From contig DUPT01000056.1 in the NCBI GenBank assembly GCA_012838225.1, forward strand, positions 1 through 64,000: 64,000 nucleotides of DNA. The letters run 5' to 3'. Origin of the DNA: Tissierellia bacterium. GTDB lineage: Bacteria; Bacillota; Clostridia; Peptostreptococcales; Acidaminobacteraceae. Below the pieces are notes generated by a model. That model did not search any database, was not told the origin of the DNA, and worked only from the letters and a program-made list of their open reading frames with translations. Of this stretch, positions 1 to 64,000 are shown piece by piece (positions within the stretch are counted from its first letter, which is position 1; the number at the start of each line of letters is the position of its first letter). The position numbers and the translations under genes were made by a program.

Positions 1-111
1 GCGAACAAAATAGGCGGCGAATGGAAAGTGACAAAGATAACCAAGCACGTACGTAAACTGTGTGATGATTTAGAAATAACATTGGACACTATCGGAGATC
101 GTACTCCCTAA
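1..111 (+). CDS. C-terminal end of an unrecognised protein (partial)
   Basis: Frame 1 is open from the window edge to a TAA at 109-111 and gives 36 residues ending in ITLDTIGDRTP. The fragment is rich in Lys, Asp and Thr and has no motif I recognise. Its DNA is visibly more AT-rich than the genes from 399 onward. The start lies outside the window, so function cannot be judged. It may be only a chance open frame, but its length to the edge and acceptable codons make a real gene end plausible. Confidence 0.4.
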   Translation, partial: ANKIGGEWKVTKITKHVRKLCDDLEITLDTIGDRTP

Positions 112-398
112 AATTGCGAGTTACGGATTAATATTCTCCTAACAGAGACCCCTATAGCTTATTCCTTAAAGTATTGTTGGAGTTAAAAAACAGCCTTTTG
201 CTTATGTCCCTTCCATCTCGCATTCTCATAAAAGCTGTTTTTTATCCCCATTTGATGAGATATTTTGTAGGTGGGCTACCACCAACTTATCGTCAGAGAG
301 CCATCTTCAATGGTGTGTTGCCGATAGAAGAAGTTGGCCGGCTCTATGTCTTGACATAGTTGGCGGTCTAAGCCGGTCGCTTAAAAAGCCTAGGCGGT
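112..398. other. AT-rich intergenic stretch with hairpins
   Basis: No convincing gene is visible. A 61-codon open frame at 174-359 lacks a ribosome binding site and has no recognisable sequence. A long stem at 184-199 pairs with 230-244 (TAAAAAACAGC and GCTGTTTTTTA cores, roughly 30-nt loop). CCAACTT at 282-288 is repeated inverted at 331-337. These may terminate the upstream gene or mark a remnant of a mobile element. Confidence 0.4.
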
Positions 399-1142
399 CT
401 AGCGGTGGAACAGATAGCCCGTCATAGAGAGTGAACCCATTAGACAGGCCTCATTGAAGACTTCGATCTGATCGATGATATTGGAGGCGCCCAAGACATA
501 AAGCAGCGGTAGAAAGTGGTCGGTCGAGGGGACGGCCGGGCTCATCGGATGCTCCATCACTGCCTGGTGATCCGACCGTAAAATACAGTCCCTGATATAG
601 GCATCAAACTCCTCCGCCCAGTGAAAGCCCCCCTGACGGTTCCAATCGATCAGCCGAAGATTGTGGACGATATTGCCGCTGCCGATGATCAAGACGCCAT
701 CATCTCTTAGGTTCCTCAGCTTTTTTCCCAGGTCGTAGTGCTCCTGATAGGGCTTGGTCATATCGATCGATAGCTGAACGACCGGGATATCGGCCTGAGG
801 ATACATATGCGTCAGCACACTCCAGGTGCCGTGGTCGATCCCCCAATCGTTTTGGACCTCGATCCCAAGCTCCTCTTGGATCTTTTTTGCATAGAGCTTG
901 GAGCCGGGCGGTTGATAGCTCAGCGCATAGAGTTCGGGCGGAAAGCCATACATATCGTAGATCTGCTGGGGATGCTCCTCATTCGAGGTATAGGTATCTC
1001 TCGTCAGCCAGTGAGCACTGATACACACGATACACTTGGGGATCGGCAGCTTATCCGATAGCTTGCGCCAGGTGCGCGTGAACTGATTATCCTCGATCGC
1101 ATTCATGGGAGAGCCATGTCCGACAAAAACTACAGGCATCAT
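399..1142 (-). CDS. Extradiol aromatic dioxygenase, YgiD/DODA family
   Basis: The 247-residue protein opens with MMPVVFVGHGSPMNA, the hallmark N terminus of class III extradiol ring-cleavage dioxygenases of the YgiD/LigB type (4,5-DOPA dioxygenase). His of GHGSP, the later SAHW and the HDL/SGNIVHNLR region fit the family's non-haem metal-binding fold. I chose the ATG at 1142 because it overlaps the upstream alaX stop as ATGA and sits 7 nt behind GAGGAA; a start at 1160 is also open. It is translationally coupled to the AlaX gene. Ring cleavage needs O2, so in an anaerobe it may detoxify or act on another substrate; the substrate is unknown. Confidence 0.85.
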   Translation of the reverse strand: MMPVVFVGHGSPMNAIEDNQFTRTWRKLSDKLPIPKCIVCISAHWLTRDTYTSNEEHPQQIYDMYGFPPELYALSYQPPGSKLYAKKIQEELGIEVQNDWGIDHGTWSVLTHMYPQADIPVVQLSIDMTKPYQEHYDLGKKLRNLRDDGVLIIGSGNIVHNLRLIDWNRQGGFHWAEEFDAYIRDCILRSDHQAVMEHPMSPAVPSTDHFLPLLYVLGASNIIDQIEVFNEACLMGSLSMTGYLFHR

Positions 1143-2269
1143 GATCGTTTCCTCATCCATTCCAGAATTTGTGACGACGTGGCTTGAAGACTGCCCTGTG
1201 AGGTCGGCCCCCGGCCGCCGCCCTTGCCGGGAAAGTCTTGGAGTAATTGCTTAGCCAAAGCTGCCATATCCTGTTTATTTGAGTGGAGATAAAAGCGAAA
1301 AGTCGTTTCCTCCACCGGGTGAAAGATTGCCACAAACGGAGCCTTCCGGGCTAACTCGGCTGCCAGATTGGCGGTGGCTTTGGTGCCCAGATGCTCAAAT
1401 AAGACGATCGGTTCGGTTTGCTCCGCGTAGGACCGATCGATCAGTTCGACCAGTCGCCGCTCCATATCGGCCAGCTGTTTGTCCTTGTCGAGTGCTTCGC
1501 GGTACTTCTTAGCCACCGCCGGCGTGATGGCAAAGGTCTGAGAGCTTGTAAGATGCATCAGCTCCTTCGTCTGATCGAGCAGCCGCTGGAAATAATCGAT
1601 CGCCCGGCGGCCGCAGACAATGCCTAAGCGGACACCGCCCTTATACTTTTCAGCCTCGACGATCTTTAGCAGTCCGACCTCGGCGGTGGAAGCGACATGG
1701 GTGCCGCAGCAGGCGCAGCGGTCGACCCCGGGCACATCGACCACCCGGATCTGACCGGTGATCTCTTTTTTAAACCGAAAGTCCTCATCGCCCGGCTGAT
1801 AGATATCGCTGATGATGCGTAGATTCTGTGCGATCACTTGATTGGCATCGCGTTCGAGCTCGAGCAGCACCGGCCAATCGATGAACTCATCATAATCGAC
1901 TCGCATCAGATCCTCGCCGATGTGAAAGCCGACATTGTTCAGTCCCAGTCGCTCTAGGACCAGTCCGCTCAGGATATGCTCGCCGCTGTGCTGCTGCATA
2001 TGATCGTAGCGTCGGGCCCAGTCGATCTCGCCAAGGACCTCATCGTCTGTTAGCGCCCGTGCCAGCAGATGATAGATTGTATCATCGCGCTCGATGACGT
2101 CGGTGACTGCGACGGCGTTTAGTGTTCCCCGATCGGGCTCTTGGCCGCCTCCCAGGGGATAAAAGGCCGTCTGATTTAAGACAACGGCCGGTTGATCGTT
2201 GATGGTGGTGCGCTCCACCACCTCGGCGGTAAAGCTTGTGAGGTAGGGGTTTATTTCATATAGTTTCAT
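1139..2269 (-). CDS. alaX: Alanyl-tRNA editing protein, AlaX family
   Basis: The 376-residue protein resembles the editing half of alanyl-tRNA synthetase, which hydrolyses Ser-tRNA(Ala) or Gly-tRNA(Ala). Visible motifs are FYPLGGGQEPDRG near the N terminus, the zinc motif HSGEHILSG, and the second zinc-ligand segment CACCGTHV. The C terminus carries a DHHA1-like glycine-rich segment (FPGKGGGRGPTSQGSL), so this is the long AlaX-L form. No catalytic aminoacylation domain is present. It is the first gene of a two-gene unit with the dioxygenase, sharing an ATGA overlap. Confidence 0.88.
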   Translation of the reverse strand: MKLYEINPYLTSFTAEVVERTTINDQPAVVLNQTAFYPLGGGQEPDRGTLNAVAVTDVIERDDTIYHLLARALTDDEVLGEIDWARRYDHMQQHSGEHILSGLVLERLGLNNVGFHIGEDLMRVDYDEFIDWPVLLELERDANQVIAQNLRIISDIYQPGDEDFRFKKEITGQIRVVDVPGVDRCACCGTHVASTAEVGLLKIVEAEKYKGGVRLGIVCGRRAIDYFQRLLDQTKELMHLTSSQTFAITPAVAKKYREALDKDKQLADMERRLVELIDRSYAEQTEPIVLFEHLGTKATANLAAELARKAPFVAIFHPVEETTFRFYLHSNKQDMAALAKQLLQDFPGKGGGRGPTSQGSLQATSSQILEWMRKRS

Positions 2270-2359
2270 AGTCTTGCATCCGGTCCAATGGAACCGAAGT
2301 TTTTTCCTTCTTTCTGGTTATGTCCTATGTTATCATAAAGTGTAAAGAAGGGAGTTGCT

Positions 2360-2512
2360 ATGGGCCGAATAATTTTCTATATCATCATCTTATTGATCCA
2401 ATTCCTGTTTCGGGTGCTTAAGCCGATCGTCGGACGGTCTCGGCCTTTTCAGGATGCCAATCGCCGGATCCACGCCCTCAAATCCGATCTGAGAAAACCA
2501 AAAAATCGCTGA
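2360..2512 (+). CDS. Small single-pass membrane protein (50 aa), unknown
   Basis: A 50-codon frame starts at ATG 2360, 6 nt after AAGAAGGGAG. Residues 4-21 (IIFYIIILLIQFLFRVL) form one hydrophobic helix, followed by a basic cytoplasmic tail rich in Arg and Lys. The strong ribosome binding site and the membrane helix followed by positive charges argue that it is translated. It lies between alaX (divergent) and rex, without obvious partner. The family is unknown to me. Confidence 0.6.
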   Translation: MGRIIFYIIILLIQFLFRVLKPIVGRSRPFQDANRRIHALKSDLRKPKNR

Positions 2513-2571
2513 TGCAAACCCTTGATTTGACATAAATGCAATACCCGGGGATATTTCGCCTCGATTCTTCA

Positions 2572-2636
2572 AAAGTGTTATTCAAAAACACTTTCTTTTT
2601 TGGTCTGTTATTGTTAAACTTATATCGATATATAAT
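2572..2636 (+). promoter_or_regulatory. Promoter region of rex operon with inverted repeat and Rex-like half site
   Basis: AAAGTGTT (2572-2579) and AACACTTT (2587-2594) form an 8-bp inverted repeat with a 7-nt spacer. Downstream, TTGTTAA at 2611-2617 matches one half of the Rex consensus (TTGTTAA-N4-TTAACAA), while the other half is poor. A TATAAT box lies at 2631-2636 with TTATTG 17 nt upstream. Autoregulation by Rex is plausible but not shown by a full operator. The inverted repeat followed by CTTTTTT could instead be a weak terminator. Confidence 0.45.
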
Positions 2637-2661
2637 TATCGTTTCTGAAAGGCAGGTAACT

Positions 2662-3273
2662 ATGCGAAAACCGATTCCGATGCGGACCTTCAATCGCCTC
2701 GTCGACATCTTAAAAATAATCGAACAAGCACCGGATAAACAAAGCTTTTCCTCGGGTGATCTGGCACTGGAGCTCGGTGTCAGTGACATCCTGATCCGAA
2801 AGGATCTCAACAGTATCGGACTGAGCGGTCGGCCCAAGATCGGCTTCGATCGCACAGACCTGGTCAGTGGTCTCGAGGGAGTCTTGGGATACACTCGCCA
2901 AAACGATGCGATCCTCGTCGGCTGCGGGCGACTGGGCCGTTCGCTCCTCGACTTCAGTTTACTCGACAGCCTGGGAATCTCGCTGGTGGCCGGCTTCGAT
3001 CTGACACCATCAAAGATCGGCCGCCTCGAGATCCTCCCCCTGACGAAGATGCCCTCACTCATCAAACGCCTGCGTATCCGTTTGGCCCTGCTATGTGTGC
3101 CGGAGGATTCGGCTCAGGCCACGGCCGATCAATTGGTCGCCGCCGGCATCCAGGTGATTTGGAACTTCACGGCCACGACACTCCACGTCCCCGAACACGT
3201 CCACGTCCACCAAGAAGACCTCCGGCTCTCAGCCGCTCATGTCCTACAACACCTACATAGGGAGGAACAATGA
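2662..3273 (+). CDS. rex: Redox-sensing transcriptional repressor Rex
   Basis: The 203-residue protein has the Rex architecture. The N-terminal winged helix (about 8-75) carries LGVSDILIRKDLNSIG, and the C-terminal Rossmann domain has the dinucleotide loop GCGRLG at 87-92. Rex family proteins leave their operator when NADH is high and control fermentation genes. The start at 2662 follows AAAGGCAGG; a longer frame from 2536 would add an untypical N terminus. It overlaps the next gene as ATGA, so it is co-transcribed with the hydrogenase operon. The recognition-helix region departs somewhat from the usual GR-G-GY stretch (GRPKIGFD). A likely target lies upstream of nfnA. Confidence 0.93.
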   Translation: MRKPIPMRTFNRLVDILKIIEQAPDKQSFSSGDLALELGVSDILIRKDLNSIGLSGRPKIGFDRTDLVSGLEGVLGYTRQNDAILVGCGRLGRSLLDFSLLDSLGISLVAGFDLTPSKIGRLEILPLTKMPSLIKRLRIRLALLCVPEDSAQATADQLVAAGIQVIWNFTATTLHVPEHVHVHQEDLRLSAAHVLQHLHREEQ

Positions 3274-3518
3274 AAATATTCGTATGCGTCGGCAGCTCTT
3301 GTCACCTCAAAGGCTCCTATCATATCCTGGAGGCCTTCAAGCAAGCCGTAGCCGATAACCATCTAGAAGACGATATCACCCTCTCGGCCGCCTTCTGCTT
3401 GGGCAAATGCCGCGATGGCGTCAGCATCAAGATCGATGAGGAGATCGTGACCGGCCTCTCCCTCGAGACCTTCCCCGATGTCTGGCAGACGAAAGTCCTT
3501 AAACCCTTAGGCAAATAG
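3270..3518 (+). CDS. Thioredoxin-like [2Fe-2S] ferredoxin (NuoE-like small subunit)
   Basis: The 82-residue protein has the four-cysteine pattern of thioredoxin-like [2Fe-2S] ferredoxins and the C terminus of NuoE/HydC: C6-x4-C11 in CVGSSC and C43-x3-C47 in CLGKC. It lacks the N-terminal helical part of NuoE. The start overlaps the rex stop, and the next gene begins 2 nt after its stop. By position it should shuttle electrons to the hydrogenase-like proteins. Comparable small [2Fe-2S] proteins accompany sensory [FeFe]-hydrogenase clusters in clostridia, such as the hfs locus of Thermoanaerobacterium (remembered, not checked). Confidence 0.82.
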   Translation: MKIFVCVGSSCHLKGSYHILEAFKQAVADNHLEDDITLSAAFCLGKCRDGVSIKIDEEIVTGLSLETFPDVWQTKVLKPLGK

Positions 3519-3519
3519 C

Positions 3520-5193
3520 ATGAAACGTTTTATCGACCTCAAAGAATCCAATTGCCAAAACTGCTATAAGTGTATCCGCTCCTGCCCGGTCAAATCGATC
3601 TCCTTTTCCGATAAGCAGGCTCATATCATTGAATCGGAGTGCATTCTGTGCGGTCAGTGCTTTATCGTCTGTCCCCAAAATGCCAAGCAGGTCGAGAGTC
3701 AGGTCCCGGATATCAAGCTGGCCATGGCCAAGGGCGAAGCCGTCTATGCCTCATTGGCCCCGTCCTATGTCGCCAACTATAAGGATCTCACCTTCCAGAC
3801 CATGGAGGATGCCTTTAAACAACTCGGCTTTGCCGGGGCCGGTGAGACCGCCCTCGGGGCGACGATCGTGACCGAACAATACGATCAGATGGTCGATCAG
3901 GCCAATGGCAATGTGTTCATCTCATCGTGTTGCCACAGCGTCAATCTGCTGGTCCAAAAGCACTTTCCGGAGTGCCTCCCCAATCTGGCTCAGGTCCTAA
4001 GCCCAATGCAGGCCCACTGTCAGATGCTAAAGGCCGAGCATCCCGGCGCCCGGACTGTCTTTGTCGGTCCGTGTATCGCTAAAAAAGAAGAAGCCGGCCG
4101 CTATGACGGCATCGTCGATTGGGCCATCACCTTTGAGGAGCTCAGTGCTTGGCTCGAAGAAGAAAACATCACCCTACATAATAAGCCGGATGATCGCCGT
4201 AAAGGCAAGGCCAGACTCTACCCCACCACCGGCGGTATCCTGGCCACCATGCAAAAAAGACGCGATGATTTCCACTATCTGGCGATCGATGGCGTCGAAA
4301 ACTGCATCCATGCGCTGGAGGATATCCGACGCGGCAAGGTCAAAAACTGCTTCATCGAGATGAGCGCCTGTGTCGGCAGCTGCATCAATGGCCCCGTGAT
4401 GGATCGCGAACATATCAATACGATCGAGGACATCACGATCGTCAAAAACTTCGCCTCGGATGAGCCGTTTGAGCTAAAGCCGATCCAACGGGTCCCCTTG
4501 AAAAAGGGCATGGGTCGCCTCAGCATCCACCGCGACTATCCGTCGGAGGATGTCATCACCTCGATTTTGTTTCAGATGGGTAAGCGGACCAAAGAGGATG
4601 AACTCAACTGCGGCAGCTGCGGCTACAATTCCTGTCGGGAAAAGGCGATCGCCGTCTATCGGGGCAAGGCGGATCTGACGATGTGTCTGCCGTTCCTAAA
4701 GGAAAAGGCCGAGAGCTTTTCGGATAATATCATTCGAAACACCCCCAATGCCGTCTTTGTCCTGAACGAACAACTCGAGTTCCAGCAGGCCAATGACGCC
4801 GCCCTCAAGCTGTTCAACAGCCCTGATCTCGATGATTTGGCCGGTACTCCCGTCTTCCACTTGATCGATCCCAGACCGTATGTCAATGCCCTCGATGGCT
4901 CGGATGTATTCAACGAACTGCGCTATCTGCCGGAATTCGACCGCTATGTCCAAGAGACCATCATCTATGATAAGAACTATCATATCCTGATGAGCATCAT
5001 GCGAGACTTTACCAAGGAACAGCGCGAGCGAGACGCCAAGCAAGAGATCGCCCGCCAGACAGCCGAGATCACCGATCACGTCATCCAAAAGCAGATGAAA
5101 ATCGTTCAGGAGATCGCCTCACTCCTAGGTGAAACGACGGCCGAAACACGGGTCGCCCTGATGAACCTGCAAGAAAGCCTCCAAGATGACTAG
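3520..5193 (+). CDS. PAS-containing sensory [FeFe]-hydrogenase-like protein (group C, HydS type)
   Basis: This 557-residue protein reads in order: two [4Fe-4S] ferredoxin motifs (C12/15/18/22 and C41/44/47/51), the hydrogenase large-subunit catalytic domain (about 70-300), a four-Cys cluster domain (C364, C367, C372, C389) and a PAS domain (about 405-500), then a helical tail. H-cluster motifs are present but altered: SSCCHSV at 135-141 instead of TSCCPGW, GPCIAKKEE at 183-191, and EMSACVGSCINGPV at 280-293. The four cluster cysteines remain, so an H-cluster is likely. This architecture is that of putative H2-sensing hydrogenases. The next gene, a phosphatase, overlaps its end by 8 nt and is the probable signalling output. 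Confidence 0.88.
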   Translation: MKRFIDLKESNCQNCYKCIRSCPVKSISFSDKQAHIIESECILCGQCFIVCPQNAKQVESQVPDIKLAMAKGEAVYASLAPSYVANYKDLTFQTMEDAFKQLGFAGAGETALGATIVTEQYDQMVDQANGNVFISSCCHSVNLLVQKHFPECLPNLAQVLSPMQAHCQMLKAEHPGARTVFVGPCIAKKEEAGRYDGIVDWAITFEELSAWLEEENITLHNKPDDRRKGKARLYPTTGGILATMQKRRDDFHYLAIDGVENCIHALEDIRRGKVKNCFIEMSACVGSCINGPVMDREHINTIEDITIVKNFASDEPFELKPIQRVPLKKGMGRLSIHRDYPSEDVITSILFQMGKRTKEDELNCGSCGYNSCREKAIAVYRGKADLTMCLPFLKEKAESFSDNIIRNTPNAVFVLNEQLEFQQANDAALKLFNSPDLDDLAGTPVFHLIDPRPYVNALDGSDVFNELRYLPEFDRYVQETIIYDKNYHILMSIMRDFTKEQRERDAKQEIARQTAEITDHVIQKQMKIVQEIASLLGETTAETRVALMNLQESLQDD

Positions 5194-6358
5194 TCTGTTT
5201 GCTGATATCGGTCATCGCTCCCTCAATAAATACGGCGAGCAGATCTGCGGCGACCATGTCCAGATCCACACCATGAAGGACGGCTCGCCGGTGGTGGTGC
5301 TGGCCGATGGGCTCGGCAGCGGCATCAAGGCCAATATCCTATCGACCCTCACCTCACAGATCATGTCGACGATGCTGGCCAACAATCTGCCGCTTGAGGT
5401 CTGCCTGGAGACGATGGTCAAGACCCTCCCCATCTGCGAGGTCCGAGGCATCGCCTATTCGACCTTTACGGTGATCCGTCTGCTCCAAAACGAGGAGGCC
5501 GAGATCCTCCAGTATGATAATCCGCATGTCATCTTGCTGCGAAATGGCCGACATGTCGAATTCCCCAAGGAAAAGCTGGAGATCGACGGCAAGATCGTCT
5601 ATAAGTCAAGACTCTATATCCATGAAAACGATGTTTTTATCATGCTCAGTGATGGGGCGATCCACGCCGGTATCGGCTGTGAGCTCAATTACGGCTGGCA
5701 ACGCGATAATATCATCGAGTTCGTTCAGAACATGTATATCGCGGGGTTTACCGCCAAGACCTTGGCCACCATTGTCACCGATCAGTGCAATAAGCTCTAT
5801 GGCTTTAAGCCCGGTGATGATACGACCGCCTGCGTCATCCGGATGAGACGCCGCAAGGCCGTCCACCTGATGATCGGACCACCGTCTGATCCGGCCAGCG
5901 ATGAGCTGCTGATGGAGGAGTTTATGAGCGGCCCGGGCAAAAAGGTGGTCTGTGGCGGAACGACCGCCGAGATCGCCGCCCGCTACCTCGATAAAGAGAT
6001 CGTACCGGTCAGTGATTATCTCGATCCCGAGATCCCGCCGATCGCCAGCATCGAAGGCATCGATCTGGTGACCGAGGGCATCCTGACCGTCAATCGCTGC
6101 CTGGTCTATGCCAAAAGCTATCTCGAAGACAATGCCCACTACTCGACCTGGGCCTATAAAAAGGATGGGGCCTCCATGCTCTCGCGCATCCTGTTCGAGG
6201 ATGCCACCGATATCCATTTCTTTGTCGGCAAGGCCGTCAACCCGGCCCACCAAAACCCCGACCTGCCGATCGATTTCAGCATCAAGATGCGACTGGTCGA
6301 GCAGCTGAGCGATACCCTCAAGGAAATGGGCAAGCGAGTCACTGTCCGCTATTATTAA
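5186..6358 (+). CDS. SpoIIE-family (PP2C-type) serine/threonine phosphatase
   Basis: The 390-residue protein starts with a PP2C/SpoIIE catalytic domain. Metal-binding aspartates are seen in CGDHV (D23), ADGLGSG (40-46), MLSDGAIHAG and PGDDTTACV. The C-terminal 170 residues carry no domain I can name. There is no membrane segment, unlike sporulation SpoIIE. The start ATG lies inside the stop region of the sensory hydrogenase, which argues for coupled synthesis. Such phosphatases usually act on anti-sigma-factor antagonists or related phosphoproteins. No such substrate gene is in this operon, so the target is unknown. Confidence 0.85.
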   Translation: MTSLFADIGHRSLNKYGEQICGDHVQIHTMKDGSPVVVLADGLGSGIKANILSTLTSQIMSTMLANNLPLEVCLETMVKTLPICEVRGIAYSTFTVIRLLQNEEAEILQYDNPHVILLRNGRHVEFPKEKLEIDGKIVYKSRLYIHENDVFIMLSDGAIHAGIGCELNYGWQRDNIIEFVQNMYIAGFTAKTLATIVTDQCNKLYGFKPGDDTTACVIRMRRRKAVHLMIGPPSDPASDELLMEEFMSGPGKKVVCGGTTAEIAARYLDKEIVPVSDYLDPEIPPIASIEGIDLVTEGILTVNRCLVYAKSYLEDNAHYSTWAYKKDGASMLSRILFEDATDIHFFVGKAVNPAHQNPDLPIDFSIKMRLVEQLSDTLKEMGKRVTVRYY

Positions 6359-6369
6359 GGAGACTGATC

Positions 6370-7791
6370 ATGAGTCGATTCGATTCACACGTCCAATCGG
6401 TCAAGAATGATATCTTGACCGCCGTCTGCAATTATGCCCGCCAGGGAACATTATACGAAAACATCCACGAGATCCCAAAAGAGATCATGCCCAAGGGTTC
6501 GGCCTCAGCCCGCTGCTGCATCTACAAGGGGCGAGCGATCCTGTCAGAGCGGGTGGCTTTGGCCATGACGACTAAAGGCGCCTATGATCATGTCATCGAG
6601 GTGATCGATATCGCCTGTGATGATTGTCCCGAATCAGGCTATGAGATCAACGAAAACTGCCGCGGTTGCCTGGCTCACCGCTGTATCGATGCCTGCCCCC
6701 GAGGTGCCATAGAGATCGTGAACAAACGAGCCCATATCGATAAGGACAAATGCATCAACTGCGGCAAATGCCAGCAGGCCTGCCCCTTTTCGGCCGTGAC
6801 CAACCGAGTGCGACCGTGTGAGCAAGCCTGTAAGATCGGTGCCATCTCCAAGAGCCCGACGGGTGAGGCCATGATCGATCGCGACAAATGCATCAGCTGT
6901 GGTGCCTGCGCCTATCAGTGTCCCTTCGGTGCCATCTCTGACCGCTCGTTTATCTCTCAGACGATCGAGCTTTTAGAGGACTATAATAAGACCGGCGAGC
7001 ATCCGGTCTTTGCCCTGGTCGCTCCGACGATCGCTTCTCAGTGCACCGAGCATACCCTGTCACAGGTGATCGCCGCCATCAAGGTATGCGGCTTCCATGC
7101 CGTCATCGAAGCTGCCCTGGGTGCCGATATCGTCGCCAATCTCGAAGCCAAGGAATGGGACGAGAAGGGCTTTTTGACCAATTCCTGTTGCCCCGGCTAT
7201 GTCGACTATGTCGAGCGGTTCTTTCCCGACATGGCTCAGCATATCTCACACAATCCATCACCGATGGTCGTGATGGGACGGATCCTTAAAGAAAAGCACC
7301 CGGGATGTCGAGTCGTCTTTATCGGACCGTGCACCGCGAAAAAGCTTGAGTTTCAAAAGGAGCAGTGGCGAGACGCCATCGATAATGTCATCACCTTTGA
7401 AGAGCTCCAAGCGATCTTTGACAGCTACGAGGTGGATTTCGATCATCTCGATGAGGGACTGCTCGATCAAGCCTCCTACTTCGGCCGGATCTTTGCCCGA
7501 AGCGGCGGCTTAACGACCGCACTCCATCAGGCCCTGATCGAAAACAAGCTCGAGACCTCGAAGCTAAAGCCCCTCATCTGCGATGGCATTGAGGAATGCC
7601 GGATCGCACTCCTCAAGGCCTCCAAAGGCGTTCTAAAGGAGAACTTCATCGAGGGCATGGCCTGTGTCAGCGGCTGTATCGGCGGGGCCGGTAATGTCAC
7701 CCACGGGCCCAAGGAGCGGGCTCAGGTCGACCGCTACGCCTCGTCAGCCATGGAGAAAACCATCCACGAAGCGATCCGAATCTTTGACTAG
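6370..7791 (+). CDS. [FeFe]-hydrogenase, multi-ferredoxin form (group B-like)
   Basis: The 473-residue protein has N-terminal Cys clusters for several [4Fe-4S] centres (C97/100/105/109, C128/131/134/138, C174/177/180/184, plus C150 and C154), followed by the catalytic domain. H-cluster motifs are TNSCCPGY (270-277), GPCTAKKLEF (319-328) and EGMACVSGCIGGAG (428-441), close to catalytic enzymes but with Tyr for Trp in the first. It probably interconverts protons and reduced ferredoxin with H2 in the cytoplasm. It is the last gene of the rex operon, 11 nt after the phosphatase gene and directly before a strong terminator. The HydEFG maturases are not in the window. Confidence 0.9.
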   Translation: MSRFDSHVQSVKNDILTAVCNYARQGTLYENIHEIPKEIMPKGSASARCCIYKGRAILSERVALAMTTKGAYDHVIEVIDIACDDCPESGYEINENCRGCLAHRCIDACPRGAIEIVNKRAHIDKDKCINCGKCQQACPFSAVTNRVRPCEQACKIGAISKSPTGEAMIDRDKCISCGACAYQCPFGAISDRSFISQTIELLEDYNKTGEHPVFALVAPTIASQCTEHTLSQVIAAIKVCGFHAVIEAALGADIVANLEAKEWDEKGFLTNSCCPGYVDYVERFFPDMAQHISHNPSPMVVMGRILKEKHPGCRVVFIGPCTAKKLEFQKEQWRDAIDNVITFEELQAIFDSYEVDFDHLDEGLLDQASYFGRIFARSGGLTTALHQALIENKLETSKLKPLICDGIEECRIALLKASKGVLKENFIEGMACVSGCIGGAGNVTHGPKERAQVDRYASSAMEKTIHEAIRIFD

Positions 7792-7792
7792 T

Positions 7793-7817
7793 AAAGGCTG
7801 CCCGGCAGCCTTTTTTT
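7793..7817 (+). terminator. Rho-independent terminator of the hydrogenase operon
   Basis: AAAGGCTGC and GCAGCCTTT form a 9-bp stem with a 3-nt loop followed by a T run, starting 2 nt after the hydrogenase stop codon. Confidence 0.9.
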
Positions 7818-7866
7818 CAAAGACCAAAAAAAGATGCAGCCGCCTAGGCCACATCTTTGCCGTTCA

Positions 7867-8496
7867 TCAGATCAGGGCCAAGATGGCTCTGGTCTTACGC
7901 TCATAAGCCGTCTCTAGGGCCTGAAGCGTCAGATCGTAGTTATCTTGGGCAATGCCGCTGACAATCCGTTCGTGCTCCTCTAATTGAGGGGCGAATTCAT
8001 TTTGTTGCAGCAGGTAGTTTCGAAGCATGGCCTGCTGAGCTTTGATCGATGATGCCATATGAAGAAGGCGTCGGGAACCGCTTGAGCGGTAGAGCGTTTT
8101 CGAGAATTGTTCGGCCCACCGGGCATAGTCATCCGGACTGTCAGCTTTGACGAAGCGATCACGGATGATCCCAAGTTCCTTTAGCAGGATCGAGCGATCC
8201 TCCATTTCGAAGATATCCTCGAGGACCAATCGATCGAGCGCCAGCGATAATTCCTGGATCTCTTCGATATCACGGGCTTCCCAGGTGCTGATGCTGGCAC
8301 CCTCCTTGGTCAGTTCGACAAAGCCGCCTCGGTTGAGCCGAGCCAAGGCTTCACTGATGCTTTCCGGTAGGGCGTCGTAGGTTTTTTGGAGATCTTCCGA
8401 GCTGAGGATTTCTCCGGGGGAATAGCTCAGATTCACCATTTTCTCAACCAAATCTTCATATATATCATCGACATTCTGTCTTTGTTTGGATTTCAT
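7867..8496 (-). CDS. GntR-family transcriptional regulator with FCD domain
   Basis: The 209-residue protein has an N-terminal winged helix (about 8-70, with SPGEILSSEDLQKTYDALPESISEALARLNRGGFVEL) and an all-helical C-terminal FCD ligand domain (about 85-205), as in FadR-type regulators of organic acid metabolism. The HTH is slightly unusual, with the common LPSERELA segment replaced. The histidine set that binds metal in many FCD domains is incomplete (HEERI-type residues are reduced to EEHERIVSGI). No ligand can be inferred. It is a single gene, with the wreck of an ABC permease upstream. Confidence 0.8.
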   Translation of the reverse strand: MKSKQRQNVDDIYEDLVEKMVNLSYSPGEILSSEDLQKTYDALPESISEALARLNRGGFVELTKEGASISTWEARDIEEIQELSLALDRLVLEDIFEMEDRSILLKELGIIRDRFVKADSPDDYARWAEQFSKTLYRSSGSRRLLHMASSIKAQQAMLRNYLLQQNEFAPQLEEHERIVSGIAQDNYDLTLQALETAYERKTRAILALI

Positions 8497-8551
8497 GATT
8501 TACCTCCAAGGGGTAGAATAACAGAAATCCGCCCAAAGTTCAAACGATCCC

Positions 8552-9168
8552 TCACTGCCTCATATCATCACCCGTCTGGGGTTTAGCTGCATTAATCTCC
8601 CGGTCCGAGATCCCGTTACTGTTTGCTTGCCCTTCGGGTAGGATCGGTTCTATGATACCGATGATGTCTAGCGGTACCGGGATGACTTCGAGTATTTCCG
8701 TGCCAGCCGCTGAATAATCCACGATCGAGTAGTTCATGACGATATCATCGCCGATGTGTAGATCGTTCACCTCAGCAAACGGCTGAAAGATCATTGCAAC
8801 CGATGCCCCCTGATCGATCTCTGATTGTTCAAAGCTTCGACCTTCGACCAGTCGGGCAAGGCCTTCACTGAGCAAAAGATTCTGGGCATAATCTGTCCCG
8901 TGGAGGCTGAAGGCATAATAGAGATCGCTATCATAGACCTCAACTTCTTCCGGCAGCCATTGCAGTAGTTGATCGGATCCCACCGCTCGGTAAGCATTGA
9001 TATCATACGCTTTAACATAGAGCAGACCCCGATCTGACGTAGCAGCTCAGGACTCAATGGATCAGGATAACCGTCCTCAAGCTCTCCCGATTTCTCCATC
9101 CCTTCAAGAGCGTCATAATCACGTCGAACCAGGCTAAGCCACGTCCGTTTGATCCCCCCTTGGTTGAC
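8552..9168 (-). pseudogene. Remnant of an FtsX/MacB-type ABC transporter permease
   Basis: Two frames join into one protein: upstream codons from 9168 give KRTWLSLVRRDYDALEGM and continue to PELLRQIG near 9025. Then a frame change leads to LLYVKAYDINAYRAVG and on to a TGA at 8552. The part FSLHGTDYAQNLLLSEG...LVEGRSF...EIDQGASVAMI matches the extracellular domain of FtsX/MacB permeases. The N-terminal membrane helix start codon and all C-terminal membrane helices are missing. A ribosome-binding-like AAGGGGGG lies at the 5' end but no in-frame start follows. I judge it a decayed gene; a single short lipoprotein-like relic is less likely. Confidence 0.7.
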
Positions 9169-9192
9169 CTTATTATATCAATATTGTAACAT
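9164..9192 (+). promoter_or_regulatory. Promoter of cobO
   Basis: TTGACC at 9164-9169 and TAACAT at 9187-9192 are separated by 17 nt, about 58 nt before the cobO start, and match sigma-A-type promoter spacing. Confidence 0.6.
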
Positions 9193-9249
9193 AGACTATG
9201 TCGATTCTAGAACCATCATCGGACAGTTCGTTTTAAGAAGGAGCGCACA

Positions 9250-9765
9250 ATGACCCAAGGCTTTATCCATCTCTATACCGGCAACGGCAAAGGCAAGACC
9301 ACGGCCGCCTTTGGTATGGCCCTGCGAGCCGCCATGACCGGCCGGAAGGTCTTTATCGGACAATTCGTCAAAAGCATGAAATATAGTGAGACCAAGATCG
9401 AACATCTACTAAAAAACATTCAGATCAAGCAGTTCGGGCGAGGCTGTTATATCAAAGAAAAAATCGAACCAATCGATATCGAGATGACCATCAATGGCTT
9501 GAACGAATGCGACCGCTTGATGCAAAGCGGTGACTACGACCTGGTCATCTTAGATGAGATCCTGATCGCCCTCTATTTCAAATTCATCACCGTGGCGGAG
9601 GTCCTGAAGGTTCTGGATAACAAACATCCTGACACCGAGGTCATCCTGACCGGCCGCTACGCCCCACAGGAGTTGATCGATCGGGCCGACCTGGTGACCG
9701 AGATGAAAGAGATCAAACACTATTATACGCAGGGCGTTCTCTCACGAGAAGGCTTTGACTGCTGA
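9250..9765 (+). CDS. cobO: Cob(I)alamin adenosyltransferase, CobO/BtuR type
   Basis: The 171-residue protein has the P-loop GNGKGKTT at 11-18 and the CobO-type segments GQFVKSMKYSE, LVILDEI and HPDTEVILTGR. The family transfers adenosyl from ATP to the cobalt of corrinoids to make adenosylcobalamin. It is slightly shorter than E. coli BtuR (about 196 aa), mostly at the N terminus, which is usual for clostridial forms. The start follows GAAGGAG by 8 nt. It is monocistronic, with its own promoter and terminator and no cobalamin genes nearby, so it probably salvages corrinoids. A cobalamin riboswitch is not seen in the short leader. Confidence 0.9.
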   Translation: MTQGFIHLYTGNGKGKTTAAFGMALRAAMTGRKVFIGQFVKSMKYSETKIEHLLKNIQIKQFGRGCYIKEKIEPIDIEMTINGLNECDRLMQSGDYDLVILDEILIALYFKFITVAEVLKVLDNKHPDTEVILTGRYAPQELIDRADLVTEMKEIKHYYTQGVLSREGFDC

Positions 9766-9766
9766 A

Positions 9767-9793
9767 AAAAGGAAGCACGAGGCTTCCTTTTAT
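9767..9793 (+). terminator. Terminator of cobO
   Basis: AAAAGGAAGC (9767-9776) pairs with GCTTCCTTTT (9782-9791). It starts just after the stop codon and could also serve transcripts arriving from the VWA gene on the other strand. Confidence 0.85.
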
Positions 9794-9844
9794 GGTCTAT
9801 TTCAGTGTATTTTCAAGTGGCCGTCCTCTTAACCAAGAACTCAA

Positions 9845-10516
9845 TCAACCATCGAAATCTAAATTGTCTTTCTTGCGGGAATGAAAATCAGCCTCCAGGC
9901 TGTTTTTCCAGGAATCATCCAGCCGAATGCTCGATTGTCTCATAGCATAGATCGCATCACCGAGTGTGTTGTAGCTGGTACCTACGCCCTGTTTATCGGC
10001 GTGGTACTGAGCAGCCCGGTCCTGAGAAATACCATAGCTGGCAGCCGTCTGGACCGCATCGATATTGGCGCCCAAGAAAAGAAACTCCCAGCCCTCATCG
10101 GTTTGCTTTTTAACCAGCTGCTTGATCTGATCCGCCGAATACTCTCGGCTCGAGTTTTCTGCACCATCGGTCGTGATCACAAAGATCGTCTTGGCCGGCT
10201 GCTGTTCTTTTGGTGTGCTTCTACGGCGTTGGAGCGTCGTCTGGATCGCTCGTCCCATCGCATCAAGCAGGGCGGTCGAGCCCCGGACGAAATAGTCCTT
10301 GTGGGTCAATGGTGCCAGAACATTAAGATCCATCCGATCATGCAGAATTTCATAATCATTATCAAACAGGATCGTGGTGATGAGGGCATCCCCCTCAGCT
10401 GTTTTTTGTTTTTCGATCATTGAGTTGTAGCCACCGATCGTGTCGTCTTCAAGCCCACTCATCGAGCCTGATCGATCAAGGATAAATACCAATTCCGTTA
10501 GATTTTGTTTCATCAT
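9845..10516 (-). CDS. VWA domain protein (cytoplasmic)
   Basis: The 223-residue protein is one von Willebrand factor A domain. The metal-ion-dependent adhesion site is intact: D14-x-S16-x-S18 in LDRSGSMS, a conserved Thr in RGSTALLDAMG, and TTDGAEN. No signal peptide or membrane helix is present. The start follows AAGGAGGCGC and has two consecutive ATG codons. It lies 72 nt downstream of the macro-domain gene on the same strand, so both probably form one transcript. VWA proteins of this class (YfbK-like, TerF-like) mediate metal-dependent protein contacts in stress responses; the partner is not evident. Confidence 0.82.
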   Translation of the reverse strand: MMKQNLTELVFILDRSGSMSGLEDDTIGGYNSMIEKQKTAEGDALITTILFDNDYEILHDRMDLNVLAPLTHKDYFVRGSTALLDAMGRAIQTTLQRRRSTPKEQQPAKTIFVITTDGAENSSREYSADQIKQLVKKQTDEGWEFLFLGANIDAVQTAASYGISQDRAAQYHADKQGVGTSYNTLGDAIYAMRQSSIRLDDSWKNSLEADFHSRKKDNLDFDG

Positions 10517-10588
10517 GCGCCTCCTTCATTCGTCTCTGAATCAAGGATACGCCAAAGCCGACACTCAAGGGTCGCCTCTCAAGCGACA

Positions 10589-11548
10589 TCACACCCCAAG
10601 CAGCGGTTGATCATAGGCAAACAGGACCTGATTGAGCTCAAAGATATTGTAGTTATTTTGCGAGATGAAAAACTTGACGATCAGGTCGCGGTAGTCGCTT
10701 GGTGAGAGCGCATAGCCGGCTCGAGCCAACAGATCCTCTGTCTGGCTCAGACTGAGTTCCAAGGCGATGGCCAAGGCCAGGGCGGTGGTCTTACTCGGCC
10801 GATAGCCGGGGTTATTCCGGATCTTGGAGAACAGCTTGCGGTCCAGGTTGGCCTTTTTATAGACCTCGGGATCGGTCTTGCCGGAAGCATCGATCAGCTG
10901 AAACAGGGTTTCACTGAATCCGGGATCAGGCGTGATCAGTGCTTCAAGGATCAGGTCCTTGGCCGGGGCTTCGTAGCCCGTGGTTTGGATCCGCTCCCAC
11001 TGCTGTCGCGACCGCTGCACCACATAGTGTTCATCGATATAGCTTTCGACCCGCTGTTGCAGCTTTTCACTCAGCTGATAGGCCGTCTTATCGTAGACCA
11101 CCAGGTAGACCATCAGATCGTTTTTGAGCAGACAGTCTGAGATGGCCGAGATGGCCACACTCAGTGCTTCGGCCTTCGGATAGCCATAGATGCCGGAGGA
11201 TATCAATGGGAAAGCGATCGATTGCAGACCATGATCGGTTGCCAGCTTTAAGGAATTCGTATAGGCTTCACGAAGAAGCGGCTCCTCGCCACTTTTTCCG
11301 CCCTGCCAGATGGGGCCGACCGCATGGATGACATGCTTGGCCGGCAGCTGAAAGCCCGGGGTGATGACCGCTTGACCGACATCGATCGGACCCAGTCCTT
11401 GGGTGGCTTCACTCATTTGCTTGACACCGGCCTGTTCAAAGATAGCGCCGCAGACCCCACCGCCTTGGCGTAGCTGTTGATTGGCCGCATTGACGATGGC
11501 ATCGACTGCAAGCTGAGTAATATCGTGACGAATGATTTCAAGTGGCAT
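10589..11548 (-). CDS. Macro domain protein with C-terminal helical domain
   Basis: Residues 1-175 are a macro domain of the YmdB type, with NAANQQLRQGGGVCGAI at 20-36 and the second ADP-ribose loop SSGIYGYP. Such domains remove ADP-ribose from proteins or hydrolyse O-acetyl-ADP-ribose. Residues about 190-319 form a separate helical region (SGKTDPEVYKKANLDRKLFSKI..., then PSKTTALALAIALELSLSQTEDLLARAGY) that looks like an XRE-type helix-turn-helix core with extra helices. The fusion suggests a DNA- or protein-binding role in addition to catalysis. It is first in a two-gene unit with the VWA gene. Confidence 0.85.
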   Translation of the reverse strand: MPLEIIRHDITQLAVDAIVNAANQQLRQGGGVCGAIFEQAGVKQMSEATQGLGPIDVGQAVITPGFQLPAKHVIHAVGPIWQGGKSGEEPLLREAYTNSLKLATDHGLQSIAFPLISSGIYGYPKAEALSVAISAISDCLLKNDLMVYLVVYDKTAYQLSEKLQQRVESYIDEHYVVQRSRQQWERIQTTGYEAPAKDLILEALITPDPGFSETLFQLIDASGKTDPEVYKKANLDRKLFSKIRNNPGYRPSKTTALALAIALELSLSQTEDLLARAGYALSPSDYRDLIVKFFISQNNYNIFELNQVLFAYDQPLLGV

Positions 11549-11591
11549 GATCGCTCCTTATGGTTTGTCTATTACTGTCATCTTACCACAC

Positions 11592-11621
11592 AAAAAAAGA
11601 AGAGCGCTTAAAACGCTCTCC
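11592..11621 (-). terminator. Terminator of the V-ATPase operon
   Basis: On the minus strand AGAGCG and CGCTCT flank a 7-nt loop, followed by CTTTTTTT. It sits directly after the subunit D stop. Confidence 0.8.
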
Positions 11622-12272
11622 TTAGGCCTCTTTGGCAATGATATCCTTGACCTTCATGAGTCTGGTGATGGTGGCTCGTTCGTTTTCATCGAGCTTCATC
11701 CGGATATATTTGATCGTCTCTTCCAGGTCCGGGATGGTGCGATACTCCAAGGCGTTGACGCGTCGTCTGGTCTTTTCGATCTCGTCGGCCATCAGTTGAC
11801 CGGCCTTCTCCATCGCCGCCAGCTTGAGCAGCTTCTCCATCGTGGTGTGGAGCTTCTCGATCGCATCGTCGAGCTCGGCCGAGGTCTGAGCATAGCCATA
11901 GGGATAGATGCTGGCCTCCCCCTCGCCGCCGCTTTGATCGGTATAGATAAACTCCATCTCCGGAATATTGACGCTCATGATATTGCGTGATTGGATATCG
12001 ACACTGACCTTGGTCTTAGGCATGGCCAAGGCTTGCTTGATCATCTGCGGACTCATCAGCGCCGAGGTCATCAGGAAGTCCTCAAAGCTGTCTTTGAGTT
12101 CTTCCTCGACGCTCATGCGCAGGCGTTTGTTTTCGCGGATCAATTCGATGAAGCGTCTCATCAATTCATCCTGTTTATCCTTGAGCAGTTTGTGGCCCCG
12201 GGTGGCCGTCTTTAGACGGCTCCTCAATAGGGTCATCTGCATCCGGGTCGGATTGACCTTGAGTCTAGCCAT
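11622..12272 (-). CDS. ntpD: V-type ATPase subunit D
   Basis: The 216-residue protein begins MARLKVNPTRMQMTLLRSRL and is a long coiled coil with a short middle segment, as expected for the central-stalk subunit D that turns inside the A3B3 head. The C-terminal helix ends with TRLMKVKDIIAKEA. It is the last gene of the operon, 1 nt after subunit B, and is followed by the terminator. Length matches E. hirae NtpD. Confidence 0.95.
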   Translation of the reverse strand: MARLKVNPTRMQMTLLRSRLKTATRGHKLLKDKQDELMRRFIELIRENKRLRMSVEEELKDSFEDFLMTSALMSPQMIKQALAMPKTKVSVDIQSRNIMSVNIPEMEFIYTDQSGGEGEASIYPYGYAQTSAELDDAIEKLHTTMEKLLKLAAMEKAGQLMADEIEKTRRRVNALEYRTIPDLEETIKYIRMKLDENERATITRLMKVKDIIAKEA

Positions 12273-12273
12273 A

Positions 12274-13653
12274 CTAACCTTCTTCGGCGTCGAGGTACTT
12301 GTCCAAGTACTCGCCGCGGATCCGTTTCAGCTCGCCTCGCGGAATGATCTTCAGGAGCTCCCAGCCCAGGTTCAGGGTTTCTTCGATCGATCGGGCGGTG
12401 GTAAAGCCCTGGTCGACGTATTGTTCATCAAAGGCTTCGGCAAACTTGGCAAACGCCAGGTCGGCCTCGCTCAAGGCGCTATCGCCCAAGATGACGGCCA
12501 GCTCACGCGCCTGGATCCCTGAGGTATAGGCGGCGTAGATCTGGTTCATGGTATCGGCATGGTCTTCACGGGTCTTGCCCTTACCGATCCCCTTGTCTTT
12601 TAGACGAGACAGAGACGGTACGATATTGATCGGCGGCATGATGCCGTTTTGATACAGATCACGTGCCAGGATGATCTGACCCTCGGTGATATAGCCGGTC
12701 AAATCCGGGATCGGATGGGTGATATCATCCTCGGGCATCGTCAAGATCGGGATCTGAGTGATCGAACCCTTTCGGCCTCTGATCCGTCCGGCCCGCTCAT
12801 ACAGGCCGGCCAGGTCGGTATAGAGATAACCGGGATAGCCGCGGCGTCCCGGGACTTCTTTTCTGGCGGCCGAGATCTCACGCAGCGCTTCGGCGTAGTT
12901 TGTCATATCGGTCAGGATGACCAGGACGTGCATATCCTTTTCATAGGCCAGGTATTCGGCACAGGTCAGCGCCATTTTGGGCGTTGCGATCCGCTCGATG
13001 GCCGGGTCATCCGCCAGGTTCATAAACAGCACCGCCCGGTCGATCGCGCCGGTCTCGGCGAAGTCGTCCATAAAGAACTGGGCTTCTTCGAAGGTGATCC
13101 CCATGGCGGCAAAGACGACCGCGAAGTTTTCACCCGTGCCAAGCACTCGGGCCTGACGGGCGATCTGGGCCGCCACATTGTTGTGGGGCAGACCTGAAGC
13201 CGAGAAGATCGGGAGCTTTTGGCCCCGAACCAAGGTATTTAGGCCATCGATGGTCGAGATGCCGGTCTGGATAAACTCCGACGGGTAGTCACGGCTGGAC
13301 GGATTCATCGGCGAGCCATTGATGTCGACCCGTTTTTCCGGAATGATATCGGGACCGCCGTCGATCGGATTACCGGTCCCATCAAACACCCGACCGATCA
13401 TATCCTCCGATACGCCCAGCTCAAGCGGGCGACCCAGGAAGCGAACGGTGGTGTCCTTTAGGTTGATGCCGGAGGAGCCTTCGAACAATTGGACCATTGC
13501 CTGCTCACCATTGATCTCGAGCACGCGGCCGCGGCGCCTTTCACCCGTCTGCATCTGGATCTCGACCAGCTCTTCATACTTGACGCCCTCGACGCCGTCG
13601 ACCAACATCAGAGGACCAACGACTTCACGAACGGTTTTATATTCTTTAAGCAT
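12274..13653 (-). CDS. ntpB: V-type ATPase subunit B
   Basis: The 459-residue protein is the non-catalytic nucleotide-binding-fold subunit of the head. It shows [15 protein letters not shown] in place of a Walker A loop, as usual for subunit B, and typical segments [18 protein letters not shown] and [15 protein letters not shown]. Its start overlaps the subunit A stop by 8 nt, indicating coupled translation. The C-terminal segment KYLDAEEG ends two bases before subunit D begins. Confidence 0.96.
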
Positions 13654-15418
13654 TTTGGCCTCCTCTCTGATTGATCAGACCGGCGACTTCATCCTTTAGT
13701 TCGCCCTTGATCTGATCGATCTCTTGCAGGTTGTCCTGCGTGACATATTTGGCCCGGGCGATCTTATCGCGCACCGGCAGCGACAGGACTTCATTCAGAT
13801 AGACGCCCTTGCTCAGGGCTTCTCTGGCTTCACCGTAGAAGGCCAGGATCAGATCCATCATCTTATCCTGCTTCGGCAGCGAACAGAAGGTATCGATCTC
13901 ATGGAAGGCGTTTTGCTGGAGGAAGTCTTCTCGCAGGCTCTTGGCGACTTCAAGCTTGAGCTGATCGCCTTCACTTAAGCTGTCACGTCCGACCAGGCGA
14001 ACGATCTCTTGGAGGCCGGATTCTTCTTGCAGCAGTGACATGGCCTCGACTCGTCGCTTGGAGAAGTCCTGATCAACCTGATTGTCAAAATATCGATCCA
14101 TCTTCATCTGATACAACGAATAGGAGTTGAGCCAGTTGATGGCCGGGAAGTGACGGGCATAACTGAGGGCATAGTCGAGTCCCCAGAAGACCTTCACGAT
14201 CCGAAGGGTCGATTGTGAGACCGGCTCCGAGATATCGCCTCCCGGAGGCGAAACGGCCCCGATAACGGTCAGAGCGCCCTCTCGCTCGTCACCGCCTGAG
14301 CAGACGACCTTACCGGCTCGCTCATAGAACTCAGCCACGCGGCTGGCCAGATAGGCCGGATAGCCTTCATCCCCGGGCATCTCTTCGAGACGACCCGACA
14401 TTTCGCGCAGTGCTTCCGCCCAGCGGCTGGTCGAGTCGGCCATCAGGGCGACCGAGTAGCCCATGTCACGGAAGTATTCACCCATGGTGATCCCGGTATA
14501 GATCGAAGCCTCCCGGGCCGCCACCGGCATATTCGAGGTATTGGCGATCAAGACCGTCCGCTTCATGAGCGATTGACCGGTCTTGGGGTCGATGATTTCC
14601 GGAAACTCCATCAAAACGTCGGTCATTTCATTGCCGCGCTCACCGCAGCCGACATAGACGACGATCTCGGCATCGGCCCACTTGGCCAGCTGATGCTGGA
14701 CCACGGTCTTACCCGAGCCAAACGGTCCCGGGATAGCCGCCGTGCCGCCCTTGGCGACCGGAAAAAAGGTGTCGATGACACGTTGGCCGGTGACCAGCGG
14801 TACATCGGGGTCAAGTTTTCTTTCATAGGGTCGGCCTCGTCGGACCGGCCAGACCTGCATCAGTTGGACGGCTCGATCACCGTCTTCGGTCTCGACGACG
14901 GCGATGTCTTCGGTCACGGTGAAGTGACCGCTGTCGATCGATTTGAGCTTGCCGCTCACGCCCGGTGGGATCATGATCTTATGCAGGAAGACCGGATTTT
15001 CCTGGACGGTCCCAATGATCGAGCCCGGGGAGACCTCATCACCGACTTCAGCCGTCGGCACAAACTCCCAGACCTTTTCCCGGTCGAGGCTTTTTACCTC
15101 CGCCCCTTTCAAGAGGAAGTCACCCTCTTGATCGCGCAGCACCGCCAGCGGTCGCTGGATCCCGTCAAACATCATCTCGATGAGGCCCGGTCCAAGCTCG
15201 ATCGAGAGGGGGCTGCCGGTCGTATAGACCGGTTCGCCCGGACCGATCCCGGTGGTCTCTTCATAGACCTGGATCGAGGCCCGATCGCCGCGCATTTCAA
15301 TAATTTCACCAATCAGTCTATTCTCTGATACCAAAACAACGTCATAGACATTGGCTTCGTCCATCCCTTCGGCCACGACCAGCGGCCCGGATACTTTGAT
15401 TATCTTACCAACTTTCAA
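13646..15418 (-). CDS. ntpA: V-type ATPase catalytic subunit A
   Basis: The 590-residue protein has the N-terminal beta barrel, the bulge (non-homologous) region and the ATPase domain with Walker [15 protein letters not shown] and catalytic [32 protein letters not shown] is cut short here but visible in the frame as the A-subunit signature. It hydrolyses ATP in the head, or makes it in reverse. Length and motifs match E. hirae NtpA. It lies 11 nt after subunit F with an AGGAGG ribosome binding site. Confidence 0.97.
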
Positions 15419-15429
15419 TGGGTTCCTCC

Positions 15430-15738
15430 TTACAAAATATTGGAGCCGACCGCTTTTTCGACACTGCGGTCGATCCGATCCATGCCTATGTTCAGAGTAC
15501 CTTGATTGCTCGGTATCAGAATAACGGCCGGTATCATCTCATCATCATAGCGAGCGATGGTCTCAGGTACGAGTGAGGCCAGCTGCTCGGTAATAAAGAT
15601 CACTCCGTATTGGTCTCTGGCCAGATCGTCGATCACCCGACGGATCTCATCTGGGCTCGTCGGTGTCAATACATCGATCCCGAGCGCCTTGAACACCAGT
15701 ACAGAGTCTTTGTCGCCAACGACAGCTACTTTATACAT
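15430..15738 (-). CDS. ntpG: V-type ATPase subunit F
   Basis: The 102-residue protein starts [22 protein letters not shown] and has the alternating beta/alpha pattern with [10 protein letters not shown] and [12 protein letters not shown], as in subunit F of the rotor axis. In the E. hirae nomenclature this gene is ntpG. It overlaps the end of subunit C by 8 nt. Confidence 0.93.
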
Positions 15739-16732
15739 AGGTCCCCCTTAAGCGTTCGCGGATCTTTTCGGGCGGCAGGTTGTTGAGCTTGGACACCAGG
15801 ATCAGACGCAGATTCTTGATCTCGGTCTCCTTGGCCAACATAAAAGCAAACAATACCTCCGGCCCGTAGTTGATCATTTTGGCATCCTTGAGACGATCCA
15901 TCGAGTGATTCTCGAAGTATTTCTCAAAGCTGGCCAATTTGTGGTTGGTTTCATAGGCTTCAAAGCCCTTTTGCAGGGCAGAGCCGACTTTCTTTAGTTT
16001 TAGCTGAGCCACGACGTCTTCGACCGAATCGAAGAAGCGGGCGCTGATCTCGTTTTTGGCCAGGTTTCCCCCGGCGATCAGCGCATCATCGACCAATGTG
16101 GCATTTCTCATCTGCCGGCGCATCCGAAAGAGGGTCTTTAGATTGGTGAAATCGATCAGATCCCGGACGTATTCGGTGATCATCGGCACATCGAGTTCGT
16201 CGGCGTATTCGAGCATCTTCTCAAAATAGGCCGCATCGGCGTAGATGTCAATAAACTGAGCGTCTTTGGTTTTGTCAAAGGCGGCCAGCGCTTGGGCAAA
16301 GTAGGCGGGAAATTCACGCTCTCTCAGCTGTTCATCCATCAACATCAGGGTTTCTTTTCGCTCCAGAAAATCGCCGTCATCGATGTCCATATAGACATCG
16401 GACTGATCCTCACCCAGGAGCAGCTCCTTCATGAACACCTTGTGGTTGTGGATGCGGTATTTTAAGAGGAAGATATCGACCAATTCCTTGTCCGGGGCCA
16501 TCGAGCGCATATCCCGGTAGAAGTCCTTCAGGGCTTGATCGACGGCATTATCCAGGCTTTGGGGCGTGTCGGCTTTACTGAAATACGGTCCGTAGACGGT
16601 TTCAGACAATAAGCGAAACACCTCATCCATATCCTTGGCTTCGACGAGCTGATCGTATTGGGCTCGGCTCAGAAGCCTTTTCTCCAGTACCCGCGTGCGG
16701 GTGGAGGCTTGGATATAATCATCTCTTGTCAT
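15731..16732 (-). CDS. ntpC: V-type ATPase subunit C
   Basis: The 333-residue, nearly all-helical protein belongs to the AC39/subunit C family that caps the membrane ring and links it to the axle. Typical segments are [14 protein letters not shown] at the N terminus and [26 protein letters not shown] at the C terminus. The start codon overlaps the subunit E stop by one base. Confidence 0.92.
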
Positions 16733-17295
16733 TATGCCTCCTCAGGAAAAATCCGCTCGATAATCTCCCCTTGCATATCTGCCTTGATATCATCTACCAA
16801 GTCTTGAAAGGAATAGTTCAAGACGGTCTGACCGTCCTGGAGTTGGAAGCCGCTCTCGACAAAGTCGCTCGCTTCGACCGCCACCTTCAGGCCTAAGCCC
16901 TTGACGAACTCGACTCGTTCCTTTGGCAGGAGCAGTTTTTCGCCCCCTTTGAGATCGAGCGAAGCGATCGTTTTGGTCAGAAAGTCGCCAAAGGCGCTGT
17001 CATCCAGCTTGGCCAGCTTCTCCTGGGCCAGATCAAAGACGCGACTCAGGACCACCTGCTTGGCTCCCAAGGCCTCATCACGGGCCTTGATCCGGGCATT
17101 CGAGAGGATCTTGGCCTTCTTTCGGGCGGCTTCTTCGGTCGCCTTCTCAATGATGTGTTGGCTCTGGGCCTCGGCTCTAACATCACTCTCAGCCAGCAGC
17201 TCGTCTACGACCCGCTTACTTTCATTGGCGATCTCGTCGGCTTGCGCTCGAGCGTCGGCCAAAATCTTTTGAGTTATGTTATCAATATTCGACAT
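16732..17295 (-). CDS. ntpE: V-type ATPase subunit E
   Basis: The 187-residue protein has a long charged coiled coil (about 1-100, many Ala, Arg, Glu) and a small C-terminal domain ending EGEIIERIFPEEA, as in the peripheral-stalk subunit E. I prefer the ATG at 17295, 4 nt after GGAGTG; a GTG two codons upstream is open too. It pairs with the subunit G/H-like protein encoded first in the operon. Confidence 0.92.
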   Translation of the reverse strand: MSNIDNITQKILADARAQADEIANESKRVVDELLAESDVRAEAQSQHIIEKATEEAARKKAKILSNARIKARDEALGAKQVVLSRVFDLAQEKLAKLDDSAFGDFLTKTIASLDLKGGEKLLLPKERVEFVKGLGLKVAVEASDFVESGFQLQDGQTVLNYSFQDLVDDIKADMQGEIIERIFPEEA

Positions 17296-17304
17296 ACTCA
17301 CTCC

Positions 17305-17787
<483 letters not shown>

Positions 17788-19734
17788 CTACTTTTCTTTG
17801 ATTTCGATATATTTCGGGGTGGACCGGAACCGACGGAACGCCTTCCCGCCACCTTCATAGAATTTGCCAAAAAATTCAACATACGTCAGACGTGAGGTAT
17901 GGACATAGGCTCCCAGGCCGCTCAGGAAGATATTGAAGGCATGGAAGCCGGCAAATACCACTACCCCGAACACGATCCCAATGATCCCACCGCCAAAGAG
18001 CATCTTCACGATCATATTCAGGGCGACACCGATGAAGCCACCGGCCAGACCCAGCGCCATCAGACGCGAATACGATACGAAGTCCCCGACATAACTGGAG
18101 ATGCCATAGAGCTCATAGAGTCCACCGACCAACCGGCCGACAAAGCTCTTGGAGTCCCGTCCGGCAAACACCAGGATCATGACCATCCCGATGATCATCG
18201 CCACCTTGCCGACCGTCGTCCAGACGGGAGGCAGCTTGGCGATCCCGCTGACCAGCCATAGGATCCCACCGCCCAGGGCGAGATACCAGCTTAGGACGTC
18301 ATAGATCGCATCCATCGGCTTGCCATCGCGGATCAGGACATAGGCCTTTAGGGCCAGTCCGAAGAACAGGTGGACCAGACCCAGCGCCATCGATACGACC
18401 AGCATCAGCATAAAGTCCTGATTGGTATCGATCAGGCTCGGCAGCGCGATCAGATCGCCAAAGAAGCTGCCGTAGATCAAACCCCACAGGACCATCGAAA
18501 ACGACAGGAAAAAGAAAAACCTGACGAATTGGCGCAAGGAGGGCTTGAGATTGAAGGCTTTGAGTGCGATCCCGGTCACCAGCATGATCAGCAGTCCATA
18601 GCCGACATCGGCGCCCATCATACCGAAGAACATCCAGTAGAAGGGAGCAAAAAACGGTGTCGGATCGACCTCATTGTATTTGGGCAGGGCGTACATACTG
18701 GTGATGCTCGAGAAGCTCTCCACAAACGGATTGTTCTTCAGCAGGATCGGCACCGCCGGATCATCGCGATCGGCCGGCACCATCTCGACATAGTAGTCAT
18801 CGCCCAGCTCCTGGTCGAGCTTTTGGGTAAATTCAGCTTCGAGCTTGGTGGGGATAAAACCCTGGATCAGTGTCAGACGATCGGTCTTTAAGAAGTTTCT
18901 GGTCGCACCGAGCTTGAGTAGCTCATTGCTCTTGGCCTCGTGGACCAATTCATAATCGCTCATCCTGGGCGCATACTCAGGCAGCTTCGCCTGCCAGTCC
19001 CGGGATTCCTCCTCGATCTGACTGATTTCTTGATGCAGCTGAGCGATCTCATCGACCACCGGTTGCTTGACATCAAGCGTGATGGGCGAGACACCGTTTC
19101 GTCTCAGGACATCCTGCAGTTCTTCGGTTTCGTCGTGATGACCCAGGATCACCAGATAGTATTGGCCGCCGAGTTCGGCCACCACCTGGTAATCACTCAG
19201 CTCAAGCTCGGCAAAGTCTTCTTTGAAGCTGTCGACAAAGCGACGCAGGACCGAGCCGTATTGGACACGGACCTGTTTTAAAGAATCCACTTGTGCCGGA
19301 TAAAATGGCAGCGACTCCCAGGGCTTTAATAAAGCGATCTGAGCCTGCTTGTCGTTTCTGGCCTGCGCGAAGCCATCCAGCTTGGACTGGATCTCACGCA
19401 GTTCGTAATAGTCTTTCTTGAAATCGATTTCCTCGGCCTTTTGCCGCATCTCATCAAACGAATAGGTCGGCAGCCCCTGTCGCATGCCCGAAAGCCCGGT
19501 CGGCCGGGTATCGCTGGCCTGCAACAGCTTCAGCATCCAGTCAAGCTGGGTCAAATCCTCTTGGATCCGATCGACCCGGACATCCTGGTCGATCATGGCG
19601 ACACCTTCGCTTAGACCTTCGTCTCTCAGATCCAGGAAATGGACATCTTGAAAGGCTTGCAGTTGTTTTAGCAGCTCCTCCCGATCGGCATCGAAGGCCA
19701 TCAGGGAGAAACGACTCATGTCTACAATCGCCAT
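17788..19734 (-). CDS. ntpI: V-type ATPase subunit I (a subunit)
   Basis: The 648-residue protein has a cytoplasmic N-terminal half of about 330 residues with coiled-coil segments and a C-terminal half with about seven to eight membrane helices. It holds the ion half-channels. MFFGMMGADVGYGLL and the late YSRLMALGLAGGFIGVALN are signature segments; the Arg in SRLMALGLA is the likely essential arginine facing the ring glutamate. Its start overlaps the last codon of the first operon gene. Confidence 0.95.
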   Translation of the reverse strand: MAIVDMSRFSLMAFDADREELLKQLQAFQDVHFLDLRDEGLSEGVAMIDQDVRVDRIQEDLTQLDWMLKLLQASDTRPTGLSGMRQGLPTYSFDEMRQKAEEIDFKKDYYELREIQSKLDGFAQARNDKQAQIALLKPWESLPFYPAQVDSLKQVRVQYGSVLRRFVDSFKEDFAELELSDYQVVAELGGQYYLVILGHHDETEELQDVLRRNGVSPITLDVKQPVVDEIAQLHQEISQIEEESRDWQAKLPEYAPRMSDYELVHEAKSNELLKLGATRNFLKTDRLTLIQGFIPTKLEAEFTQKLDQELGDDYYVEMVPADRDDPAVPILLKNNPFVESFSSITSMYALPKYNEVDPTPFFAPFYWMFFGMMGADVGYGLLIMLVTGIALKAFNLKPSLRQFVRFFFFLSFSMVLWGLIYGSFFGDLIALPSLIDTNQDFMLMLVVSMALGLVHLFFGLALKAYVLIRDGKPMDAIYDVLSWYLALGGGILWLVSGIAKLPPVWTTVGKVAMIIGMVMILVFAGRDSKSFVGRLVGGLYELYGISSYVGDFVSYSRLMALGLAGGFIGVALNMIVKMLFGGGIIGIVFGVVVFAGFHAFNIFLSGLGAYVHTSRLTYVEFFGKFYEGGGKAFRRFRSTPKYIEIKEK

Positions 19735-20045
19735 TAGCCGAGTATCCTTTCCACGATCATTTCAGCAGCCGCTGAGAGCTTCTCATCGGCGACTGCCAGG
19801 AGTTGTTCCGACCGCTGCCGAGAGGCTTCTAAGATCGGCCGGGCTTCTTCTTGCCCGACCTTGATGGCGACATCTTCTAGTTGCTTGGCTTTGATTCGGG
19901 CAGCTTCAAGTACTTCATCCGTCTTGGCCTTGGCATCAGCCACCGCCTGAGACCTGGCGTCCCGGGCACTGATCCTGGCTTGTTCGATCAGCTGATCGGC
20001 TTCTTTTTCGGCCTGACGGACAATGTCAATCGCTTGGAAATCCAT
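19734..20045 (-). CDS. ntpF: V-type ATPase peripheral-stalk subunit (G/H-like, NtpF)
   Basis: The 103-residue protein is a single long coiled coil rich in Ala, Lys, Glu and Arg, beginning MDFQAIDIVRQAEKEADQLIEQ. It corresponds to ntpF, the first gene of the E. hirae operon, and should pair with subunit E in the outer stalk. The ATG at 20045 follows GGAAGGGGTG; the frame extends nine codons further without a ribosome binding site. Confidence 0.85.
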   Translation of the reverse strand: MDFQAIDIVRQAEKEADQLIEQARISARDARSQAVADAKAKTDEVLEAARIKAKQLEDVAIKVGQEEARPILEASRQRSEQLLAVADEKLSAAAEMIVERILG

Positions 20046-20097
20046 GCTACACCCCTTCCTGTAAAAAATCACATTTTTTTAACGAACAATTGCTTTC

Positions 20098-20126
20098 AGT
20101 ATAACGATCCCCGCCGGCCTTGTCAC
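20098..20126 (-). promoter_or_regulatory. Promoter of the V-ATPase operon
   Basis: On the minus strand GTGACA (20126-20121) and TATACT (20103-20098) are 17 nt apart and lie 53 nt before the ntpF start. No other gene follows on this strand before ntpF. The space up to 20272 holds no gene I can support; it has an imperfect GAATTG/CAATTC inverted repeat near 20217-20244. Confidence 0.65.
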
Positions 20127-20272
20127 GAGCCAAACGGAAAAAGCCACTTGGATGTTGAAATTTGTTGGTTCTTATTATTTTATCACATTGTAGGCGGATT
20201 AACTGAGAAAGCCAAGGAATTGTCATGAAAACTCTGTCAATTCGTTAATTTCTGGCATTGAACAATTCCTCA

Positions 20273-20914
20273 TCAGTGGAGGCTTCCGGCCACGATTTCC
20301 AAGGAGTCGTCCCCCCTGACAATCGCCCTGATCGCCGCCGCCAGACCGCGCGTGATATCCTCAAGTAACATCGCCGGAGTCTCGGGTCTCCCCGCCACCT
20401 GCTCGAGGCAAAAGGGGACGTGGATAAAGCCGGCCTTCATCTCGGGATAGCGAGTAGCCGCCAGATAGAGCGCCTGGTACATGATGGCATTACAGACAAA
20501 GGTACCGGCTGAATAGGATACCTCAGCCGCCAGGCCTTCGGCCTTGATGGCCGCAGCCATGGCCTTGACCGGTAGGCTGGAAAAATAAGCCGTCTCGCCT
20601 CCGGGCTGCAGGGGCCTAGCGATCGGCTGATCACCGTCATTATCCGGGATCCTGGCCTCGGCCAGATTGATGGCGACCTGCTCGGGCGTGATGGCCAAGC
20701 GACCGCCGGCCTGACCGATCGATAGCACCACATCAGGCCGGTGCGCTTCGATGGCGGCCTGCAAAACGTCAAAGGATCGCCGGTAGGCGGTCGGTAATCG
20801 CAGTTTAATGAGACGAGCTCCCTCGATCTCATCCGGCAAGGCCTTGATGGCCTCATAGGCCGGATTGATGGCCTCTGCGCCAAACGGATCAAAGCCACTC
20901 AGCAATATCTTCAT
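20273..20914 (-). CDS. pcp: Pyroglutamyl-peptidase I
   Basis: The 213-residue protein is a C15-family cysteine peptidase that removes N-terminal pyroglutamate. The catalytic triad is visible: E78 in ITPEQVAIN, C141 in SAGTFVCN and H165 in FIHVPF. The N terminus MKILLSGFDPFG is characteristic. Length is as usual (about 215). It is a single cytoplasmic gene between V-ATPase and xpt, separated from xpt by a terminator. Confidence 0.95.
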   Translation of the reverse strand: MKILLSGFDPFGAEAINPAYEAIKALPDEIEGARLIKLRLPTAYRRSFDVLQAAIEAHRPDVVLSIGQAGGRLAITPEQVAINLAEARIPDNDGDQPIARPLQPGGETAYFSSLPVKAMAAAIKAEGLAAEVSYSAGTFVCNAIMYQALYLAATRYPEMKAGFIHVPFCLEQVAGRPETPAMLLEDITRGLAAAIRAIVRGDDSLEIVAGSLH

Positions 20915-20927
20915 CTAAGCTCCAAAA

Positions 20928-20954
20928 CAAAAAGAGACTCCCGCAAGAATCTCT
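20928..20954 (-). terminator. Terminator of xpt
   Basis: On the minus strand AGAGATTC pairs with GAGTCTCT (one G-U pair) around a 6-nt loop, followed by TTTTTG. It separates xpt from pcp. Confidence 0.75.
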
Positions 20955-20960
20955 TCAATT

Positions 20961-21533
20961 CTAGTCGTCAAATACGACCTGATCGCCAACAAACTCTTTG
21001 ACGATGGCCAGTGACTCCAGTCGATAGCCTCGGGCTCGCAGATCACGGCCACCGCTTTGGAAGCCCTTTTCGATCACGATCCCCAGACCCACCACTTCAG
21101 CACCCGATTGCTCGGTCACTTCAAGCAGGCCTCGCATGGCATTGCCCTCCGCTAAAAAATCATCGATGATCAGCACCCGATCCTGCGGCGTCAGGAATTT
21201 CTTAGCGACAGTGATCGTAAAGTCCTTGCCATAGGTATAGCTTCGGACCGAGCTGGTATAGAGCTCACCATCGAGGTTCTGGCTCTTGGCCTTCTTGGCA
21301 AACACGACCGGGACCTCAAAGTAGAGGGCGGCGATCGAAGCGATCGCGATGCCGGAGCTTTCGATCGTAAAGATCTTGGTAATGTTTTCATTACCATACA
21401 AGCGATAGAACTCCTGACCGATCGCCTGCAAAAAAGGAATATCCAATTGGTGATTCAAGAAATGGTCGACCTTGAGGATGGAACCGTCCTTGACCCGACC
21501 TTCTCGTCTGATTTTTTCTTGTAGTGCTTTCAC
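20961..21533 (-). CDS. xpt: Xanthine phosphoribosyltransferase
   Basis: The 190-residue protein starts MKALQEKIRREGRVKDGSIL and contains the PRPP-binding loop VLIIDDFLAEGNAM, matching Xpt of Bacillus. It converts xanthine plus PRPP to XMP. The start codon is GTG at 21533, 5 nt after GAGGT. That ribosome binding site lies inside a small hairpin. Bacillus xpt often has a guanine riboswitch, which is not recognisable here. Purine salvage fits the nucleobase permease and Mo-hydroxylase genes elsewhere in the window. Confidence 0.94.
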   Translation of the reverse strand: MKALQEKIRREGRVKDGSILKVDHFLNHQLDIPFLQAIGQEFYRLYGNENITKIFTIESSGIAIASIAALYFEVPVVFAKKAKSQNLDGELYTSSVRSYTYGKDFTITVAKKFLTPQDRVLIIDDFLAEGNAMRGLLEVTEQSGAEVVGLGIVIEKGFQSGGRDLRARGYRLESLAIVKEFVGDQVVFDD

Positions 21534-21535
21534 AG

Positions 21536-21590
21536 TTACCTCACGTAACTATCTTATCACAGTAGTTCTATCAGAGGTACTGTTGCCGAA
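21536..21590 (-). promoter_or_regulatory. Structured leader of xpt (two hairpins)
   Basis: On the minus strand ACAGTA pairs with TACTGT and, nearer the start, AGTTAC pairs with GTAACT around a GTGAG loop. The second stem covers the GAGGT ribosome binding site before the GTG start. The conserved core of the purine riboswitch is missing. Control by mRNA structure or a protein is possible but unproven. Confidence 0.4.
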
Positions 21591-21648
21591 GCTTTCTATC
21601 ACCAAAAAGGATAAATTCGAATCGAAGACTATTGCATCAGCCCTCTAT

Positions 21649-21933
21649 CTAGCCTAAGCCGATCGGATCGGCCGGTTCACCCCGCATGATAGCCTCGATC
21701 TCGCCGAGGCTTTTTCCTGCTTCTCTCAGCGAGAGGATGCGCTCAAGGATCCGAAGCGACGTTTCCCGCCGAAATCGCCGGGTCAGGTTGGTGTCGGCTT
21801 GCTCAAACGGCAATAGGCCGATTTCGACATAGTGTTTCAATGTGCTGTAGCGCTGATGGCTAAGTCGAACCAATTCACCGATCGTGACAAACTCAGCCTC
21901 AGCGATCACCTCATCACTGCGGCGGCGCGACAT
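21649..21933 (-). CDS. MerR-type DNA-binding protein, short
   Basis: The 94-residue protein is a MerR-like winged helix: FVTIGELVRLSHQRYSTLKHYVEIGLLPF, followed by RRFRRETSLRILERILSLREAGKSLGEIEAIM. It lacks the long dimerisation helix and any effector domain, so it may act with a partner. Its start overlaps the stop of the GPP34 gene by one base, so the two are one unit. Probable role: regulator of the GPP34 gene or of envelope functions; no target is evident. Confidence 0.8.
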   Translation of the reverse strand: MSRRRSDEVIAEAEFVTIGELVRLSHQRYSTLKHYVEIGLLPFEQADTNLTRRFRRETSLRILERILSLREAGKSLGEIEAIMRGEPADPIGLG

Positions 21934-22580
21934 TAGGCGTTGGCCGTAACGATGATATAAAGGAGCAGCAGCTGTAGGACAAAGTCGATCGCCTGGGCCA
22001 CCGATCGAAACCGAGGATCCTGTTGCCAGCGCTCAAACTGCTGTCTGAAGCGCTTGCGCTCATAGTCGGTGAAAAAGTGCCTCAGATCGCCTGACTTATC
22101 CAACAGCATCGTCAAGGCGACCATGTCGGTGTTGAAATCACCTTCCAGGATCGTCGCTCTCAGCTCTTCAACCAACTGATCCCGAGCCGTCAGATCCGGT
22201 ATATAGGCCGTGTGTTTGACACCCAGCCGCCTCTTCGGCTGAGGTGTGACCAGGCCCAAAGCCGAGAGGCTCTCAAAGGTTCCCGTTAAAACTTGGCGCT
22301 GCTTACGCCCCAAGTCCTCCATCCCAAAAGACAATACGGCATTTTTCAGGCTCCCCTCATAGATCATCAGGAATTGATACAGACCGGACAGATATGACAG
22401 CTCCGGCGGCAGATCCCTGACGATCATGATCTTTTCGTCCGATAGATCGGCCACATCACTTAGGATCAACTCTAAGATCGCCGAGGCGATCAGCCAGTTC
22501 TCATACGAGCTTAGGACCGAGAAGCTGCCCTTTTCAGGTACCGTCAATAAGAGAAAACTCTGCGGGATCGATAGATTCAT
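21933..22580 (-). CDS. GPP34 (GOLPH3/Vps74-like) domain protein
   Basis: The 215-residue, mostly helical protein resembles the GPP34 family: SFLLLTVPEKGSFSVLSSY, LIASAILELILSDVADLSDEKIMIV, and DMVALTMLLDKSGDLRHFF. Eukaryotic relatives bind phosphatidylinositol-4-phosphate and sort glycosyltransferases; bacterial ones, common in actinobacteria, are of unknown role. The C terminus has a hydrophobic helix (AIDFVLQLLLLYIIVTA). I chose ATG 22580, 6 nt after GGAG. Directly upstream is a 7-bp tandem repeat. Assignment rests on pattern recognition, not a search. Confidence 0.6.
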   Translation of the reverse strand: MNLSIPQSFLLLTVPEKGSFSVLSSYENWLIASAILELILSDVADLSDEKIMIVRDLPPELSYLSGLYQFLMIYEGSLKNAVLSFGMEDLGRKQRQVLTGTFESLSALGLVTPQPKRRLGVKHTAYIPDLTARDQLVEELRATILEGDFNTDMVALTMLLDKSGDLRHFFTDYERKRFRQQFERWQQDPRFRSVAQAIDFVLQLLLLYIIVTANA

Positions 22581-22596
22581 GCTAATCTCCAATCTT

Positions 22597-22631
22597 TACT
22601 TATTACTTATTACTTACTACTTACTACTTAT
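22597..22631. repeat. Five tandem copies of TACTTAY (7 bp)
   Basis: Five consecutive 7-mers TACTTAT, TACTTAT, TACTTAC, TACTTAC, TACTTAT fill 35 bp. They lie 17 bp before the chosen GPP34 start, between a TA-rich promoter-like stretch (TATATTAT on the minus strand) and the ribosome binding site. Copy-number change by slippage would alter the leader length. Confidence 0.9.
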
Positions 22632-22772
22632 AATATACACGATTCTCTCTCCTCTCAAAGAGTCCTTGGCATTTGTTTACTTCGACTTAACAGGAAACAG
22701 CTAAAATAAGATAGACTAAAAAGAAATGAACCTTTTTTGGCGACTTAACGACTAATCTAGTGAAGGGAGGCA

Positions 22773-23252
22773 GTGGTGGATAAACAGGCCTTTGAACAAC
22801 TCGTCGAACGATCCGGCCCCAAGCTGTTGGAGTACCTCCGATTGTCCCTTCCGTCCTTGTCGGATGCCCAGGATGTCTATCAGGAGTCGCTGCTCTCGGC
22901 CTGGCAAAGTTGCCATCGCTATGATGGCCGGGCGCAACCGACCACCTGGCTGATCGCCATCGCCAAGCGTCGAATCGCTGACTTCTACCGAAGCCGGACT
23001 GTGGCGGAGCCCTTGGACGAGACCGCCCCACAATCAGCCGATTTCACCGGCTCAGTCGATCTCAAAACCACCCTGGAAAAACTGTCGCCGGCCGATCAGC
23101 GGCTGTTGTTTCTCATCTTTCAGGTGGGGCTGACGTATCAGGAGATCGCCGACCTCGAAGACATCCCACTGGGTACCGTGAAAAGTCGATTTCACACCCT
23201 AAAGAACCGACTACGCACCATGTTGGAGGAGCCTAATGCATCACGCGCTTGA
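22773..23252 (+). CDS. RNA polymerase ECF-type sigma factor
   Basis: The 159-residue protein has region 2 (AQDVYQESLLSAWQSCHRYDGRAQPTTWLIAIAKRRIADFYR, cut by the family to about 25-75) and region 4 (LTYQEIADLEDIPLGTVKSRFHTLKNRLR). This is the minimal ECF layout. The start is one of two tandem GTG codons after AGGGAGG. The 3' end overlaps the putative anti-sigma gene by 17 nt, as expected of coupled sigma/anti-sigma pairs. Confidence 0.92.
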   Translation: MVDKQAFEQLVERSGPKLLEYLRLSLPSLSDAQDVYQESLLSAWQSCHRYDGRAQPTTWLIAIAKRRIADFYRSRTVAEPLDETAPQSADFTGSVDLKTTLEKLSPADQRLLFLIFQVGLTYQEIADLEDIPLGTVKSRFHTLKNRLRTMLEEPNASRA

Positions 23253-23499
23253 ATATGTCCAGGGAAAACTGAATATCTCGGAGCAATCGGCCTTCTTCGA
23301 ACATGTCCTCACTTGTTCGGCCTGTCAAGACGATCTGATCATCTATTTAAGGCTCAAGCAAGCGACGGCTCCGATCCACCCAGCGCCGGTCTTTACCATT
23401 CCAAAGCCGGACAACTATGTCGTCCAATCACTCAACCTGGCCCGTAGTGCGCTGACACTCGGCCTTAGACTGATCCCATTAGGAGATATGAATGAATAA
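23236..23499 (+). CDS. Putative zinc-finger anti-sigma factor
   Basis: The 87-residue protein has the HxxxCxxC zinc-binding anti-sigma motif in EHVLTCSACQDDL at about 21-33. It has no clear membrane helix, so it would be a soluble ZAS-type factor that could release the sigma on oxidation or zinc loss. It begins inside the sigma gene and overlaps the next gene by 8 nt. The C-terminal half (LNLARSALTLGLRLIPLG) is amphipathic. Confidence 0.75.
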   Translation: MHHALEYVQGKLNISEQSAFFEHVLTCSACQDDLIIYLRLKQATAPIHPAPVFTIPKPDNYVVQSLNLARSALTLGLRLIPLGDMNE

Positions 23500-23779
23500 A
23501 GAAGAAAAAAACTTTCCCAACGATATCGAAGAATTAGGGCAAGTTCTCGAGACCGTCAGTGAAAAGATCCCGGCCTTGATCAAAGGTGTCGTTTCCAGCT
23601 TCTACACCGCCGATGCCGGTCGAGACATGGGCAAGGCCATCGGTGAATTCTACCAGCAACTGATCGCCGCCGGGATCCCTGAGCGTGATGCTTTGGATAT
23701 GGCTAAGCGTTATATGATCAACCTGAAGTCGGTCGCCAACATGGCTCAAACCCATAATTCAGACGCTGATAAGGCATAG
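23492..23779 (+). CDS. Unknown helical protein in the sigma operon (95 aa)
   Basis: No family recognised. The 95-residue sequence is acidic at its start and mostly helical, with ALIKGVVSSFYTADAGRDMGKAIGEFYQQL and PERDALDMAKRYM. There is no signal peptide or cysteine. It overlaps the anti-sigma gene by 8 nt, which makes it a member of the same regulatory unit. It may bind the anti-sigma protein or be an output of the operon. Confidence 0.75.
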   Translation: MNKEEKNFPNDIEELGQVLETVSEKIPALIKGVVSSFYTADAGRDMGKAIGEFYQQLIAAGIPERDALDMAKRYMINLKSVANMAQTHNSDADKA

Positions 23780-23781
23780 GC

Positions 23782-24009
23782 ATGCAGCCTGTCCTTCGAA
23801 TCATCGCTCACTTTGGCACGCTGCTGCTGCGCTCGCCGACCCTTCTTTTTGATTACTGGGTCCAAAAAAAGCGGTTCGAAAAAGAGTTTTCAGATGCGAT
23901 CGAGCGTTATCCCTTTAGCCCCGAGGCAAAGAAGGAACTGCTAGGTGACCTCAAGCAGCTGAGTCTAAAGAATATGATCAATGCCGTCAAAACCCCTGGG
24001 CAATCCTAG
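23782..24009 (+). CDS. Unknown small protein in the sigma operon (75 aa)
   Basis: The 75-residue protein has a hydrophobic/amphipathic N terminus (LRIIAHFGTLLLRSPTLLFDYWV) and a charged C-terminal half (KKRFEKEFSDAIERYPFSPEAKKELL). It could sit on the membrane face. It starts 2 nt after the preceding stop, and its own last codons lie in the operon's terminator hairpin. No homology recognised. Confidence 0.7.
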   Translation: MQPVLRIIAHFGTLLLRSPTLLFDYWVQKKRFEKEFSDAIERYPFSPEAKKELLGDLKQLSLKNMINAVKTPGQS

Positions 24010-24018
24010 GGGTTTTCG
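23989..24018 (+). terminator. Terminator of the sigma operon
   Basis: AAAACCCCT and AGGGGTTTT form a long stem around GGGCAATCC; the stop codon of the 75-aa protein lies in the descending arm. Confidence 0.8.
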
Positions 24019-24072
24019 TTCGCTATGATCGTCTTAGGGTATAAAGGAGCAACTACACCAGGGAGGGATACT

Positions 24073-24510
24073 ATGGACTTAGACCTGCTTCAAATGATCG
24101 ATACCGCACCCGATGCCATCATTGTTTTAGATCGTGATGACCGAGTCGTCTACTGGAACTACGGAGCACTCGACACCTTCGGCTATGACGAAGACGACAT
24201 GTTAGGCCAGCCGCTGGATCGGATCATACCCGAAAGCCTGCGACAGCGACATACCGAGGCCTACTTAAAGTTTATCGACAGCGGCCGATCCCGCTATGCC
24301 CCGGGCCATACCATGGCAGTCCCGGCAATGCATAAAGACGGTGACCGCTTATCGATCGAGTTTCGTTTAAGCGTCGAAAAGGATGAGGCCGGTGAGATCC
24401 AATACGTCATGGCCATCATCCGAGATGTCACCAATCAATGGACCAAACTGCAAGAGCTCAAGCAGCGACTAAAGGACGCGGAACAAGGCCATATCGAACA
24501 AGACGACTGA
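24073..24510 (+). CDS. Stand-alone PAS domain protein
   Basis: The 145-residue protein is a single PAS fold: DTAPDAIIVLDRDDRVVYWN, FGYDEDDMLGQPLDRIIPESLR, the FG-loop VPAMHKDGDRLSIEFRLS and MAIIRDVTNQW, with a short C-terminal helix. The combination LRQRHTEAY...SRYAPGHTM is typical of PAS domains related to haem- or flavin-binding ones, but no ligand can be assigned. It has no output domain, so it needs a partner. The ATG at 24073 follows GGGAGGG; upstream codons are less likely. Confidence 0.8.
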   Translation: MDLDLLQMIDTAPDAIIVLDRDDRVVYWNYGALDTFGYDEDDMLGQPLDRIIPESLRQRHTEAYLKFIDSGRSRYAPGHTMAVPAMHKDGDRLSIEFRLSVEKDEAGEIQYVMAIIRDVTNQWTKLQELKQRLKDAEQGHIEQDD

Positions 24511-24524
24511 AGCAAAAACCGGCC

Positions 24525-25694
24525 TTAGCGCGGGAGATCAGGCTGTTCCCTCTTCTTTTGACAGCGAATGGCCAAGGTGATGATCAGCCAGCCGATCAAG
24601 GTGATGATCACGCCCGAGAGCATCATCGGATAGACCCCCAGGTAGCTGATAATCAAGCCTCCCAGCAGGCTCCCGACCACCCCACCGATCGTAAAGGCCG
24701 CCGTGACCAGGGCCTGACCAAATACCTTTTCACCCGGCCGCATCACCTGATTCGTATAGTGGACACTGGCCGGGATCAGGGGCGCATAGCATAGCGCCTG
24801 GGTCAAAAAGACCAGATAGAGCAGTGGAATGGTCGGAGCCAACATGATCCCCAAGGCCTTGATGACCCAAAAGAAGGCCGCAAAGATCAAAAGTTTATTG
24901 GCGCCGAAGCGCTTGATCAATTGATTGCTGAAGATCAAGACCGGGATCTCGACGATCGCCATGACAGCCGCCGCTGTCCCCATGGTGGACGCATCGCCCC
25001 CGATCCGCTCCACGATCTGGATCAAGTAGGTGGTGGCAAAGGTATGGAAGGTGAACAGCAGGATGATGCCGATCAAAAACAACACAAAGAAACGCTGCTC
25101 CCGCCAAAAGCCAACTCTTTTTTCAACATACTTATACGGATCAACCGTATCCGCCGTATGCTCCATCACAAACAGGCTGAAGGTGAGTCCGATCAGACCG
25201 CTCATGACCAGGCCCGCAATCGGAATGACCGACACGCCGTGGCGGATGATGAGATAGCCTACGATAAATGACATCAGGGCATAAAAGCCGCTACCGGCGG
25301 CCCGGGCGGTACCAAAGTTCAGCCGATCGCCTCGGTTCAAATAGTAGATGGCAACCGAGTTCACGATCGGTTGCAATGCCCAGATCAAGACCGTCGCCAG
25401 TAGAAAGCCTACGACCGAAACGGCCGGAACCGATAGACTCAGCGCCAAGAGAAGGCCAATGCCGAGTGCCATCGCCAAACCGATGTCCTTTAGCCGAAAC
25501 CGGCTGGTCCGATCGATCCAGCCGGCCAAGAGCGGTTGGATGAGCGCCGCCACGGTATTGCTTGCGGCAATGAGCAGCCCGATGATCGATTCGTCAAGCC
25601 CCTGCCCCAGCAGGTAGACGGTGACAAAGCCATTGATGGCCCCAAACAGCATCCAATAGAGCGCCTGAAGGGCTCCGTAATGGAAACTCATCAC
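24525..25694 (-). CDS. Major facilitator superfamily transporter
   Basis: The 389-residue protein has twelve hydrophobic segments and the layout of the MFS_1-like/nucleoside-symporter branch (LYWMLFGAINGFVTVYLLGQGLDESIIGLL, GWIDRT loop). A central cytoplasmic loop separates two halves. Substrate is unknown. It is the last of three tightly coupled genes with an MBL hydrolase and a phosphodiesterase (4-nt overlap with the MBL gene), so it may import the compound they process. Confidence 0.85.
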   Translation of the reverse strand: MMSFHYGALQALYWMLFGAINGFVTVYLLGQGLDESIIGLLIAASNTVAALIQPLLAGWIDRTSRFRLKDIGLAMALGIGLLLALSLSVPAVSVVGFLLATVLIWALQPIVNSVAIYYLNRGDRLNFGTARAAGSGFYALMSFIVGYLIIRHGVSVIPIAGLVMSGLIGLTFSLFVMEHTADTVDPYKYVEKRVGFWREQRFFVLFLIGIILLFTFHTFATTYLIQIVERIGGDASTMGTAAAVMAIVEIPVLIFSNQLIKRFGANKLLIFAAFFWVIKALGIMLAPTIPLLYLVFLTQALCYAPLIPASVHYTNQVMRPGEKVFGQALVTAAFTIGGVVGSLLGGLIISYLGVYPMMLSGVIITLIGWLIITLAIRCQKKREQPDLPR

Positions 25695-26326
25695 TTGTCT
25701 GTCTCCTTTTCCAGTTTTTTAATGATCCGTTCTAAGTCACGCCGATCCATCGGACCGATATGACCCGGCACCAGATACCTAAACGGTAGCGCACGGTATT
25801 TGTACAGGCTCTCCAGATGCTCGTTCGTCAACGCTTCATTGCGATAGACGGTAAACAAGGTGTCCCCGACAAAAATCACTTGATCGATCGGATCCCAGAC
25901 CGAGATGGAGCACCGGGTATGCCCCGGCGTATAAAACAGCGTCAGATCCTCCACCTGCATCGTATCATCGACCAGGATATTGGGGGTGACAAGCTCGGTC
26001 ACGCCGCGCTTATAGCGTTTGAATTTCTTCAGCATCCGCTCACTCATCTCGTCTTCGAATAACCGATGGCCATAGATGTCACCGGTGATCGCTTGGGCGC
26101 CCCAGATATGATCCCAGTGAGAATGGGTCAAGATGAGATGGACCGGTTTGGTGATCTGCTTTAGCACCGGCTCTAATTGATCCGGCCCCAGGCCGCTGTC
26201 GATCAGGTAGACGGCCCGGTCGGTTTCGATCAGTCCCACGATCAGACTGACATCCAACAGATCCTTGAGGTCCTCAAACTCGAGCAATTTGATCCTGGGC
26301 GTCAATTGATGGATCGTCATGGGCAT
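25691..26326 (-). CDS. MBL-fold metallo-hydrolase
   Basis: The 211-residue protein has the metallo-beta-lactamase fold with the zinc motif HSHWDH in LTHSHWDHIWG, an Asp in IDSGLG, and later histidines in PGHTRCSI and PGHIGP. The order matches small cytoplasmic hydrolases of the glyoxalase II type. The first codons overlap the phosphodiesterase gene by 10 nt. Substrate unknown; the genomic pairing suggests a phosphorylated or esterified small molecule. Confidence 0.87.
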   Translation of the reverse strand: MPMTIHQLTPRIKLLEFEDLKDLLDVSLIVGLIETDRAVYLIDSGLGPDQLEPVLKQITKPVHLILTHSHWDHIWGAQAITGDIYGHRLFEDEMSERMLKKFKRYKRGVTELVTPNILVDDTMQVEDLTLFYTPGHTRCSISVWDPIDQVIFVGDTLFTVYRNEALTNEHLESLYKYRALPFRYLVPGHIGPMDRRDLERIIKKLEKETDK

Positions 26327-27402
26327 TCAAAGATAATGAGCGGTACCATCATCTCCTCCCGCGTCAAGCCGGCATGGACGCCGATGAAATCGACCGCCTT
26401 GGCCCGGTCATGATGCAGTCGTCTTGTGCCTCTGGCGACGGCCACAAAATCGCCGATCGAGTGCTCGGTCGAGGGATGCGGTGTGCCGGGGCCATACATC
26501 CCACTGGCCAGCACTTGCTCATGCGTATAGAGATCAAAATCCGGCAGTAATTCCCTAAACTTATCAGAAAACTTTTCCCGCTGGCCGTCTTTAATGAAAA
26601 ACGACGGATTGCGCGGCTCAAACGAGATCTCTCGCCGGAGCAGATCATACAGCTCCGGATAGTCCGACAGATAGACAGGGGTCGAATCGATCATGCCGTG
26701 ATCACTCATCACGATCAACAGAGTATCTGATAGGAGCTCTCGCCAGATCTTTAGGCTCTCTTCAAGATCACGCACGACTTTTAAGGCCTGAGGCGACATC
26801 GCCCCGTGCTGATGCTGGGTATAATCGGGCTCGGTCCAATAGCCAAACCCGAAATTTCGGCCCGGTCTTTGAGCATGCTCATACAGATGGTTCAGCAGAT
26901 GATCGACCGAGCGGGCTCCGGTGTCAGTAAACGGGCTGGTATGGAGCACATGGGTGCCGGTCTGAGAGATCCGATCGAATATCGACCGATAGCCCAGCAG
27001 CTCATGTCCGACATGATAATCAGCCGCCGGCTGATCACTGTTCATGACCGTGTTTAGAAGCAGTGTCACCCCGTCATAGGGCAGCTCCGGCAGATAGACA
27101 TTCCAGCCCATCCAGCCGTGCTCGATCGGGCTTAGTCCCGAATACAGGGTCGTCAGAGACGCCGTCGTGGTCGAGGGAAAGACCGAATAGATCTCATCTG
27201 CCAGGTGACGGCTGAGAAACTCCGAGGTCCTGACCAGCTTGACGCTCAGACCGTCCATCAGCAGGATAAAGACATTGCGATAGTTTTTAGTCAGATAGTG
27301 GTCGATCACCGGCAGCGGCTCGCCTCCCGCCAGGCCATAGTGGCGGAGGATGGAGCCGATCAGATTGTAGGTGCCGTGACGATAGATATCCTTAAAATCC
27401 AC
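26317..27402 (-). CDS. Alkaline phosphatase superfamily phosphodiesterase (type I PDE/NPP-like)
   Basis: The 361-residue protein has VFILLMDGLSVKL with a metal-binding Asp, the catalytic Thr region PSTTTASLTTLYSG, and MSDHGMIDS and GTPHPSTEHSIGDFVAVARG for the remaining metal ligands. This matches the nucleotide pyrophosphatase/phosphodiesterase group. There is no signal peptide, so it acts in the cytoplasm. It is first in a three-gene operon with MBL hydrolase and MFS transporter. Likely substrates are phosphodiesters brought in by the transporter; unproven. Confidence 0.88.
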   Translation of the reverse strand: MDFKDIYRHGTYNLIGSILRHYGLAGGEPLPVIDHYLTKNYRNVFILLMDGLSVKLVRTSEFLSRHLADEIYSVFPSTTTASLTTLYSGLSPIEHGWMGWNVYLPELPYDGVTLLLNTVMNSDQPAADYHVGHELLGYRSIFDRISQTGTHVLHTSPFTDTGARSVDHLLNHLYEHAQRPGRNFGFGYWTEPDYTQHQHGAMSPQALKVVRDLEESLKIWRELLSDTLLIVMSDHGMIDSTPVYLSDYPELYDLLRREISFEPRNPSFFIKDGQREKFSDKFRELLPDFDLYTHEQVLASGMYGPGTPHPSTEHSIGDFVAVARGTRRLHHDRAKAVDFIGVHAGLTREEMMVPLIIFECP

Positions 27403-27466
27403 AGATCACTCCTTTGGTTCTTGCTGGCTTATTCATACCCGACAAAACCGATCGAGTGACAATCAT

Positions 27467-27490
27467 AAAAAAAGGCCTGACCCTGTCAGG
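27467..27490 (-). terminator. Terminator of nfnAB
   Basis: On the minus strand CCTGAC pairs with GTCAGG around a 3-nt loop, then GCC and a T run. Confidence 0.75.
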
Positions 27491-27511
27491 TCAGACCGGA
27501 GGTAAAAATGC

Positions 27512-28912
27512 CTAGGCATTCTTTTGCTTGATATAGTTGTCGATCGCCGTGGCGGCTACCTTGCCGGCCCCGGCGGCCGAGATGACAGTGGCTGCCCCGG
27601 TGACGGCATCGCCCCCGGCAAAGATCCCGGGCCGAGAGGTGGCGCCTTGCTCATCAGTGATGATGCCGCCCCAATCGGTCACATCCAGTCCCTTTGTGGT
27701 CGATTTGATCAACGGGTTCGGGTTGGTCCCGACGGCGATGACGATGGTATCGACCTCGAGATCGAATTCCGAGCCCTCGATCGGCACCGGTCGCCGGCGA
27801 CCGGACGCATCCGGCTCACCCAGCTCCATCGACTGACATCTCAGTGCGATCACTTCACCGCGATCGTCCGACTTGACTGCCACCGGGCTCGTCAGGTTTT
27901 TAAAGATGATGCCTTCTTCTTTGGCGTGATGGACTTCTTCACTTCGAGCCGGCATCTCATCAAAGGATCGGCGATAGACAATATAGACCTCCTCGGCTCC
28001 GAGGCGCATCGCCGTCCGGGCGGAGTCCATGGCGACATTACCGCCGCCGACCACGGCCACCTTCTTACTGATCCGGATCGGTGTATCGTAGCGATCATCA
28101 TAGGCCCGCATCAGATTGGAGCGAGTCAGGTACTCATTGGCCGAGAAGACTCCGACGCTGTTTTCACCCGGGATGCCTAGGAAAACCGGCAGACCGGCGC
28201 CCGATCCGACAAAGACGGCTTCGAATCCGTGCTCATCAAACAGCTCATCGATCGTGATCGATCGGCCGACGACCATATTTCGTTCAAGGGTCACACCGTC
28301 GGCTCGCAGCTGTCTGACTTCATGGCGAACGATATGGTTGGGCAGACGAAATTCCGGGATCCCATAGACCAAGACCCCACCGCCCTCCGGCAGTGATTCA
28401 AACATCGTGACATCGTAGCCCATCCGGGTCAGGTCGCCCGCACAGCTCAGTCCGGCCGGGCCTGAGCCGACCACGGCCACCTTGATGCCGTTTTTCTCAT
28501 AGTTATGGGACTTGATTTCCGAGTGATCGCGGAAATAGTCCGCCACGAATCGCTCCAGACGACCGATGGCGACCGGTTCACCTTTGATGCCCCGGACGCA
28601 CAGCGCCTCGCACTGGTTCTCTTGGGGGCAGACCCGACCGCAGACGGCCGGCAAGACATTGGTCTCCAGGATTTTTTGGTTGGCAGCTATGTAGTCCTTT
28701 TCCAGGATCAGTTTGATGAAATCCGGAATCTGCACATTGACGGGACAGCCATTCATACACGGCTTATGTTTGCACTGCAGACAACGGGCGGCCTCTTCAA
28801 GGGCCATCTCCTCGGTATAGCCATGAGCGACCTCTTTAAAGTTTCTGGCCCGGACCAAGGGATCTTGGGCCGGCATCTCGACTTTAACGGGGCTCATATT
28901 CCGTTTCGACAT
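27512..28912 (-). CDS. nfnB: NADH-dependent ferredoxin:NADP+ oxidoreductase subunit B
   Basis: The 466-residue protein belongs to the glutamate synthase small-subunit fold. An N-terminal cluster domain holds CLQCKHKPCMNGCPV and CGRVCPQENQCEALC for two [4Fe-4S] centres, followed by FAD (GSGPAGLSCAG) and NAD(P) (VGGGNVAMDSARTA) domains. The same family includes GltD, but the adjacent partner identifies it as NfnB. It ends with IFAGGDAVTGAATVISA, the C-terminal FAD contact. The complex bifurcates electrons between NADPH, NADH and ferredoxin. It follows nfnA by 15 nt. Confidence 0.92.
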   Translation of the reverse strand: MSKRNMSPVKVEMPAQDPLVRARNFKEVAHGYTEEMALEEAARCLQCKHKPCMNGCPVNVQIPDFIKLILEKDYIAANQKILETNVLPAVCGRVCPQENQCEALCVRGIKGEPVAIGRLERFVADYFRDHSEIKSHNYEKNGIKVAVVGSGPAGLSCAGDLTRMGYDVTMFESLPEGGGVLVYGIPEFRLPNHIVRHEVRQLRADGVTLERNMVVGRSITIDELFDEHGFEAVFVGSGAGLPVFLGIPGENSVGVFSANEYLTRSNLMRAYDDRYDTPIRISKKVAVVGGGNVAMDSARTAMRLGAEEVYIVYRRSFDEMPARSEEVHHAKEEGIIFKNLTSPVAVKSDDRGEVIALRCQSMELGEPDASGRRRPVPIEGSEFDLEVDTIVIAVGTNPNPLIKSTTKGLDVTDWGGIITDEQGATSRPGIFAGGDAVTGAATVISAAGAGKVAATAIDNYIKQKNA

Positions 28913-28927
28913 GATTTGAACTCCTTT

Positions 28928-29794
28928 TTATTGATGAGCCGGGCTGGTCTCAGCCACAGCATCAGCCGCTAATTGCAGACGGCAGTCGTGATCGCGCTCT
29001 TCTTCTTCGGACAGATAGGATCGGTTACGCCGGGCTAAGTCATCAAAGTCGACCAGGTGGCCATCAAACTCCGGACCATCGACACAGGCGAATTTGGTTT
29101 CGCCACCGATCTGGACGCGGCAGCCGCCGCACATCCCGGTGCCATCGACCATGATGGGATTGAGCGAAACGAGGGTTTTGATATTGTGTTCTTTGGTCAT
29201 GGCCACCACCGCCTTCATCATCGGGATCGGACCGATCGCAACCACCAGGTCATAGGTCTTACCGGCCGCCAACAGCTCTTCGAGCTTGGTGGTGACAAAG
29301 CCGCCCTCGCCATACGAGCCGTCATCGGTCATGACATAGAGATTGTCTGAGGCTTGTCGGAACTCATCCTCTAAGAAGACGATGTCTTTATTCCTGAATC
29401 CGGCAATCACGTCGACCTTGGTACCAAGTCTATGTAGTTTGACTGCCGAAGGAAAGGCGATGGCGGTCCCGACGCCTCCGCCGATGACCAGTGCCGTATC
29501 ATAGCCTTCAAGATCGGACGGTTTTCCCAGCGGACCGACAAAGCCGTAGATCGTATCGCCGGCTTCTTTTTCGGCTAACAGACGAGTGCTCTTTCCAATA
29601 GTTTGGAAAATGATATCAACGGTGCCCTCTTCGCGATCGACCCCGGCGATGGTCAGCGGGACCCTTTCGCCGAATTCGTGGACGCGAAACATAATGAACT
29701 GACCAACATTGGCGTGAACGGCCACATGCGGCGCATCGATCGCCATGCGCGTGACATTGTCGTTCAGCTTCTCTTTCCTTACGATTCTGTACAT
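28928..29794 (-). CDS. nfnA: NADH-dependent ferredoxin:NADP+ oxidoreductase subunit A
   Basis: The 288-residue protein resembles PyrK-type ferredoxin-NADP reductases: FAD domain at the N terminus (RVHEFGERVPLTIAGVD), NAD loop GGGVGTAIAF, and a C-terminal [2Fe-2S] motif in GMCGGCRVQ...FACVDGPEFDGH. Together with NfnB it forms the soluble bifurcating transhydrogenase of anaerobes. A Rex operator covers its promoter, which links expression to NADH/NAD+. The final 20 residues are a family-typical tail. Confidence 0.93.
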   Translation of the reverse strand: MYRIVRKEKLNDNVTRMAIDAPHVAVHANVGQFIMFRVHEFGERVPLTIAGVDREEGTVDIIFQTIGKSTRLLAEKEAGDTIYGFVGPLGKPSDLEGYDTALVIGGGVGTAIAFPSAVKLHRLGTKVDVIAGFRNKDIVFLEDEFRQASDNLYVMTDDGSYGEGGFVTTKLEELLAAGKTYDLVVAIGPIPMMKAVVAMTKEHNIKTLVSLNPIMVDGTGMCGGCRVQIGGETKFACVDGPEFDGHLVDFDDLARRNRSYLSEEEERDHDCRLQLAADAVAETSPAHQ

Positions 29795-29845
29795 TTTTAC
29801 CTCCTCAGTACACGTTCGCGAATCGATATTTTTTTATCTAATGCC

Positions 29846-29877
29846 AGTGTACCATATTGTTAATTAAAAAACAATAT
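29846..29877 (-). promoter_or_regulatory. nfnA promoter overlapped by a Rex operator
   Basis: The arms ATATTGTT (29854-29861) and AACAATAT (29870-29877) flank 8 bp. The 18-mer inside matches TTGTTAA-N4-TTAACAA, the known Rex consensus, at all but one position. On the minus strand TTGTTT acts as -35, and TACACT at 29851-29846 as -10 after 17 nt, so the operator covers the -35 box and spacer. Repression when NADH is low is expected from the Rex family. Confidence 0.75.
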
Positions 29878-29887
29878 CCATTTTGAC

Positions 29888-29909
29888 TTGAAATTTGTAC
29901 ATATTTCAA
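29888..29909. promoter_or_regulatory. 22-bp palindromic operator candidate
   Basis: TTGAAATTTGT and ACATATTTCAA are inverted repeats with one mismatch in 11 positions and no spacer. The palindrome lies between the Rex site and the promoter of the downstream SDR gene. The regulator is unknown; TetR- or MarR-type proteins bind sites of this size. Confidence 0.6.
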
Positions 29910-29953
29910 AGACAGACTGATTGTATATTCGTTTGGTGAAGAATATCTCATCT

Positions 29954-29982
29954 TTGACAATCGAGCCGGCTTATGCTACGAT
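29954..29982 (+). promoter_or_regulatory. Promoter of the SDR gene
   Basis: TTGACA (29954-29959), 17 nt, TACGAT (29977-29982). It reads toward the SDR gene that starts at 30036. Confidence 0.7.
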
Positions 29983-30035
29983 TTTCATGTTAAGTGATTC
30001 ACAAATACTGATTCTAACCAGGAAAGGAGATTTAG

Positions 30036-30779
30036 ATGGGCAGACTACAAGACAAAGTAGCCATTATCACCGGTGGCACTTCCGGTATGGGCCGCGACAC
30101 CGCTTATGTGTTTGCAGAAGAGGGTGCCAAGGTCGTCATCACCGGACGAAACGAAGACCGCGCCAAAGCGGTGGTGGAGGAAATCGAAAAGAACGGCGGT
30201 GAAGCGCTCTATGTTATCGCCGATATGACCAATCGCGACAACCTGCAACAGATCGTGGACAAAACGATCGAAAAATTCGGCACCGTTGACATCCTGTTCA
30301 ACAATGCCGGCCTCCTCAGTGTCACCCCGACACTCGATATCGGTCTGGAGGAATGGGACAATGCCCTACAGGTCAATGTGACCTCAGCGCTGATGTTGGC
30401 ACAGATGGTCGCCCCGATCATGAAGGAAAAAGGCAAGGGTGTGATCATCAATACCGGTTCTGTCGCCGGTACCTCCGCTCGTTGGGGCCCGGTCGCCTAT
30501 GCCACCTCAAAGCATGCCATGAACGGCTTGACCAAGGCGCTGGCTCGTGAGCTCGGCCCCGAGATCCGGGTCAATGCTATCCTGCCGGGCGCCATTTTGA
30601 CCGCCATGCTCGATAGTGCCGGCGGAGAAGAAGCGATGGAGCCGATGAAACAGATGTCACCGCTCAAACGCATCGGACAAGGCCGAGAGATCGGCACCGT
30701 GGCCCTATTCTTTGCCACCGACGACTCCTCCTTTATCACCGGACAACTTCTCCGAGTCGATGGCGGCGTCGACGCCTAA
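30036..30779 (+). CDS. SDR-family NAD(P)-dependent oxidoreductase
   Basis: The 247-residue classical short-chain dehydrogenase has the cofactor loop TGGTSGMGRDTAYVF, NNAG at about 90, the catalytic Ser in NTGSVAGTSA, and YATSKHAMNG with the YxxxK pair. The C-terminal end FITGQLLRVDGGVDA is as in FabG-like or glucose dehydrogenase-like members. RTGR after the first beta-alpha unit suggests NADP preference. It has its own promoter, AAAGGAG site and terminator, so it is monocistronic. Its substrate cannot be told. Confidence 0.9.
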   Translation: MGRLQDKVAIITGGTSGMGRDTAYVFAEEGAKVVITGRNEDRAKAVVEEIEKNGGEALYVIADMTNRDNLQQIVDKTIEKFGTVDILFNNAGLLSVTPTLDIGLEEWDNALQVNVTSALMLAQMVAPIMKEKGKGVIINTGSVAGTSARWGPVAYATSKHAMNGLTKALARELGPEIRVNAILPGAILTAMLDSAGGEEAMEPMKQMSPLKRIGQGREIGTVALFFATDDSSFITGQLLRVDGGVDA

Positions 30780-30791
30780 GTCTTCTCACCT

Positions 30792-30820
30792 AAAACGAGA
30801 CCCGAGGGTCTCGTTTTTTG
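30792..30820 (+). terminator. Terminator of the SDR gene
   Basis: AAAACGAGACC pairs with GGTCTCGTTTT around CGAG, followed by TT. Confidence 0.88.
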
Positions 30821-30833
30821 TTGGTGATTGTCT

Positions 30834-31763
30834 CTAGAAGCGGCCCAAGCCTCTCAGATACAGGGCATTTTCTGTCGTCAGGGCACTTCGCCAATCGTGG
30901 AGCACCTCCGGTGGCAACTCCTCTTTTCCCCAGCTCCAGTTGGGCTCCCAATAGCCGCCCTCCGTTAGGGTGTCTTCGAGAAAGTCAGCGTAGTCCTCGG
31001 CGACGGCCTGATTGGCCTCATAGTACGGATTGTCCCGACTCATAAAAAAGAGCGAGGGGTTATTGCCGTACTCTCCGGCCCGATAGTCCGCCAGATCCTC
31101 ACTTAGGGCCTGCTTGACTCTATCCTGCAGGAAGCGACCAAAGTCCTCCGGCAACAGATCCAACCGGCCGGCGATCAGCAGATCCTTATACATCGTGGTG
31201 ACATTGGACAGCTCATGACCGCTCAGGTGATAGTCCTCTGACATGATCTGTGGGACCATATCCCGGACCACCTCCTCGGCCATGGTATAGAGATTCGAGG
31301 TCGATGGCTTAAAGCGCAGGATAAAGCCAGCCAACTCGGCGCTGGGGTTATAGCCCCAGGTCTTGGCCTCGGTGGCTTCATCGAAGGTCCACCACGGAGC
31401 GTGGGGATAGTCATTGATCTTGGGTGTGGTGGCTCGCCAGCGGCCGTCGACAAAGTGCTCTGTGTCTTTGAGATAGTCGAACAACAATTTGACCTGGGTC
31501 TCGGTGACGGGATTCTCGATGACCTTTCGCAGGATCCGAGTGGCCGCCCAAGTGGCGATCGGACTCGACTTCGGGCTGCGAATATCGGGCTCGAGTCCGT
31601 GAGCATAGCCACCGTCTTCGTTTTGATAGGCGTTGAGGTATTGCAGGACATGGCGATTGGCGGCTTCTCCGCCGACCTGTTGACGAAAACGGACGATATC
31701 GATCGGTCTGCCTCGGCGCAACAGATAATTGGCGATGCGATCGCGAGTCTGTTTATCTAACAT
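30834..31763 (-). CDS. Alpha/alpha-toroid-like protein, unknown function
   Basis: The 309-residue protein contains AYQNEDGGYAHGLEPDIRSPKSS, which resembles the QNEDGG segments of terpenoid cyclase/prenyltransferase alpha-alpha barrels, and repeated helical stretches. No catalytic DxDD motif is seen. Similar proteins appear as uncharacterised in Firmicutes. The ATG at 31763 follows GGAGGAGATGCC; an upstream ATG at 31805 lacks such a site. It is monocistronic and cytoplasmic. Confidence 0.7.
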   Translation of the reverse strand: MLDKQTRDRIANYLLRRGRPIDIVRFRQQVGGEAANRHVLQYLNAYQNEDGGYAHGLEPDIRSPKSSPIATWAATRILRKVIENPVTETQVKLLFDYLKDTEHFVDGRWRATTPKINDYPHAPWWTFDEATEAKTWGYNPSAELAGFILRFKPSTSNLYTMAEEVVRDMVPQIMSEDYHLSGHELSNVTTMYKDLLIAGRLDLLPEDFGRFLQDRVKQALSEDLADYRAGEYGNNPSLFFMSRDNPYYEANQAVAEDYADFLEDTLTEGGYWEPNWSWGKEELPPEVLHDWRSALTTENALYLRGLGRF

Positions 31764-31811
31764 GGCATCTCCTCCTTGATTTTGGGTGATCCTTGTTTTT
31801 ACCATTATATC

Positions 31812-31834
31812 AAAAAAAGCACCCTGCGGTGCTT
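31812..31834 (-). terminator. Terminator after the DegV operon
   Basis: On the minus strand AAGCACC pairs with GGTGCTT around a 4-nt loop, followed by TTTTT; it overlaps the last codon of the 111-aa gene. Confidence 0.85.
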
Positions 31835-32168
31835 AGAGTCCGGTCGTCGAAAACTGCAGTCGGTCTTCTTGAAAGCCCAGGCTCGTGCCATAGGCGATCG
31901 CTTCCACCCAGGAGGCCTTATCCTCCGGGTCTAAAAAGAACTGCTTGCCCTCGCCAAAGATGACCAGGATGTGATCGTCTCGCCAAAAATGAAGGAACCA
32001 GTCGTCCTTCAACTGCCGGGCGACGCCGCCGATGGCATCCATCGTCAGCTTCACCTGATACAGATGATAGTGTTCATTCGGAGTGATCCTCACCTTCTCG
32101 ACCATCAGCTCATTGATCAGCGTCGGATCGCTGAGGGATTCCGCTACGATTACGCCGGTGTATATCAT
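31833..32168 (-). CDS. Unknown conserved-looking protein (111 aa), coupled to DegV
   Basis: The 111-residue sequence begins MIYTGVIVAESLSDPTLINELMV and includes HYHLYQVKLTMD and WFLHFWRDDHILVIFGEGKQFFLDPED, so it looks like a small alpha/beta protein without a signal peptide. I do not recognise the family. Its start overlaps the DegV stop at one base, so translation is coupled. A role next to fatty acid binding is possible only by association. Confidence 0.75.
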   Translation of the reverse strand: MIYTGVIVAESLSDPTLINELMVEKVRITPNEHYHLYQVKLTMDAIGGVARQLKDDWFLHFWRDDHILVIFGEGKQFFLDPEDKASWVEAIAYGTSLGFQEDRLQFSTTGL

Positions 32169-33049
32169 CAGTCCACCCTTTCATCGCCTAAGAAGAACAG
32201 TGCGACCGTCCCGGGACCGGTATGAGAACCGATCACCGTCCCGACCGATTCGATTCTGATCGGCTTGATGAAATTAGGAAAACGTTCCTCGATCAGCTCG
32301 GCCACCTTCTTGGCATCGTCCAAACAATCCGAATGCGACAGAAACACCTTGCCAGCATAATGCGTGCCGCCCTCGGCATGCTCCTGCATCTTCTTGACCA
32401 TCTCTTCGATGACCTTTTTCTTGCCTCGCACCTTTTCTCTGGGGGTGAGCTTGCCTTCATGCGATACATTCATCAGCGGACAGATATTCAGCAGTCCGCC
32501 GATAGCCGCTGCCGCCGGTGATACTCGGCCGCCGCGCTTGAAATGGGTCAGGTCGGTAGTAAAGAACCAGTGATGGACCTTGAGCTTGTCTTTTTCCAGA
32601 GCTAAGAAGGCCTCTTCGATCGATACCCCCTTATCGCGCAGGTCGGCTGCCATATCCAGCACCATCCCATGGCCGCTGCTGGCCGCCAGGGAATCGATCA
32701 GCAATAGCTGAGATTCGGGATACTTCTCCAGCAGCTCATTTCTTGCCACCACCGAGGCGCTGTGCGAACCGGACAGCCCCGACGAAAAGCCGATATGGAG
32801 CACCTCTTCACCGCGTTGGAGCATCGGCTCAAAGAAATCGATATACTGCTGCACATTGACCTGAGAGGTCGTGGGCATGGCACCGTCTCGGATCTTTTGA
32901 TAGAAGTCGGCGTAGGCCATCGATTGGCCCATATCATCATCATACGTCTCGTCGTTTAATATAAATTGCAATGAAATAAATTCGATATCACGCTCGTCGA
33001 GATAGCTTTTGGACAGGTCGACGGTCGAATCGCAGGTTAGCTTAAACAT
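32168..33049 (-). CDS. DegV family fatty-acid-binding protein
   Basis: The 293-residue protein starts MFKLTCDSTVDLSKSYLDERDIEFISLQF, the DegV hallmark, with the conserved Ser loop GFSSGLSGSHSA and the lid region RRVSPAAAAIGG. Relatives (FakB) hold a fatty acid that FakA phosphorylates. Here no FakA is nearby, but this is usual. The 3' end is coupled to an unknown 111-residue gene. Confidence 0.92.
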   Translation of the reverse strand: MFKLTCDSTVDLSKSYLDERDIEFISLQFILNDETYDDDMGQSMAYADFYQKIRDGAMPTTSQVNVQQYIDFFEPMLQRGEEVLHIGFSSGLSGSHSASVVARNELLEKYPESQLLLIDSLAASSGHGMVLDMAADLRDKGVSIEEAFLALEKDKLKVHHWFFTTDLTHFKRGGRVSPAAAAIGGLLNICPLMNVSHEGKLTPREKVRGKKKVIEEMVKKMQEHAEGGTHYAGKVFLSHSDCLDDAKKVAELIEERFPNFIKPIRIESVGTVIGSHTGPGTVALFFLGDERVD

Positions 33050-33199
33050 TTTATCAATCCTCCTGTCTAATCATACCCTAAGCCGGTCGGCTTTACAGTC
33101 GAAAACCAAAAAAACTGATCGCCGTGACGAGAAAAAAAGATCGCCGGTTCGGCTTGATTCCGGGTATTTGGTAGTTAACAGTCTGTGAAGGAGTTCAAA

Positions 33200-34807
33200 A
33201 TGACCAAACCCAATGTGATCCTTATCTTTGCCGATGATCTGGGCTACGGCGATGTATCGGCCTTCAACCCCCGATCCAAGATCAACACCGAGCATATCGA
33301 TCGACTGGCCGCCGGCGGTATGCGCTTTACCGACTCCCATGCCACCTCGGCTCTGTGCACGCCCTCACGCTATGGTCTGTTGACCGGCCGCTATAACTGG
33401 CGCTCTCGGCTCAAGAGCTTCGTCTTGCCGGGGGATTCTCAGAGCCTGATCGAACCGGACCGTCAGACACTGGCTCAATTGCTAAAGGACGAGGGCTATC
33501 AGACCGCCGCCGTCGGCAAATGGCACCTGGGCCTGGAGTGGACGCTGCTCGATCATAAGGACTTCAAGCGCTATCAGGTCGATCCGGCCAGTCTGCCACC
33601 CGAGAAGGAGCCTCGTCAGGGTCGAGCCGGCAACTTCGACTACGAAGACTTCTGGTCGGGCATCGAAGGGCTCGATATCGACTATGACCAGCCGATCACC
33701 TTCGGACCAAACGACTACGGCTTCGACTATTTCTTCGGAACGGCCGCCTCACTCGATCAGCCGCCCTATGTCTATATCGAAAATGACCGGGTGGTCGAAA
33801 AGCCGACCCTGATCACCGGGCTTCTGAGCTTAGACCGGGTGGGTGATCAGGCCCAGCGAGCCTGGCAGATCGGTCCGGCCGCCCCGGAGTACGCTCATAT
33901 CCGAGTGCCCGATGATATGCAGGCCAAGGTGATGGAGCTGATCGATCACTATGGCCAACAAGACGATCCCTTCTTCATCTACTATCCGGTCCATCTGGTC
34001 CACGGCCCCCTCCTACCGAATAAGGAGCATAAGGACAAGTCCGGCATCGGCTACTACGGTGATTTCGTCCTGCAGCTCGACAGCTATGTCGGTCAGATCA
34101 CCCACCGACTGAAGGAATTGGATCTATTCGACGATACCATCATCATCTTCACCAGCGACAACGGTGTTTCCGGCGTCGCCAGTCTGGCCGATCTGTCGGC
34201 CCAGGGCCATCATCCGAGCTATCATTTCAGGGGCAAGAAGTCGGACATCTGGGAGGGAGGTCACCGCGAACCCACCATCATCAGTTATCCACCGCTGATC
34301 GAAGCCGGCAGTGTGTCGGATCAAATGATCTGTCACTCCGATATTTACCGCACCATCAGTGATCTGCTAGGGATCGATCTCTCAGACGATGCGGCCGAAG
34401 ACTCGGTCTCCAATCTGCCACTCTGGCAGGGTGAGGACAGGGCCGTTCGGCTCGATATCGTCCACAGCTCCGGCATCGGCGGCTTCTCGATCCGGCGAGG
34501 CGATTGGAAGCTTAGCTTTGTCCGAGACGGCGGCGGTATGCAGATGGCACCGGATCTGATCGGCTATACGCCCGAGGGTGATCTGTTCCGACCGAGCGAG
34601 CTCTACGATCTGGCAAACGATGTCTCCGAAACCACCAACCTGATCGATCAGTATCCCGAGATCGTCCAGCAGCTGACGGAGCTTCTGAGAGGCTATATCC
34701 TTTCGGGCCGCTCCACCCCGGGTGAGGATCAGCCCTATGCCACCGGTCGCTTCGATGGCCGCTGGCCTCAGCTTCAGTGGATGATAGACGATAACGACGA
34801 GTCATGA
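33200..34807 (+). CDS. Sulfatase (Cys-type arylsulfatase family), cytoplasmic
   Basis: The 535-residue protein begins TKPNVILIFADDLGYGD with the metal ligands D12 and D13. The signature CTPSR at 53-57 holds Cys53, which must be turned into formylglycine. Later come GKWHLGLEWTLLDHKDF and SDNGVSG. No signal peptide precedes the domain, so the substrate (a sulfated sugar, steroid or aryl sulfate) is processed in the cytoplasm. ATG 33200 follows GAAGGAG. The gene overlaps the maturase gene as ATGA, giving a complete sulfatase/activator unit. Confidence 0.93.
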   Translation: MTKPNVILIFADDLGYGDVSAFNPRSKINTEHIDRLAAGGMRFTDSHATSALCTPSRYGLLTGRYNWRSRLKSFVLPGDSQSLIEPDRQTLAQLLKDEGYQTAAVGKWHLGLEWTLLDHKDFKRYQVDPASLPPEKEPRQGRAGNFDYEDFWSGIEGLDIDYDQPITFGPNDYGFDYFFGTAASLDQPPYVYIENDRVVEKPTLITGLLSLDRVGDQAQRAWQIGPAAPEYAHIRVPDDMQAKVMELIDHYGQQDDPFFIYYPVHLVHGPLLPNKEHKDKSGIGYYGDFVLQLDSYVGQITHRLKELDLFDDTIIIFTSDNGVSGVASLADLSAQGHHPSYHFRGKKSDIWEGGHREPTIISYPPLIEAGSVSDQMICHSDIYRTISDLLGIDLSDDAAEDSVSNLPLWQGEDRAVRLDIVHSSGIGGFSIRRGDWKLSFVRDGGGMQMAPDLIGYTPEGDLFRPSELYDLANDVSETTNLIDQYPEIVQQLTELLRGYILSGRSTPGEDQPYATGRFDGRWPQLQWMIDDNDES

Positions 34808-35895
34808 AGACGCTCTCGCTCCTGATAAAGCCGGCCTCATCCGGGTGCAATATGCAGTGTGGCTACTGCTTCTATCAGGCTATCGCCGAGCACCGACTAA
34901 AAGCGGATCACGGCTTGATGACGCCTGAGACTGTCCGACAGCTCCTAAAGCGCGTTCAGGCCCATCTTACGAGCGGTGATCGGCTTGAGATCGCTTTCCA
35001 GGGAGGCGAGCCGACCTTGGCCGGTCTCTCATTTTTTCAAGACTTCACCCGGCAGGCCGATGATCTCCTGCCGGGGATACGGGTCGACTACTCGCTCCAA
35101 ACCAATGGCCTCCGGCTCGATGAGGACTGGGCCTTGTTTTTTAAAGAGCGCGACTGGCTGATCGGTCTATCCCTCGATGGTCCAATGACCCATGATCGCT
35201 ATCGACCGGACCGATCCGGCAACAATACCTTCGAGCGGGTGATGGCGGCTAAGCAGTTGTTGGATGAATACCACATCGACTACAATGTCCTCAGTGTGTT
35301 GACGCCGGAGCTATCCAATCAGGCGGATGAATGGTTTGATTGGCTGATCGCTCAGGGCATCGAGCACGCCCAGCTCATCCCGCTGATCTCCCCGCTGGGT
35401 AGTCCTGAGGTTGGCCTTAGACCCGAGCAGTTCTACCGCTTCTATCACCGATTGATCGAGCGCTGGCTGGAACGTCTTAGGAGCGGAGAATGGCTCCATA
35501 TCCAGCTGATCGATCATTTGATCGAGCAGATCGGGACGGGTCGGGTCAGGCTGTGCGGTCTTGATGGTCGGTGTCGCCTCCAATACGTCATCGAAGCCGA
35601 TGGCACACTGTATCCGTGCGATTTCTATGCTACCGATGAGTACCGGCTAGGCAGCATACTTGAGCACTCCTTCCTAGACTTAGCCCGGACGCCAAAGGCT
35701 AAGCAGTTTCTAGCGGAACGATCGGAGCTGACGGAGGTTTGTCAGGGCTGCGCCTATGTCAGCTTGTGTGCCGGTGGCTGTCGGCGGCTCCAAGGCGCGA
35801 TGTATCTGGGCCGTGATAAGACATACTGCGGCTATCAGCGGCTGCTGACGGTTTATTATCCGACCCTTCGCCAGATCGCTCAGAAGCTGCTCTAG
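34804..35895 (+). CDS. Anaerobic sulfatase-maturating radical SAM enzyme
   Basis: The 363-residue protein has the radical SAM cluster motif CNMQCGYC (C15, C19, C22), the glycine-rich SAM segment FQGGEPTL and a C-terminal SPASM domain with cysteines in YPCDFYATDEY, CQGCAYVSLCAGGC and TYCG. Anaerobic SMEs oxidise Cys or Ser of sulfatases to formylglycine without oxygen. The ATGA overlap with the Cys-type sulfatase gives the obvious substrate. Length fits the family (about 370). Confidence 0.94.
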   Translation: MKTLSLLIKPASSGCNMQCGYCFYQAIAEHRLKADHGLMTPETVRQLLKRVQAHLTSGDRLEIAFQGGEPTLAGLSFFQDFTRQADDLLPGIRVDYSLQTNGLRLDEDWALFFKERDWLIGLSLDGPMTHDRYRPDRSGNNTFERVMAAKQLLDEYHIDYNVLSVLTPELSNQADEWFDWLIAQGIEHAQLIPLISPLGSPEVGLRPEQFYRFYHRLIERWLERLRSGEWLHIQLIDHLIEQIGTGRVRLCGLDGRCRLQYVIEADGTLYPCDFYATDEYRLGSILEHSFLDLARTPKAKQFLAERSELTEVCQGCAYVSLCAGGCRRLQGAMYLGRDKTYCGYQRLLTVYYPTLRQIAQKLL

Positions 35896-35905
35896 GCGCC
35901 AGATG

Positions 35906-35942
35906 AAAAGGCCGCGACGGGTTCAAAGCGTCGCGGCTTTTA
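35906..35942. terminator. Bidirectional terminator between maturase and histidine kinase genes
   Basis: GCCGCGACG pairs with CGTCGCGGC around a 9-nt loop, with AAAA before and TTTT after, between two convergent genes. Confidence 0.8.
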
Positions 35943-35952
35943 GATTTCTCAT

Positions 35953-37062
35953 TTAAACGATCGGAAGCTCGATGGTAAAGCGGGTGCCATCGCCTTCTTC
36001 GCTCTGGACGGTGATGCTGCCGCCGTGGAGCTCGATGATGCGTTTGGCGATCGCCAGCCCTAGTCCGGAGCCTCCGGTATTTCTGGTCCGGGAATCATCG
36101 GCTCGGTAGAACGAATCGAACAGCCTCGCCAGATGCCGGGGAGCGATCCCGCAGCCGGTGTCCTGGATGATGATCAGGCCCGTACCGGGCCGCTCAAAGG
36201 CCTTCAGGCTGATCACTCCCTCGATGGGCGTATACTTGATGGCATTATCGACTAAGATGCGAAGCACTTCCTTGATCAGCAGCCGATCAGCCGATAGGTT
36301 GAGCGCTTCGGCATTGCCGATAAAGGTCGGTGTCTCATCATTCATCACCATCGTCTCCTCGATCACCTCTCGGATGAGTGCCTGAACATCGACCGTCGAT
36401 CGCTCCACTGTCCGAGTCGCCGCGTCCATGCGTGAGATGGTGAGCAGCTTTTCGATCAGGTTTTTCATCGATGTCGTTTCGTTCTTGATGGCCGAGATGG
36501 CTTCATCTCGGACGGCCGGGTCTTCTTTGCCCCACCGGTCGAGCAGATTGGAGTAGCCATCGATCACCGCCAGAGGCGTCCGAAGCTCATGCGAGGCGTG
36601 AGAGATGAAGGCCTTTTGCTCTTCGACCGAGGTCTCGATCCGATCGAGCATCTGATTGAAGATGATCGCCATGTCCTGTAGCTCATCCTGGGCCTCGCCG
36701 ACATCGATCCGCCGCTCCAGCTTTGAGCCGGATATCTCGCGGGCGGTCTCGGTCATGTCCTTGATGGGAAGCAGCAGGTAGTCGACGGCCCGTCGGCCAA
36801 AGATGGCAATCAGGGGCAGGCCGATGATGGTAAAAAAGAAACCGGAGGCCTCGGGTCCAAAGCCCCGAAAGACATTGACCAAAAACCAGGTCAGGATGAC
36901 AAAGGTGAAGGTGATCTTCAGGCTGATCGACAGACGCCACTTGCGAGCCAGCTGTTCAAACAGGCGGCCGAAGAAGTCAAAGAAGCGCTCGATCAAACGC
37001 CAGATCTTTCGCAGAAAACCCGGCAGGCGTCGTTTTTTTGGTTTAGCGCGCATCTTCTTCAT
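35953..37062 (-). CDS. Sensor histidine kinase
   Basis: The 369-residue kinase has two close membrane helices (about 48-66 and 72-89) with only about six residues outside, a HAMP linker, HisKA with H158 in SHASHELRTPLAV, and HATPase motifs N (DNAIKYTP), D (IIQDTGCGI) and G (GGSGLGLAIAK). The first 45 residues are strongly basic. With almost no extracellular part it is an intramembrane-sensing or bacitracin-type kinase. It follows the response regulator gene with a 20-nt overlap. Confidence 0.93.
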   Translation of the reverse strand: MKKMRAKPKKRRLPGFLRKIWRLIERFFDFFGRLFEQLARKWRLSISLKITFTFVILTWFLVNVFRGFGPEASGFFFTIIGLPLIAIFGRRAVDYLLLPIKDMTETAREISGSKLERRIDVGEAQDELQDMAIIFNQMLDRIETSVEEQKAFISHASHELRTPLAVIDGYSNLLDRWGKEDPAVRDEAISAIKNETTSMKNLIEKLLTISRMDAATRTVERSTVDVQALIREVIEETMVMNDETPTFIGNAEALNLSADRLLIKEVLRILVDNAIKYTPIEGVISLKAFERPGTGLIIIQDTGCGIAPRHLARLFDSFYRADDSRTRNTGGSGLGLAIAKRIIELHGGSITVQSEEGDGTRFTIELPIV

Positions 37063-37720
37063 AGAAACGATACCCCACTCCCCGGACCGTCTGGATCAGC
37101 TTCACGCCAAAGCGCTCATCGATCTTGCTTCTGAGGTAGCGGACATAGACATCGACGATATTGGTGTCACCGATAAAGTCATAGCCCCAGACGGCGTTCA
37201 TGATCTCATCACGGGTCAATACTCTTCCCGGACTCATTAAAAAATAATGCAGCAGATCGAATTCTGTCTTGGTCAGTTCAATCTCGGTATCGCCAAACGA
37301 TACCTCACGCCGGCTCGGGCTCAGGCTCAGCTGGCCAAAGGTGATGACCTCAGAGCTTTTCATCGAGCGCAGGCTCCGCCGGATGCGGGCCAAGAGCTCC
37401 TCGATGGCAAAGGGTTTGGTCAGATAATCATCGGCACCGCTGTCGAGCCCGGCCACCCGGTCAGAAATATCGTCCTTGGCCGTCAGCATAATGATCGGCA
37501 CACTCGACTTGGCTTGACGCAGGCGACGCAGGATCTCCAGACCGCTCAGTCCCGGCAGCATGATATCAAGCAGGATCAAGTCGAACTCTGAGCGGAGGGC
37601 CGTGTCCAGCCCGGTGCGGCCGTCATAGCAGACGGTGACCTCGTGCTGTTCATGCATCAGCTCCAGTTCGACAAACCGGGCTATATTCTTTTCGTCTTCC
37701 ACGATCAATATTTTCGCCAT
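37043..37720 (-). CDS. OmpR-family response regulator
   Basis: The 225-residue protein has a receiver domain (phosphorylation site D52 in LILLDIMLPG, with ED at 8-9 and conserved Lys in LTKPF) and a C-terminal winged helix of the OmpR/PhoB type (LTKTEFDLLHYFLMSPGRVLTRDEIM...VDVYVRYLRSKID). It is transcribed before its kinase. No target genes can be assigned. Neighbours on the same strand include a DUF4342 and a lipoprotein gene, which are candidates. Confidence 0.95.
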   Translation of the reverse strand: MAKILIVEDEKNIARFVELELMHEQHEVTVCYDGRTGLDTALRSEFDLILLDIMLPGLSGLEILRRLRQAKSSVPIIMLTAKDDISDRVAGLDSGADDYLTKPFAIEELLARIRRSLRSMKSSEVITFGQLSLSPSRREVSFGDTEIELTKTEFDLLHYFLMSPGRVLTRDEIMNAVWGYDFIGDTNIVDVYVRYLRSKIDERFGVKLIQTVRGVGYRFYEEDAR

Positions 37721-37743
37721 GGGACCCTCCAGCCTGATTATAA

Positions 37744-37766
37744 CAAAAATCCCGCCCCGCGGGATT
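37744..37766 (-). terminator. Terminator of the DUF4342 gene
   Basis: On the minus strand AATCCCGC pairs with GCGGGATT around GGG, followed by TTTTGTT. Confidence 0.8.
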
Positions 37767-37772
37767 GTTTGC

Positions 37773-38165
37773 TTAGTGGACGTCGTCTCTTAAGTCGAGT
37801 GCCGGGATCTTGACCATCTCATTGCCGCTCTTATCGATCTGGAGATTGTAGCCGAGTAGCAGCAGCAGGATGCTGAGTCCGATCACGACCGGGAAGAAAA
37901 AGAAGGCCAGTACCAGGACGATCGTAATGGGCAGCCCGATCAGTCGAGACCCTTCTTTTTCAAACGACAGTTTTATCTTACTTAATTTTTCAATCATTTG
38001 TCTCACCGAACTCCAAAATCCATTCTTCTTGACAGTTGTTTGATCCAGACTGGCCAGTGCTTCGAGGATGTCGCCGTTGTTGTCTTCGAGTGCTTGCTTG
38101 GCGGCTTGGTAGGATACCTTTTTTCGGCGGATGATCTCATCCACTTTCTCCAATGTGATTTCCAT
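37773..38165 (-). CDS. DUF4342 protein with UBA-like N terminus and membrane segment
   Basis: The 130-residue protein has an N-terminal helix-rich domain MEITLEKVDEIIRRKKVSY that resembles the UBA/TS-N fold (QAAKQALEDNNGDILEALASLD), a basic linker, and a hydrophobic segment (about 75-100, LIGLPITIVLVLAFFFFPVVIGLSILLLLLGY). This layout is that of DUF4342 proteins of Firmicutes. The start at 38165 follows AAGGAG. Its function is unknown; it may be involved in envelope stress. Confidence 0.8.
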   Translation of the reverse strand: MEITLEKVDEIIRRKKVSYQAAKQALEDNNGDILEALASLDQTTVKKNGFWSSVRQMIEKLSKIKLSFEKEGSRLIGLPITIVLVLAFFFFPVVIGLSILLLLLGYNLQIDKSGNEMVKIPALDLRDDVH

Positions 38166-38266
38166 ATCGTTTCTCTCCTTTTTTTGCTCCATGTGATTGG
38201 CTCACCTGTAATATACCAAGCTTGGTTTAGACTGGTCTGAGAGAAAGATTAGAAGACGATTAAAAA

Positions 38267-38294
38267 GAAAAAATATCCGAAAAACTCGGATATT
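38267..38294 (-). terminator. Terminator after the lipoprotein gene
   Basis: On the minus strand AATATCCGA pairs with TCGGATATT around GTTTT, then TTTTTC. Confidence 0.85.
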
Positions 38295-38301
38295 GGCTTG
38301 G

Positions 38302-38832
38302 CTAGTCCAATAGATCACTCAACTCGGCCGCCGGAAAGTGAAGGGACCCGCTTTCGATCAGCTCCGCCATGACCGGCATCAAGACGAGCTTCTCCCCCTT
38401 GACCCCGATCACACCGACATAGGGCACCAGGATCGACGGCGGTCCGGCATCATCGAAGTGCTTCACGAACACGATCACTTGATCCTGTTTTTGGAGCATA
38501 TCGATGGCGTCTTCGGCTTGGTGCTCATTCATGACTTTGAACCGAAACGTTCCCGGATCGAACACTTGATTTCGGCTTTTGATCACTTCGGCCTGCCAGA
38601 TGAGATAGTCATGCTCATAGCTTTCAACGCCTTGAAATACTGCATCCTCTAGCAGTAGCACATCATCCGATGACTCCAGCATTTCCTCGAGGCTCTCAAA
38701 AAATACCCAGGACACCTCGATATCCATCGGCTCGATTTCCGTTATATCCGGCGGTGTCGCATCGGGCGATGGCGGGTTGGTGCAACCAACCATCAACAGA
38801 CAGATGATGATCAGACTCCTAAAGACCCTCAT
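38302..38832 (-). CDS. Lipoprotein of unknown function
   Basis: The 176-residue protein has a lipobox (CLLMVGC, Cys at about 17) after a short signal peptide. The mature part begins with a Pro-rich stretch (TNPPSPDATPPDITE) and then an alpha/beta domain of about 120 residues. It has no recognisable motif. It is anchored outside the membrane. The gene diverges from trmO, and its start lies within 100 nt of it. Confidence 0.75.
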   Translation of the reverse strand: MRVFRSLIIICLLMVGCTNPPSPDATPPDITEIEPMDIEVSWVFFESLEEMLESSDDVLLLEDAVFQGVESYEHDYLIWQAEVIKSRNQVFDPGTFRFKVMNEHQAEDAIDMLQKQDQVIVFVKHFDDAGPPSILVPYVGVIGVKGEKLVLMPVMAELIESGSLHFPAAELSDLLD

Positions 38833-38923
38833 AGACCCTCCTCGCTTTTTCCTCTTCTATTGGGTATACAACCATCGGACCGGTTTTGTCCAAACTACCA
38901 CTTTTCTAGAAAGAGAGATTCGA

Positions 38924-39349
38924 ATGGATATCATCATGCGACCGATCGGCCTGATCCGATCCCCGTTTAAGCACCGTGAGGAGCTGAGGCTTCCGCCCTG
39001 TCATCCCGATGCCCCCTATCATGATCCAAAGGTCACGGCTACGATCGAGCTCGAGCCTGAGTTTTGTGACGGGATCAAGGATATCGAGCCCGGCAGCTAC
39101 GGCCTGCTGGTGTTCTATTTCGATCAATCAAGCGGCTATCAAATGATCACCCGCTCCCACGGCCAAGACCGAGACCATGTCGGGGTGTTTTCTACCAGAA
39201 GCCCCCATCGTCCCAATGGGATCGGCACCACGATCGTGAAGTTTGTAGCGATCGAGGGTTGCCGCCTGACTTTTCAAGGCGTCGACATGCTCGATGGCAC
39301 GCCACTACTCGACATCAAACCTCACTCCGGAGAAAAAATATTTGATTGA
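38924..39349 (+). CDS. trmO: tRNA (N6-threonylcarbamoyladenosine-37) methyltransferase
   Basis: The 141-residue protein begins with MRPIGLIRSPFKHREELR and contains YGLLVFYFDQSSGYQ and the signature FSTRSPHRPNGIGTTIVKF. These are the marks of the TsaA/TrmO family, which methylates t6A37 in some tRNAs using SAM. It is the short form, without a C-terminal domain. The start follows AAGAGAG. It is a single gene. Confidence 0.9.
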   Translation: MDIIMRPIGLIRSPFKHREELRLPPCHPDAPYHDPKVTATIELEPEFCDGIKDIEPGSYGLLVFYFDQSSGYQMITRSHGQDRDHVGVFSTRSPHRPNGIGTTIVKFVAIEGCRLTFQGVDMLDGTPLLDIKPHSGEKIFD

Positions 39350-39352
39350 CGA

Positions 39353-39380
39353 AACCGCCCGGATCAGTCCAGGCGGTTTG
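39353..39380. terminator. Hairpin between trmO and glycerate kinase (convergent)
   Basis: AAACCGCC and GGCGGTTT flank a 12-nt loop. No long T run follows in either direction, but the site is between convergent genes. Confidence 0.5.
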
Positions 39381-40500
39381 AGTTTCTAAGCTTTATCAGT
39401 CGCAGCACATCATCGAGGGCCGCCCGATAGTCATCACCCGCTTCACGCTGTGTTATCTCCTCAAAGCTCAGCCCATAGCGGTTGGTCACAAAGACGGCCG
39501 ACACACCCGGCGGGTAGTCCGCTGCCACATCAGCGCCCAGCTGGCCGACCAGAGCAATCACCGGGACTGCTTGGTCTTTGGCGCGCCGAGCGACACCTGA
39601 GACGACCTTGCCGCGGAGGCTTTGTCCATCGAGCTTGCCCTCGCCGGTCAGGATCAGATCGGCGTCTCTGATCAGCTCATCAAAGTCGATCAGATCCAGG
39701 ATCAGATCGATCCCGGGGCGAAGACGGCCGCCTAAGAATGCGACCATCCCGGCTCCCATGCCGCCGGCGGCGCCGGCACCTGGGAGCGCTGAGACATCGA
39801 TCGACAGTTGTCGCCTGATCACACCATGAAGCGATCTCAGCCCCTGATCGAGCAGCTCGACCATTTCAGGGTCGGCTCCTTTTTGAGGCGCGAAGACATA
39901 GGCTGCTCCCTCAGGACCATATAAGGGATGATCGATATCACACATCACCAGAAGCTCAGCCCCTCGAAGGTCGATAGCTGATACATCAAAGCGCTCGATC
40001 TCAAAAAGCGTGTTACCGGTCGGGAGGAAGGCTTCTCCCCGGGCATTATAGAAGCTTCCGCCCAAGGCACTGACACAACCACACCCGGCGTCATTGGTGG
40101 CACTGCCGCCTAAGCCGAGGATGATTTTCTTGGCACCTCGTTCGATCGAATCAAGGATCAGTTGACCGACGCCATAGGTCGTCGTGATATCAGGCCTGGC
40201 TTGGCTCACCAGGGGTAGGCCGGCCGCGGCTGCCATCTCGATGACGGCGGTGTCTTGAAACAAGGCATACGAGGCCTCGATCTGTCGGTGGTCAGGACCG
40301 GTGACCGACCGGGTGATCTTTTCTCCCGAGAGGACCTCTAAAAAGGTATCGACCGTTCCCTCTCCGCCATCAGCGATCGGGATGGCGATCACCTCGGCCT
40401 CGGGAAAGAAGCTTCGAAGCCTTTCCTTTGCGATCTTCGCGATGTCTCGAGAGCTGAGTGTTCCTTTGAATGAATCCGACAGGACCAGGATCTTTTTCAT
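39364..40500 (-). CDS. Glycerate kinase (GlxK/GarK type)
   Basis: The 378-residue protein starts MKKILVLSDSFKGTLSSRDIAKI and carries DGGEGTVDTFL and GLGGSATNDAGCG, the usual segments of type I glycerate kinases that phosphorylate D-glycerate to 2- or 3-phosphoglycerate. It lies 8 nt downstream of a hydroxyacid dehydrogenase, suggesting hydroxypyruvate to glycerate to glycolysis. The length matches the family. Confidence 0.93.
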   Translation of the reverse strand: MKKILVLSDSFKGTLSSRDIAKIAKERLRSFFPEAEVIAIPIADGGEGTVDTFLEVLSGEKITRSVTGPDHRQIEASYALFQDTAVIEMAAAAGLPLVSQARPDITTTYGVGQLILDSIERGAKKIILGLGGSATNDAGCGCVSALGGSFYNARGEAFLPTGNTLFEIERFDVSAIDLRGAELLVMCDIDHPLYGPEGAAYVFAPQKGADPEMVELLDQGLRSLHGVIRRQLSIDVSALPGAGAAGGMGAGMVAFLGGRLRPGIDLILDLIDFDELIRDADLILTGEGKLDGQSLRGKVVSGVARRAKDQAVPVIALVGQLGADVAADYPPGVSAVFVTNRYGLSFEEITQREAGDDYRAALDDVLRLIKLRNSNRLD

Positions 40501-40508
40501 CGCATCCT

Positions 40509-41474
40509 CTAGGGATTGACCACGTGGATGGGCTGACCGGCCAGGAAGGCGCTCAGGTTGGCCTCGGCCGCTTCAATGATCCGCTGGCGGCTCTCTTTTG
40601 GTGCCCAGGCGATATGAGGGGTGATGATCGTGTTCCTGGCCTGAAGCAGCGGATTATCCGCTTGGATCGGTTCGACCGCTACGACATCGAGCCCGGCGGC
40701 GTAGACCTTGCCGGAATTCAGCGCATCGGCCAGATCCTGCTCCTGAATGAGAGGACCTCGGCTGGTGTTTAGGATGATCACGCCATCCTTCATCTTGGCG
40801 ATGCTGTCACGGTTGATGATCTGGTTGGTCTCCGGAGTCAAGGGCGAGTGGAGCGATATGACATCACTTTCTGTTAGCAGGCTGTCGAGATCGACATAGT
40901 CGGCGATCGCTCGACCGGCGTCACTTTGGGAGCGATTAAAGGCCAGGACCCTCATGCCCAGGGCTTGAGCGATCTGTCCGGTACGCTGCCCGATACGACC
41001 AAAGCCAATGATGCCCATCGTTTTACCGGCCAATTCGATCATAGGATAGTCCATAAAGGTCCAGTCGGGACTTTTGGCCCAGCGGCCCTGCTTGACCTCC
41101 CTGTCGTGATGACCGATCCGGTGACAGATCTCAAGCAGCATCGCGATCGTAAACTGCCCCACCGAATCCGTTCCATAGGTCGGGACATTGGTCACGACGA
41201 TCCCTCTCTTTTTTGCATAATCGATATCGACCACATTGTAGCCGGTCGCCAAAAGAGAGATCATTTTGAGCTTGGGTGAAGCATCGATGATCTTTTGAGT
41301 GATCGGTGTTTTATTGATAAACACCACCTCGGCCTCCCCGATGCGTTCGATCGCTTCCTGCTCATCGATCAGTGACGTCCGGTCATAGACTGTCACATCC
41401 CCCAGCTGCTCGAGCCTCTCCCAGCTCAGGTCCCCGGGGTTTACAGCGTAGCCCTCCAAAATGACGATTTTCAT
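40509..41474 (-). CDS. D-2-hydroxyacid dehydrogenase (glycerate/hydroxypyruvate reductase type)
   Basis: The 321-residue protein has the NAD-binding loop GFGRIGQRTGQIAQALG, the catalytic Arg in LNTSRGPLI, Glu in VAVEPIQ and His in ITPHIAWAP. This is the canonical D-2-hydroxyacid dehydrogenase set. The following glycerate kinase gene points to hydroxypyruvate/glycerate as substrate. The Asp-rich NAD pocket cannot be judged here. Confidence 0.92.
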   Translation of the reverse strand: MKIVILEGYAVNPGDLSWERLEQLGDVTVYDRTSLIDEQEAIERIGEAEVVFINKTPITQKIIDASPKLKMISLLATGYNVVDIDYAKKRGIVVTNVPTYGTDSVGQFTIAMLLEICHRIGHHDREVKQGRWAKSPDWTFMDYPMIELAGKTMGIIGFGRIGQRTGQIAQALGMRVLAFNRSQSDAGRAIADYVDLDSLLTESDVISLHSPLTPETNQIINRDSIAKMKDGVIILNTSRGPLIQEQDLADALNSGKVYAAGLDVVAVEPIQADNPLLQARNTIITPHIAWAPKESRQRIIEAAEANLSAFLAGQPIHVVNP

Positions 41475-41520
41475 ATTATCCCTTTCATTCCGTAATTAGA
41501 TAAGCCCTTACCTAATATGT

Positions 41521-42762
41521 CTAGGCCGTCTTATCCGACTCATCCATCAGACGCCTCAGGGTCTCTAGGGCCAGCGTGATGTCCTCATCACTGTGCAGGC
41601 TGTTGACACAAAACCTCAGGCGGCCTTTGTTCTTAGGTACCGCCGGATAGAGGGCCGGTGGCACGGCGATGCCGGCTTCAAGCATCCTCAGACTGAGCTC
41701 GAGCGTCAGATCATCTCGTCCGGTCAGGATCGGCAGGATGGCCGTGCCTTTGGCCAGCTTCATATCAAAGCCCAGCCGCTTCGCCTCTGAAGAGAAAAAC
41801 TCGATATTATGGTGCAGCCTTTGCACTCGCTCCGGCTCGGCCCGTAGCAGCTCGATCGCTTTCATAGAAGCGGCTGCCAAGGGTGGACTTAGGCCGACCG
41901 AGAACATAAAGCCGGGCAGGTTGTAGCGAAGGTAGTGGATCAGCTTAGCGGAGCCGGCCAGATAGCCGCCACAGGTGCCAAGCGCTTTCGATAGGGTTCC
42001 CATTTTGATATCGATATCGCCGGGCGCCAGTCCGAAGTAGTCATCAACGCCGCCGCCCTTATCACCGATCACGCCGGCCGAGTGAGCCTCATCGACCATC
42101 AGCAGACAGCCATAGTCTTTTTTCAATCGGACAAACTCCGGTACCGGTGCAATGTCGCCATCCATCGAATAGACGCCCTCGATGATGATCAGGACCTTTT
42201 CGTATTTGTGACGATTGTTCTTCAGGATATTCTCCAGCCCCTTGAAGTTGTTGTGTCCAAACGGTCGGGCATCGGAGCGTGAGAGGCGAATGCCCTCGGC
42301 GATCGAGTTGTGACTAAGAAGATCATAGACGATCAGGTCATTCGGTCCGCAGAAATTGCCGACAAAGGTGACATTGGTGGCATGGCCGCTGACCAAGACG
42401 ATGGCATCTTCGGTCTGCTTCCAGTCGGCGATCATCTGCTCAAGCTCGCGGTGGATGGTCTTTTCTCCTGCCAGGAGTCTGGAGCCGGAGGCTGAGGTGC
42501 CGTATTGTTCGACGGCCTCGATGGCCGCTTGATTGACCTGGGGATCGCCGCTCATGGCGATATAGTTATACGAGCCGAAGTTAAGCACCGCCTGTCCGGC
42601 ATACATCGAGGTAGCTCTTAGGGCCGAATCATGCGGTATAAAGTAGGGATTGACAAAATCGGGATCACCGGCCAATTCCTTTTCCCGGGCAGCAAATGCT
42701 TGATATTCGTGACTATCTTCAAAGCTTGTGATGGGTTTGAAGGTTTCTTTTTCCGAACTCAT
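41521..42762 (-). CDS. PLP-dependent alpha-oxoamine synthase
   Basis: The 413-residue protein is a fold-type I enzyme of the KBL/BioF/serine palmitoyltransferase group: NFGSYNYIAMSGDPQV, GTSASGSRLLAGEKTIHRELE, MVDEAHSAGVIGDKGGGV and the PLP lysine region GTLSKALGTCGGYLAG. These enzymes condense an acyl-CoA with an amino acid. The N-terminal extension of about 40 residues before the core is more like SPT-type or polyketide-linked members than KBL. The start at 42762 follows GGGAGG. It diverges from an SDR gene, which could reduce its ketone product. Confidence 0.85.
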   Translation of the reverse strand: MSSEKETFKPITSFEDSHEYQAFAAREKELAGDPDFVNPYFIPHDSALRATSMYAGQAVLNFGSYNYIAMSGDPQVNQAAIEAVEQYGTSASGSRLLAGEKTIHRELEQMIADWKQTEDAIVLVSGHATNVTFVGNFCGPNDLIVYDLLSHNSIAEGIRLSRSDARPFGHNNFKGLENILKNNRHKYEKVLIIIEGVYSMDGDIAPVPEFVRLKKDYGCLLMVDEAHSAGVIGDKGGGVDDYFGLAPGDIDIKMGTLSKALGTCGGYLAGSAKLIHYLRYNLPGFMFSVGLSPPLAAASMKAIELLRAEPERVQRLHHNIEFFSSEAKRLGFDMKLAKGTAILPILTGRDDLTLELSLRMLEAGIAVPPALYPAVPKNKGRLRFCVNSLHSDEDITLALETLRRLMDESDKTA

Positions 42763-42854
42763 TTTTTCCTCCCGTCCGTCTGTGCGACATCGGTATAAAT
42801 GGAGTATACTATAGATTAACAAATTATAACATCTATCATGCAAAGGATTCGTTT

Positions 42855-43643
42855 ATGAGATATGCCTTGGTCACCGGTGCCAGCTCCGGTCTGGGAAAGA
42901 GTTTGGCTGAGCTGATGGCTCAGTCGGGTTATCATGTCTTTGCGCTGTCGCGAAGCATCGAACCATTTGGCGGAGAGCATATCACCACCATCCGGTGTGA
43001 TATCACCGATGAAGACAGCCTCACTCAAGCGATGGCGATCATCCGACAAACCACCTCGGAGCTTGATGTCCTGGCCAATTGTGCCGGCTTTGGCATCAGC
43101 GGCCCGATCGAAACGACACCGCTGGCATTGGCCAAAAGTCAATTTGAGGTCAATTTTTTCGGGACCTTCAATATCACAAAAGCCGCTCTGGATTTCCTGC
43201 GACCAAGAAAAGGTCGGATCTTTACCATCAGCTCCGTGGCCGCCACCATCCCGATCCCGTTTCAGAGCTTCTATTCGGCGACTAAAAGCGCGCTGACGAG
43301 TTGGAGTCTGTGTCTTGATAATGAGCTTAGGCCCTTTGGGATTCGGGCCATCGTGGTCGAGCCGGGTGATCTGAGCACCGGCTTCACCGATCACCGGATC
43401 CATTCTGAGACGAATGATCTCTACTTGGAGCGCGTCACCGGGTCGGTCTCTCGGATGGAGGCCGATGAAAGAAAGGGACGGCCTTCGAATGAAGCGGTCA
43501 GGTATTTTCTTCGACTGATCGAAAAACAAAACCCCTCCCCCTACTATGTCATGGGGCTCGATTACCGGCTGTTTACGCTGCTCTATCGCTGGCTGCCCCG
43601 CCGATTGGCCAACCGGATCATCGGACGGATGTACGCCCGCTAG
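42855..43643 (+). CDS. SDR-family oxidoreductase
   Basis: The 262-residue classical SDR has TGASSGLGKSLAEL, ANCAGFGISG, catalytic Ser in ISSVAATIP and YSATKSALTSW. The C-terminal tail NPSPYYVMGLDYRLFTLLYRWLPRRLANRIIGRMY is hydrophobic and basic, suggesting it sits on the membrane. That resembles SDRs reducing lipid-like ketones, including 3-ketosphinganine reductase; the parallel is suggestive only. It is followed by a LysE gene 8 nt downstream. Confidence 0.85.
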   Translation: MRYALVTGASSGLGKSLAELMAQSGYHVFALSRSIEPFGGEHITTIRCDITDEDSLTQAMAIIRQTTSELDVLANCAGFGISGPIETTPLALAKSQFEVNFFGTFNITKAALDFLRPRKGRIFTISSVAATIPIPFQSFYSATKSALTSWSLCLDNELRPFGIRAIVVEPGDLSTGFTDHRIHSETNDLYLERVTGSVSRMEADERKGRPSNEAVRYFLRLIEKQNPSPYYVMGLDYRLFTLLYRWLPRRLANRIIGRMYAR

Positions 43644-43651
43644 GAGGTATG

Positions 43652-44233
43652 ATGTTTCCCTGGCCCGCCTTTATCAGCTATATCATTATCACGACCAGCA
43701 CCCCGGGACCCAATACTATCTCCAGTATGTCAAACGGTTCCAAGGTCGGTTTTATCAAGACCATCCCCTATACCCTGGGGATCTTTACCGCCTTCAGTCT
43801 GATCATGATGGCCTGTGCCGTCTTTACGGCCGGTTTGTTTCGCCTTATGCCGACCATCAAAACGCCGATGCTGTTTATCGGGGCGGCCTATATCTTTTGG
43901 CTGGCCTATAAGCTCCTGCGCTCAGACGCTGCGATCGATACGGGTTCGAGCTCCTCGGCTTCGTTTGGATCGGGCTTTTTGTTGCAGCTGGTAAACCCCA
44001 AGATCTATATCTATGGCATCACTGCCCTGAGCGGTTTTATCCTGCCGCATTATGACAGTCTCCCGATCATTTTGGGGTTTTGTGTTCTGCTGGCCTTTAC
44101 CGGCTTTGTGTTCTGTCTGCTCTGGGCCGGTTTTGGTTCGTTGTTTCGAACGGTGTTTGCCAAGCATGCCCGGATCCTCAATGCGGTCATGGCCGGGCTT
44201 CTCGTCTATAGCGGGATCGCGCTTTTCTTCTAA
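43652..44233 (+). CDS. LysE-family amino acid or metabolite exporter
   Basis: The 193-residue protein has five to six membrane helices and the family signature FISYIIITTSTPGPNTISSMSNG. LysE/RhtB members export amino acids or related compounds. The start is either ATG at 43649 or 43652; the second has better spacing to AGGAGG. It is co-transcribed with the SDR, so its cargo may relate to the SDR product. Confidence 0.85.
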   Translation: MFPWPAFISYIIITTSTPGPNTISSMSNGSKVGFIKTIPYTLGIFTAFSLIMMACAVFTAGLFRLMPTIKTPMLFIGAAYIFWLAYKLLRSDAAIDTGSSSSASFGSGFLLQLVNPKIYIYGITALSGFILPHYDSLPIILGFCVLLAFTGFVFCLLWAGFGSLFRTVFAKHARILNAVMAGLLVYSGIALFF

Positions 44234-44234
44234 A

Positions 44235-44268
44235 GCCGCCCTTGAATCGGTGGATTCAAGCAGGGCTT
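44235..44268 (+). terminator. Hairpin after the LysE gene
   Basis: CCTTGAATC pairs with GATTCAAG over a 5-nt loop, with flanking AAGCC and GGGCTT. There is no T run, so termination is uncertain. Confidence 0.4.
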
Positions 44269-44316
44269 GATAGCTAATCCTCCGCCGAGCGGCTATGCTG
44301 GCATCAGGAGGTAAGC

Positions 44317-44508
44317 ATGAAACTACACCACAGCCTAAGCCGTTTGGCTCACCATCGTGAGACCGATTTCCTAAGTCGGCATCACCGTCGTCAACACGTT
44401 TATCGTGACAGACTGAGGCGAGCCATTAATCCGACGGAGCTCGAAAAGGAGCTCCCCGAGATCCGGACCGCCTTTCGCCAAAGCCTGAGTGGAGGAAGCT
44501 ATGTTTGA
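44317..44508 (+). CDS. Small basic His/Arg-rich protein (63 aa)
   Basis: The frame has a strong CAGGAGGTAAGC site before ATG and ends inside the start of the next gene (8-nt overlap), which supports translation. The sequence is rich in His and Arg (LAHHRETDFLSRHHRRQHVYRDRLRRAIN) with a helical C terminus (PTELEKELPEIRTAFRQSL). No family recognised. It could be a nucleic-acid-binding partner of the XRE protein or merely a coupling ORF. Confidence 0.55.
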   Translation: MKLHHSLSRLAHHRETDFLSRHHRRQHVYRDRLRRAINPTELEKELPEIRTAFRQSLSGGSYV

Positions 44509-45361
44509 TATGACAGACATCGGCAAAAAGATTGCCAAACGAAGAAAAGAACTCAATCTGACCCAGGTCGAACTGGCGGATCAGCTGCTCGTGAGCTATC
44601 AGGCCGTCTCCCAGTGGGAGCTCGGTAAGAGCATGCCCGAGCTCTCCAATCTGACCCGTTTAGCCGATATCCTCGACATCCCGCTGGATGAGCTCCTGGG
44701 ACAAAAGTCCTCCCGGGTGGTCGATCAGGTGATCAAGGAGGAGCCGCTGCCCGAAGACGACCTGATCGAGGCTGCTCCCTTTATCAAGCCCCAAGCCATG
44801 GAGGGTCAACTCCGAGACCGGATCATCAACAGCGCCTCACTCATTTCGTTGGCACCATTTCTTGACTCGAGCACGCTCATGCGACAGATCGAGCGAGGAC
44901 CGGTCGATTCAACCACCCTGATCGCTCTGGCGCCTTTTTTGGATGAGGAGCATCTCAGTCGGTTATTGGACGAATTGATCCAAGGGGAGGTCTCGACCGG
45001 CCAACTGATCGCCTTGGCTCCGTTTGCCTCAAGCAGCTCCTTGGCCCGTCTGATCGAGCGATCGGCCGCTCGGATCAGCGGCACTCAACTGATCGCTCTG
45101 GCTCCTTTTCTAGAGTCGGAGGATCTCGGCCGGATCGTGCAGCAGGGAAAAATCAAGGATCTTCAGAACCGCTGGATCCTGACCGCCCTGGCACCCTTTA
45201 TCGATCAGGCCGATCTGACCCGCTTGGTCGAACAGGATGTCACTGAGCCCGTGACCGACGATGTCGAATTCATTTCAGACGAAGCCGACGATCCCAGATC
45301 AGACGACAGCCTCGAGGGCCTGCTCGAAAAACTGAAGCACTTTCTCAAGTCGGACTCCTAG
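44501..45361 (+). CDS. XRE regulator with six LAPF-type repeats
   Basis: Residues 5-66 are an XRE helix-turn-helix (IGKKIAKRRKELNLTQVELADQLL...QAVSQWELGKSMPELSNL). After a linker come repeats of 26-30 residues with a core of LIALAPFL followed by a charged helix with L-R-LIE. The APF tripeptides end at 94, 120, 146, 175, 203 and 233. The C terminus is acidic (EADDPRSDDS) and ends in a Lys-rich helix. No membrane segment is seen. Start: ATG 44501 after GGAGGAAGC. The repeat array suggests a superhelical binding surface; its ligand is unknown. Confidence 0.8.
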   Translation: MFDMTDIGKKIAKRRKELNLTQVELADQLLVSYQAVSQWELGKSMPELSNLTRLADILDIPLDELLGQKSSRVVDQVIKEEPLPEDDLIEAAPFIKPQAMEGQLRDRIINSASLISLAPFLDSSTLMRQIERGPVDSTTLIALAPFLDEEHLSRLLDELIQGEVSTGQLIALAPFASSSSLARLIERSAARISGTQLIALAPFLESEDLGRIVQQGKIKDLQNRWILTALAPFIDQADLTRLVEQDVTEPVTDDVEFISDEADDPRSDDSLEGLLEKLKHFLKSDS

Positions 45362-45378
45362 AGTCCGGCTTTTTTCCT
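45350..45378 (+). terminator. Terminator of the XRE/LAPF gene
   Basis: AGTCGGACTC and GAGTCCGGCT pair around CTA, with one G-U, followed by TTTTTT. Confidence 0.8.
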
Positions 45379-45433
45379 GATGCTATTATTTCGCAAGCCT
45401 TTGTGGTATAAGTTAAGGTACAGGAGGCCAGCG

Positions 45434-45958
45434 GTGAACGAATCGATCCTAAGTGTCTATTGGAACAACTTTTTAAGCTTTGATTTTTTGATCTTCCTTT
45501 TGGCGGCAGTCAATGTCTATTTTTTAGTACAGAGCCTTCGTCAGTCCCAGGCCATCGCCTCGATCCTCTACCCCAAGGGCTACCTGCCCGGCGGCTGGGA
45601 ATCCTATGGGGATATGAAGAGCCATTATGATGAGGTGATGAATATCAAAGGTGAACAGACCCTGATCGAGCATCGCCGGCGGATGAATTTAAGCTACACT
45701 GTTTTCGAGAATATTACCACGATCTTTCCCCTGATGGGCCTGCTTGGCACCGTCATCTCATTGATCCCGATGGTCAAATCCATCGGCACGATCGAACAGG
45801 GCTTGTTCTTTTCTGCCCTGACCTCTACCTTTTGGGGGATCGTATTTGCTATAATATTTAAAGGCATCAATGGCTATCTCGAAGCCGGCATCACCGAAGC
45901 CGAAAAGAATATCCAGATCTTCTTGGATCGCTACTCGACCATGGTCAAAGCCCCATGA
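45434..45958 (+). CDS. MotA/TolQ/ExbB-like proton-channel protein
   Basis: The 174-residue protein has three membrane segments: about 11-35 (FDFLIFLLAAVNVYFLVQSL), about 97-117 (TTIFPLMGLLGTVISLIPM) and about 130-152 (FFSALTSTFWGIVFAIIF). The motif PLMGLLGTV followed by a Thr/Gly-rich third helix is characteristic of ExbB/TolQ. The start is GTG 45434 after CAGGAGG. It overlaps the ExbD-like gene by 4 nt. ExbB-like pumps normally power TonB or Tol in two-membrane bacteria, so the role in a presumed single-membrane cell is unclear. Confidence 0.8.
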   Translation: MNESILSVYWNNFLSFDFLIFLLAAVNVYFLVQSLRQSQAIASILYPKGYLPGGWESYGDMKSHYDEVMNIKGEQTLIEHRRRMNLSYTVFENITTIFPLMGLLGTVISLIPMVKSIGTIEQGLFFSALTSTFWGIVFAIIFKGINGYLEAGITEAEKNIQIFLDRYSTMVKAP

Positions 45959-46479
45959 AACGAAAAGGTCTCCTGATCGACCTGACATCACTGCTCGATG
46001 TCATCCTGATCGTCTTGTTTTTGGTCCTGACGACCTCAGCCGCCCAGGCCGCCACCGCCACCGAGGATATCGAAGCCATCAATCAAGAGCTCAGCCAGGC
46101 CAATCAGGCGCTGAGTGAGCAGGTGGAGGCGCTTGAGAGGCGACAGTTCGAGGGCACACCGACCGAGCAGAACTGGTATCAGGTCTACCGAGAACAGATC
46201 GGCCGGATCGAGGTCTACTTTCCGGATGATCTTCAGACCGAAGCGATGCGTCTGATCGAGCCGGACGGGACTGACAAAAAGAAGCCTGAGACAGACAACC
46301 TGGCCGACTGGCTCCAAGAAGCCATCGACGATATCGATCAAGAGGTGATCATCATTACCTTCAGCTATCGCAACGACGCCATCTTCTGGCGTGACTATAC
46401 CGGCCTGCGGGATATCTTACTTCATATCTCCGGCTCCAGTAATAAAACGATCTTCTATGAAGAAGTTCCGAGAAAGTAG
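45955..46479 (+). CDS. ExbD/TolR-like protein
   Basis: The 174-residue protein has a short cytoplasmic start, one membrane helix with Asp (LLIDLTSLLDVILIVLFLVL; D15 aligns with the essential Asp of ExbD), then a coiled coil (36-65) and an outside domain (80-174). This is the ExbD layout, slightly longer than usual. It is coupled to the ExbB-like gene (ATGA). Confidence 0.75.
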   Translation: MKRKGLLIDLTSLLDVILIVLFLVLTTSAAQAATATEDIEAINQELSQANQALSEQVEALERRQFEGTPTEQNWYQVYREQIGRIEVYFPDDLQTEAMRLIEPDGTDKKKPETDNLADWLQEAIDDIDQEVIIITFSYRNDAIFWRDYTGLRDILLHISGSSNKTIFYEEVPRK

Positions 46480-46484
46480 GCAAC

Positions 46485-46880
46485 ATGAGTTATAAAGTCC
46501 GACAAGACAAAAAAAGACGCCGTTTCCCCTGGCGGTTTTTGCTTGTGCTGATCTTGCTTCTGGCCATCTTTGGCGGCGGCATGAAGCTGGGGGTCATCCC
46601 GGGCGGACAGCACCTCTTTGGCAGCGATGGCATCATCATGCAAGAGGCCGAACCGCCGCAACAACTGCCCGATCCGATCGACTACCTGATCGTCGTTTCA
46701 GGCAATGAGGTATTGGTCGATGGTCAACCGATCGAATGGAATGATCTCGAAGCCATGATCGAACAGGCCGAAACGCACGACCGTTTCTCCCTGCAAGATG
46801 ATCAAGCCATCAAGGAGACGTATGAGCGCGTCACGGGTCTTCTGCGAAAGCATAACCACGACTACACCGAAACCGAATAA
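46485..46880 (+). CDS. Membrane-anchored protein with ExbD-like outer domain
   Basis: The 131-residue protein has a basic cytoplasmic end (KVRQDKKRRRFPWR), one membrane helix (about 17-37) and an outside domain. DYLIVVSGNEVLVDGQPIEWNDLEAMIEQ resembles the beta-strand plus helix core of ExbD outer domains. It lacks an Asp in the membrane helix. It may be a structural partner of the ExbD-like protein. The gene follows that one by 5 nt and precedes two terminators. Confidence 0.7.
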   Translation: MSYKVRQDKKRRRFPWRFLLVLILLLAIFGGGMKLGVIPGGQHLFGSDGIIMQEAEPPQQLPDPIDYLIVVSGNEVLVDGQPIEWNDLEAMIEQAETHDRFSLQDDQAIKETYERVTGLLRKHNHDYTETE

Positions 46881-46890
46881 ACAGGCTAAA

Positions 46891-46923
46891 AACATCCGTC
46901 TTCGATCAGTGAAGGCGGGTGTT
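46891..46923 (+). terminator. Terminator of the ExbBD-like operon
   Basis: AACATCCGTCTTC pairs with GAAGGCGGGTGTT (G-U pairs) around a 7-nt loop. T run is short. Confidence 0.65.
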
Positions 46924-46991
46924 TCTCGAATCATGTAGTGAAAGCCAAACGGTCGATTGATAGGAAAAAAGAAATATCCCCAACGCTTTAT

Positions 46992-47022
46992 AAAACCGCC
47001 ATGGTTCCGTGGCGGTTTTTTC
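46992..47022 (+). terminator. Second terminator-like hairpin
   Basis: AAAACCGCCA pairs with TGGCGGTTTT, followed by TT. It lies about 70 bp beyond the first hairpin, with no gene between, so it may be a backup or belong to a small RNA. Confidence 0.7.
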
Positions 47023-47084
47023 ATCGATTCCCAACTCCCGGTACATCCTAGAGATTCATTTTAAACGAAAACCATCCTTCAGAG

Positions 47085-47339
47085 TTAGGCTGCCAGCACA
47101 CTGTAGCCGGCAGCAATCAGTCCCAGGATCGTTAGGATGATAAAGAGCATCGTCTCAAATCGATGTCCCTTGCGATAAAAGTAGCCGGCATTTAGGCCAA
47201 ACAGCAGTCCCAGAGCCAGCGGTCTTAGCCAGCCTCTTAGTAAAAAGATGACCAGGACGCCCACCAGCGGATTGAGCCAGCGGCGGTTTCGATCCATCCA
47301 CCGGACAAACGGATCGTCAGGCTCGGGCGGCTTAGTCAT
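47085..47339 (-). CDS. Small membrane protein, unknown
   Basis: The 84-residue protein has a charged N terminus (PPEPDDPFVRWMDRNRRW) and two to three hydrophobic segments. No family recognised. ATG 47339 follows GGGAGAAG and overlaps the glycosylase gene by 8 nt. Confidence 0.65.
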   Translation of the reverse strand: MTKPPEPDDPFVRWMDRNRRWLNPLVGVLVIFLLRGWLRPLALGLLFGLNAGYFYRKGHRFETMLFIILTILGLIAAGYSVLAA

Positions 47340-47829
47340 GGTCTTCTCCCAGCACCGCTTTTGTCCACTGCTTAAGCTTTGTGTCATACGTCATGGCGGC
47401 ATTAGCCGGTGATGACGAGGGCACATAGTAGGCTTTCAGCTTTGGATGGTACTGATGAAAGATTTTTTCCGCCAATCGGCCATTGACGATGATCCGCTCG
47501 ATGCCATGGGCTTGGACCAGTGATTCGATATCCGTCGGGACGATATTCCTAATCGAGGAATCACTGCTGCCGATGATCTCACATGACTCGATCACATCAT
47601 AGACGGCGACCCCGTGCTTCGCCAAAAAGGCCTTCTTTTGAGCCAGACTCTCTGGCCGATCGTCTTGAAAGATATCAGCTAACAGTCGCCAAAAAATGTT
47701 CTGGGGATGTCCATAGTAGAACTGCTGCTCTCGGCTCTTGACCGAAGGGAAGGTGCCGAGAAACAGGTATTTCGGATGCTCTGGGATAAACGGTCCAAAG
47801 CCGTGATCGAGTTTTTCATGGTCTGTCAT
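47332..47829 (-). CDS. DNA-deoxyinosine glycosylase (UDG superfamily, family 6-like)
   Basis: The 165-residue protein has LFLGTFPSVKSREQQFYYGHPQNIFWRLL and VYDVIESCEIIGSSDSSI and YVPSSSPANA, the motifs of hypoxanthine DNA glycosylases in the UDG superfamily. It should remove deaminated purines from DNA. It is coupled to a small membrane protein gene. Length fits. Confidence 0.85.
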   Translation of the reverse strand: MTDHEKLDHGFGPFIPEHPKYLFLGTFPSVKSREQQFYYGHPQNIFWRLLADIFQDDRPESLAQKKAFLAKHGVAVYDVIESCEIIGSSDSSIRNIVPTDIESLVQAHGIERIIVNGRLAEKIFHQYHPKLKAYYVPSSSPANAAMTYDTKLKQWTKAVLGEDHD

Positions 47830-47837
47830 TTTGTCTC

Positions 47838-49391
47838 CTAACGATAGCTGATGGCTTGAGAGACGTGGTGGCGCTCCTCTAAGAGTCCACCGCTTGCTCT
47901 ATCATACACCCGGATCCCGTTACAAAAGACCATATCCAGTGACAGATCCTCGTTTAGGATGCTCAGGTCGGCTTTATAGTCCGGTTTGAGCAGGCCCCGA
48001 TCACCGAGCTGATAGCGCTTGGCCGTTTGACCGCTCATTTTGTGGATCACCTGCTCGAGTGGCATCTGATGCTTCCTTCCAAGCTCTAAGAACTTTAAGA
48101 AGGCTTGATCGAGTGAAGCGTTTTGTATACCGGCTTCTTCATACCAGGCGTCTGTCATATAGACACTTAAAGGATGCTTCATCAGTCGTTCAACGATCTC
48201 ATCGTTTTGATAGCTGCCCATCAAGACCCTGGCTTTAAAGTCACTGTCTTCACAAATCTTCAGATAGGCTTCAAACGGTGACTGATCGATCAGGCGGGCG
48301 ATCTCCACTACCGTCTTTCCGACATACTCCGGATGATCCTGACCGGCATAGGCGATCGTCATATCTGAAAAACCAAAGCCCAAAAGCTTCGTGGTCACGG
48401 CCACCATGGCCCGAAGCTTCAGTCTGACGGCCGGCTTTTGACGCTCCTCTGCCGAGAGCTTCATATACCAATCCGGCAAAACGACCGTGATGACTGAGGC
48501 GCCAAAATGAAACGGATACATATCAAAGCCGATCTCGTAGCCGTCTTCAGCCAATCGTTCGAGTCGTTTGAGAGCCGGCTCGAGATCCTTCCAGCTGCGT
48601 CGTCCGACAAAGATCAGATGACTATAGACCGTTCGACAGCCGGTCGATCGGACCAGCTGTTCGATCTCTTCCAGGGCTTGGATGAGATGACTTTTAGACA
48701 ATAAAGGATAGCTCATACTGATGGCTGATTCGGCTCGAGGGTGGATCGTCAGGATCCGGTCGTACTTGGCACAAAGCCGGGCCACCTCGATCAGCTCCTC
48801 GGTCGGAGCAAACAGTCCCGGGGCATACATCAGTCCCAGAGAGATCCCGGCGGCGCCATCGATCAATCCCTGCTCCAAAATGGCCATCATATCAGCCAGC
48901 TGTTGCTCTGAGAGCTCGGTCGTCTGAAGACCCGCCACCGCTGTCCGGGCGGTACCGTGACCGATCAGGCTGGCGACATTCAGGCTGGTTTGACCATCGA
49001 TCTCACGCAGCCAGTCGCGACAGCGTTCGTAGCGCTCACTCGGCGAGAGATGAAACAAACCGCCGCCCACCTCCGAGATATAGGGTGAGTCGGCCGAACA
49101 GCCAAAGGCTGAGAAGCCGCAATTACCGGTGATCAGTGTTGTGATCCCCTGGGATAAGAAGGGATCGAAAAAGGGCCGCTTATCCGGTTTAAGACAAAAC
49201 CAGTCGTTGTGCGAATGAGCATCGATAAACCCGGGTGTGATGATCCTGCCTGTCAGGTCGATGACTTGGGCCTCACCGGGATCGATGTCCTGACCGATCT
49301 GACAAATATGTTCATCCTCAATTAGAATGTCGCCTGGAAACGGCTGATCGCCGCTGCCATCAATGATCGTGCCTCCCTTGAAAAGGATCAT
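47838..49391 (-). CDS. N-acyl-D-amino-acid deacylase (amidohydrolase superfamily)
   Basis: The 517-residue protein starts with an amidohydrolase beta region (MILFKGGTIIDGSGD) and has the metal motif GFIDAHSHNDW. Later typical segments are LITGNCGFSAF, VYSHLIF and DQAFLKFLELGRKHQMPLEQVIHKMSGQTAKRYQLGDRG, matching D-aminoacylases. It removes the acyl group from N-acyl-D-amino acids or related N-carbamoyl compounds. Start chosen at 49391 after GGAGGAGAGCGT. It lies upstream of Se/Mo-related genes but no physical coupling is seen. Confidence 0.88.
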   Translation of the reverse strand: MILFKGGTIIDGSGDQPFPGDILIEDEHICQIGQDIDPGEAQVIDLTGRIITPGFIDAHSHNDWFCLKPDKRPFFDPFLSQGITTLITGNCGFSAFGCSADSPYISEVGGGLFHLSPSERYERCRDWLREIDGQTSLNVASLIGHGTARTAVAGLQTTELSEQQLADMMAILEQGLIDGAAGISLGLMYAPGLFAPTEELIEVARLCAKYDRILTIHPRAESAISMSYPLLSKSHLIQALEEIEQLVRSTGCRTVYSHLIFVGRRSWKDLEPALKRLERLAEDGYEIGFDMYPFHFGASVITVVLPDWYMKLSAEERQKPAVRLKLRAMVAVTTKLLGFGFSDMTIAYAGQDHPEYVGKTVVEIARLIDQSPFEAYLKICEDSDFKARVLMGSYQNDEIVERLMKHPLSVYMTDAWYEEAGIQNASLDQAFLKFLELGRKHQMPLEQVIHKMSGQTAKRYQLGDRGLLKPDYKADLSILNEDLSLDMVFCNGIRVYDRASGGLLEERHHVSQAISYR

Positions 49392-49482
49392 ACGCTCTCC
49401 TCCAATGATGTAGTTCATACCTCTATTTTATCACTTCTGGCTTTTTGATGCCTAACGGATTGGTCCAGCTACCGAGCAGCCT

Positions 49483-49511
49483 AAAAAAAGGATAGGCTCA
49501 TGTGCCTATCC
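49483..49511 (-). terminator. Terminator of yqeB
   Basis: On the minus strand GGATAGGC pairs with GCCTATCC around 6 nt, followed by TTTTTTT; it overlaps the last codons of yqeB. Confidence 0.88.
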
Positions 49512-50306
49512 GGTGCTTTCATCCAGTTTCATGAGGATGGCTTCAAGTACTCCGCCGGCCAGTCCCCGACCCTTGTCACTGATGGTCTGACAGTAGACCG
49601 GCTTCATCCTCGGGTCGATATCGCCGATCTTCATGCCGCGCGTTAGCTCGACCGTCGGATGGATCCAACCTCTTAGGACCCCATTGATCTGAGCCACCAC
49701 CGGTTCACCGGCCACATGGCCCAGTACCTGTCCGGCCGATACCAACTCCCCGATCTCAAGCGTTGTCTCGAGCTTGCCATGGGCGGGGGATCGTAGGACC
49801 CGCTCGGTGGTATAGCCCAGGCTGCTGCCGGGCACATGGGTGTTCTCAGCCGCTTTTCCGTGAAAGATCAAGCGGGACAGATCATGACCGCGATTGGTCT
49901 CGATGACTACATCAGCCTGCTCTCCGGCGATGATCTCCGGTCCCAGACCGATGCTGAGCGGAGCGATGTCTTTGGTATAGTCCGGTGTCTTTTTTGACAG
50001 GGTGGCATCGATAAAGACCGCCGGTGAAAAGGCTTCTAGGATCGCCGCCTCCTGCTCGACAACGACCGGGATCTTGTCTTGTTGCCACAGCTCGACCACC
50101 TCATCGAGTGAGGCTCTGACAGCGGTGATCCCCTCAACGCTATACTCACCCTCATAGACGGCATTGCCGTAGCTGACCGTCCGACGGACCATCCTGGGCC
50201 GCTCGATCTCACTGACGATCACCCGGTAGCGGGCATTGTGCAGCTTTTGGATGATGGCCGAGGCCAGATCACCGCCGCCTCGAACGAGTACGATCTGGCG
50301 CTTCAT
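49506..50306 (-). CDS. yqeB: Selenium-dependent molybdenum cofactor protein YqeB (EF2563 family)
   Basis: The 266-residue protein has VRGGGDLASAIIQKLHNARYRVIVSEIERPRMVRRTVSY, then a middle FIDATL segment and a C-terminal biotinyl-like beta region (SPAHGKLETTLEIGELVSAGQVLGHVAGEPV). This is the EF2563/YqeB family found with SelD in cells that use labile selenium in Mo hydroxylases. Exact reaction unknown. It overlaps xdhC by 4 nt. Confidence 0.9.
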   Translation of the reverse strand: MKRQIVLVRGGGDLASAIIQKLHNARYRVIVSEIERPRMVRRTVSYGNAVYEGEYSVEGITAVRASLDEVVELWQQDKIPVVVEQEAAILEAFSPAVFIDATLSKKTPDYTKDIAPLSIGLGPEIIAGEQADVVIETNRGHDLSRLIFHGKAAENTHVPGSSLGYTTERVLRSPAHGKLETTLEIGELVSAGQVLGHVAGEPVVAQINGVLRGWIHPTVELTRGMKIGDIDPRMKPVYCQTISDKGRGLAGGVLEAILMKLDESTG

Positions 50307-51115
50307 GGCGTTTGGCGGGTCAGCGGCCGACCGTCCCGCTCGTATTTAACCATCAGCATCTCAGCCAGGATCGAGACCGCGATCTCTCCCGGTGTCTCGC
50401 CGCCGATATTGAGGCCAACGGGCGAATGGACCTGATCGAGCAGGGCCTGATCGACTCCGCGCTTGATCAGCTCATCCAGACAGTACTTGACCTTGGTGCG
50501 TGAGCCGATCATCCCGATATAGCGGACCTGCTTTGTCAGAGCCGCCTCAAGCACATCGATATCGTGGAGGTGGCCGTGGGTCATAATGACGATGCTGGCA
50601 TCTTTGGTAGGATCCATATCGCTTAGGATCTTTGCCATATCGCCGGCATGGACGGCCTTGGCTCTGGGGAAGTTTTCCCGATTAGCAAACTCCTCCCGGT
50701 CATCGATGATGATCGTATCAAACGGCAGATAGTCGGCGATGCCATACAGGGCCTGACCGACATGACCGGCCCCGCAGATGATCAGCGGGTCATTGTTAAA
50801 AAAAACCTTCACCACCACATCGGCGACGCCGCCACAGGCCATACCGAGCGCATCGGGCCGATCGGCCATCGTGAGCTCATAATGAAAGGTCTTGTTCTGG
50901 CGACGCTTGAGACACTCGGCCGCATCCCGGCGAGCGGTATGCTCGATCGCTCCGCCGCCGACGGTGCCGATCAGCACCTTGGCGTCGCGGTCGACCAGCA
51001 TCATCGAGCCCTCGTCTCTTGGCGCGGAGCCGGAAGTGGAGCTGACCATGACGAGCGCGACCTCTTGGCCCTGCTCGATCAGTTGATTCAGTTTTTGCAT
51101 GATCTGTCGGTCCAT
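50303..51115 (-). CDS. xdhC: XdhC/CoxI-family protein
   Basis: The 270-residue protein has SSTSGSAPRDEGSMMLV, GTVGGGAIE, the XdhC Rossmann part ICGAGHVGQALYGI, and ThrHisGlyHis in IMTHGHLHDIDVL. XdhC proteins insert and sulfurate the molybdenum cofactor of xanthine dehydrogenase. It is coupled to YqeB. The hydroxylase structural genes are not in this window. Confidence 0.92.
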   Translation of the reverse strand: MDRQIMQKLNQLIEQGQEVALVMVSSTSGSAPRDEGSMMLVDRDAKVLIGTVGGGAIEHTARRDAAECLKRRQNKTFHYELTMADRPDALGMACGGVADVVVKVFFNNDPLIICGAGHVGQALYGIADYLPFDTIIIDDREEFANRENFPRAKAVHAGDMAKILSDMDPTKDASIVIMTHGHLHDIDVLEAALTKQVRYIGMIGSRTKVKYCLDELIKRGVDQALLDQVHSPVGLNIGGETPGEIAVSILAEMLMVKYERDGRPLTRQTP

Positions 51116-51125
51116 CGTTTCCTCC

Positions 51126-51840
51126 CTAGATGACCTTGTCTTCTTTTAACCGGGCGATATCCTCAGGCGATAGTCCCAGAAAACGGCCATAGATCGCTTC
51201 ATTGTCCTCGCCCAGTACCGGAGCCGCCTTTTGGATCGAGCCCGGTGTCTCGGAGAGCTTAATCGGGATGCCCGGTATCAGGAGCGGTCCGGCCACCGGA
51301 TGATCGACTTCCACGATCATCTCGCGGTGCTTCACCTGCTCATCATCGATCACCTGATCGATGGTATTGATCGGGCCATTGGGCACGCCGTGTTGATTGA
51401 GCAGCTCCTGCCAGTCGCGCCGGGTCCATTGTTTGAGTATATCACACACGATCGGGATCAGCTCATCATAATGTTCGCGGCGAAGCGATACCGTCTTGAA
51501 ATGCTCGACCGCCAGCAGATCCTCTCGCCCGACGACTCGGCAAAACGTCACCCAGATCTCATCATTTCCGATCGCCAGCATCAGCGGCTCATCGGCCGTA
51601 TCAAACACTTCAAACGGAGCGATCGAGGGATGACGACTGCCCTCGGGCTTGGGCGTCTCGCCACTGACCGAGTAGCGGGCAATGGCATTTTCCAGCATCG
51701 ACACCTGACAATCAAGCATCGACACATCGACCATCTGGCCCTGACCGGTTTGATTGCGGTGGATCAAGGCACTTAAGATGCCGACAGCCGAAAAGATCCC
51801 GGCGGCGATATCACCGATCGAGGTACCGAGCCGCTCCAGG
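51126..51840 (-). pseudogene. N-terminally truncated CaiB/BaiF family CoA-transferase
   Basis: The frame reads LGTSIGDIAAGIFSAVG...ALIHRNQTGQGQMVDVSMLD and continues to the usual C terminus of class III CoA transferases (about 240 residues). Full proteins are about 400, and the catalytic Asp region near 170 lies in the missing half. Upstream of about 51840 the frame runs on into unrelated sequence until TAA near 51893. An internal TTG at 51767 could start a 213-residue protein, but without the N-terminal half it is unlikely to be active. Confidence 0.7.
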
Positions 51841-52354
51841 TCAAGTTCTTTAAGCGACTGGCCCCCAATGCCTTGGCGATCGATCGAATCTTTTTAGAAT
51901 CACATGTCCTGCGGGCGACGCTGGCCGGGGCTCAGCCGATCTATGCTGATTTTAAGACCCTGAGTCAGGATGTGTTTTTTGCCCCGTATAAGATCTATCC
52001 GGTGACCGATCCGTCGGCCGCCAGCGACACCCATCAGCGGATGCTGGATCCGCTGCTTCAAAGCACCGTCCTGCCCAAGCTTCGCCGCCGCAGTGCCGGC
52101 TCACTGCCCGATAGCTATGTTGCGCTCAAGCGACTGCTCGACTTCTTCCTAGAGAAGACCCGGGGCCGTGATATCATCGCCCGAACCAAAAGGACAAGTA
52201 TCACTTCAAGCTCTTTACCGTCATCATGCACTCGATGACCTATGAGGACTACGGCGATGTCGGTGAGATCTCGGATGAGATCCTGACCATCGAAGAACAA
52301 GACCTCGGACAGACGCATGACCGCAGCTATCAGCGGATCTATCAGGCCATCTAA
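51840..52354 (+). pseudogene. Degraded gene fragment upstream of moxR-like gene, unrecognised
   Basis: A plus-strand frame reads VKFFKRLAPNALAIDRIFLESHVLRATLAG to about 52190 (RGRDIIARTK). A frame change near there leads to KYHFKLFTVIMHSMTYEDYGDV and a TAA at 52352-52354. The 5' part of the gene is missing at the joint with the CaiB remnant. I do not recognise the family. The fragment is followed after 9 nt by the MoxR-type ATPase gene, so it was probably its operon partner. Confidence 0.6.
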
Positions 52355-52363
52355 GGAGATACC

Positions 52364-53554
52364 ATGGACCTTGTGACCACCCTGCAACAAGCCAGAGCCT
52401 TCCTCAATCAGAAATACTATGAGCTGGAGGACTTTATCGACTGCCTTTTGCTCTCACTGATCTCTCGCAGCCATATGATCGCCCTGGGCCAGCCCGGGAT
52501 CGCCAAGACGGCGGTGCTGCGTGAGCTGGTGTCGATGATGGACTTTAGCGGCGTCTCCGGGACACCCTATTTCCACATCCAGATGGGGGCCGACATCTCG
52601 CCGAACAATATCTTCGGGGCGCCCGATATCGAGTACTTCAAGACCCACGGCATCATCAAGCGCCATGTCGAGGGCTTTTTGCCCGATGCCATCATTGCCT
52701 TTTGCAGTGAGTTCTACCGGGTGAGCGATCAGGTGGCAAACTCCGGGCTATTGACCATCCTAAACGAAGGCGAGTATAAGAACGGGACCGACCTCATCCG
52801 GACCCCGCTGCGCTTTTTTATGGCCGACACCAACTTCTTTCCTAAGCAGATGGATGAGCTCGATGCCGAGGACGAAGACCTCCGGCTTCAGGCCCTGCAC
52901 GATCGCTTCCTGGCCAGGGTCTTGGTCCGACCGCTACAGGACCCCGACAATCAGGTCAAGATGTTTTTGATGGACGATGATCAGCGCTTTGAGCATCGGA
53001 TCAATGTCCGTGATCTGATCACGCTCCAAGATGATCTGGCCTCGATCACCATCCCGATCGAAATCGCCTACCATGTCATCCAGCTGGCCGATAGGCTGCG
53101 CGATAAGCACCGCATCTTCCTATCGCCTCGCCGCGTCAAGCTCTCCCGCGGTCTCCTGCGGGCCAGTGCCTGGCTCGATCAGCGTGACACCGTCAGCCTG
53201 GCCGATCTTCGGGCCCTGCGCTTTAGCTTCTGGCAACGTGAAGACGATATCCTAAAGGTAGCCGATGCCATCGATGCCCAGCTCAATAAGCCGGCCCTCG
53301 ATGCCAAGATCTTCCGCCAGATGCATCAGTCGGTCCTCGAGGACATGAAGCGCACCCGGGACAATCAGTCCCACCTGCCGGGCTTTGAAGAGAGTGCCTT
53401 GATCAAGCAGGCTCAAAAAGATATCCTCCGGATCATGGAGCATATTCAAAGCAATTATCCCGCCTATCAGACCTATTCCGAGATCGATCAGGTCTATCGG
53501 GAGCTGCAAGCTGACTATCAGAAATTCTTTGATCAAGAAGTTGCGGACGAATAA
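52364..53554 (+). CDS. MoxR-type AAA+ ATPase (RavA-like)
   Basis: The 396-residue protein has a Walker A variant GQPGIAKT at 42-49, SEFYRVSDQVANSGLLTILNEGEY around Walker B, and RFLARVLVRPL, as in RavA-type MoxR ATPases. These usually work with a VWA protein as chaperones for metal enzymes. No VWA gene follows; only a degraded frame precedes it. A VWA gene does exist about 42 kb away near 10 kb, without a link. Start follows AAGGAGATACC. Confidence 0.88.
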   Translation: MDLVTTLQQARAFLNQKYYELEDFIDCLLLSLISRSHMIALGQPGIAKTAVLRELVSMMDFSGVSGTPYFHIQMGADISPNNIFGAPDIEYFKTHGIIKRHVEGFLPDAIIAFCSEFYRVSDQVANSGLLTILNEGEYKNGTDLIRTPLRFFMADTNFFPKQMDELDAEDEDLRLQALHDRFLARVLVRPLQDPDNQVKMFLMDDDQRFEHRINVRDLITLQDDLASITIPIEIAYHVIQLADRLRDKHRIFLSPRRVKLSRGLLRASAWLDQRDTVSLADLRALRFSFWQREDDILKVADAIDAQLNKPALDAKIFRQMHQSVLEDMKRTRDNQSHLPGFEESALIKQAQKDILRIMEHIQSNYPAYQTYSEIDQVYRELQADYQKFFDQEVADE

Positions 53555-53592
53555 GCCCCACCAAAAAAGGTCGAACAAAGAAAAAATGCTAT

Positions 53593-53625
53593 AAAGGATC
53601 GCCCGGAAAGCCCGAGCGATCCTTT
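53593..53625. terminator. Bidirectional terminator between moxR-like and beta-lactamase-like genes
   Basis: AAAGGATCGC pairs with GCGATCCTTT around 13 nt, between convergent genes. Confidence 0.75.
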
Positions 53626-54526
53626 ATTCTCCAAAGAAGTCATGGGCGATCCGGTTGATCTCACCGACCAGTGTCAGCCCGATCTCACCGGCCTGACTCA
53701 TCACCACGATCGAATAGGGTGAATCATCCAGCACCAAGCCGGCCGCCCCATACATCTGTTCATAGTGACCGATCTTTTGATACGTCGCTACCGTCTGAGA
53801 GGCATTTAAATAATTGGTCGGCTCGGCCTGAGCCATCAGGTCGAACAGCTCGGCATAATGGGCGGGATGATCGTACAGATAGCCTAAGACATCGCTCAGA
53901 TAATCGGCCGTCAGATAATTATCGCCCGAGTAGTAGTTGGGATAGGCCTCATCGTCGGTGTATTTCAAAGCGGCCTGTCGCATCGGCTCCCAGCCGCCGA
54001 GGTGACTGTAGAGCATATGACCGGATATATTGTCCGACACGGTGATCAGGTAGTAGAGCAGATCCTCGATCGGGATATAGTCGCCGTCCTCGACCGAAGT
54101 CTCAAGCGGTCCTTCTTCAAACATCCACTCATCATATCTGATGGCATCCTGGGGACTGATCCGGCCGGCACTGATCTCATCATAATAGAGCATGGCCAGA
54201 GGCAGCTTATACAGCGACGCCCCCACAAACTCCACCTGATCGTTTCGCCGAAAGCTCTCCCCCGTCCGAAGATCGGTGATGACAAAGCTGATCGCCTCGG
54301 CTTCGACTCCGTATTCGCTAAGCAGCTCCTCGATCCGCTCCTCCAGGCCCTGACGGTCTTGTTCCACCGTTTCGGCGGCCACTTCTTCGGTCGTCGGCTC
54401 GACCGGCTGCCAGGCCACTGGCTCGGCCGGCCGACTCGTCTTCGGCGGCGGGGGCGATATCACCTCGGGCTTGTCGCAGCCGATCAACAGGCTGACTACC
54501 AAAAGAATGAGCAGGAGTTTTCTCAA
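53624..54526 (-). CDS. Class A beta-lactamase-like serine hydrolase, lipoprotein
   Basis: The 300-residue protein has a lipobox (LLIGC, Cys17) then a Pro-rich linker. SxxK is SLYK at 104-107, the second motif is SDN at 164-166. A KTG triad is not obvious (a weak version may be in YGAAGLV). It fits the class A beta-lactamase/penicillin-binding fold. With motif three altered it may be a hydrolase of envelope substrates rather than of antibiotics. It is a single gene. Confidence 0.82.
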   Translation of the reverse strand: MRKLLLILLVVSLLIGCDKPEVISPPPPKTSRPAEPVAWQPVEPTTEEVAAETVEQDRQGLEERIEELLSEYGVEAEAISFVITDLRTGESFRRNDQVEFVGASLYKLPLAMLYYDEISAGRISPQDAIRYDEWMFEEGPLETSVEDGDYIPIEDLLYYLITVSDNISGHMLYSHLGGWEPMRQAALKYTDDEAYPNYYSGDNYLTADYLSDVLGYLYDHPAHYAELFDLMAQAEPTNYLNASQTVATYQKIGHYEQMYGAAGLVLDDSPYSIVVMSQAGEIGLTLVGEINRIAHDFFGE

Positions 54527-54605
54527 AAGGGGGTCTCACCTCACTTCCATCGACAGTTTTGGTTTGGGTTAACCCTACAAAAAAGACATAGCTTATGTCA
54601 AGCCA

Positions 54606-54634
54606 ACAAAAACAGCGTCTCAAAAAGAGGCGCT
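54606..54634 (-). terminator. Terminator of the nucleobase permease gene
   Basis: On the minus strand AGCGCCTC pairs with GAGACGCT (one mismatch) around TTTTT, followed by GTTTTTG. Confidence 0.65.
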
Positions 54635-54651
54635 TGATGCTTTGACGTCTA

Positions 54652-55911
54652 CTACTTGCCTTCAGGCAGTAGCTTGTTGAGGATGATACCGACGATGGCG
54701 GCCAGCGCCATACCTTCGATATTGAGAGCAAACTGTCCGATCTCGACCGGGAACATCGCGCCACCCAGGCCTAGGACCAGGATCGAGGCGGCAATGATCA
54801 GATTGCGGGTGCTGGTGAAGTCGACTCGGTTTTCAACCAGTGTCCTGGCACCGATGGCCGCGATCATACCAAAGAGGATGATCGAGATGCCGCCGATGAC
54901 CGCTGTCGGAATGGTCGAAATGACCGCCCCGAGCTTATTGAACAGACCGAGGACGATGGCAAAGATGGCTGCGATCCGCATGACCAGCGGATCCCAGACT
55001 CTGGTCAGAGCCAGTACGCCGGTATTTTCCGAATACGTCGTATTGGCCGGGCCGCCAAACAGGGCCGACAAGGAGGTGGCTAGACCATCCCCCAGCAGCG
55101 TCCGGATCAGACCGGGGTCACGGATATAGTCACGGTTAGTCGTCGCACCGATCGCGATGACGTCTCCGATATGCTCGACCATCGTAGCCAGTGCCAGCGG
55201 AGCGATCGTCAGGACCGCACCGAGGTCAAATTTAGCCATTCGAAACGGCGGCAGGGCAAACCACGGCGCCTCGGCGATCGGGGTGAAGTCGACTCGGCTG
55301 ATGATAGCCGAGATGATATAGGCTGCGATCAGACCCAGGATGACCGGGATGACCTTGATAAAGCCTCGACTGAAGATACTGATGGCCGTGACCAAAGCAA
55401 AGGCAATGATGGCCAGCAGCCAATCCGAGGCCGCCATCTCGATGGCCGTCGGTGCCAGCTTCAGACCGATGACCATAATGATCGGACCGGTCACGACCGG
55501 CGGGAACCAACCGATGATCGTCTCGGTACCGAAGATCGCGATCAAGCCGGCCAGGATCAGGTAGACGATACCGGCGACGACGATCCCCCCTTGGGCATAC
55601 TCCATGCCATACATTTCAGACACAGCCAGCGTAGGAGCAATAAAAGCAAATGATGATCCCAAAAATGCCGGCATTTTGCCTTTCGTGATCAAGTGGAAGA
55701 GCAGTGTGCCGATACCTGCCATAAACAGGGCAACGGAGATGTCAAAGCCGGTGATAATGGGGACCAGGACCGTTGCACCAAACATCGTGAAGGTGTGCTG
55801 GAGGCCCAAGGTGATCGTCTTCGACATGCCAAGGGCTCTGGCATCTCGAATGGCACCGGTTTCGTCAAACTCATGCTCGGGAACAACGTTGGGATTGTTT
55901 TCGTTATTCAT
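54652..55911 (-). CDS. Uracil/xanthine permease family transporter (NCS2)
   Basis: The 419-residue protein has about 12-14 membrane helices and NCS2 signatures: LGLQHTFTMFGATVLVP, FLGSSFAFIAP with GYGMEYAQGG region, and GPANTTYSENTGVLALT. The QH and NTTYSEN motifs are typical for UraA/uracil-xanthine permeases. Cargo (uracil or xanthine) cannot be fixed; xpt and Mo-hydroxylase genes favour a purine, while GPANTTY with the Glu motif is closest to UraA-type. Symport with H+ or Na+. The leader 55912-56109 has a TATAAT-like box but no riboswitch I recognise. Confidence 0.88.
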   Translation of the reverse strand: MNNENNPNVVPEHEFDETGAIRDARALGMSKTITLGLQHTFTMFGATVLVPIITGFDISVALFMAGIGTLLFHLITKGKMPAFLGSSFAFIAPTLAVSEMYGMEYAQGGIVVAGIVYLILAGLIAIFGTETIIGWFPPVVTGPIIMVIGLKLAPTAIEMAASDWLLAIIAFALVTAISIFSRGFIKVIPVILGLIAAYIISAIISRVDFTPIAEAPWFALPPFRMAKFDLGAVLTIAPLALATMVEHIGDVIAIGATTNRDYIRDPGLIRTLLGDGLATSLSALFGGPANTTYSENTGVLALTRVWDPLVMRIAAIFAIVLGLFNKLGAVISTIPTAVIGGISIILFGMIAAIGARTLVENRVDFTSTRNLIIAASILVLGLGGAMFPVEIGQFALNIEGMALAAIVGIILNKLLPEGK

Positions 55912-56109
55912 GGATCCTCCTATGGTTTAAAGATAGAATTGTCTGACACGTTCCTTTGTCTACCGCTACCACCTCCTTCGTCTTTTAAAAGCCGTCCGGT
56001 TGGATAATGCCTAATGATTATAACCATCTTTTCATATTTGTGCCCATTTGTAAATAAGTCACATTTTTCGATTAAGACGCTGAGGATGGTGTTTGTTTGT
56101 GAAAACGAC

Positions 56110-56433
56110 CTAATCGGTCTCGCCAAAAAGCTGACGAAGGACGAGCATCGATTCCATCATATTGGGAAAACCGACCGTCGGCGCCGTCAACAACAGGACA
56201 TGCTCGATCTCCTCCCGACTGCAGCCGGCATCGATCGCCTTTTTGATATGGGTCGCCAGCGCATAGTCGAATTTGGCCGAGGCCGAAATCGCTACCTTAA
56301 TGAGGGCAGCCGTTTTCCGATCGAGCGGTCCGGCCTGATGGACCGCCCGGCCGTACTTGGTATAGGCCTCATAGACCTCACCGTACTTTTCTGTCAGGTA
56401 GGCCAGGTTTTGTCGGATGGTTTCATTCATCAT
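56110..56433 (-). CDS. Carboxymuconolactone decarboxylase-like (AhpD family)
   Basis: The 107-residue helical protein has LTEKYGEVYEAYTKYGRAV, ALIKVAISAS and GCSREEIEHVLLLTAPTVGFPNM, as in small CMD family proteins. The usual CxxC of AhpD is missing (only one Cys in this part), so it is probably not a peroxidase partner. It begins inside the end of the amidase gene, with which it was co-transcribed. Confidence 0.82.
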   Translation of the reverse strand: MMNETIRQNLAYLTEKYGEVYEAYTKYGRAVHQAGPLDRKTAALIKVAISASAKFDYALATHIKKAIDAGCSREEIEHVLLLTAPTVGFPNMMESMLVLRQLFGETD

Positions 56434-57794
56434 TATCTCCTTTCGCCATCAAGGGTGCTTGAAAGCTCGTTTTATCAGACACCGTCTCAGCCAGTGCCAA
56501 TAGTAGTCGCTCCTGATCGGGTCGGCCCAGGAGCTCATAGCCGATCGGCACCCCCAGCGGTGCCTCGGCCGTCGGTTTGGAAAAGCCGCCCGGCAGTGCC
56601 AGGGAGCAAAAGCCCGTGATCGAAGCCAATACGCCGTTACGTCCCAGCTGAGAGCCGCCGATCGGACAGACCAGTTGCTGCTGATGAGGATAGATCAGTG
56701 CACTCAGATCATATTTATCATACAGCTCCAGAAGCTGAGAGCGCCACTGCCTAGCCGCTTCTCGCCGGGCCTGATAGGCCTCATCGTTGGTGGAGAGCGT
56801 TTGGGCGGTCCTTAGATTCTGCTCGATCCCGGGAGAAAATCGACCGGAGGCCAGGATATCAGCCAGGCTCTTGATGGGTGATCCTTCAAGCTTGGCCAGA
56901 TACTGTGATTCAGATGATCCTTTAGATCATACAGATGGACACTCACCTGATCGATCAGGTATTGATTATCAAAGCTCACCGGAAGCTCGATCAGCTCGAC
57001 CTTGGATGAGAGCTTCGAGAGCACCTGCTCCATCACGGCTAAAACCTCCGGATCTGACCCAAAAAAGCTTCGCACTACGCCGACCTTAAGTCTTGGCGGC
57101 AGGCTGATCTCCCCCCACTCATCGGCCATTACCCGGTAGAGCAGTTCGACATCGGCCAAATATCTGCCCATCGGACCGGCCGTATCTTGGGTCAGTGAAT
57201 ACGGAATGATCCCCTCAGACGACAATTTCCCCAACGTCGGTCTCAGGCCTATCAAATGATTGGCTGAGGCCGGCGAGCGGACGCTGTTGATGGTATCGGT
57301 CCCCAGACCCACCAACCCATAATCCATCGCCAGGGCTGCCCCCGTGCCGCCGGAGGAGCCCCCCGGGGTGCGACTCAGATCATAGGGGTTTTTGGTTTGA
57401 CCCAGTACCGAGCTGATGGTTTCGCCCCAGATGGCAAACTCATGCAGGTTGGTCTTGGCCAAGATCAAGCCGCCGGCCTGACGGATCCGCCGAATGATCT
57501 CGGCGTCTTGCTTCGCCACATTATGGCTAAGGGATAAGGAGCCGGCCGTCGTGACCATCCCCAAGACATCGATATTGTCCTTGACGAGCACCGGCACACA
57601 ATACAGCGGCGCCTGCGGATCGATGGTGCGAATGATTTCGCTTAGATCCGACGGCCAATTCGGATTGATCGTGATGATCGCCTTGATCGTTTGATCGAAT
57701 CGCTCGATCCGGTCGATATGATACCGGATCATTTTCTCGGGTGTGCCCCCTGTCTGATGGCCTCATGAAAGCCGGCAATACTTAGGTATTCCAT
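56423..57794 (-). pseudogene. Amidase-signature enzyme broken by two frameshifts
   Basis: Three frames combine into one amidase. ATG 57794 after AGGAGAATAACG gives MEYLSIAGFHEAIRQ; at a G5 run near 57747-57751 the frame shifts to TPEKMIRYHIDRIERFD. This runs through VKDNIDVLG (catalytic Lys), PGGSSGGTGAALA (Ser loop) and GLGTDTINSVRSPA to about 56915, where a second shift leads to YLAKLEGSPIKSL and the C-terminal frame ending at 56423. The catalytic SSK triad is encoded. Either it is a recent pseudogene or two sequence errors exist. Confidence 0.75.
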
Positions 57795-57804
57795 CGTTAT
57801 TCTC

Positions 57805-58551
57805 CTAGTCGCTTCGGTAATAGACAGCCTCTAGCTTGGCCGCTGTGAGCTGAGTAAAAAGGACAGCCGCCACTCGCTCATCCTGAAACAGCTCCGGGAT
57901 GAGAGAGTGAAGAAAGGTCGTATCCTCGAGGCGATCGATCCGGTTGAATAAGACGATCACCTCCTTTGTCGGGACATTCTTCAGTGCCCCGCCGGGACAC
58001 TTAAAATGATCCAGAAAGATCTCCGGAGTCATGGCTTGATCAGGTGATAGACCCAGCTGCTCGATCAGGATCTGAGGCCGATGGACCACCTGCTCGATCG
58101 GCTCAAAGAAGCCGTCGGCTCCGATGACAAGAGCGATCAGATCACTTGATTGCGGGATCGGCGGCTCATACGAAGCATAGCTCTTAAACGGCCGGCCGTT
58201 TGAACCGTCGGCCTCGACGATGATCGAATTAAACAGCCTCTCCTTCTTTAGCCGATCGATAGCCTCAGGCGGGATGCCTTTAAGCTTCGCCTCACTTAGA
58301 CGGTGCGAGAAAAGGGCTATCGGATTGGCTTTGCTGGTGACCTCCCCAAAATCGATCGGCAAAAAGCTTGGTCGAAGCATGGCAGTCGTCGATGTCAACA
58401 GCGTCCGGCCTGTCTTGGCCCGCTCCTTTGTCAGCCAATGGACCAGGGTCGTCTTACCGCCGCCACCGATCACACTGATGAGCCGGGCCGGCGAGAAATG
58501 AGCCATCACCTCGGAGAGTGATTGTGTGGTCGCTTCGGTCGTTCGCTTCAT
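57805..58551 (-). CDS. yqeC: Selenium-dependent hydroxylase accessory protein YqeC
   Basis: The 248-residue protein has a P-loop (ISVIGGGGKTTLVHWL, Gly-rich at 29-33), IIVEADGSNGRPFKSYASYEPP, IGADGFFEPIEQVVHRP and VLFNRIDRLED. This is YqeC, found with YqeB, SelD and molybdenum hydroxylases. Together with yqeB/xdhC it forms a maturation group, though 6 kb apart. Confidence 0.9.
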   Translation of the reverse strand: MKRTTEATTQSLSEVMAHFSPARLISVIGGGGKTTLVHWLTKERAKTGRTLLTSTTAMLRPSFLPIDFGEVTSKANPIALFSHRLSEAKLKGIPPEAIDRLKKERLFNSIIVEADGSNGRPFKSYASYEPPIPQSSDLIALVIGADGFFEPIEQVVHRPQILIEQLGLSPDQAMTPEIFLDHFKCPGGALKNVPTKEVIVLFNRIDRLEDTTFLHSLIPELFQDERVAAVLFTQLTAAKLEAVYYRSD

Positions 58552-58577
58552 CCTACTTCCTCTTTCAAGAAATGGCC

Positions 58578-58608
58578 TGTCCTATCACAGAACAAGCCAT
58601 CTAGTCCG
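58578..58608 (-). terminator. Hairpin after the NTPase gene
   Basis: On the minus strand ATGGCTTGT and ACAGGCCAT pair with one bulge, followed by TTTCTTG. Weak. Confidence 0.4.
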
Positions 58609-59077
58609 CCATCAGATCGAACAGATCGAAATCACCCAGCTCAGACAACCGATCGGCCAAGGCGTGATCGTCTCGCCGCAAAACGATCAGCATCCGGTAG
58701 CGGCCGGCCAGGGCGATGATCTCATCGACAAACTCCGAAACGCTACGCTCCATAAAGCCGACCTCATCGAGGATGATCAGCTCATGCTCTCTGTCCCGGA
58801 GCGATCTTAACAGATCGGTCGCCCGCGAGAAGCCGTCGACATCCGGAGTCATTTTCTCATCGATCAGATGGCCGATGGCAAATGACGTCCCGCCTAAGCG
58901 ATCGGCCAGATAGGTCGCATCACCGGCTCGAAACGAGCGATAGCCGGCAAAGGGGCCATACAGCTCATCGAGCCAATTGACCAAGGTGGTCTTCCCGATC
59001 TGTCTCGGACCGGTCAGCAGTAAATGATCCTCCGATTGCAGAAACCATTCGACGATCCGCCGCTGTCTAGTCGTCAT
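58601..59077 (-). CDS. THEP1-like nucleoside-triphosphatase
   Basis: The 158-residue protein has a P-loop GPRQIGKT at 23-30 and a Walker B-like ELIILDEVGFMERSVSEFVDEI, as in small THEP1-type NTPases. The start at 59077 overlaps the NifX-like gene by 11 nt; the frame upstream only mirrors that gene. Such NTPases often accompany Mo cofactor or NifX-like genes. Substrate unknown. Confidence 0.7.
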   Translation of the reverse strand: MTTRQRRIVEWFLQSEDHLLLTGPRQIGKTTLVNWLDELYGPFAGYRSFRAGDATYLADRLGGTSFAIGHLIDEKMTPDVDGFSRATDLLRSLRDREHELIILDEVGFMERSVSEFVDEIIALAGRYRMLIVLRRDDHALADRLSELGDFDLFDLMAD

Positions 59078-59375
59078 CTTCAAATGCTCCTTCCAGGAAA
59101 CGCTCGACGATCTCGTCCGTCTCCCCACGCACACCACTGACATAGCCCATCTGATAGTAGTCGAGCTCAAACTTGATATCATCATTCAGGCTCGGCAGGA
59201 TGACTTGATTGACCCGGGCCCGGTAGAGGTATTCGATCAATCCCTCTCCGGTCGTATCGGGCTGGACCAACTGCCGGCCAATCACCTGATTGTTCTCGAT
59301 ATGATACAGCGCAACGATCTCACTGTGATCGATCTCTTGTAGGATGCCCTGTTTATAGGGCAGAGCGATGATCAT
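59067..59375 (-). CDS. NifX/NafY-like cofactor-binding domain protein
   Basis: The 102-residue protein (start ATG 59375 after AAGGGGGAAGC) reads MIIALPYKQGILQEIDHSEIVALYHIENN and later VNQVILPSLND, similar to the dinitrogenase iron-molybdenum cofactor domain. It lacks cysteines, so it may bind a metal cofactor by other groups. ATGA overlap with the phosphoesterase and 11-nt overlap with the NTPase make a tight unit. Confidence 0.6.
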   Translation of the reverse strand: MIIALPYKQGILQEIDHSEIVALYHIENNQVIGRQLVQPDTTGEGLIEYLYRARVNQVILPSLNDDIKFELDYYQMGYVSGVRGETDEIVERFLEGAFEDDD

Positions 59376-60172
59376 GCTTCCCCCTTGATGTCGATAAATA
59401 CCACAGTTGGCCGGTTGAAAAATCGGGGCAGATGGTTTTTCATCAGTCCCGGACTCACCACCAGCGTCGTTTCGCCCAAGCGATAGCTCCCCTTGGAGTA
59501 TTCCGGAAACAGCCCCTGTCCCGGAGCGATCAGTCCTCGGCCAAACAGCTGCCACTGACCGCCGTGGGCATGACCCGATACGATCAGGTCGGCGCCGGAG
59601 TCCTCATAGGCTTCGATCAAATGCGGCCGATGACTCAGTAGGATATGATAGTCTCCGACCTTTGGCAAGCGATCGAACTGGCGCCTGGTCCGCTGGTAGC
59701 TTCGCTCCGGATCGGATATACCTGAGAGGACGATGGTCTGTCCTTTGATTTTTAGCTGACGGGTCTGACCATCGATCCAGCAGACGCCGTGCTGCTTGAC
59801 GCGATCAGGCAGCTGTTCATAGCCGCTAAATCTCATCTCATGATTGCCGCTCGAATAAAAGGTCGGTGCCACCGGTGGCAGCTGCGCCAGCAGTTCATCC
59901 GTCGCCCGGTTATCCGATCGCTCATCATCATAGATATCGCCCGGCATCACGATCAGATCAGGCCGGGCCTGCTTGATCCGTGACATCAATCGGCTTTGGT
60001 GTCTGCCATAGCGTGAGCTGTGCAGGTCACTGATCAGACAGACCCGGAGGTCTTGTCTGAGCTTTTTCGATGATAGACATACCCGGAGACTCGCCAGTCG
60101 CCTTGAGCCGATCCACCACAGGGCCGCTGCGCCGACTAGTCCGACAGATAGTTGTCCAGCAGTTCTTTTAAT
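59372..60172 (-). CDS. Metallophosphoesterase with N-terminal membrane anchor, probable ATT start
   Basis: Motifs in order are ISDLHSSRYG, MPGDIYDD, SSGNHEM, ILLSHRP and VSGHAHGGQW: a complete calcineurin-like phosphoesterase. The part before ISDLH must be translated, but no ATG, GTG or TTG lies in that frame. An AGAGAGGAG site is followed 8 nt later by ATT at 60172-60170, giving IKRTAGQLSVGLVGAAALWW, a good membrane anchor. A start at 59989 would remove the DLH motif. I infer an ATT start; a start-codon mutation is the alternative. It overlaps the ydbC-like end. Confidence 0.7.
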   Translation of the reverse strand: MKRTAGQLSVGLVGAAALWWIGSRRLASLRVCLSSKKLRQDLRVCLISDLHSSRYGRHQSRLMSRIKQARPDLIVMPGDIYDDERSDNRATDELLAQLPPVAPTFYSSGNHEMRFSGYEQLPDRVKQHGVCWIDGQTRQLKIKGQTIVLSGISDPERSYQRTRRQFDRLPKVGDYHILLSHRPHLIEAYEDSGADLIVSGHAHGGQWQLFGRGLIAPGQGLFPEYSKGSYRLGETTLVVSPGLMKNHLPRFFNRPTVVFIDIKGEA

Positions 60173-60360
60173 GCGATCAGCTCCTCTCTGGTCAGGGTGA
60201 TCCCCTTGCCCATTTTGTTGTGGTCGGGATCCCAGTCCCGGATATCGTACTTGGCCGCACGCTCATTCCAACTGATCAGGTTTAGCTCCTTCGACCAGCC
60301 CGAGGGCGACTCCGAGAGTACACCGACAAATTTCTCAATCTGATAGTTCAATGGACTCAT
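60136..60360 (-). CDS. ydbC: YdbC-family PC4-like protein
   Basis: The 74-residue protein has MSPLNYQIEKFVGVLSE, GWSKELNLISWNERAAKYDIRDW and KMGKGITLTREELIALKELL, as in YdbC, the bacterial homologue of the PC4 single-strand DNA-binding fold. It binds ssDNA. Its 3' end overlaps the metallophosphoesterase start region, and its start overlaps the EamA gene by 26 nt. Confidence 0.88.
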   Translation of the reverse strand: MSPLNYQIEKFVGVLSESPSGWSKELNLISWNERAAKYDIRDWDPDHNKMGKGITLTREELIALKELLDNYLSD

Positions 60361-61231
60361 CCTCGGCTCCTTGTTGACTTAAGATAATCGCTCCAAACAT
60401 GATAGCACAGCCGATCAGCTCCCGGGTGCTCATCGTTTCATTGAGCAGAAGCATCCCGGCAATCACCGCCACCACCGCCTCAAAGCTCATGATGAGTGAA
60501 GCCGTCGCCGGATTTACGGTCCGTTGGCCCAGGATCTGGAAGGTATAGGCCACCCCGACCACGACCACCCCGGAGAACAGGATCGGCCAGATCGAGGCGA
60601 TATAGTTCGAGCCCCAAACGTCTTCGACAAACAAAGCGACGATTAGATTCAAGAGACCGGCCACAAAAAACTGAATGGCCGACAGTCGAACACCATCGAG
60701 CCGCTTGGCAAAATGATCGATCAATAGGATATGGATCGACCAAAACAGGGAAGACACCACCGTGATCAGATCCCCAAACTGCATATGAAAGCCCGACTGG
60801 ATCGACAATAGATACAGACCGATCGTACCGATGATGGCCCCGATCCATTGGAGTGAACCGACCGGCTTATTGAACATCCGACCGATCAGCGGCACAAACA
60901 GAATGTAGAGGGCCGTGATAAAGGCCGACTTACCGGCCGTCGTATACTGCAGACCGTATTGCTGGGTGCTGATGGCAAAAAACAAGACCGTCCCAAACAA
61001 AAGCCCCAGCGGCAGGATATGCTTATTATCATAGTCCTCGGGCATCAGTCGATCGAGCACCAGAAACACCGGCACCAAGACGATCGAACCCAGCAGCAAC
61101 CTGGTTGCACTGAAAGTGAACGGGCCGAGATGATTCATGCCGAGCTTTTGTGAAATGAAGGATAATCCCCAAATGATAGCGGTAATGCTTAAAAATATTT
61201 CCCCACGAACTCTTGACTTCTCCATGGTCAT
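60335..61231 (-). CDS. EamA-family (DMT) transporter
   Basis: The 298-residue protein has ten membrane helices in two EamA repeats (first: IFLSITAIIWGLSFISQKLG..., second: VSSLFWSIHILLIDHFAKRLDG). Substrates of the family are amino acids, nucleotides or other metabolites. It precedes ydbC with an overlap, so it is the first gene of this unit. Confidence 0.85.
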   Translation of the reverse strand: MTMEKSRVRGEIFLSITAIIWGLSFISQKLGMNHLGPFTFSATRLLLGSIVLVPVFLVLDRLMPEDYDNKHILPLGLLFGTVLFFAISTQQYGLQYTTAGKSAFITALYILFVPLIGRMFNKPVGSLQWIGAIIGTIGLYLLSIQSGFHMQFGDLITVVSSLFWSIHILLIDHFAKRLDGVRLSAIQFFVAGLLNLIVALFVEDVWGSNYIASIWPILFSGVVVVGVAYTFQILGQRTVNPATASLIMSFEAVVAVIAGMLLLNETMSTRELIGCAIMFGAIILSQQGAEDESIELSD

Positions 61232-61293
61232 ATTCTATCACGATTCGGCCGGATTTCGCTTGAGTGTGCTACAATAATTTTTAGGAGGCCGCG

Positions 61294-61479
61294 ATGAAAA
61301 AACTCGATCGAAATCTCAGCTTTACCATCATGGGTCTGGTGGCCCTTGTCATGTATATGATCCTATCGAATGATCCCAATACACCCATGAGCCTGAAGCT
61401 CTCCCTGGGCACACTGGCCGTCTTCTTATTTTTGATGGCCATCATGGGTTATCTCAGGAAACGTCGCCCACCCAAATAA
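61294..61479 (+). CDS. Small two-helix membrane protein, unknown
   Basis: The 61-residue protein starts after TAGGAGGCCGCG and has two hydrophobic helices (9-24 and 36-53) and a basic tail (YLRKRRPPK). No family recognised. Monocistronic with a strong terminator. Confidence 0.7.
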   Translation: MKKLDRNLSFTIMGLVALVMYMILSNDPNTPMSLKLSLGTLAVFLFLMAIMGYLRKRRPPK

Positions 61480-61482
61480 ATG

Positions 61483-61510
61483 AAAAAAGTCTGCTTCGGC
61501 AGACTTTTTT
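61483..61510. terminator. Bidirectional terminator after the small membrane protein
   Basis: AAAAAAGTCTGC and GCAGACTTTTTT form a perfect stem with a TTCG loop, between convergent genes. Confidence 0.95.
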
Positions 61511-62597
61511 AGAGATACAATACGTGAGGCCGCTTTTGATGCTCACTGAGCTCCGGGTTCCAATACAAGGACCAGTGATTATAGATTTCATGGTCGGGAT
61601 GCTTCGGGTCCCGACAGATCGCCAGGTAGTCATCATAGGAGATCGAGCCTCCGATATCCTCGGGCGGGGCATTGCCGATCGCCTCGAGCACATACGGAGT
61701 TTCTTGATGATAGTGGTCGATCTCTCGAACCAGCTCGATCAAATGATCCCAGTATACGCCAAAGTCATAGGCATAGTTCATTTGCCGATACGCCGGGAAA
61801 AAGTCGGACAGACGCTGATCAGTGATCAAGACAGCTGACTCATCCCACTCGACATCCTCGGGATAAGGGACCAGCCGCAGCAGCTCACCCTCATCATTTG
61901 TCAACTGAAAATCATGCAGGTGGGCATCCTTCCAGCCAAACAGACGCTGGAGGACTTTATGGAAGCGGCTGAGCTTCATATCAGCCGGGACAATGATCCG
62001 TCGCCGAATCGGGTAATCGTCGTAGTCAAGCGTGATCGTAAGCTCCAGTGCCGGGAAGTCATAGACCGGCTGATCGAACATCCGCTCTAATTCCTGGGCC
62101 ATGACTTCACAGGGATAGATATGGTCATTGGTCTCAGGATGTTTGGTGCCAAAACGGGCATTGACATGGGCAAAATAGTCATTGAAGACCGACTGCCTGC
62201 CCTCAAACCGATGAATGGCGTGGACGGCGCATTGCATCCCGGCCCGATTGACCCAGGAGACATGGGTTCGATCACGTAATCGGACAAATTCGATCTCGCC
62301 GCAATGCTCCAGGTATCGATCGATCAGCTCCGGATTAAAGGACAACTCCCGCATCGTGTTTTTGATGGCGGTCGGTATGAGCTGTCGAATGTTTTTCAGT
62401 TCCTTCTTTTTCACCTGATAGATCGCCACCGGAAATTTGGTCTTCTGGTGGACCAGGATGAGCATATTGTTGGTCTTTCAGTTGGCCCAAATATTGGTCC
62501 AATTGGCGATCCAGCCACACATCGGATCGATCTGTTTGGCCTCCGGGACATCCAAGCCGAGTGCATCGGCTATTTTCTTGGTAATCGCAATCTGCAT
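61509..62597 (-). pseudogene. pRiA4b ORF-3-like protein interrupted by an in-frame TGA
   Basis: ATG 62597 after AAAGGAG opens a frame that runs to a TGA at 62480-62478, then continues in the same frame to 61509 (about 362 residues). The downstream half (DFPALELTITLDYDDYPIRRRIIVPADMKLSRFHKVLQ and FGWKDAHLHDFQL) is the plasmid pRiA4b ORF-3 family; the N-terminal part, with LILVHQKTKFPVAIYQV, looks like a DUF6933-type domain. Only the last 318 residues could be translated from 62465. I infer a nonsense mutation; recoding is possible but unsupported. Confidence 0.7.
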
Positions 62598-62617
62598 CGT
62601 TTCTCCTTTAACTGCCC

Positions 62618-63088
62618 TCAGTCGCTTGAGTTCGCATTGGCGGCATCAATCCCTAATACGACGGCCAACACCGGGATCTCATCGATTTCATTATAGATCT
62701 CGACCTCATAGCTGTCACCCCAGCTCATCCATGACTTTTGGATCGAAGCGATCAATTCCTCACCGGAAGAGATCGTATAGTCGAGGCCTAAGAGATTGCC
62801 CTCGACCAGCCAGCCCGGACCCTCGATCTCAAAGCGAGGTTTCAGACTGAGTTTCCCTCGAATGATAGCAAACTGTCTTCCCTTATAGTAGACGGCGTAG
62901 GTCGGCAGCCAGTTCCAGATCTCCTGTTTTATCGTGATGACCTCTTCACCGGCTTCATCCGATACGTGTAGACGCTTGGCCCAGGTGAAAAGTGCCCCCT
63001 CAGCCCAGTACTTGGGATTGCCCGATGCGTCATAGACACTAAAGCGATCGGCAAAAGAAAAAACTTTTTGCTTAATGTATAGTTTCAT
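62618..63088 (-). CDS. LURP-one-related (Tubby-like) protein
   Basis: The 156-residue protein begins KLYIKQKVFSFADRFSVYDASGNPKYWAEG and continues with WNWLPTYAVYYKGRQFAIIRGKL and a regular beta-strand pattern, as in LURP-one/scramblase-like families. Bacterial role unknown. Monocistronic. Confidence 0.8.
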   Translation of the reverse strand: MKLYIKQKVFSFADRFSVYDASGNPKYWAEGALFTWAKRLHVSDEAGEEVITIKQEIWNWLPTYAVYYKGRQFAIIRGKLSLKPRFEIEGPGWLVEGNLLGLDYTISSGEELIASIQKSWMSWGDSYEVEIYNEIDEIPVLAVVLGIDAANANSSD

Positions 63089-63122
63089 AGAGCCCCCACG
63101 GGTTATTTTTGCCCATTCAAGG

Positions 63123-63128
63123 TATAAT
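63123..63128 (+). promoter_or_regulatory. -10 box of the partial membrane gene
   Basis: TATAAT, 28 nt before the start; a -35 box is weak. Confidence 0.45.
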
Positions 63129-63155
63129 TAAACTGTACATACGAAAGGGGAAGCT

Positions 63156-64000
63156 ATGAAACAACAAATCAATCTGGAAGAAATCATCAAAAATATGTTA
63201 TCCAGAAAAAAGCCCGGTTTCCAAAAGGTCGATGAGACGGGGGAGCCGGAGGAAAAGACGAGCTGGGGGATCAGCAGCTGGTGGATCGGACTGATCACCG
63301 CCGTGATCATGCTGATCTATTTCTTTTTCGCCCTGCCGGCGATCAATCCCATGAGCATGGAATTCTATACCTTCTTTATTTTAGCACTCGTCATCTTCAA
63401 CTTCTTGAACCTGGTTATCGGAAAACACCACAAGAAGTTCTTTGCCGGCGTCAGCGGCATCCTGCTGATTGGATTGATCGTGCTGCCGATCCTGCTGAGT
63501 TTTTTCAGCGGACCGTTCTTTCACGCCAAACGCTACGCCGGCCTGATCGACGTCGAGCCGGGCACCTTCTCGGAGGATGTCAGCCGCATCCGAATGGATC
63601 AGATTCCGATCGTCGACAGAGAAGCTGCCGTTGTGATCGGCGAAAAACAGATGGGACAGGTGGGCGAGCTGGTGTCACAGTTCGATATCGCCACCGATTA
63701 CGCTCAGATCAACCTGGCCGGTAAGCCCATTCGGATCTCGCCGCTCAAATACTATGACTTTATCAAATACCTCGGCAACTTCCGTAACGGCATCCAGCAC
63801 TATATCAGTGTCGATATGACCTCTCAAGAGGGCAAGCTCAACCGCCTCGATCGACCGATCTTCTACTCCAACAGCGACCTGCTGATGCGAAATATCCGCC
63901 GCCACGTCCGGTTCCAATACCCGTTCGATATGTTCGGTGAGATGAGCTTTGAGCTCGATGACAATGGCGATGCCTACTATATCACGCCGGTCATGACCAA
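63156..64000 (+). CDS. Large membrane protein, start only (partial)
   Basis: ATG 63156 follows AAAGGGGAAGC, and the frame is open to the window end (281 codons). Three or four hydrophobic helices lie in the first 120 residues, then an outside domain begins (RYAGLIDVEPGTFSEDVSRI, IPIVDREAAVVIGEKQMGQ). Related proteins of unknown function occur in Firmicutes; the family name escapes me. The start is well supported. Confidence 0.75.
   Translation, partial: MKQQINLEEIIKNMLSRKKPGFQKVDETGEPEEKTSWGISSWWIGLITAVIMLIYFFFALPAINPMSMEFYTFFILALVIFNFLNLVIGKHHKKFFAGVSGILLIGLIVLPILLSFFSGPFFHAKRYAGLIDVEPGTFSEDVSRIRMDQIPIVDREAAVVIGEKQMGQVGELVSQFDIATDYAQINLAGKPIRISPLKYYDFIKYLGNFRNGIQHYISVDMTSQEGKLNRLDRPIFYSNSDLLMRNIRRHVRFQYPFDMFGEMSFELDDNGDAYYITPVMT

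Follow-up and report, generated by a model that had tools for sequence, protein, structure and literature searches.

A conserved three-gene locus in single-membrane Bacillota encoding a putative ion-driven motor of the ExbBD/TolQR/MotAB superfamily

The flagellar stator aside, ion-driven 5:2 motors have mostly been studied as machines that carry energy to the outer membrane (PMC12204202, PMC12905483). A dedicated third protein of the vWA type, encoded beside TolQR-like genes, has been reported from diderm phyla (PMC12204202). The outer domain of ExbD has been found to bind the glycan chains of peptidoglycan, S. aureus sacculi among them, but no binding to B. subtilis peptidoglycan was found, so binding to the Gram-positive wall is not general (PMC10771500).

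The locus described here consists of three consecutive plus-strand genes, called B, C and D, at positions 45434-46880 of the window, which is the whole stretch of 64,000 nucleotides that was analyzed, from a Tissierellia bacterium. The first-pass annotation had read these genes as an ExbB/ExbD-like motor set in a presumed single-membrane host, and all three were found at the place it gave. No description of such a trio in Firmicutes was found in the searchable, non-subscription literature. Sequence comparison supports the homology of the trio to the ExbBD/TolQR/MotAB superfamily well, and the trio very probably encodes an ion-driven motor of that superfamily. The reading preferred here, with a probability of roughly 0.55, is that this motor is complete and stand-alone and is adapted to one-membrane bacteria, with the heads of C and D working on the wall side.

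Gene arrangement and the ring subunit

The window genome is a 1.85 Mb draft that is 97% complete and has a single copy of B. The start of C overlaps the end of B by 4 nt, and D starts 5 nt past C. B begins with a GTG at 45434, where an AGGAGG lies 6 nt before it, and its start residue is the same in its closest relative, a congener of the window genome that is represented by two loci (L002 and L017) belonging to one and the same organism. The coordinates of all features are collected in Table 1.

Table 1. Features of the trio and its upstream region, in window coordinates.
Feature	Position	Strand	Evidence
XRE-type regulator with LAPF repeats (ATG start 44501)	44501..45361	+	HTH_3 8.6e-16
Terminator-like hairpin and T-run at regulator gene end, before trio	45347..45371	+	fold z -4.4
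Extended -10-like TGTGGTATAAG upstream of B, presumed trio promoter	45402..45412	+	conserved in congener
B, ExbB/TolQ/MotA-type channel subunit, 174 aa	45434..45958	+	Pfam, hydropathy, family motif, hhalign
B channel core with T106 and T132	45677..45877	+	hhalign; aligned to ExbB T148 and T181
C, ExbD-like pore protein, 174 aa	45955..46479	+	hhalign, AlphaFold model, fold match
D15 codon, presumed ion-binding pore Asp of C	45997..45999	+	aligned with ExbD D25
C outer domain, about residues 75-174	46177..46476	+	fold match, TolR on top
D, third subunit, 131 aa	46485..46880	+	alignment, AlphaFold model, family presence
D outer domain, residues 65-131, ExbD/TolR periplasmic fold	46677..46877	+	VIA-align, Foldseek, hhalign

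A single operon beside the LAPF regulator had been proposed at first. The trio does adjoin the regulator, but a terminator-like hairpin lies between them, so the regulator is probably not part of the same operon. The hairpin and T-run are also present in the congener (L002) with a different sequence and a fold z of -3.6. The TGTGGTATAAG element, found by reading the window and L002, lies 3' of the hairpin; a strict sigma-70 promoter scan upstream of B returned none. With a conserved terminator-like hairpin ahead of it and a conserved TGTGGTATAAG between that hairpin and B, the trio probably makes up its own transcription unit. Control of the trio by the LAPF regulator is possible. The hint that this regulator belongs to the system was unsupported beyond the genus, and it was rejected as a system part there, as its orthologue stands beside the trio only in L002/L017. 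The XRE regulator, with its repeated ALAPF motifs, is diverging fast, being 60% identical between the congeners, whose neighboring B proteins are 91% identical. Neither an Rfam scan nor a tRNA scan of the window found a match. Elsewhere in the window, at 49506-51115, two open reading frames resemble, on inspection by eye, XdhC/YqeB-type genes for the maturation of molybdenum hydroxylases.

B matches Pfam MotA_ExbB (PF01618) at 3.3e-11 with 43.5 bits, above the cut-off of 22.9, and its hydropathy profile has three hydrophobic segments at about residues 5-36, 90-120 and 123-145, so that the initial reading of the first gene as ExbB-like stands. The family motif is FPxxGxLGT...FxxALTST-WG, in which the FP..G.LGT and ALTST-WG blocks are invariant in a 24-row alignment (A3), as are T106 and T132, the residues that hhalign places on ExbB T148 and T181. 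By hhalign the nearest profile is Firmicutes MotA (97.5%, E 7e-12), followed by ExbB/TolQ (87.5%, 3.6e-6), in both cases over the channel core only. In a maximum-likelihood tree of 84 sequences, 56 trio B proteins fall on one side of a branch with support of 99/96; with 15 MotA rows and a small sample of 10 ExbB/TolQ rows, the tree shows distinctness, not the exact sister group. On this tree, trio B is a clade of its own, apart from MotA and ExbB/TolQ. Within it, the window B is placed among Clostridiaceae and Aerococcaceae copies (99/95) and is separated from those of its own family (99/99), suggesting either transfer or old paralogy.

The pore protein and the third subunit

The second gene had been called ExbD-like with a membrane Asp, and this is borne out by the helix of C, in which IDLTSLLDVILIVLF aligns to ExbD INVTPFIDVMLVLL with D15 on D25 (hhalign to ExbD/TolR 92.8% over the helix). 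The pore Asp is kept in all 55 C proteins. The Pfam ExbD (PF02472) score of C is 17.1, below the cut-off of 25.4. The AlphaFold model of C gives a short N-terminus, a transpore helix, a helical spacer and an outer domain. By a crude measure, the length of the stretch free of Pro or clustered Gly, the spacer spans 15-319 residues in nearly all members with a median of 62, whereas in E. coli ExbD only a few residues separate the helix from the first Pro. One C protein (L007:8770-10236) reaches 488 aa, with about 320 coiled-coil-like residues linking its membrane helix to its outer domain. The best fold match of the outer domain is TolR (5by4) with Z 8.9, rmsd 3.0 and 84 aligned residues, and unrelated folds reach Z 8.2. 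The modeled domain is probably ExbD/TolR-like but divergent, and with unrelated folds so close behind the assignment is tentative.

D starts with a basic N-terminus and one transmembrane helix; a Gly-rich, acidic linker then leads to a domain of about 67 residues at the C-terminus. Searches of PDB sequences with the C and D profiles were uninformative (ExbD matches D at E 0.64), so structure models were used. The AlphaFold model of the D domain has the order beta-beta-beta-alpha-beta-alpha-beta with a pLDDT of about 95. Its top six VIA-align matches are all ExbD/TolR (Z 10.0 to 8.0), including 8p9r (Z 10.0) and 5by4 (Z 9.7); Foldseek matches it to 8pek (E 1.2e-3, prob 1.00), and hhalign to ExbD/TolR (73%, 3e-5). 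A Pfam scan of D gave no PF02472 match. The domain is not TonB-like, and no SHLS-type His motif was seen in it. D had been described as only an ExbD-type outside domain; fold and profile bear out the type of the domain, but D has a membrane helix of its own. The gene occupies the position that tonB or tolA has in exbB-exbD-tonB operons. D is present in 53 of the 54 usable loci, 52 by profile and one more with an in-frame stop (L005); L140 has no D, and L013, which ends at a contig edge, was excluded. It is quite likely that D is an obligate subunit.

D might instead be a second pore protein, so that the B ring would enclose an asymmetric heterodimer of a C helix and a D helix, with a single ion-binding Asp and a mixed ExbD-type head dimer. 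ExbD and TolR work as dimers inside the ring (PMC12905483), pairs of unlike TolR-like genes have been reported from other phyla (PMC12204202), and the single helix and ExbD-type head of D suit such a role. The D helix, however, carries no Asp and no conserved charged or polar residue, and the C and D domains have no detectable sequence similarity to each other. In addition, four divergent loci (L145, L147, L150 and L152) carry a second D directly after the first, giving two D per one C. The second D of L152, at about +1724 from the B start, opens with a lipoprotein-like signal (TISVCGC). A lipid anchor, if it has one, would bar this copy from being a transpore subunit and would favor a role of D-type domains at the outer face. 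The tandem copies argue that such domains act there and do not fill the pore. The heterodimer is considered unlikely, and the preferred reading keeps D as a separate outer-face subunit.

Host envelope and distribution of the trio

The single-membrane setting of the host is well supported, since markers of an outer membrane are missing, two sortase matches are present in the host genome, and the carriers include Ignavigranum and Ruoffia, which are Gram-positive cocci. Omp85 was found in 0 of 21 relatives including the host and in 0 of 14 trio-bearing genomes, while diderm controls were positive. TonB_C and OmpA (PF00691) were both absent from the 97%-complete host genome, and the positive controls matched. 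The first-pass annotation had presumed a single membrane and had seen no TonB, Tol or OmpA gene; the absence of TonB_C and OmpA holds for the whole genome, and an outer membrane with TonB, which would have spoken against its reading, was not found. One same-family genome without an Omp85 match has a TonB_C match (G102:C132:672-890), which is either contamination or a real orphan TonB.

The suggestion to look for the trio in other Firmicutes gave a strongly positive answer. A total of 55 B-C-D loci were gathered by searching genome contigs and sampled genomes, and they come from Tissierellia, Clostridiaceae, Lachnospiraceae, Oscillospiraceae, Erysipelotrichaceae and Aerococcaceae. B and C are adjacent in all 55, and the order is always B-C-D. 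The trio was present in 12 of 198 sampled genomes of the window's order, 36 of 295 in the order of the Lachnospiraceae relative, 5 of 245 in that of the commensal carrier Ruminococcus flavefaciens, and 7 of 76 in the family to which Ruoffia belongs. When 398 genomes were drawn evenly over the phylum, B was returned in the window's genome only; after it, scores drop from 229 to 37 bits, mostly for MotA-length proteins. The distribution is patchy (2-12% of sampled genomes in carrier groups), which makes the function a non-essential one there. No universal co-conserved load gene was found within about 8 kb at up to 55 loci, and what the neighborhoods have in common, such as topoisomerase/ilv genes or MgtE/DegV, does not extend past the genus. 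In one Lachnospiraceae MAG, two genes that look by eye like Ser/Thr kinases flank the trio (L014:10777-11868 and 5842-6981). A mobile or phage origin was considered and found unsupported, as searches of plasmids, phages and viral contigs with B gave no match.

The patchy presence and the likely horizontal transfer of the window copy would also suit a sensor or defense device in the manner of Zorya, in which the motor would sense a disturbed envelope and pass a signal to effectors, and the kinase pair and a DUF1232-like gene near the L014 trio (named by eye) could be read in the same way. Such a device is improbable: a PADLOC search with B, C and D found no matching model at E up to 1, the surroundings of the trio have no conserved effector genes, and none of the searched plasmid, phage and viral-contig sequences contains the trio.

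The Ton systems that turn up occasionally in Clostridia have been called likely non-functional (PMC12204202), and the phylogeny of the window copy departs from that of its own family, so a left-over or transferred Ton/Tol system without function was also weighed. Protein identity to the congener is 91% for B, 79% for C and 54% for D, with dN of about 0.06, 0.15 and 0.36, respectively, and dS of about 2-3. With dN/dS far below 1, the trio genes are, by this comparison, under purifying selection. Members of the family retain the pore Asp and Thr, the gene in third position does not encode TonB, and the 55 loci, spread over several orders, are nearly all intact. A non-functional remnant is disfavored by selection and conservation as read from these sequences, and its probability is very low.

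A remnant of a flagellar-type stator (MotAB/MotPS), or a MotAB-type relative, which the first-pass annotation had named as speaking against its reading, is equally improbable: the channel core of B is closest in sequence to the Firmicutes MotA profile, but B has three hydrophobic segments in 174 aa against about 262 aa in MotA, no OmpA domain is present in C or the genome, B lies in a separate clade, and the trio occurs in genera of non-motile cocci within the Aerococcaceae.

Proposed motor and comparison with known systems

The reading of the trio as a stand-alone motor at the wall can be set out as follows. B would form a ring, a pentamer by homology. The C helices would pass through it, with D15 carrying the ion, and C would continue as a coiled-coil-like spacer to its outer ExbD/TolR-like domain. 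The outer domain of D would be held by a separate helix, or probably by lipid in the extra copy of one relative, and would pair with C, or be moved by it, on the outside. Ion flow would then turn or re-set the C/D heads, so that they grip and release peptidoglycan or a wall-bound partner. The 5:2 assembly, the rotation, the C-D contact and the cell wall as load are all drawn by analogy. Because ExbD heads can bind peptidoglycan glycans and the host shows no outer membrane, we infer that the simplest load is the wall or something bound to it; a peptidoglycan or wall-bound load is possible, at somewhat less than even odds. The original idea of an ExbB/ExbD-like motor in a single-membrane host is thus supported, while its envelope load belongs to the conjectural part. 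It can tentatively be proposed that the trio represents a separate motor class in monoderm Bacillota, with its own ring clade, an obligate ExbD-fold third subunit and mechanical work on the Gram-positive wall.

A conserved stand-alone ExbBD-type motor without an outer membrane would mean that such motors have, or have acquired, work at the wall itself. With three genes and no other conserved partner, the trio offers a small genetic system for the role of an ExbD-type head without a TonB-dependent transporter. It also matters for annotation, as the trio proteins attract ExbB/ExbD names in Gram-positives, which would imply Ton systems that are absent.

Compared with the Ton system (ExbB-ExbD-TonB), the trio has the same order of a ring protein, an Asp-bearing transpore protein and then a protein with a single transmembrane helix, a linker and a small outer domain, and the ExbD fold recurs in the outer domain of D and, tentatively, in that of C. 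In contrast to Ton, its host lacks outer-membrane markers, TonB and TonB_C, the D domain is ExbD-like rather than TonB-like, and C has a long helical spacer. Tol-Pal (TolQ-TolR-TolA) shares the three-helix channel protein and the TolR-like fold (5by4 at Z 9.7 for D and, as a tentative match, Z 8.9 for C), whereas the trio has no Pal/OmpA and no TolA-type partner gene beside it. MotA-MotB and MotPS are nearest to the channel core of B in sequence, but the trio lacks the fourth transmembrane segment, the torque-interface length and the OmpA-type peptidoglycan domain, and it forms a separate clade. ZorA-ZorB of Zorya is a 5:2 motor of the same superfamily, as the trio is presumed to be, although the trio has neither PADLOC matches nor conserved effector genes nearby. 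The vWA-type transducers likewise combine a TolQR-like motor with a dedicated third protein made of a transmembrane helix, a linker and a globular domain; that domain has a vWA fold and an SHLS motif, whereas D has an ExbD fold and no conserved His (PMC12204202). The new feature of the trio is its outside parts, namely the helical spacer in C and the separate, near-universal D.
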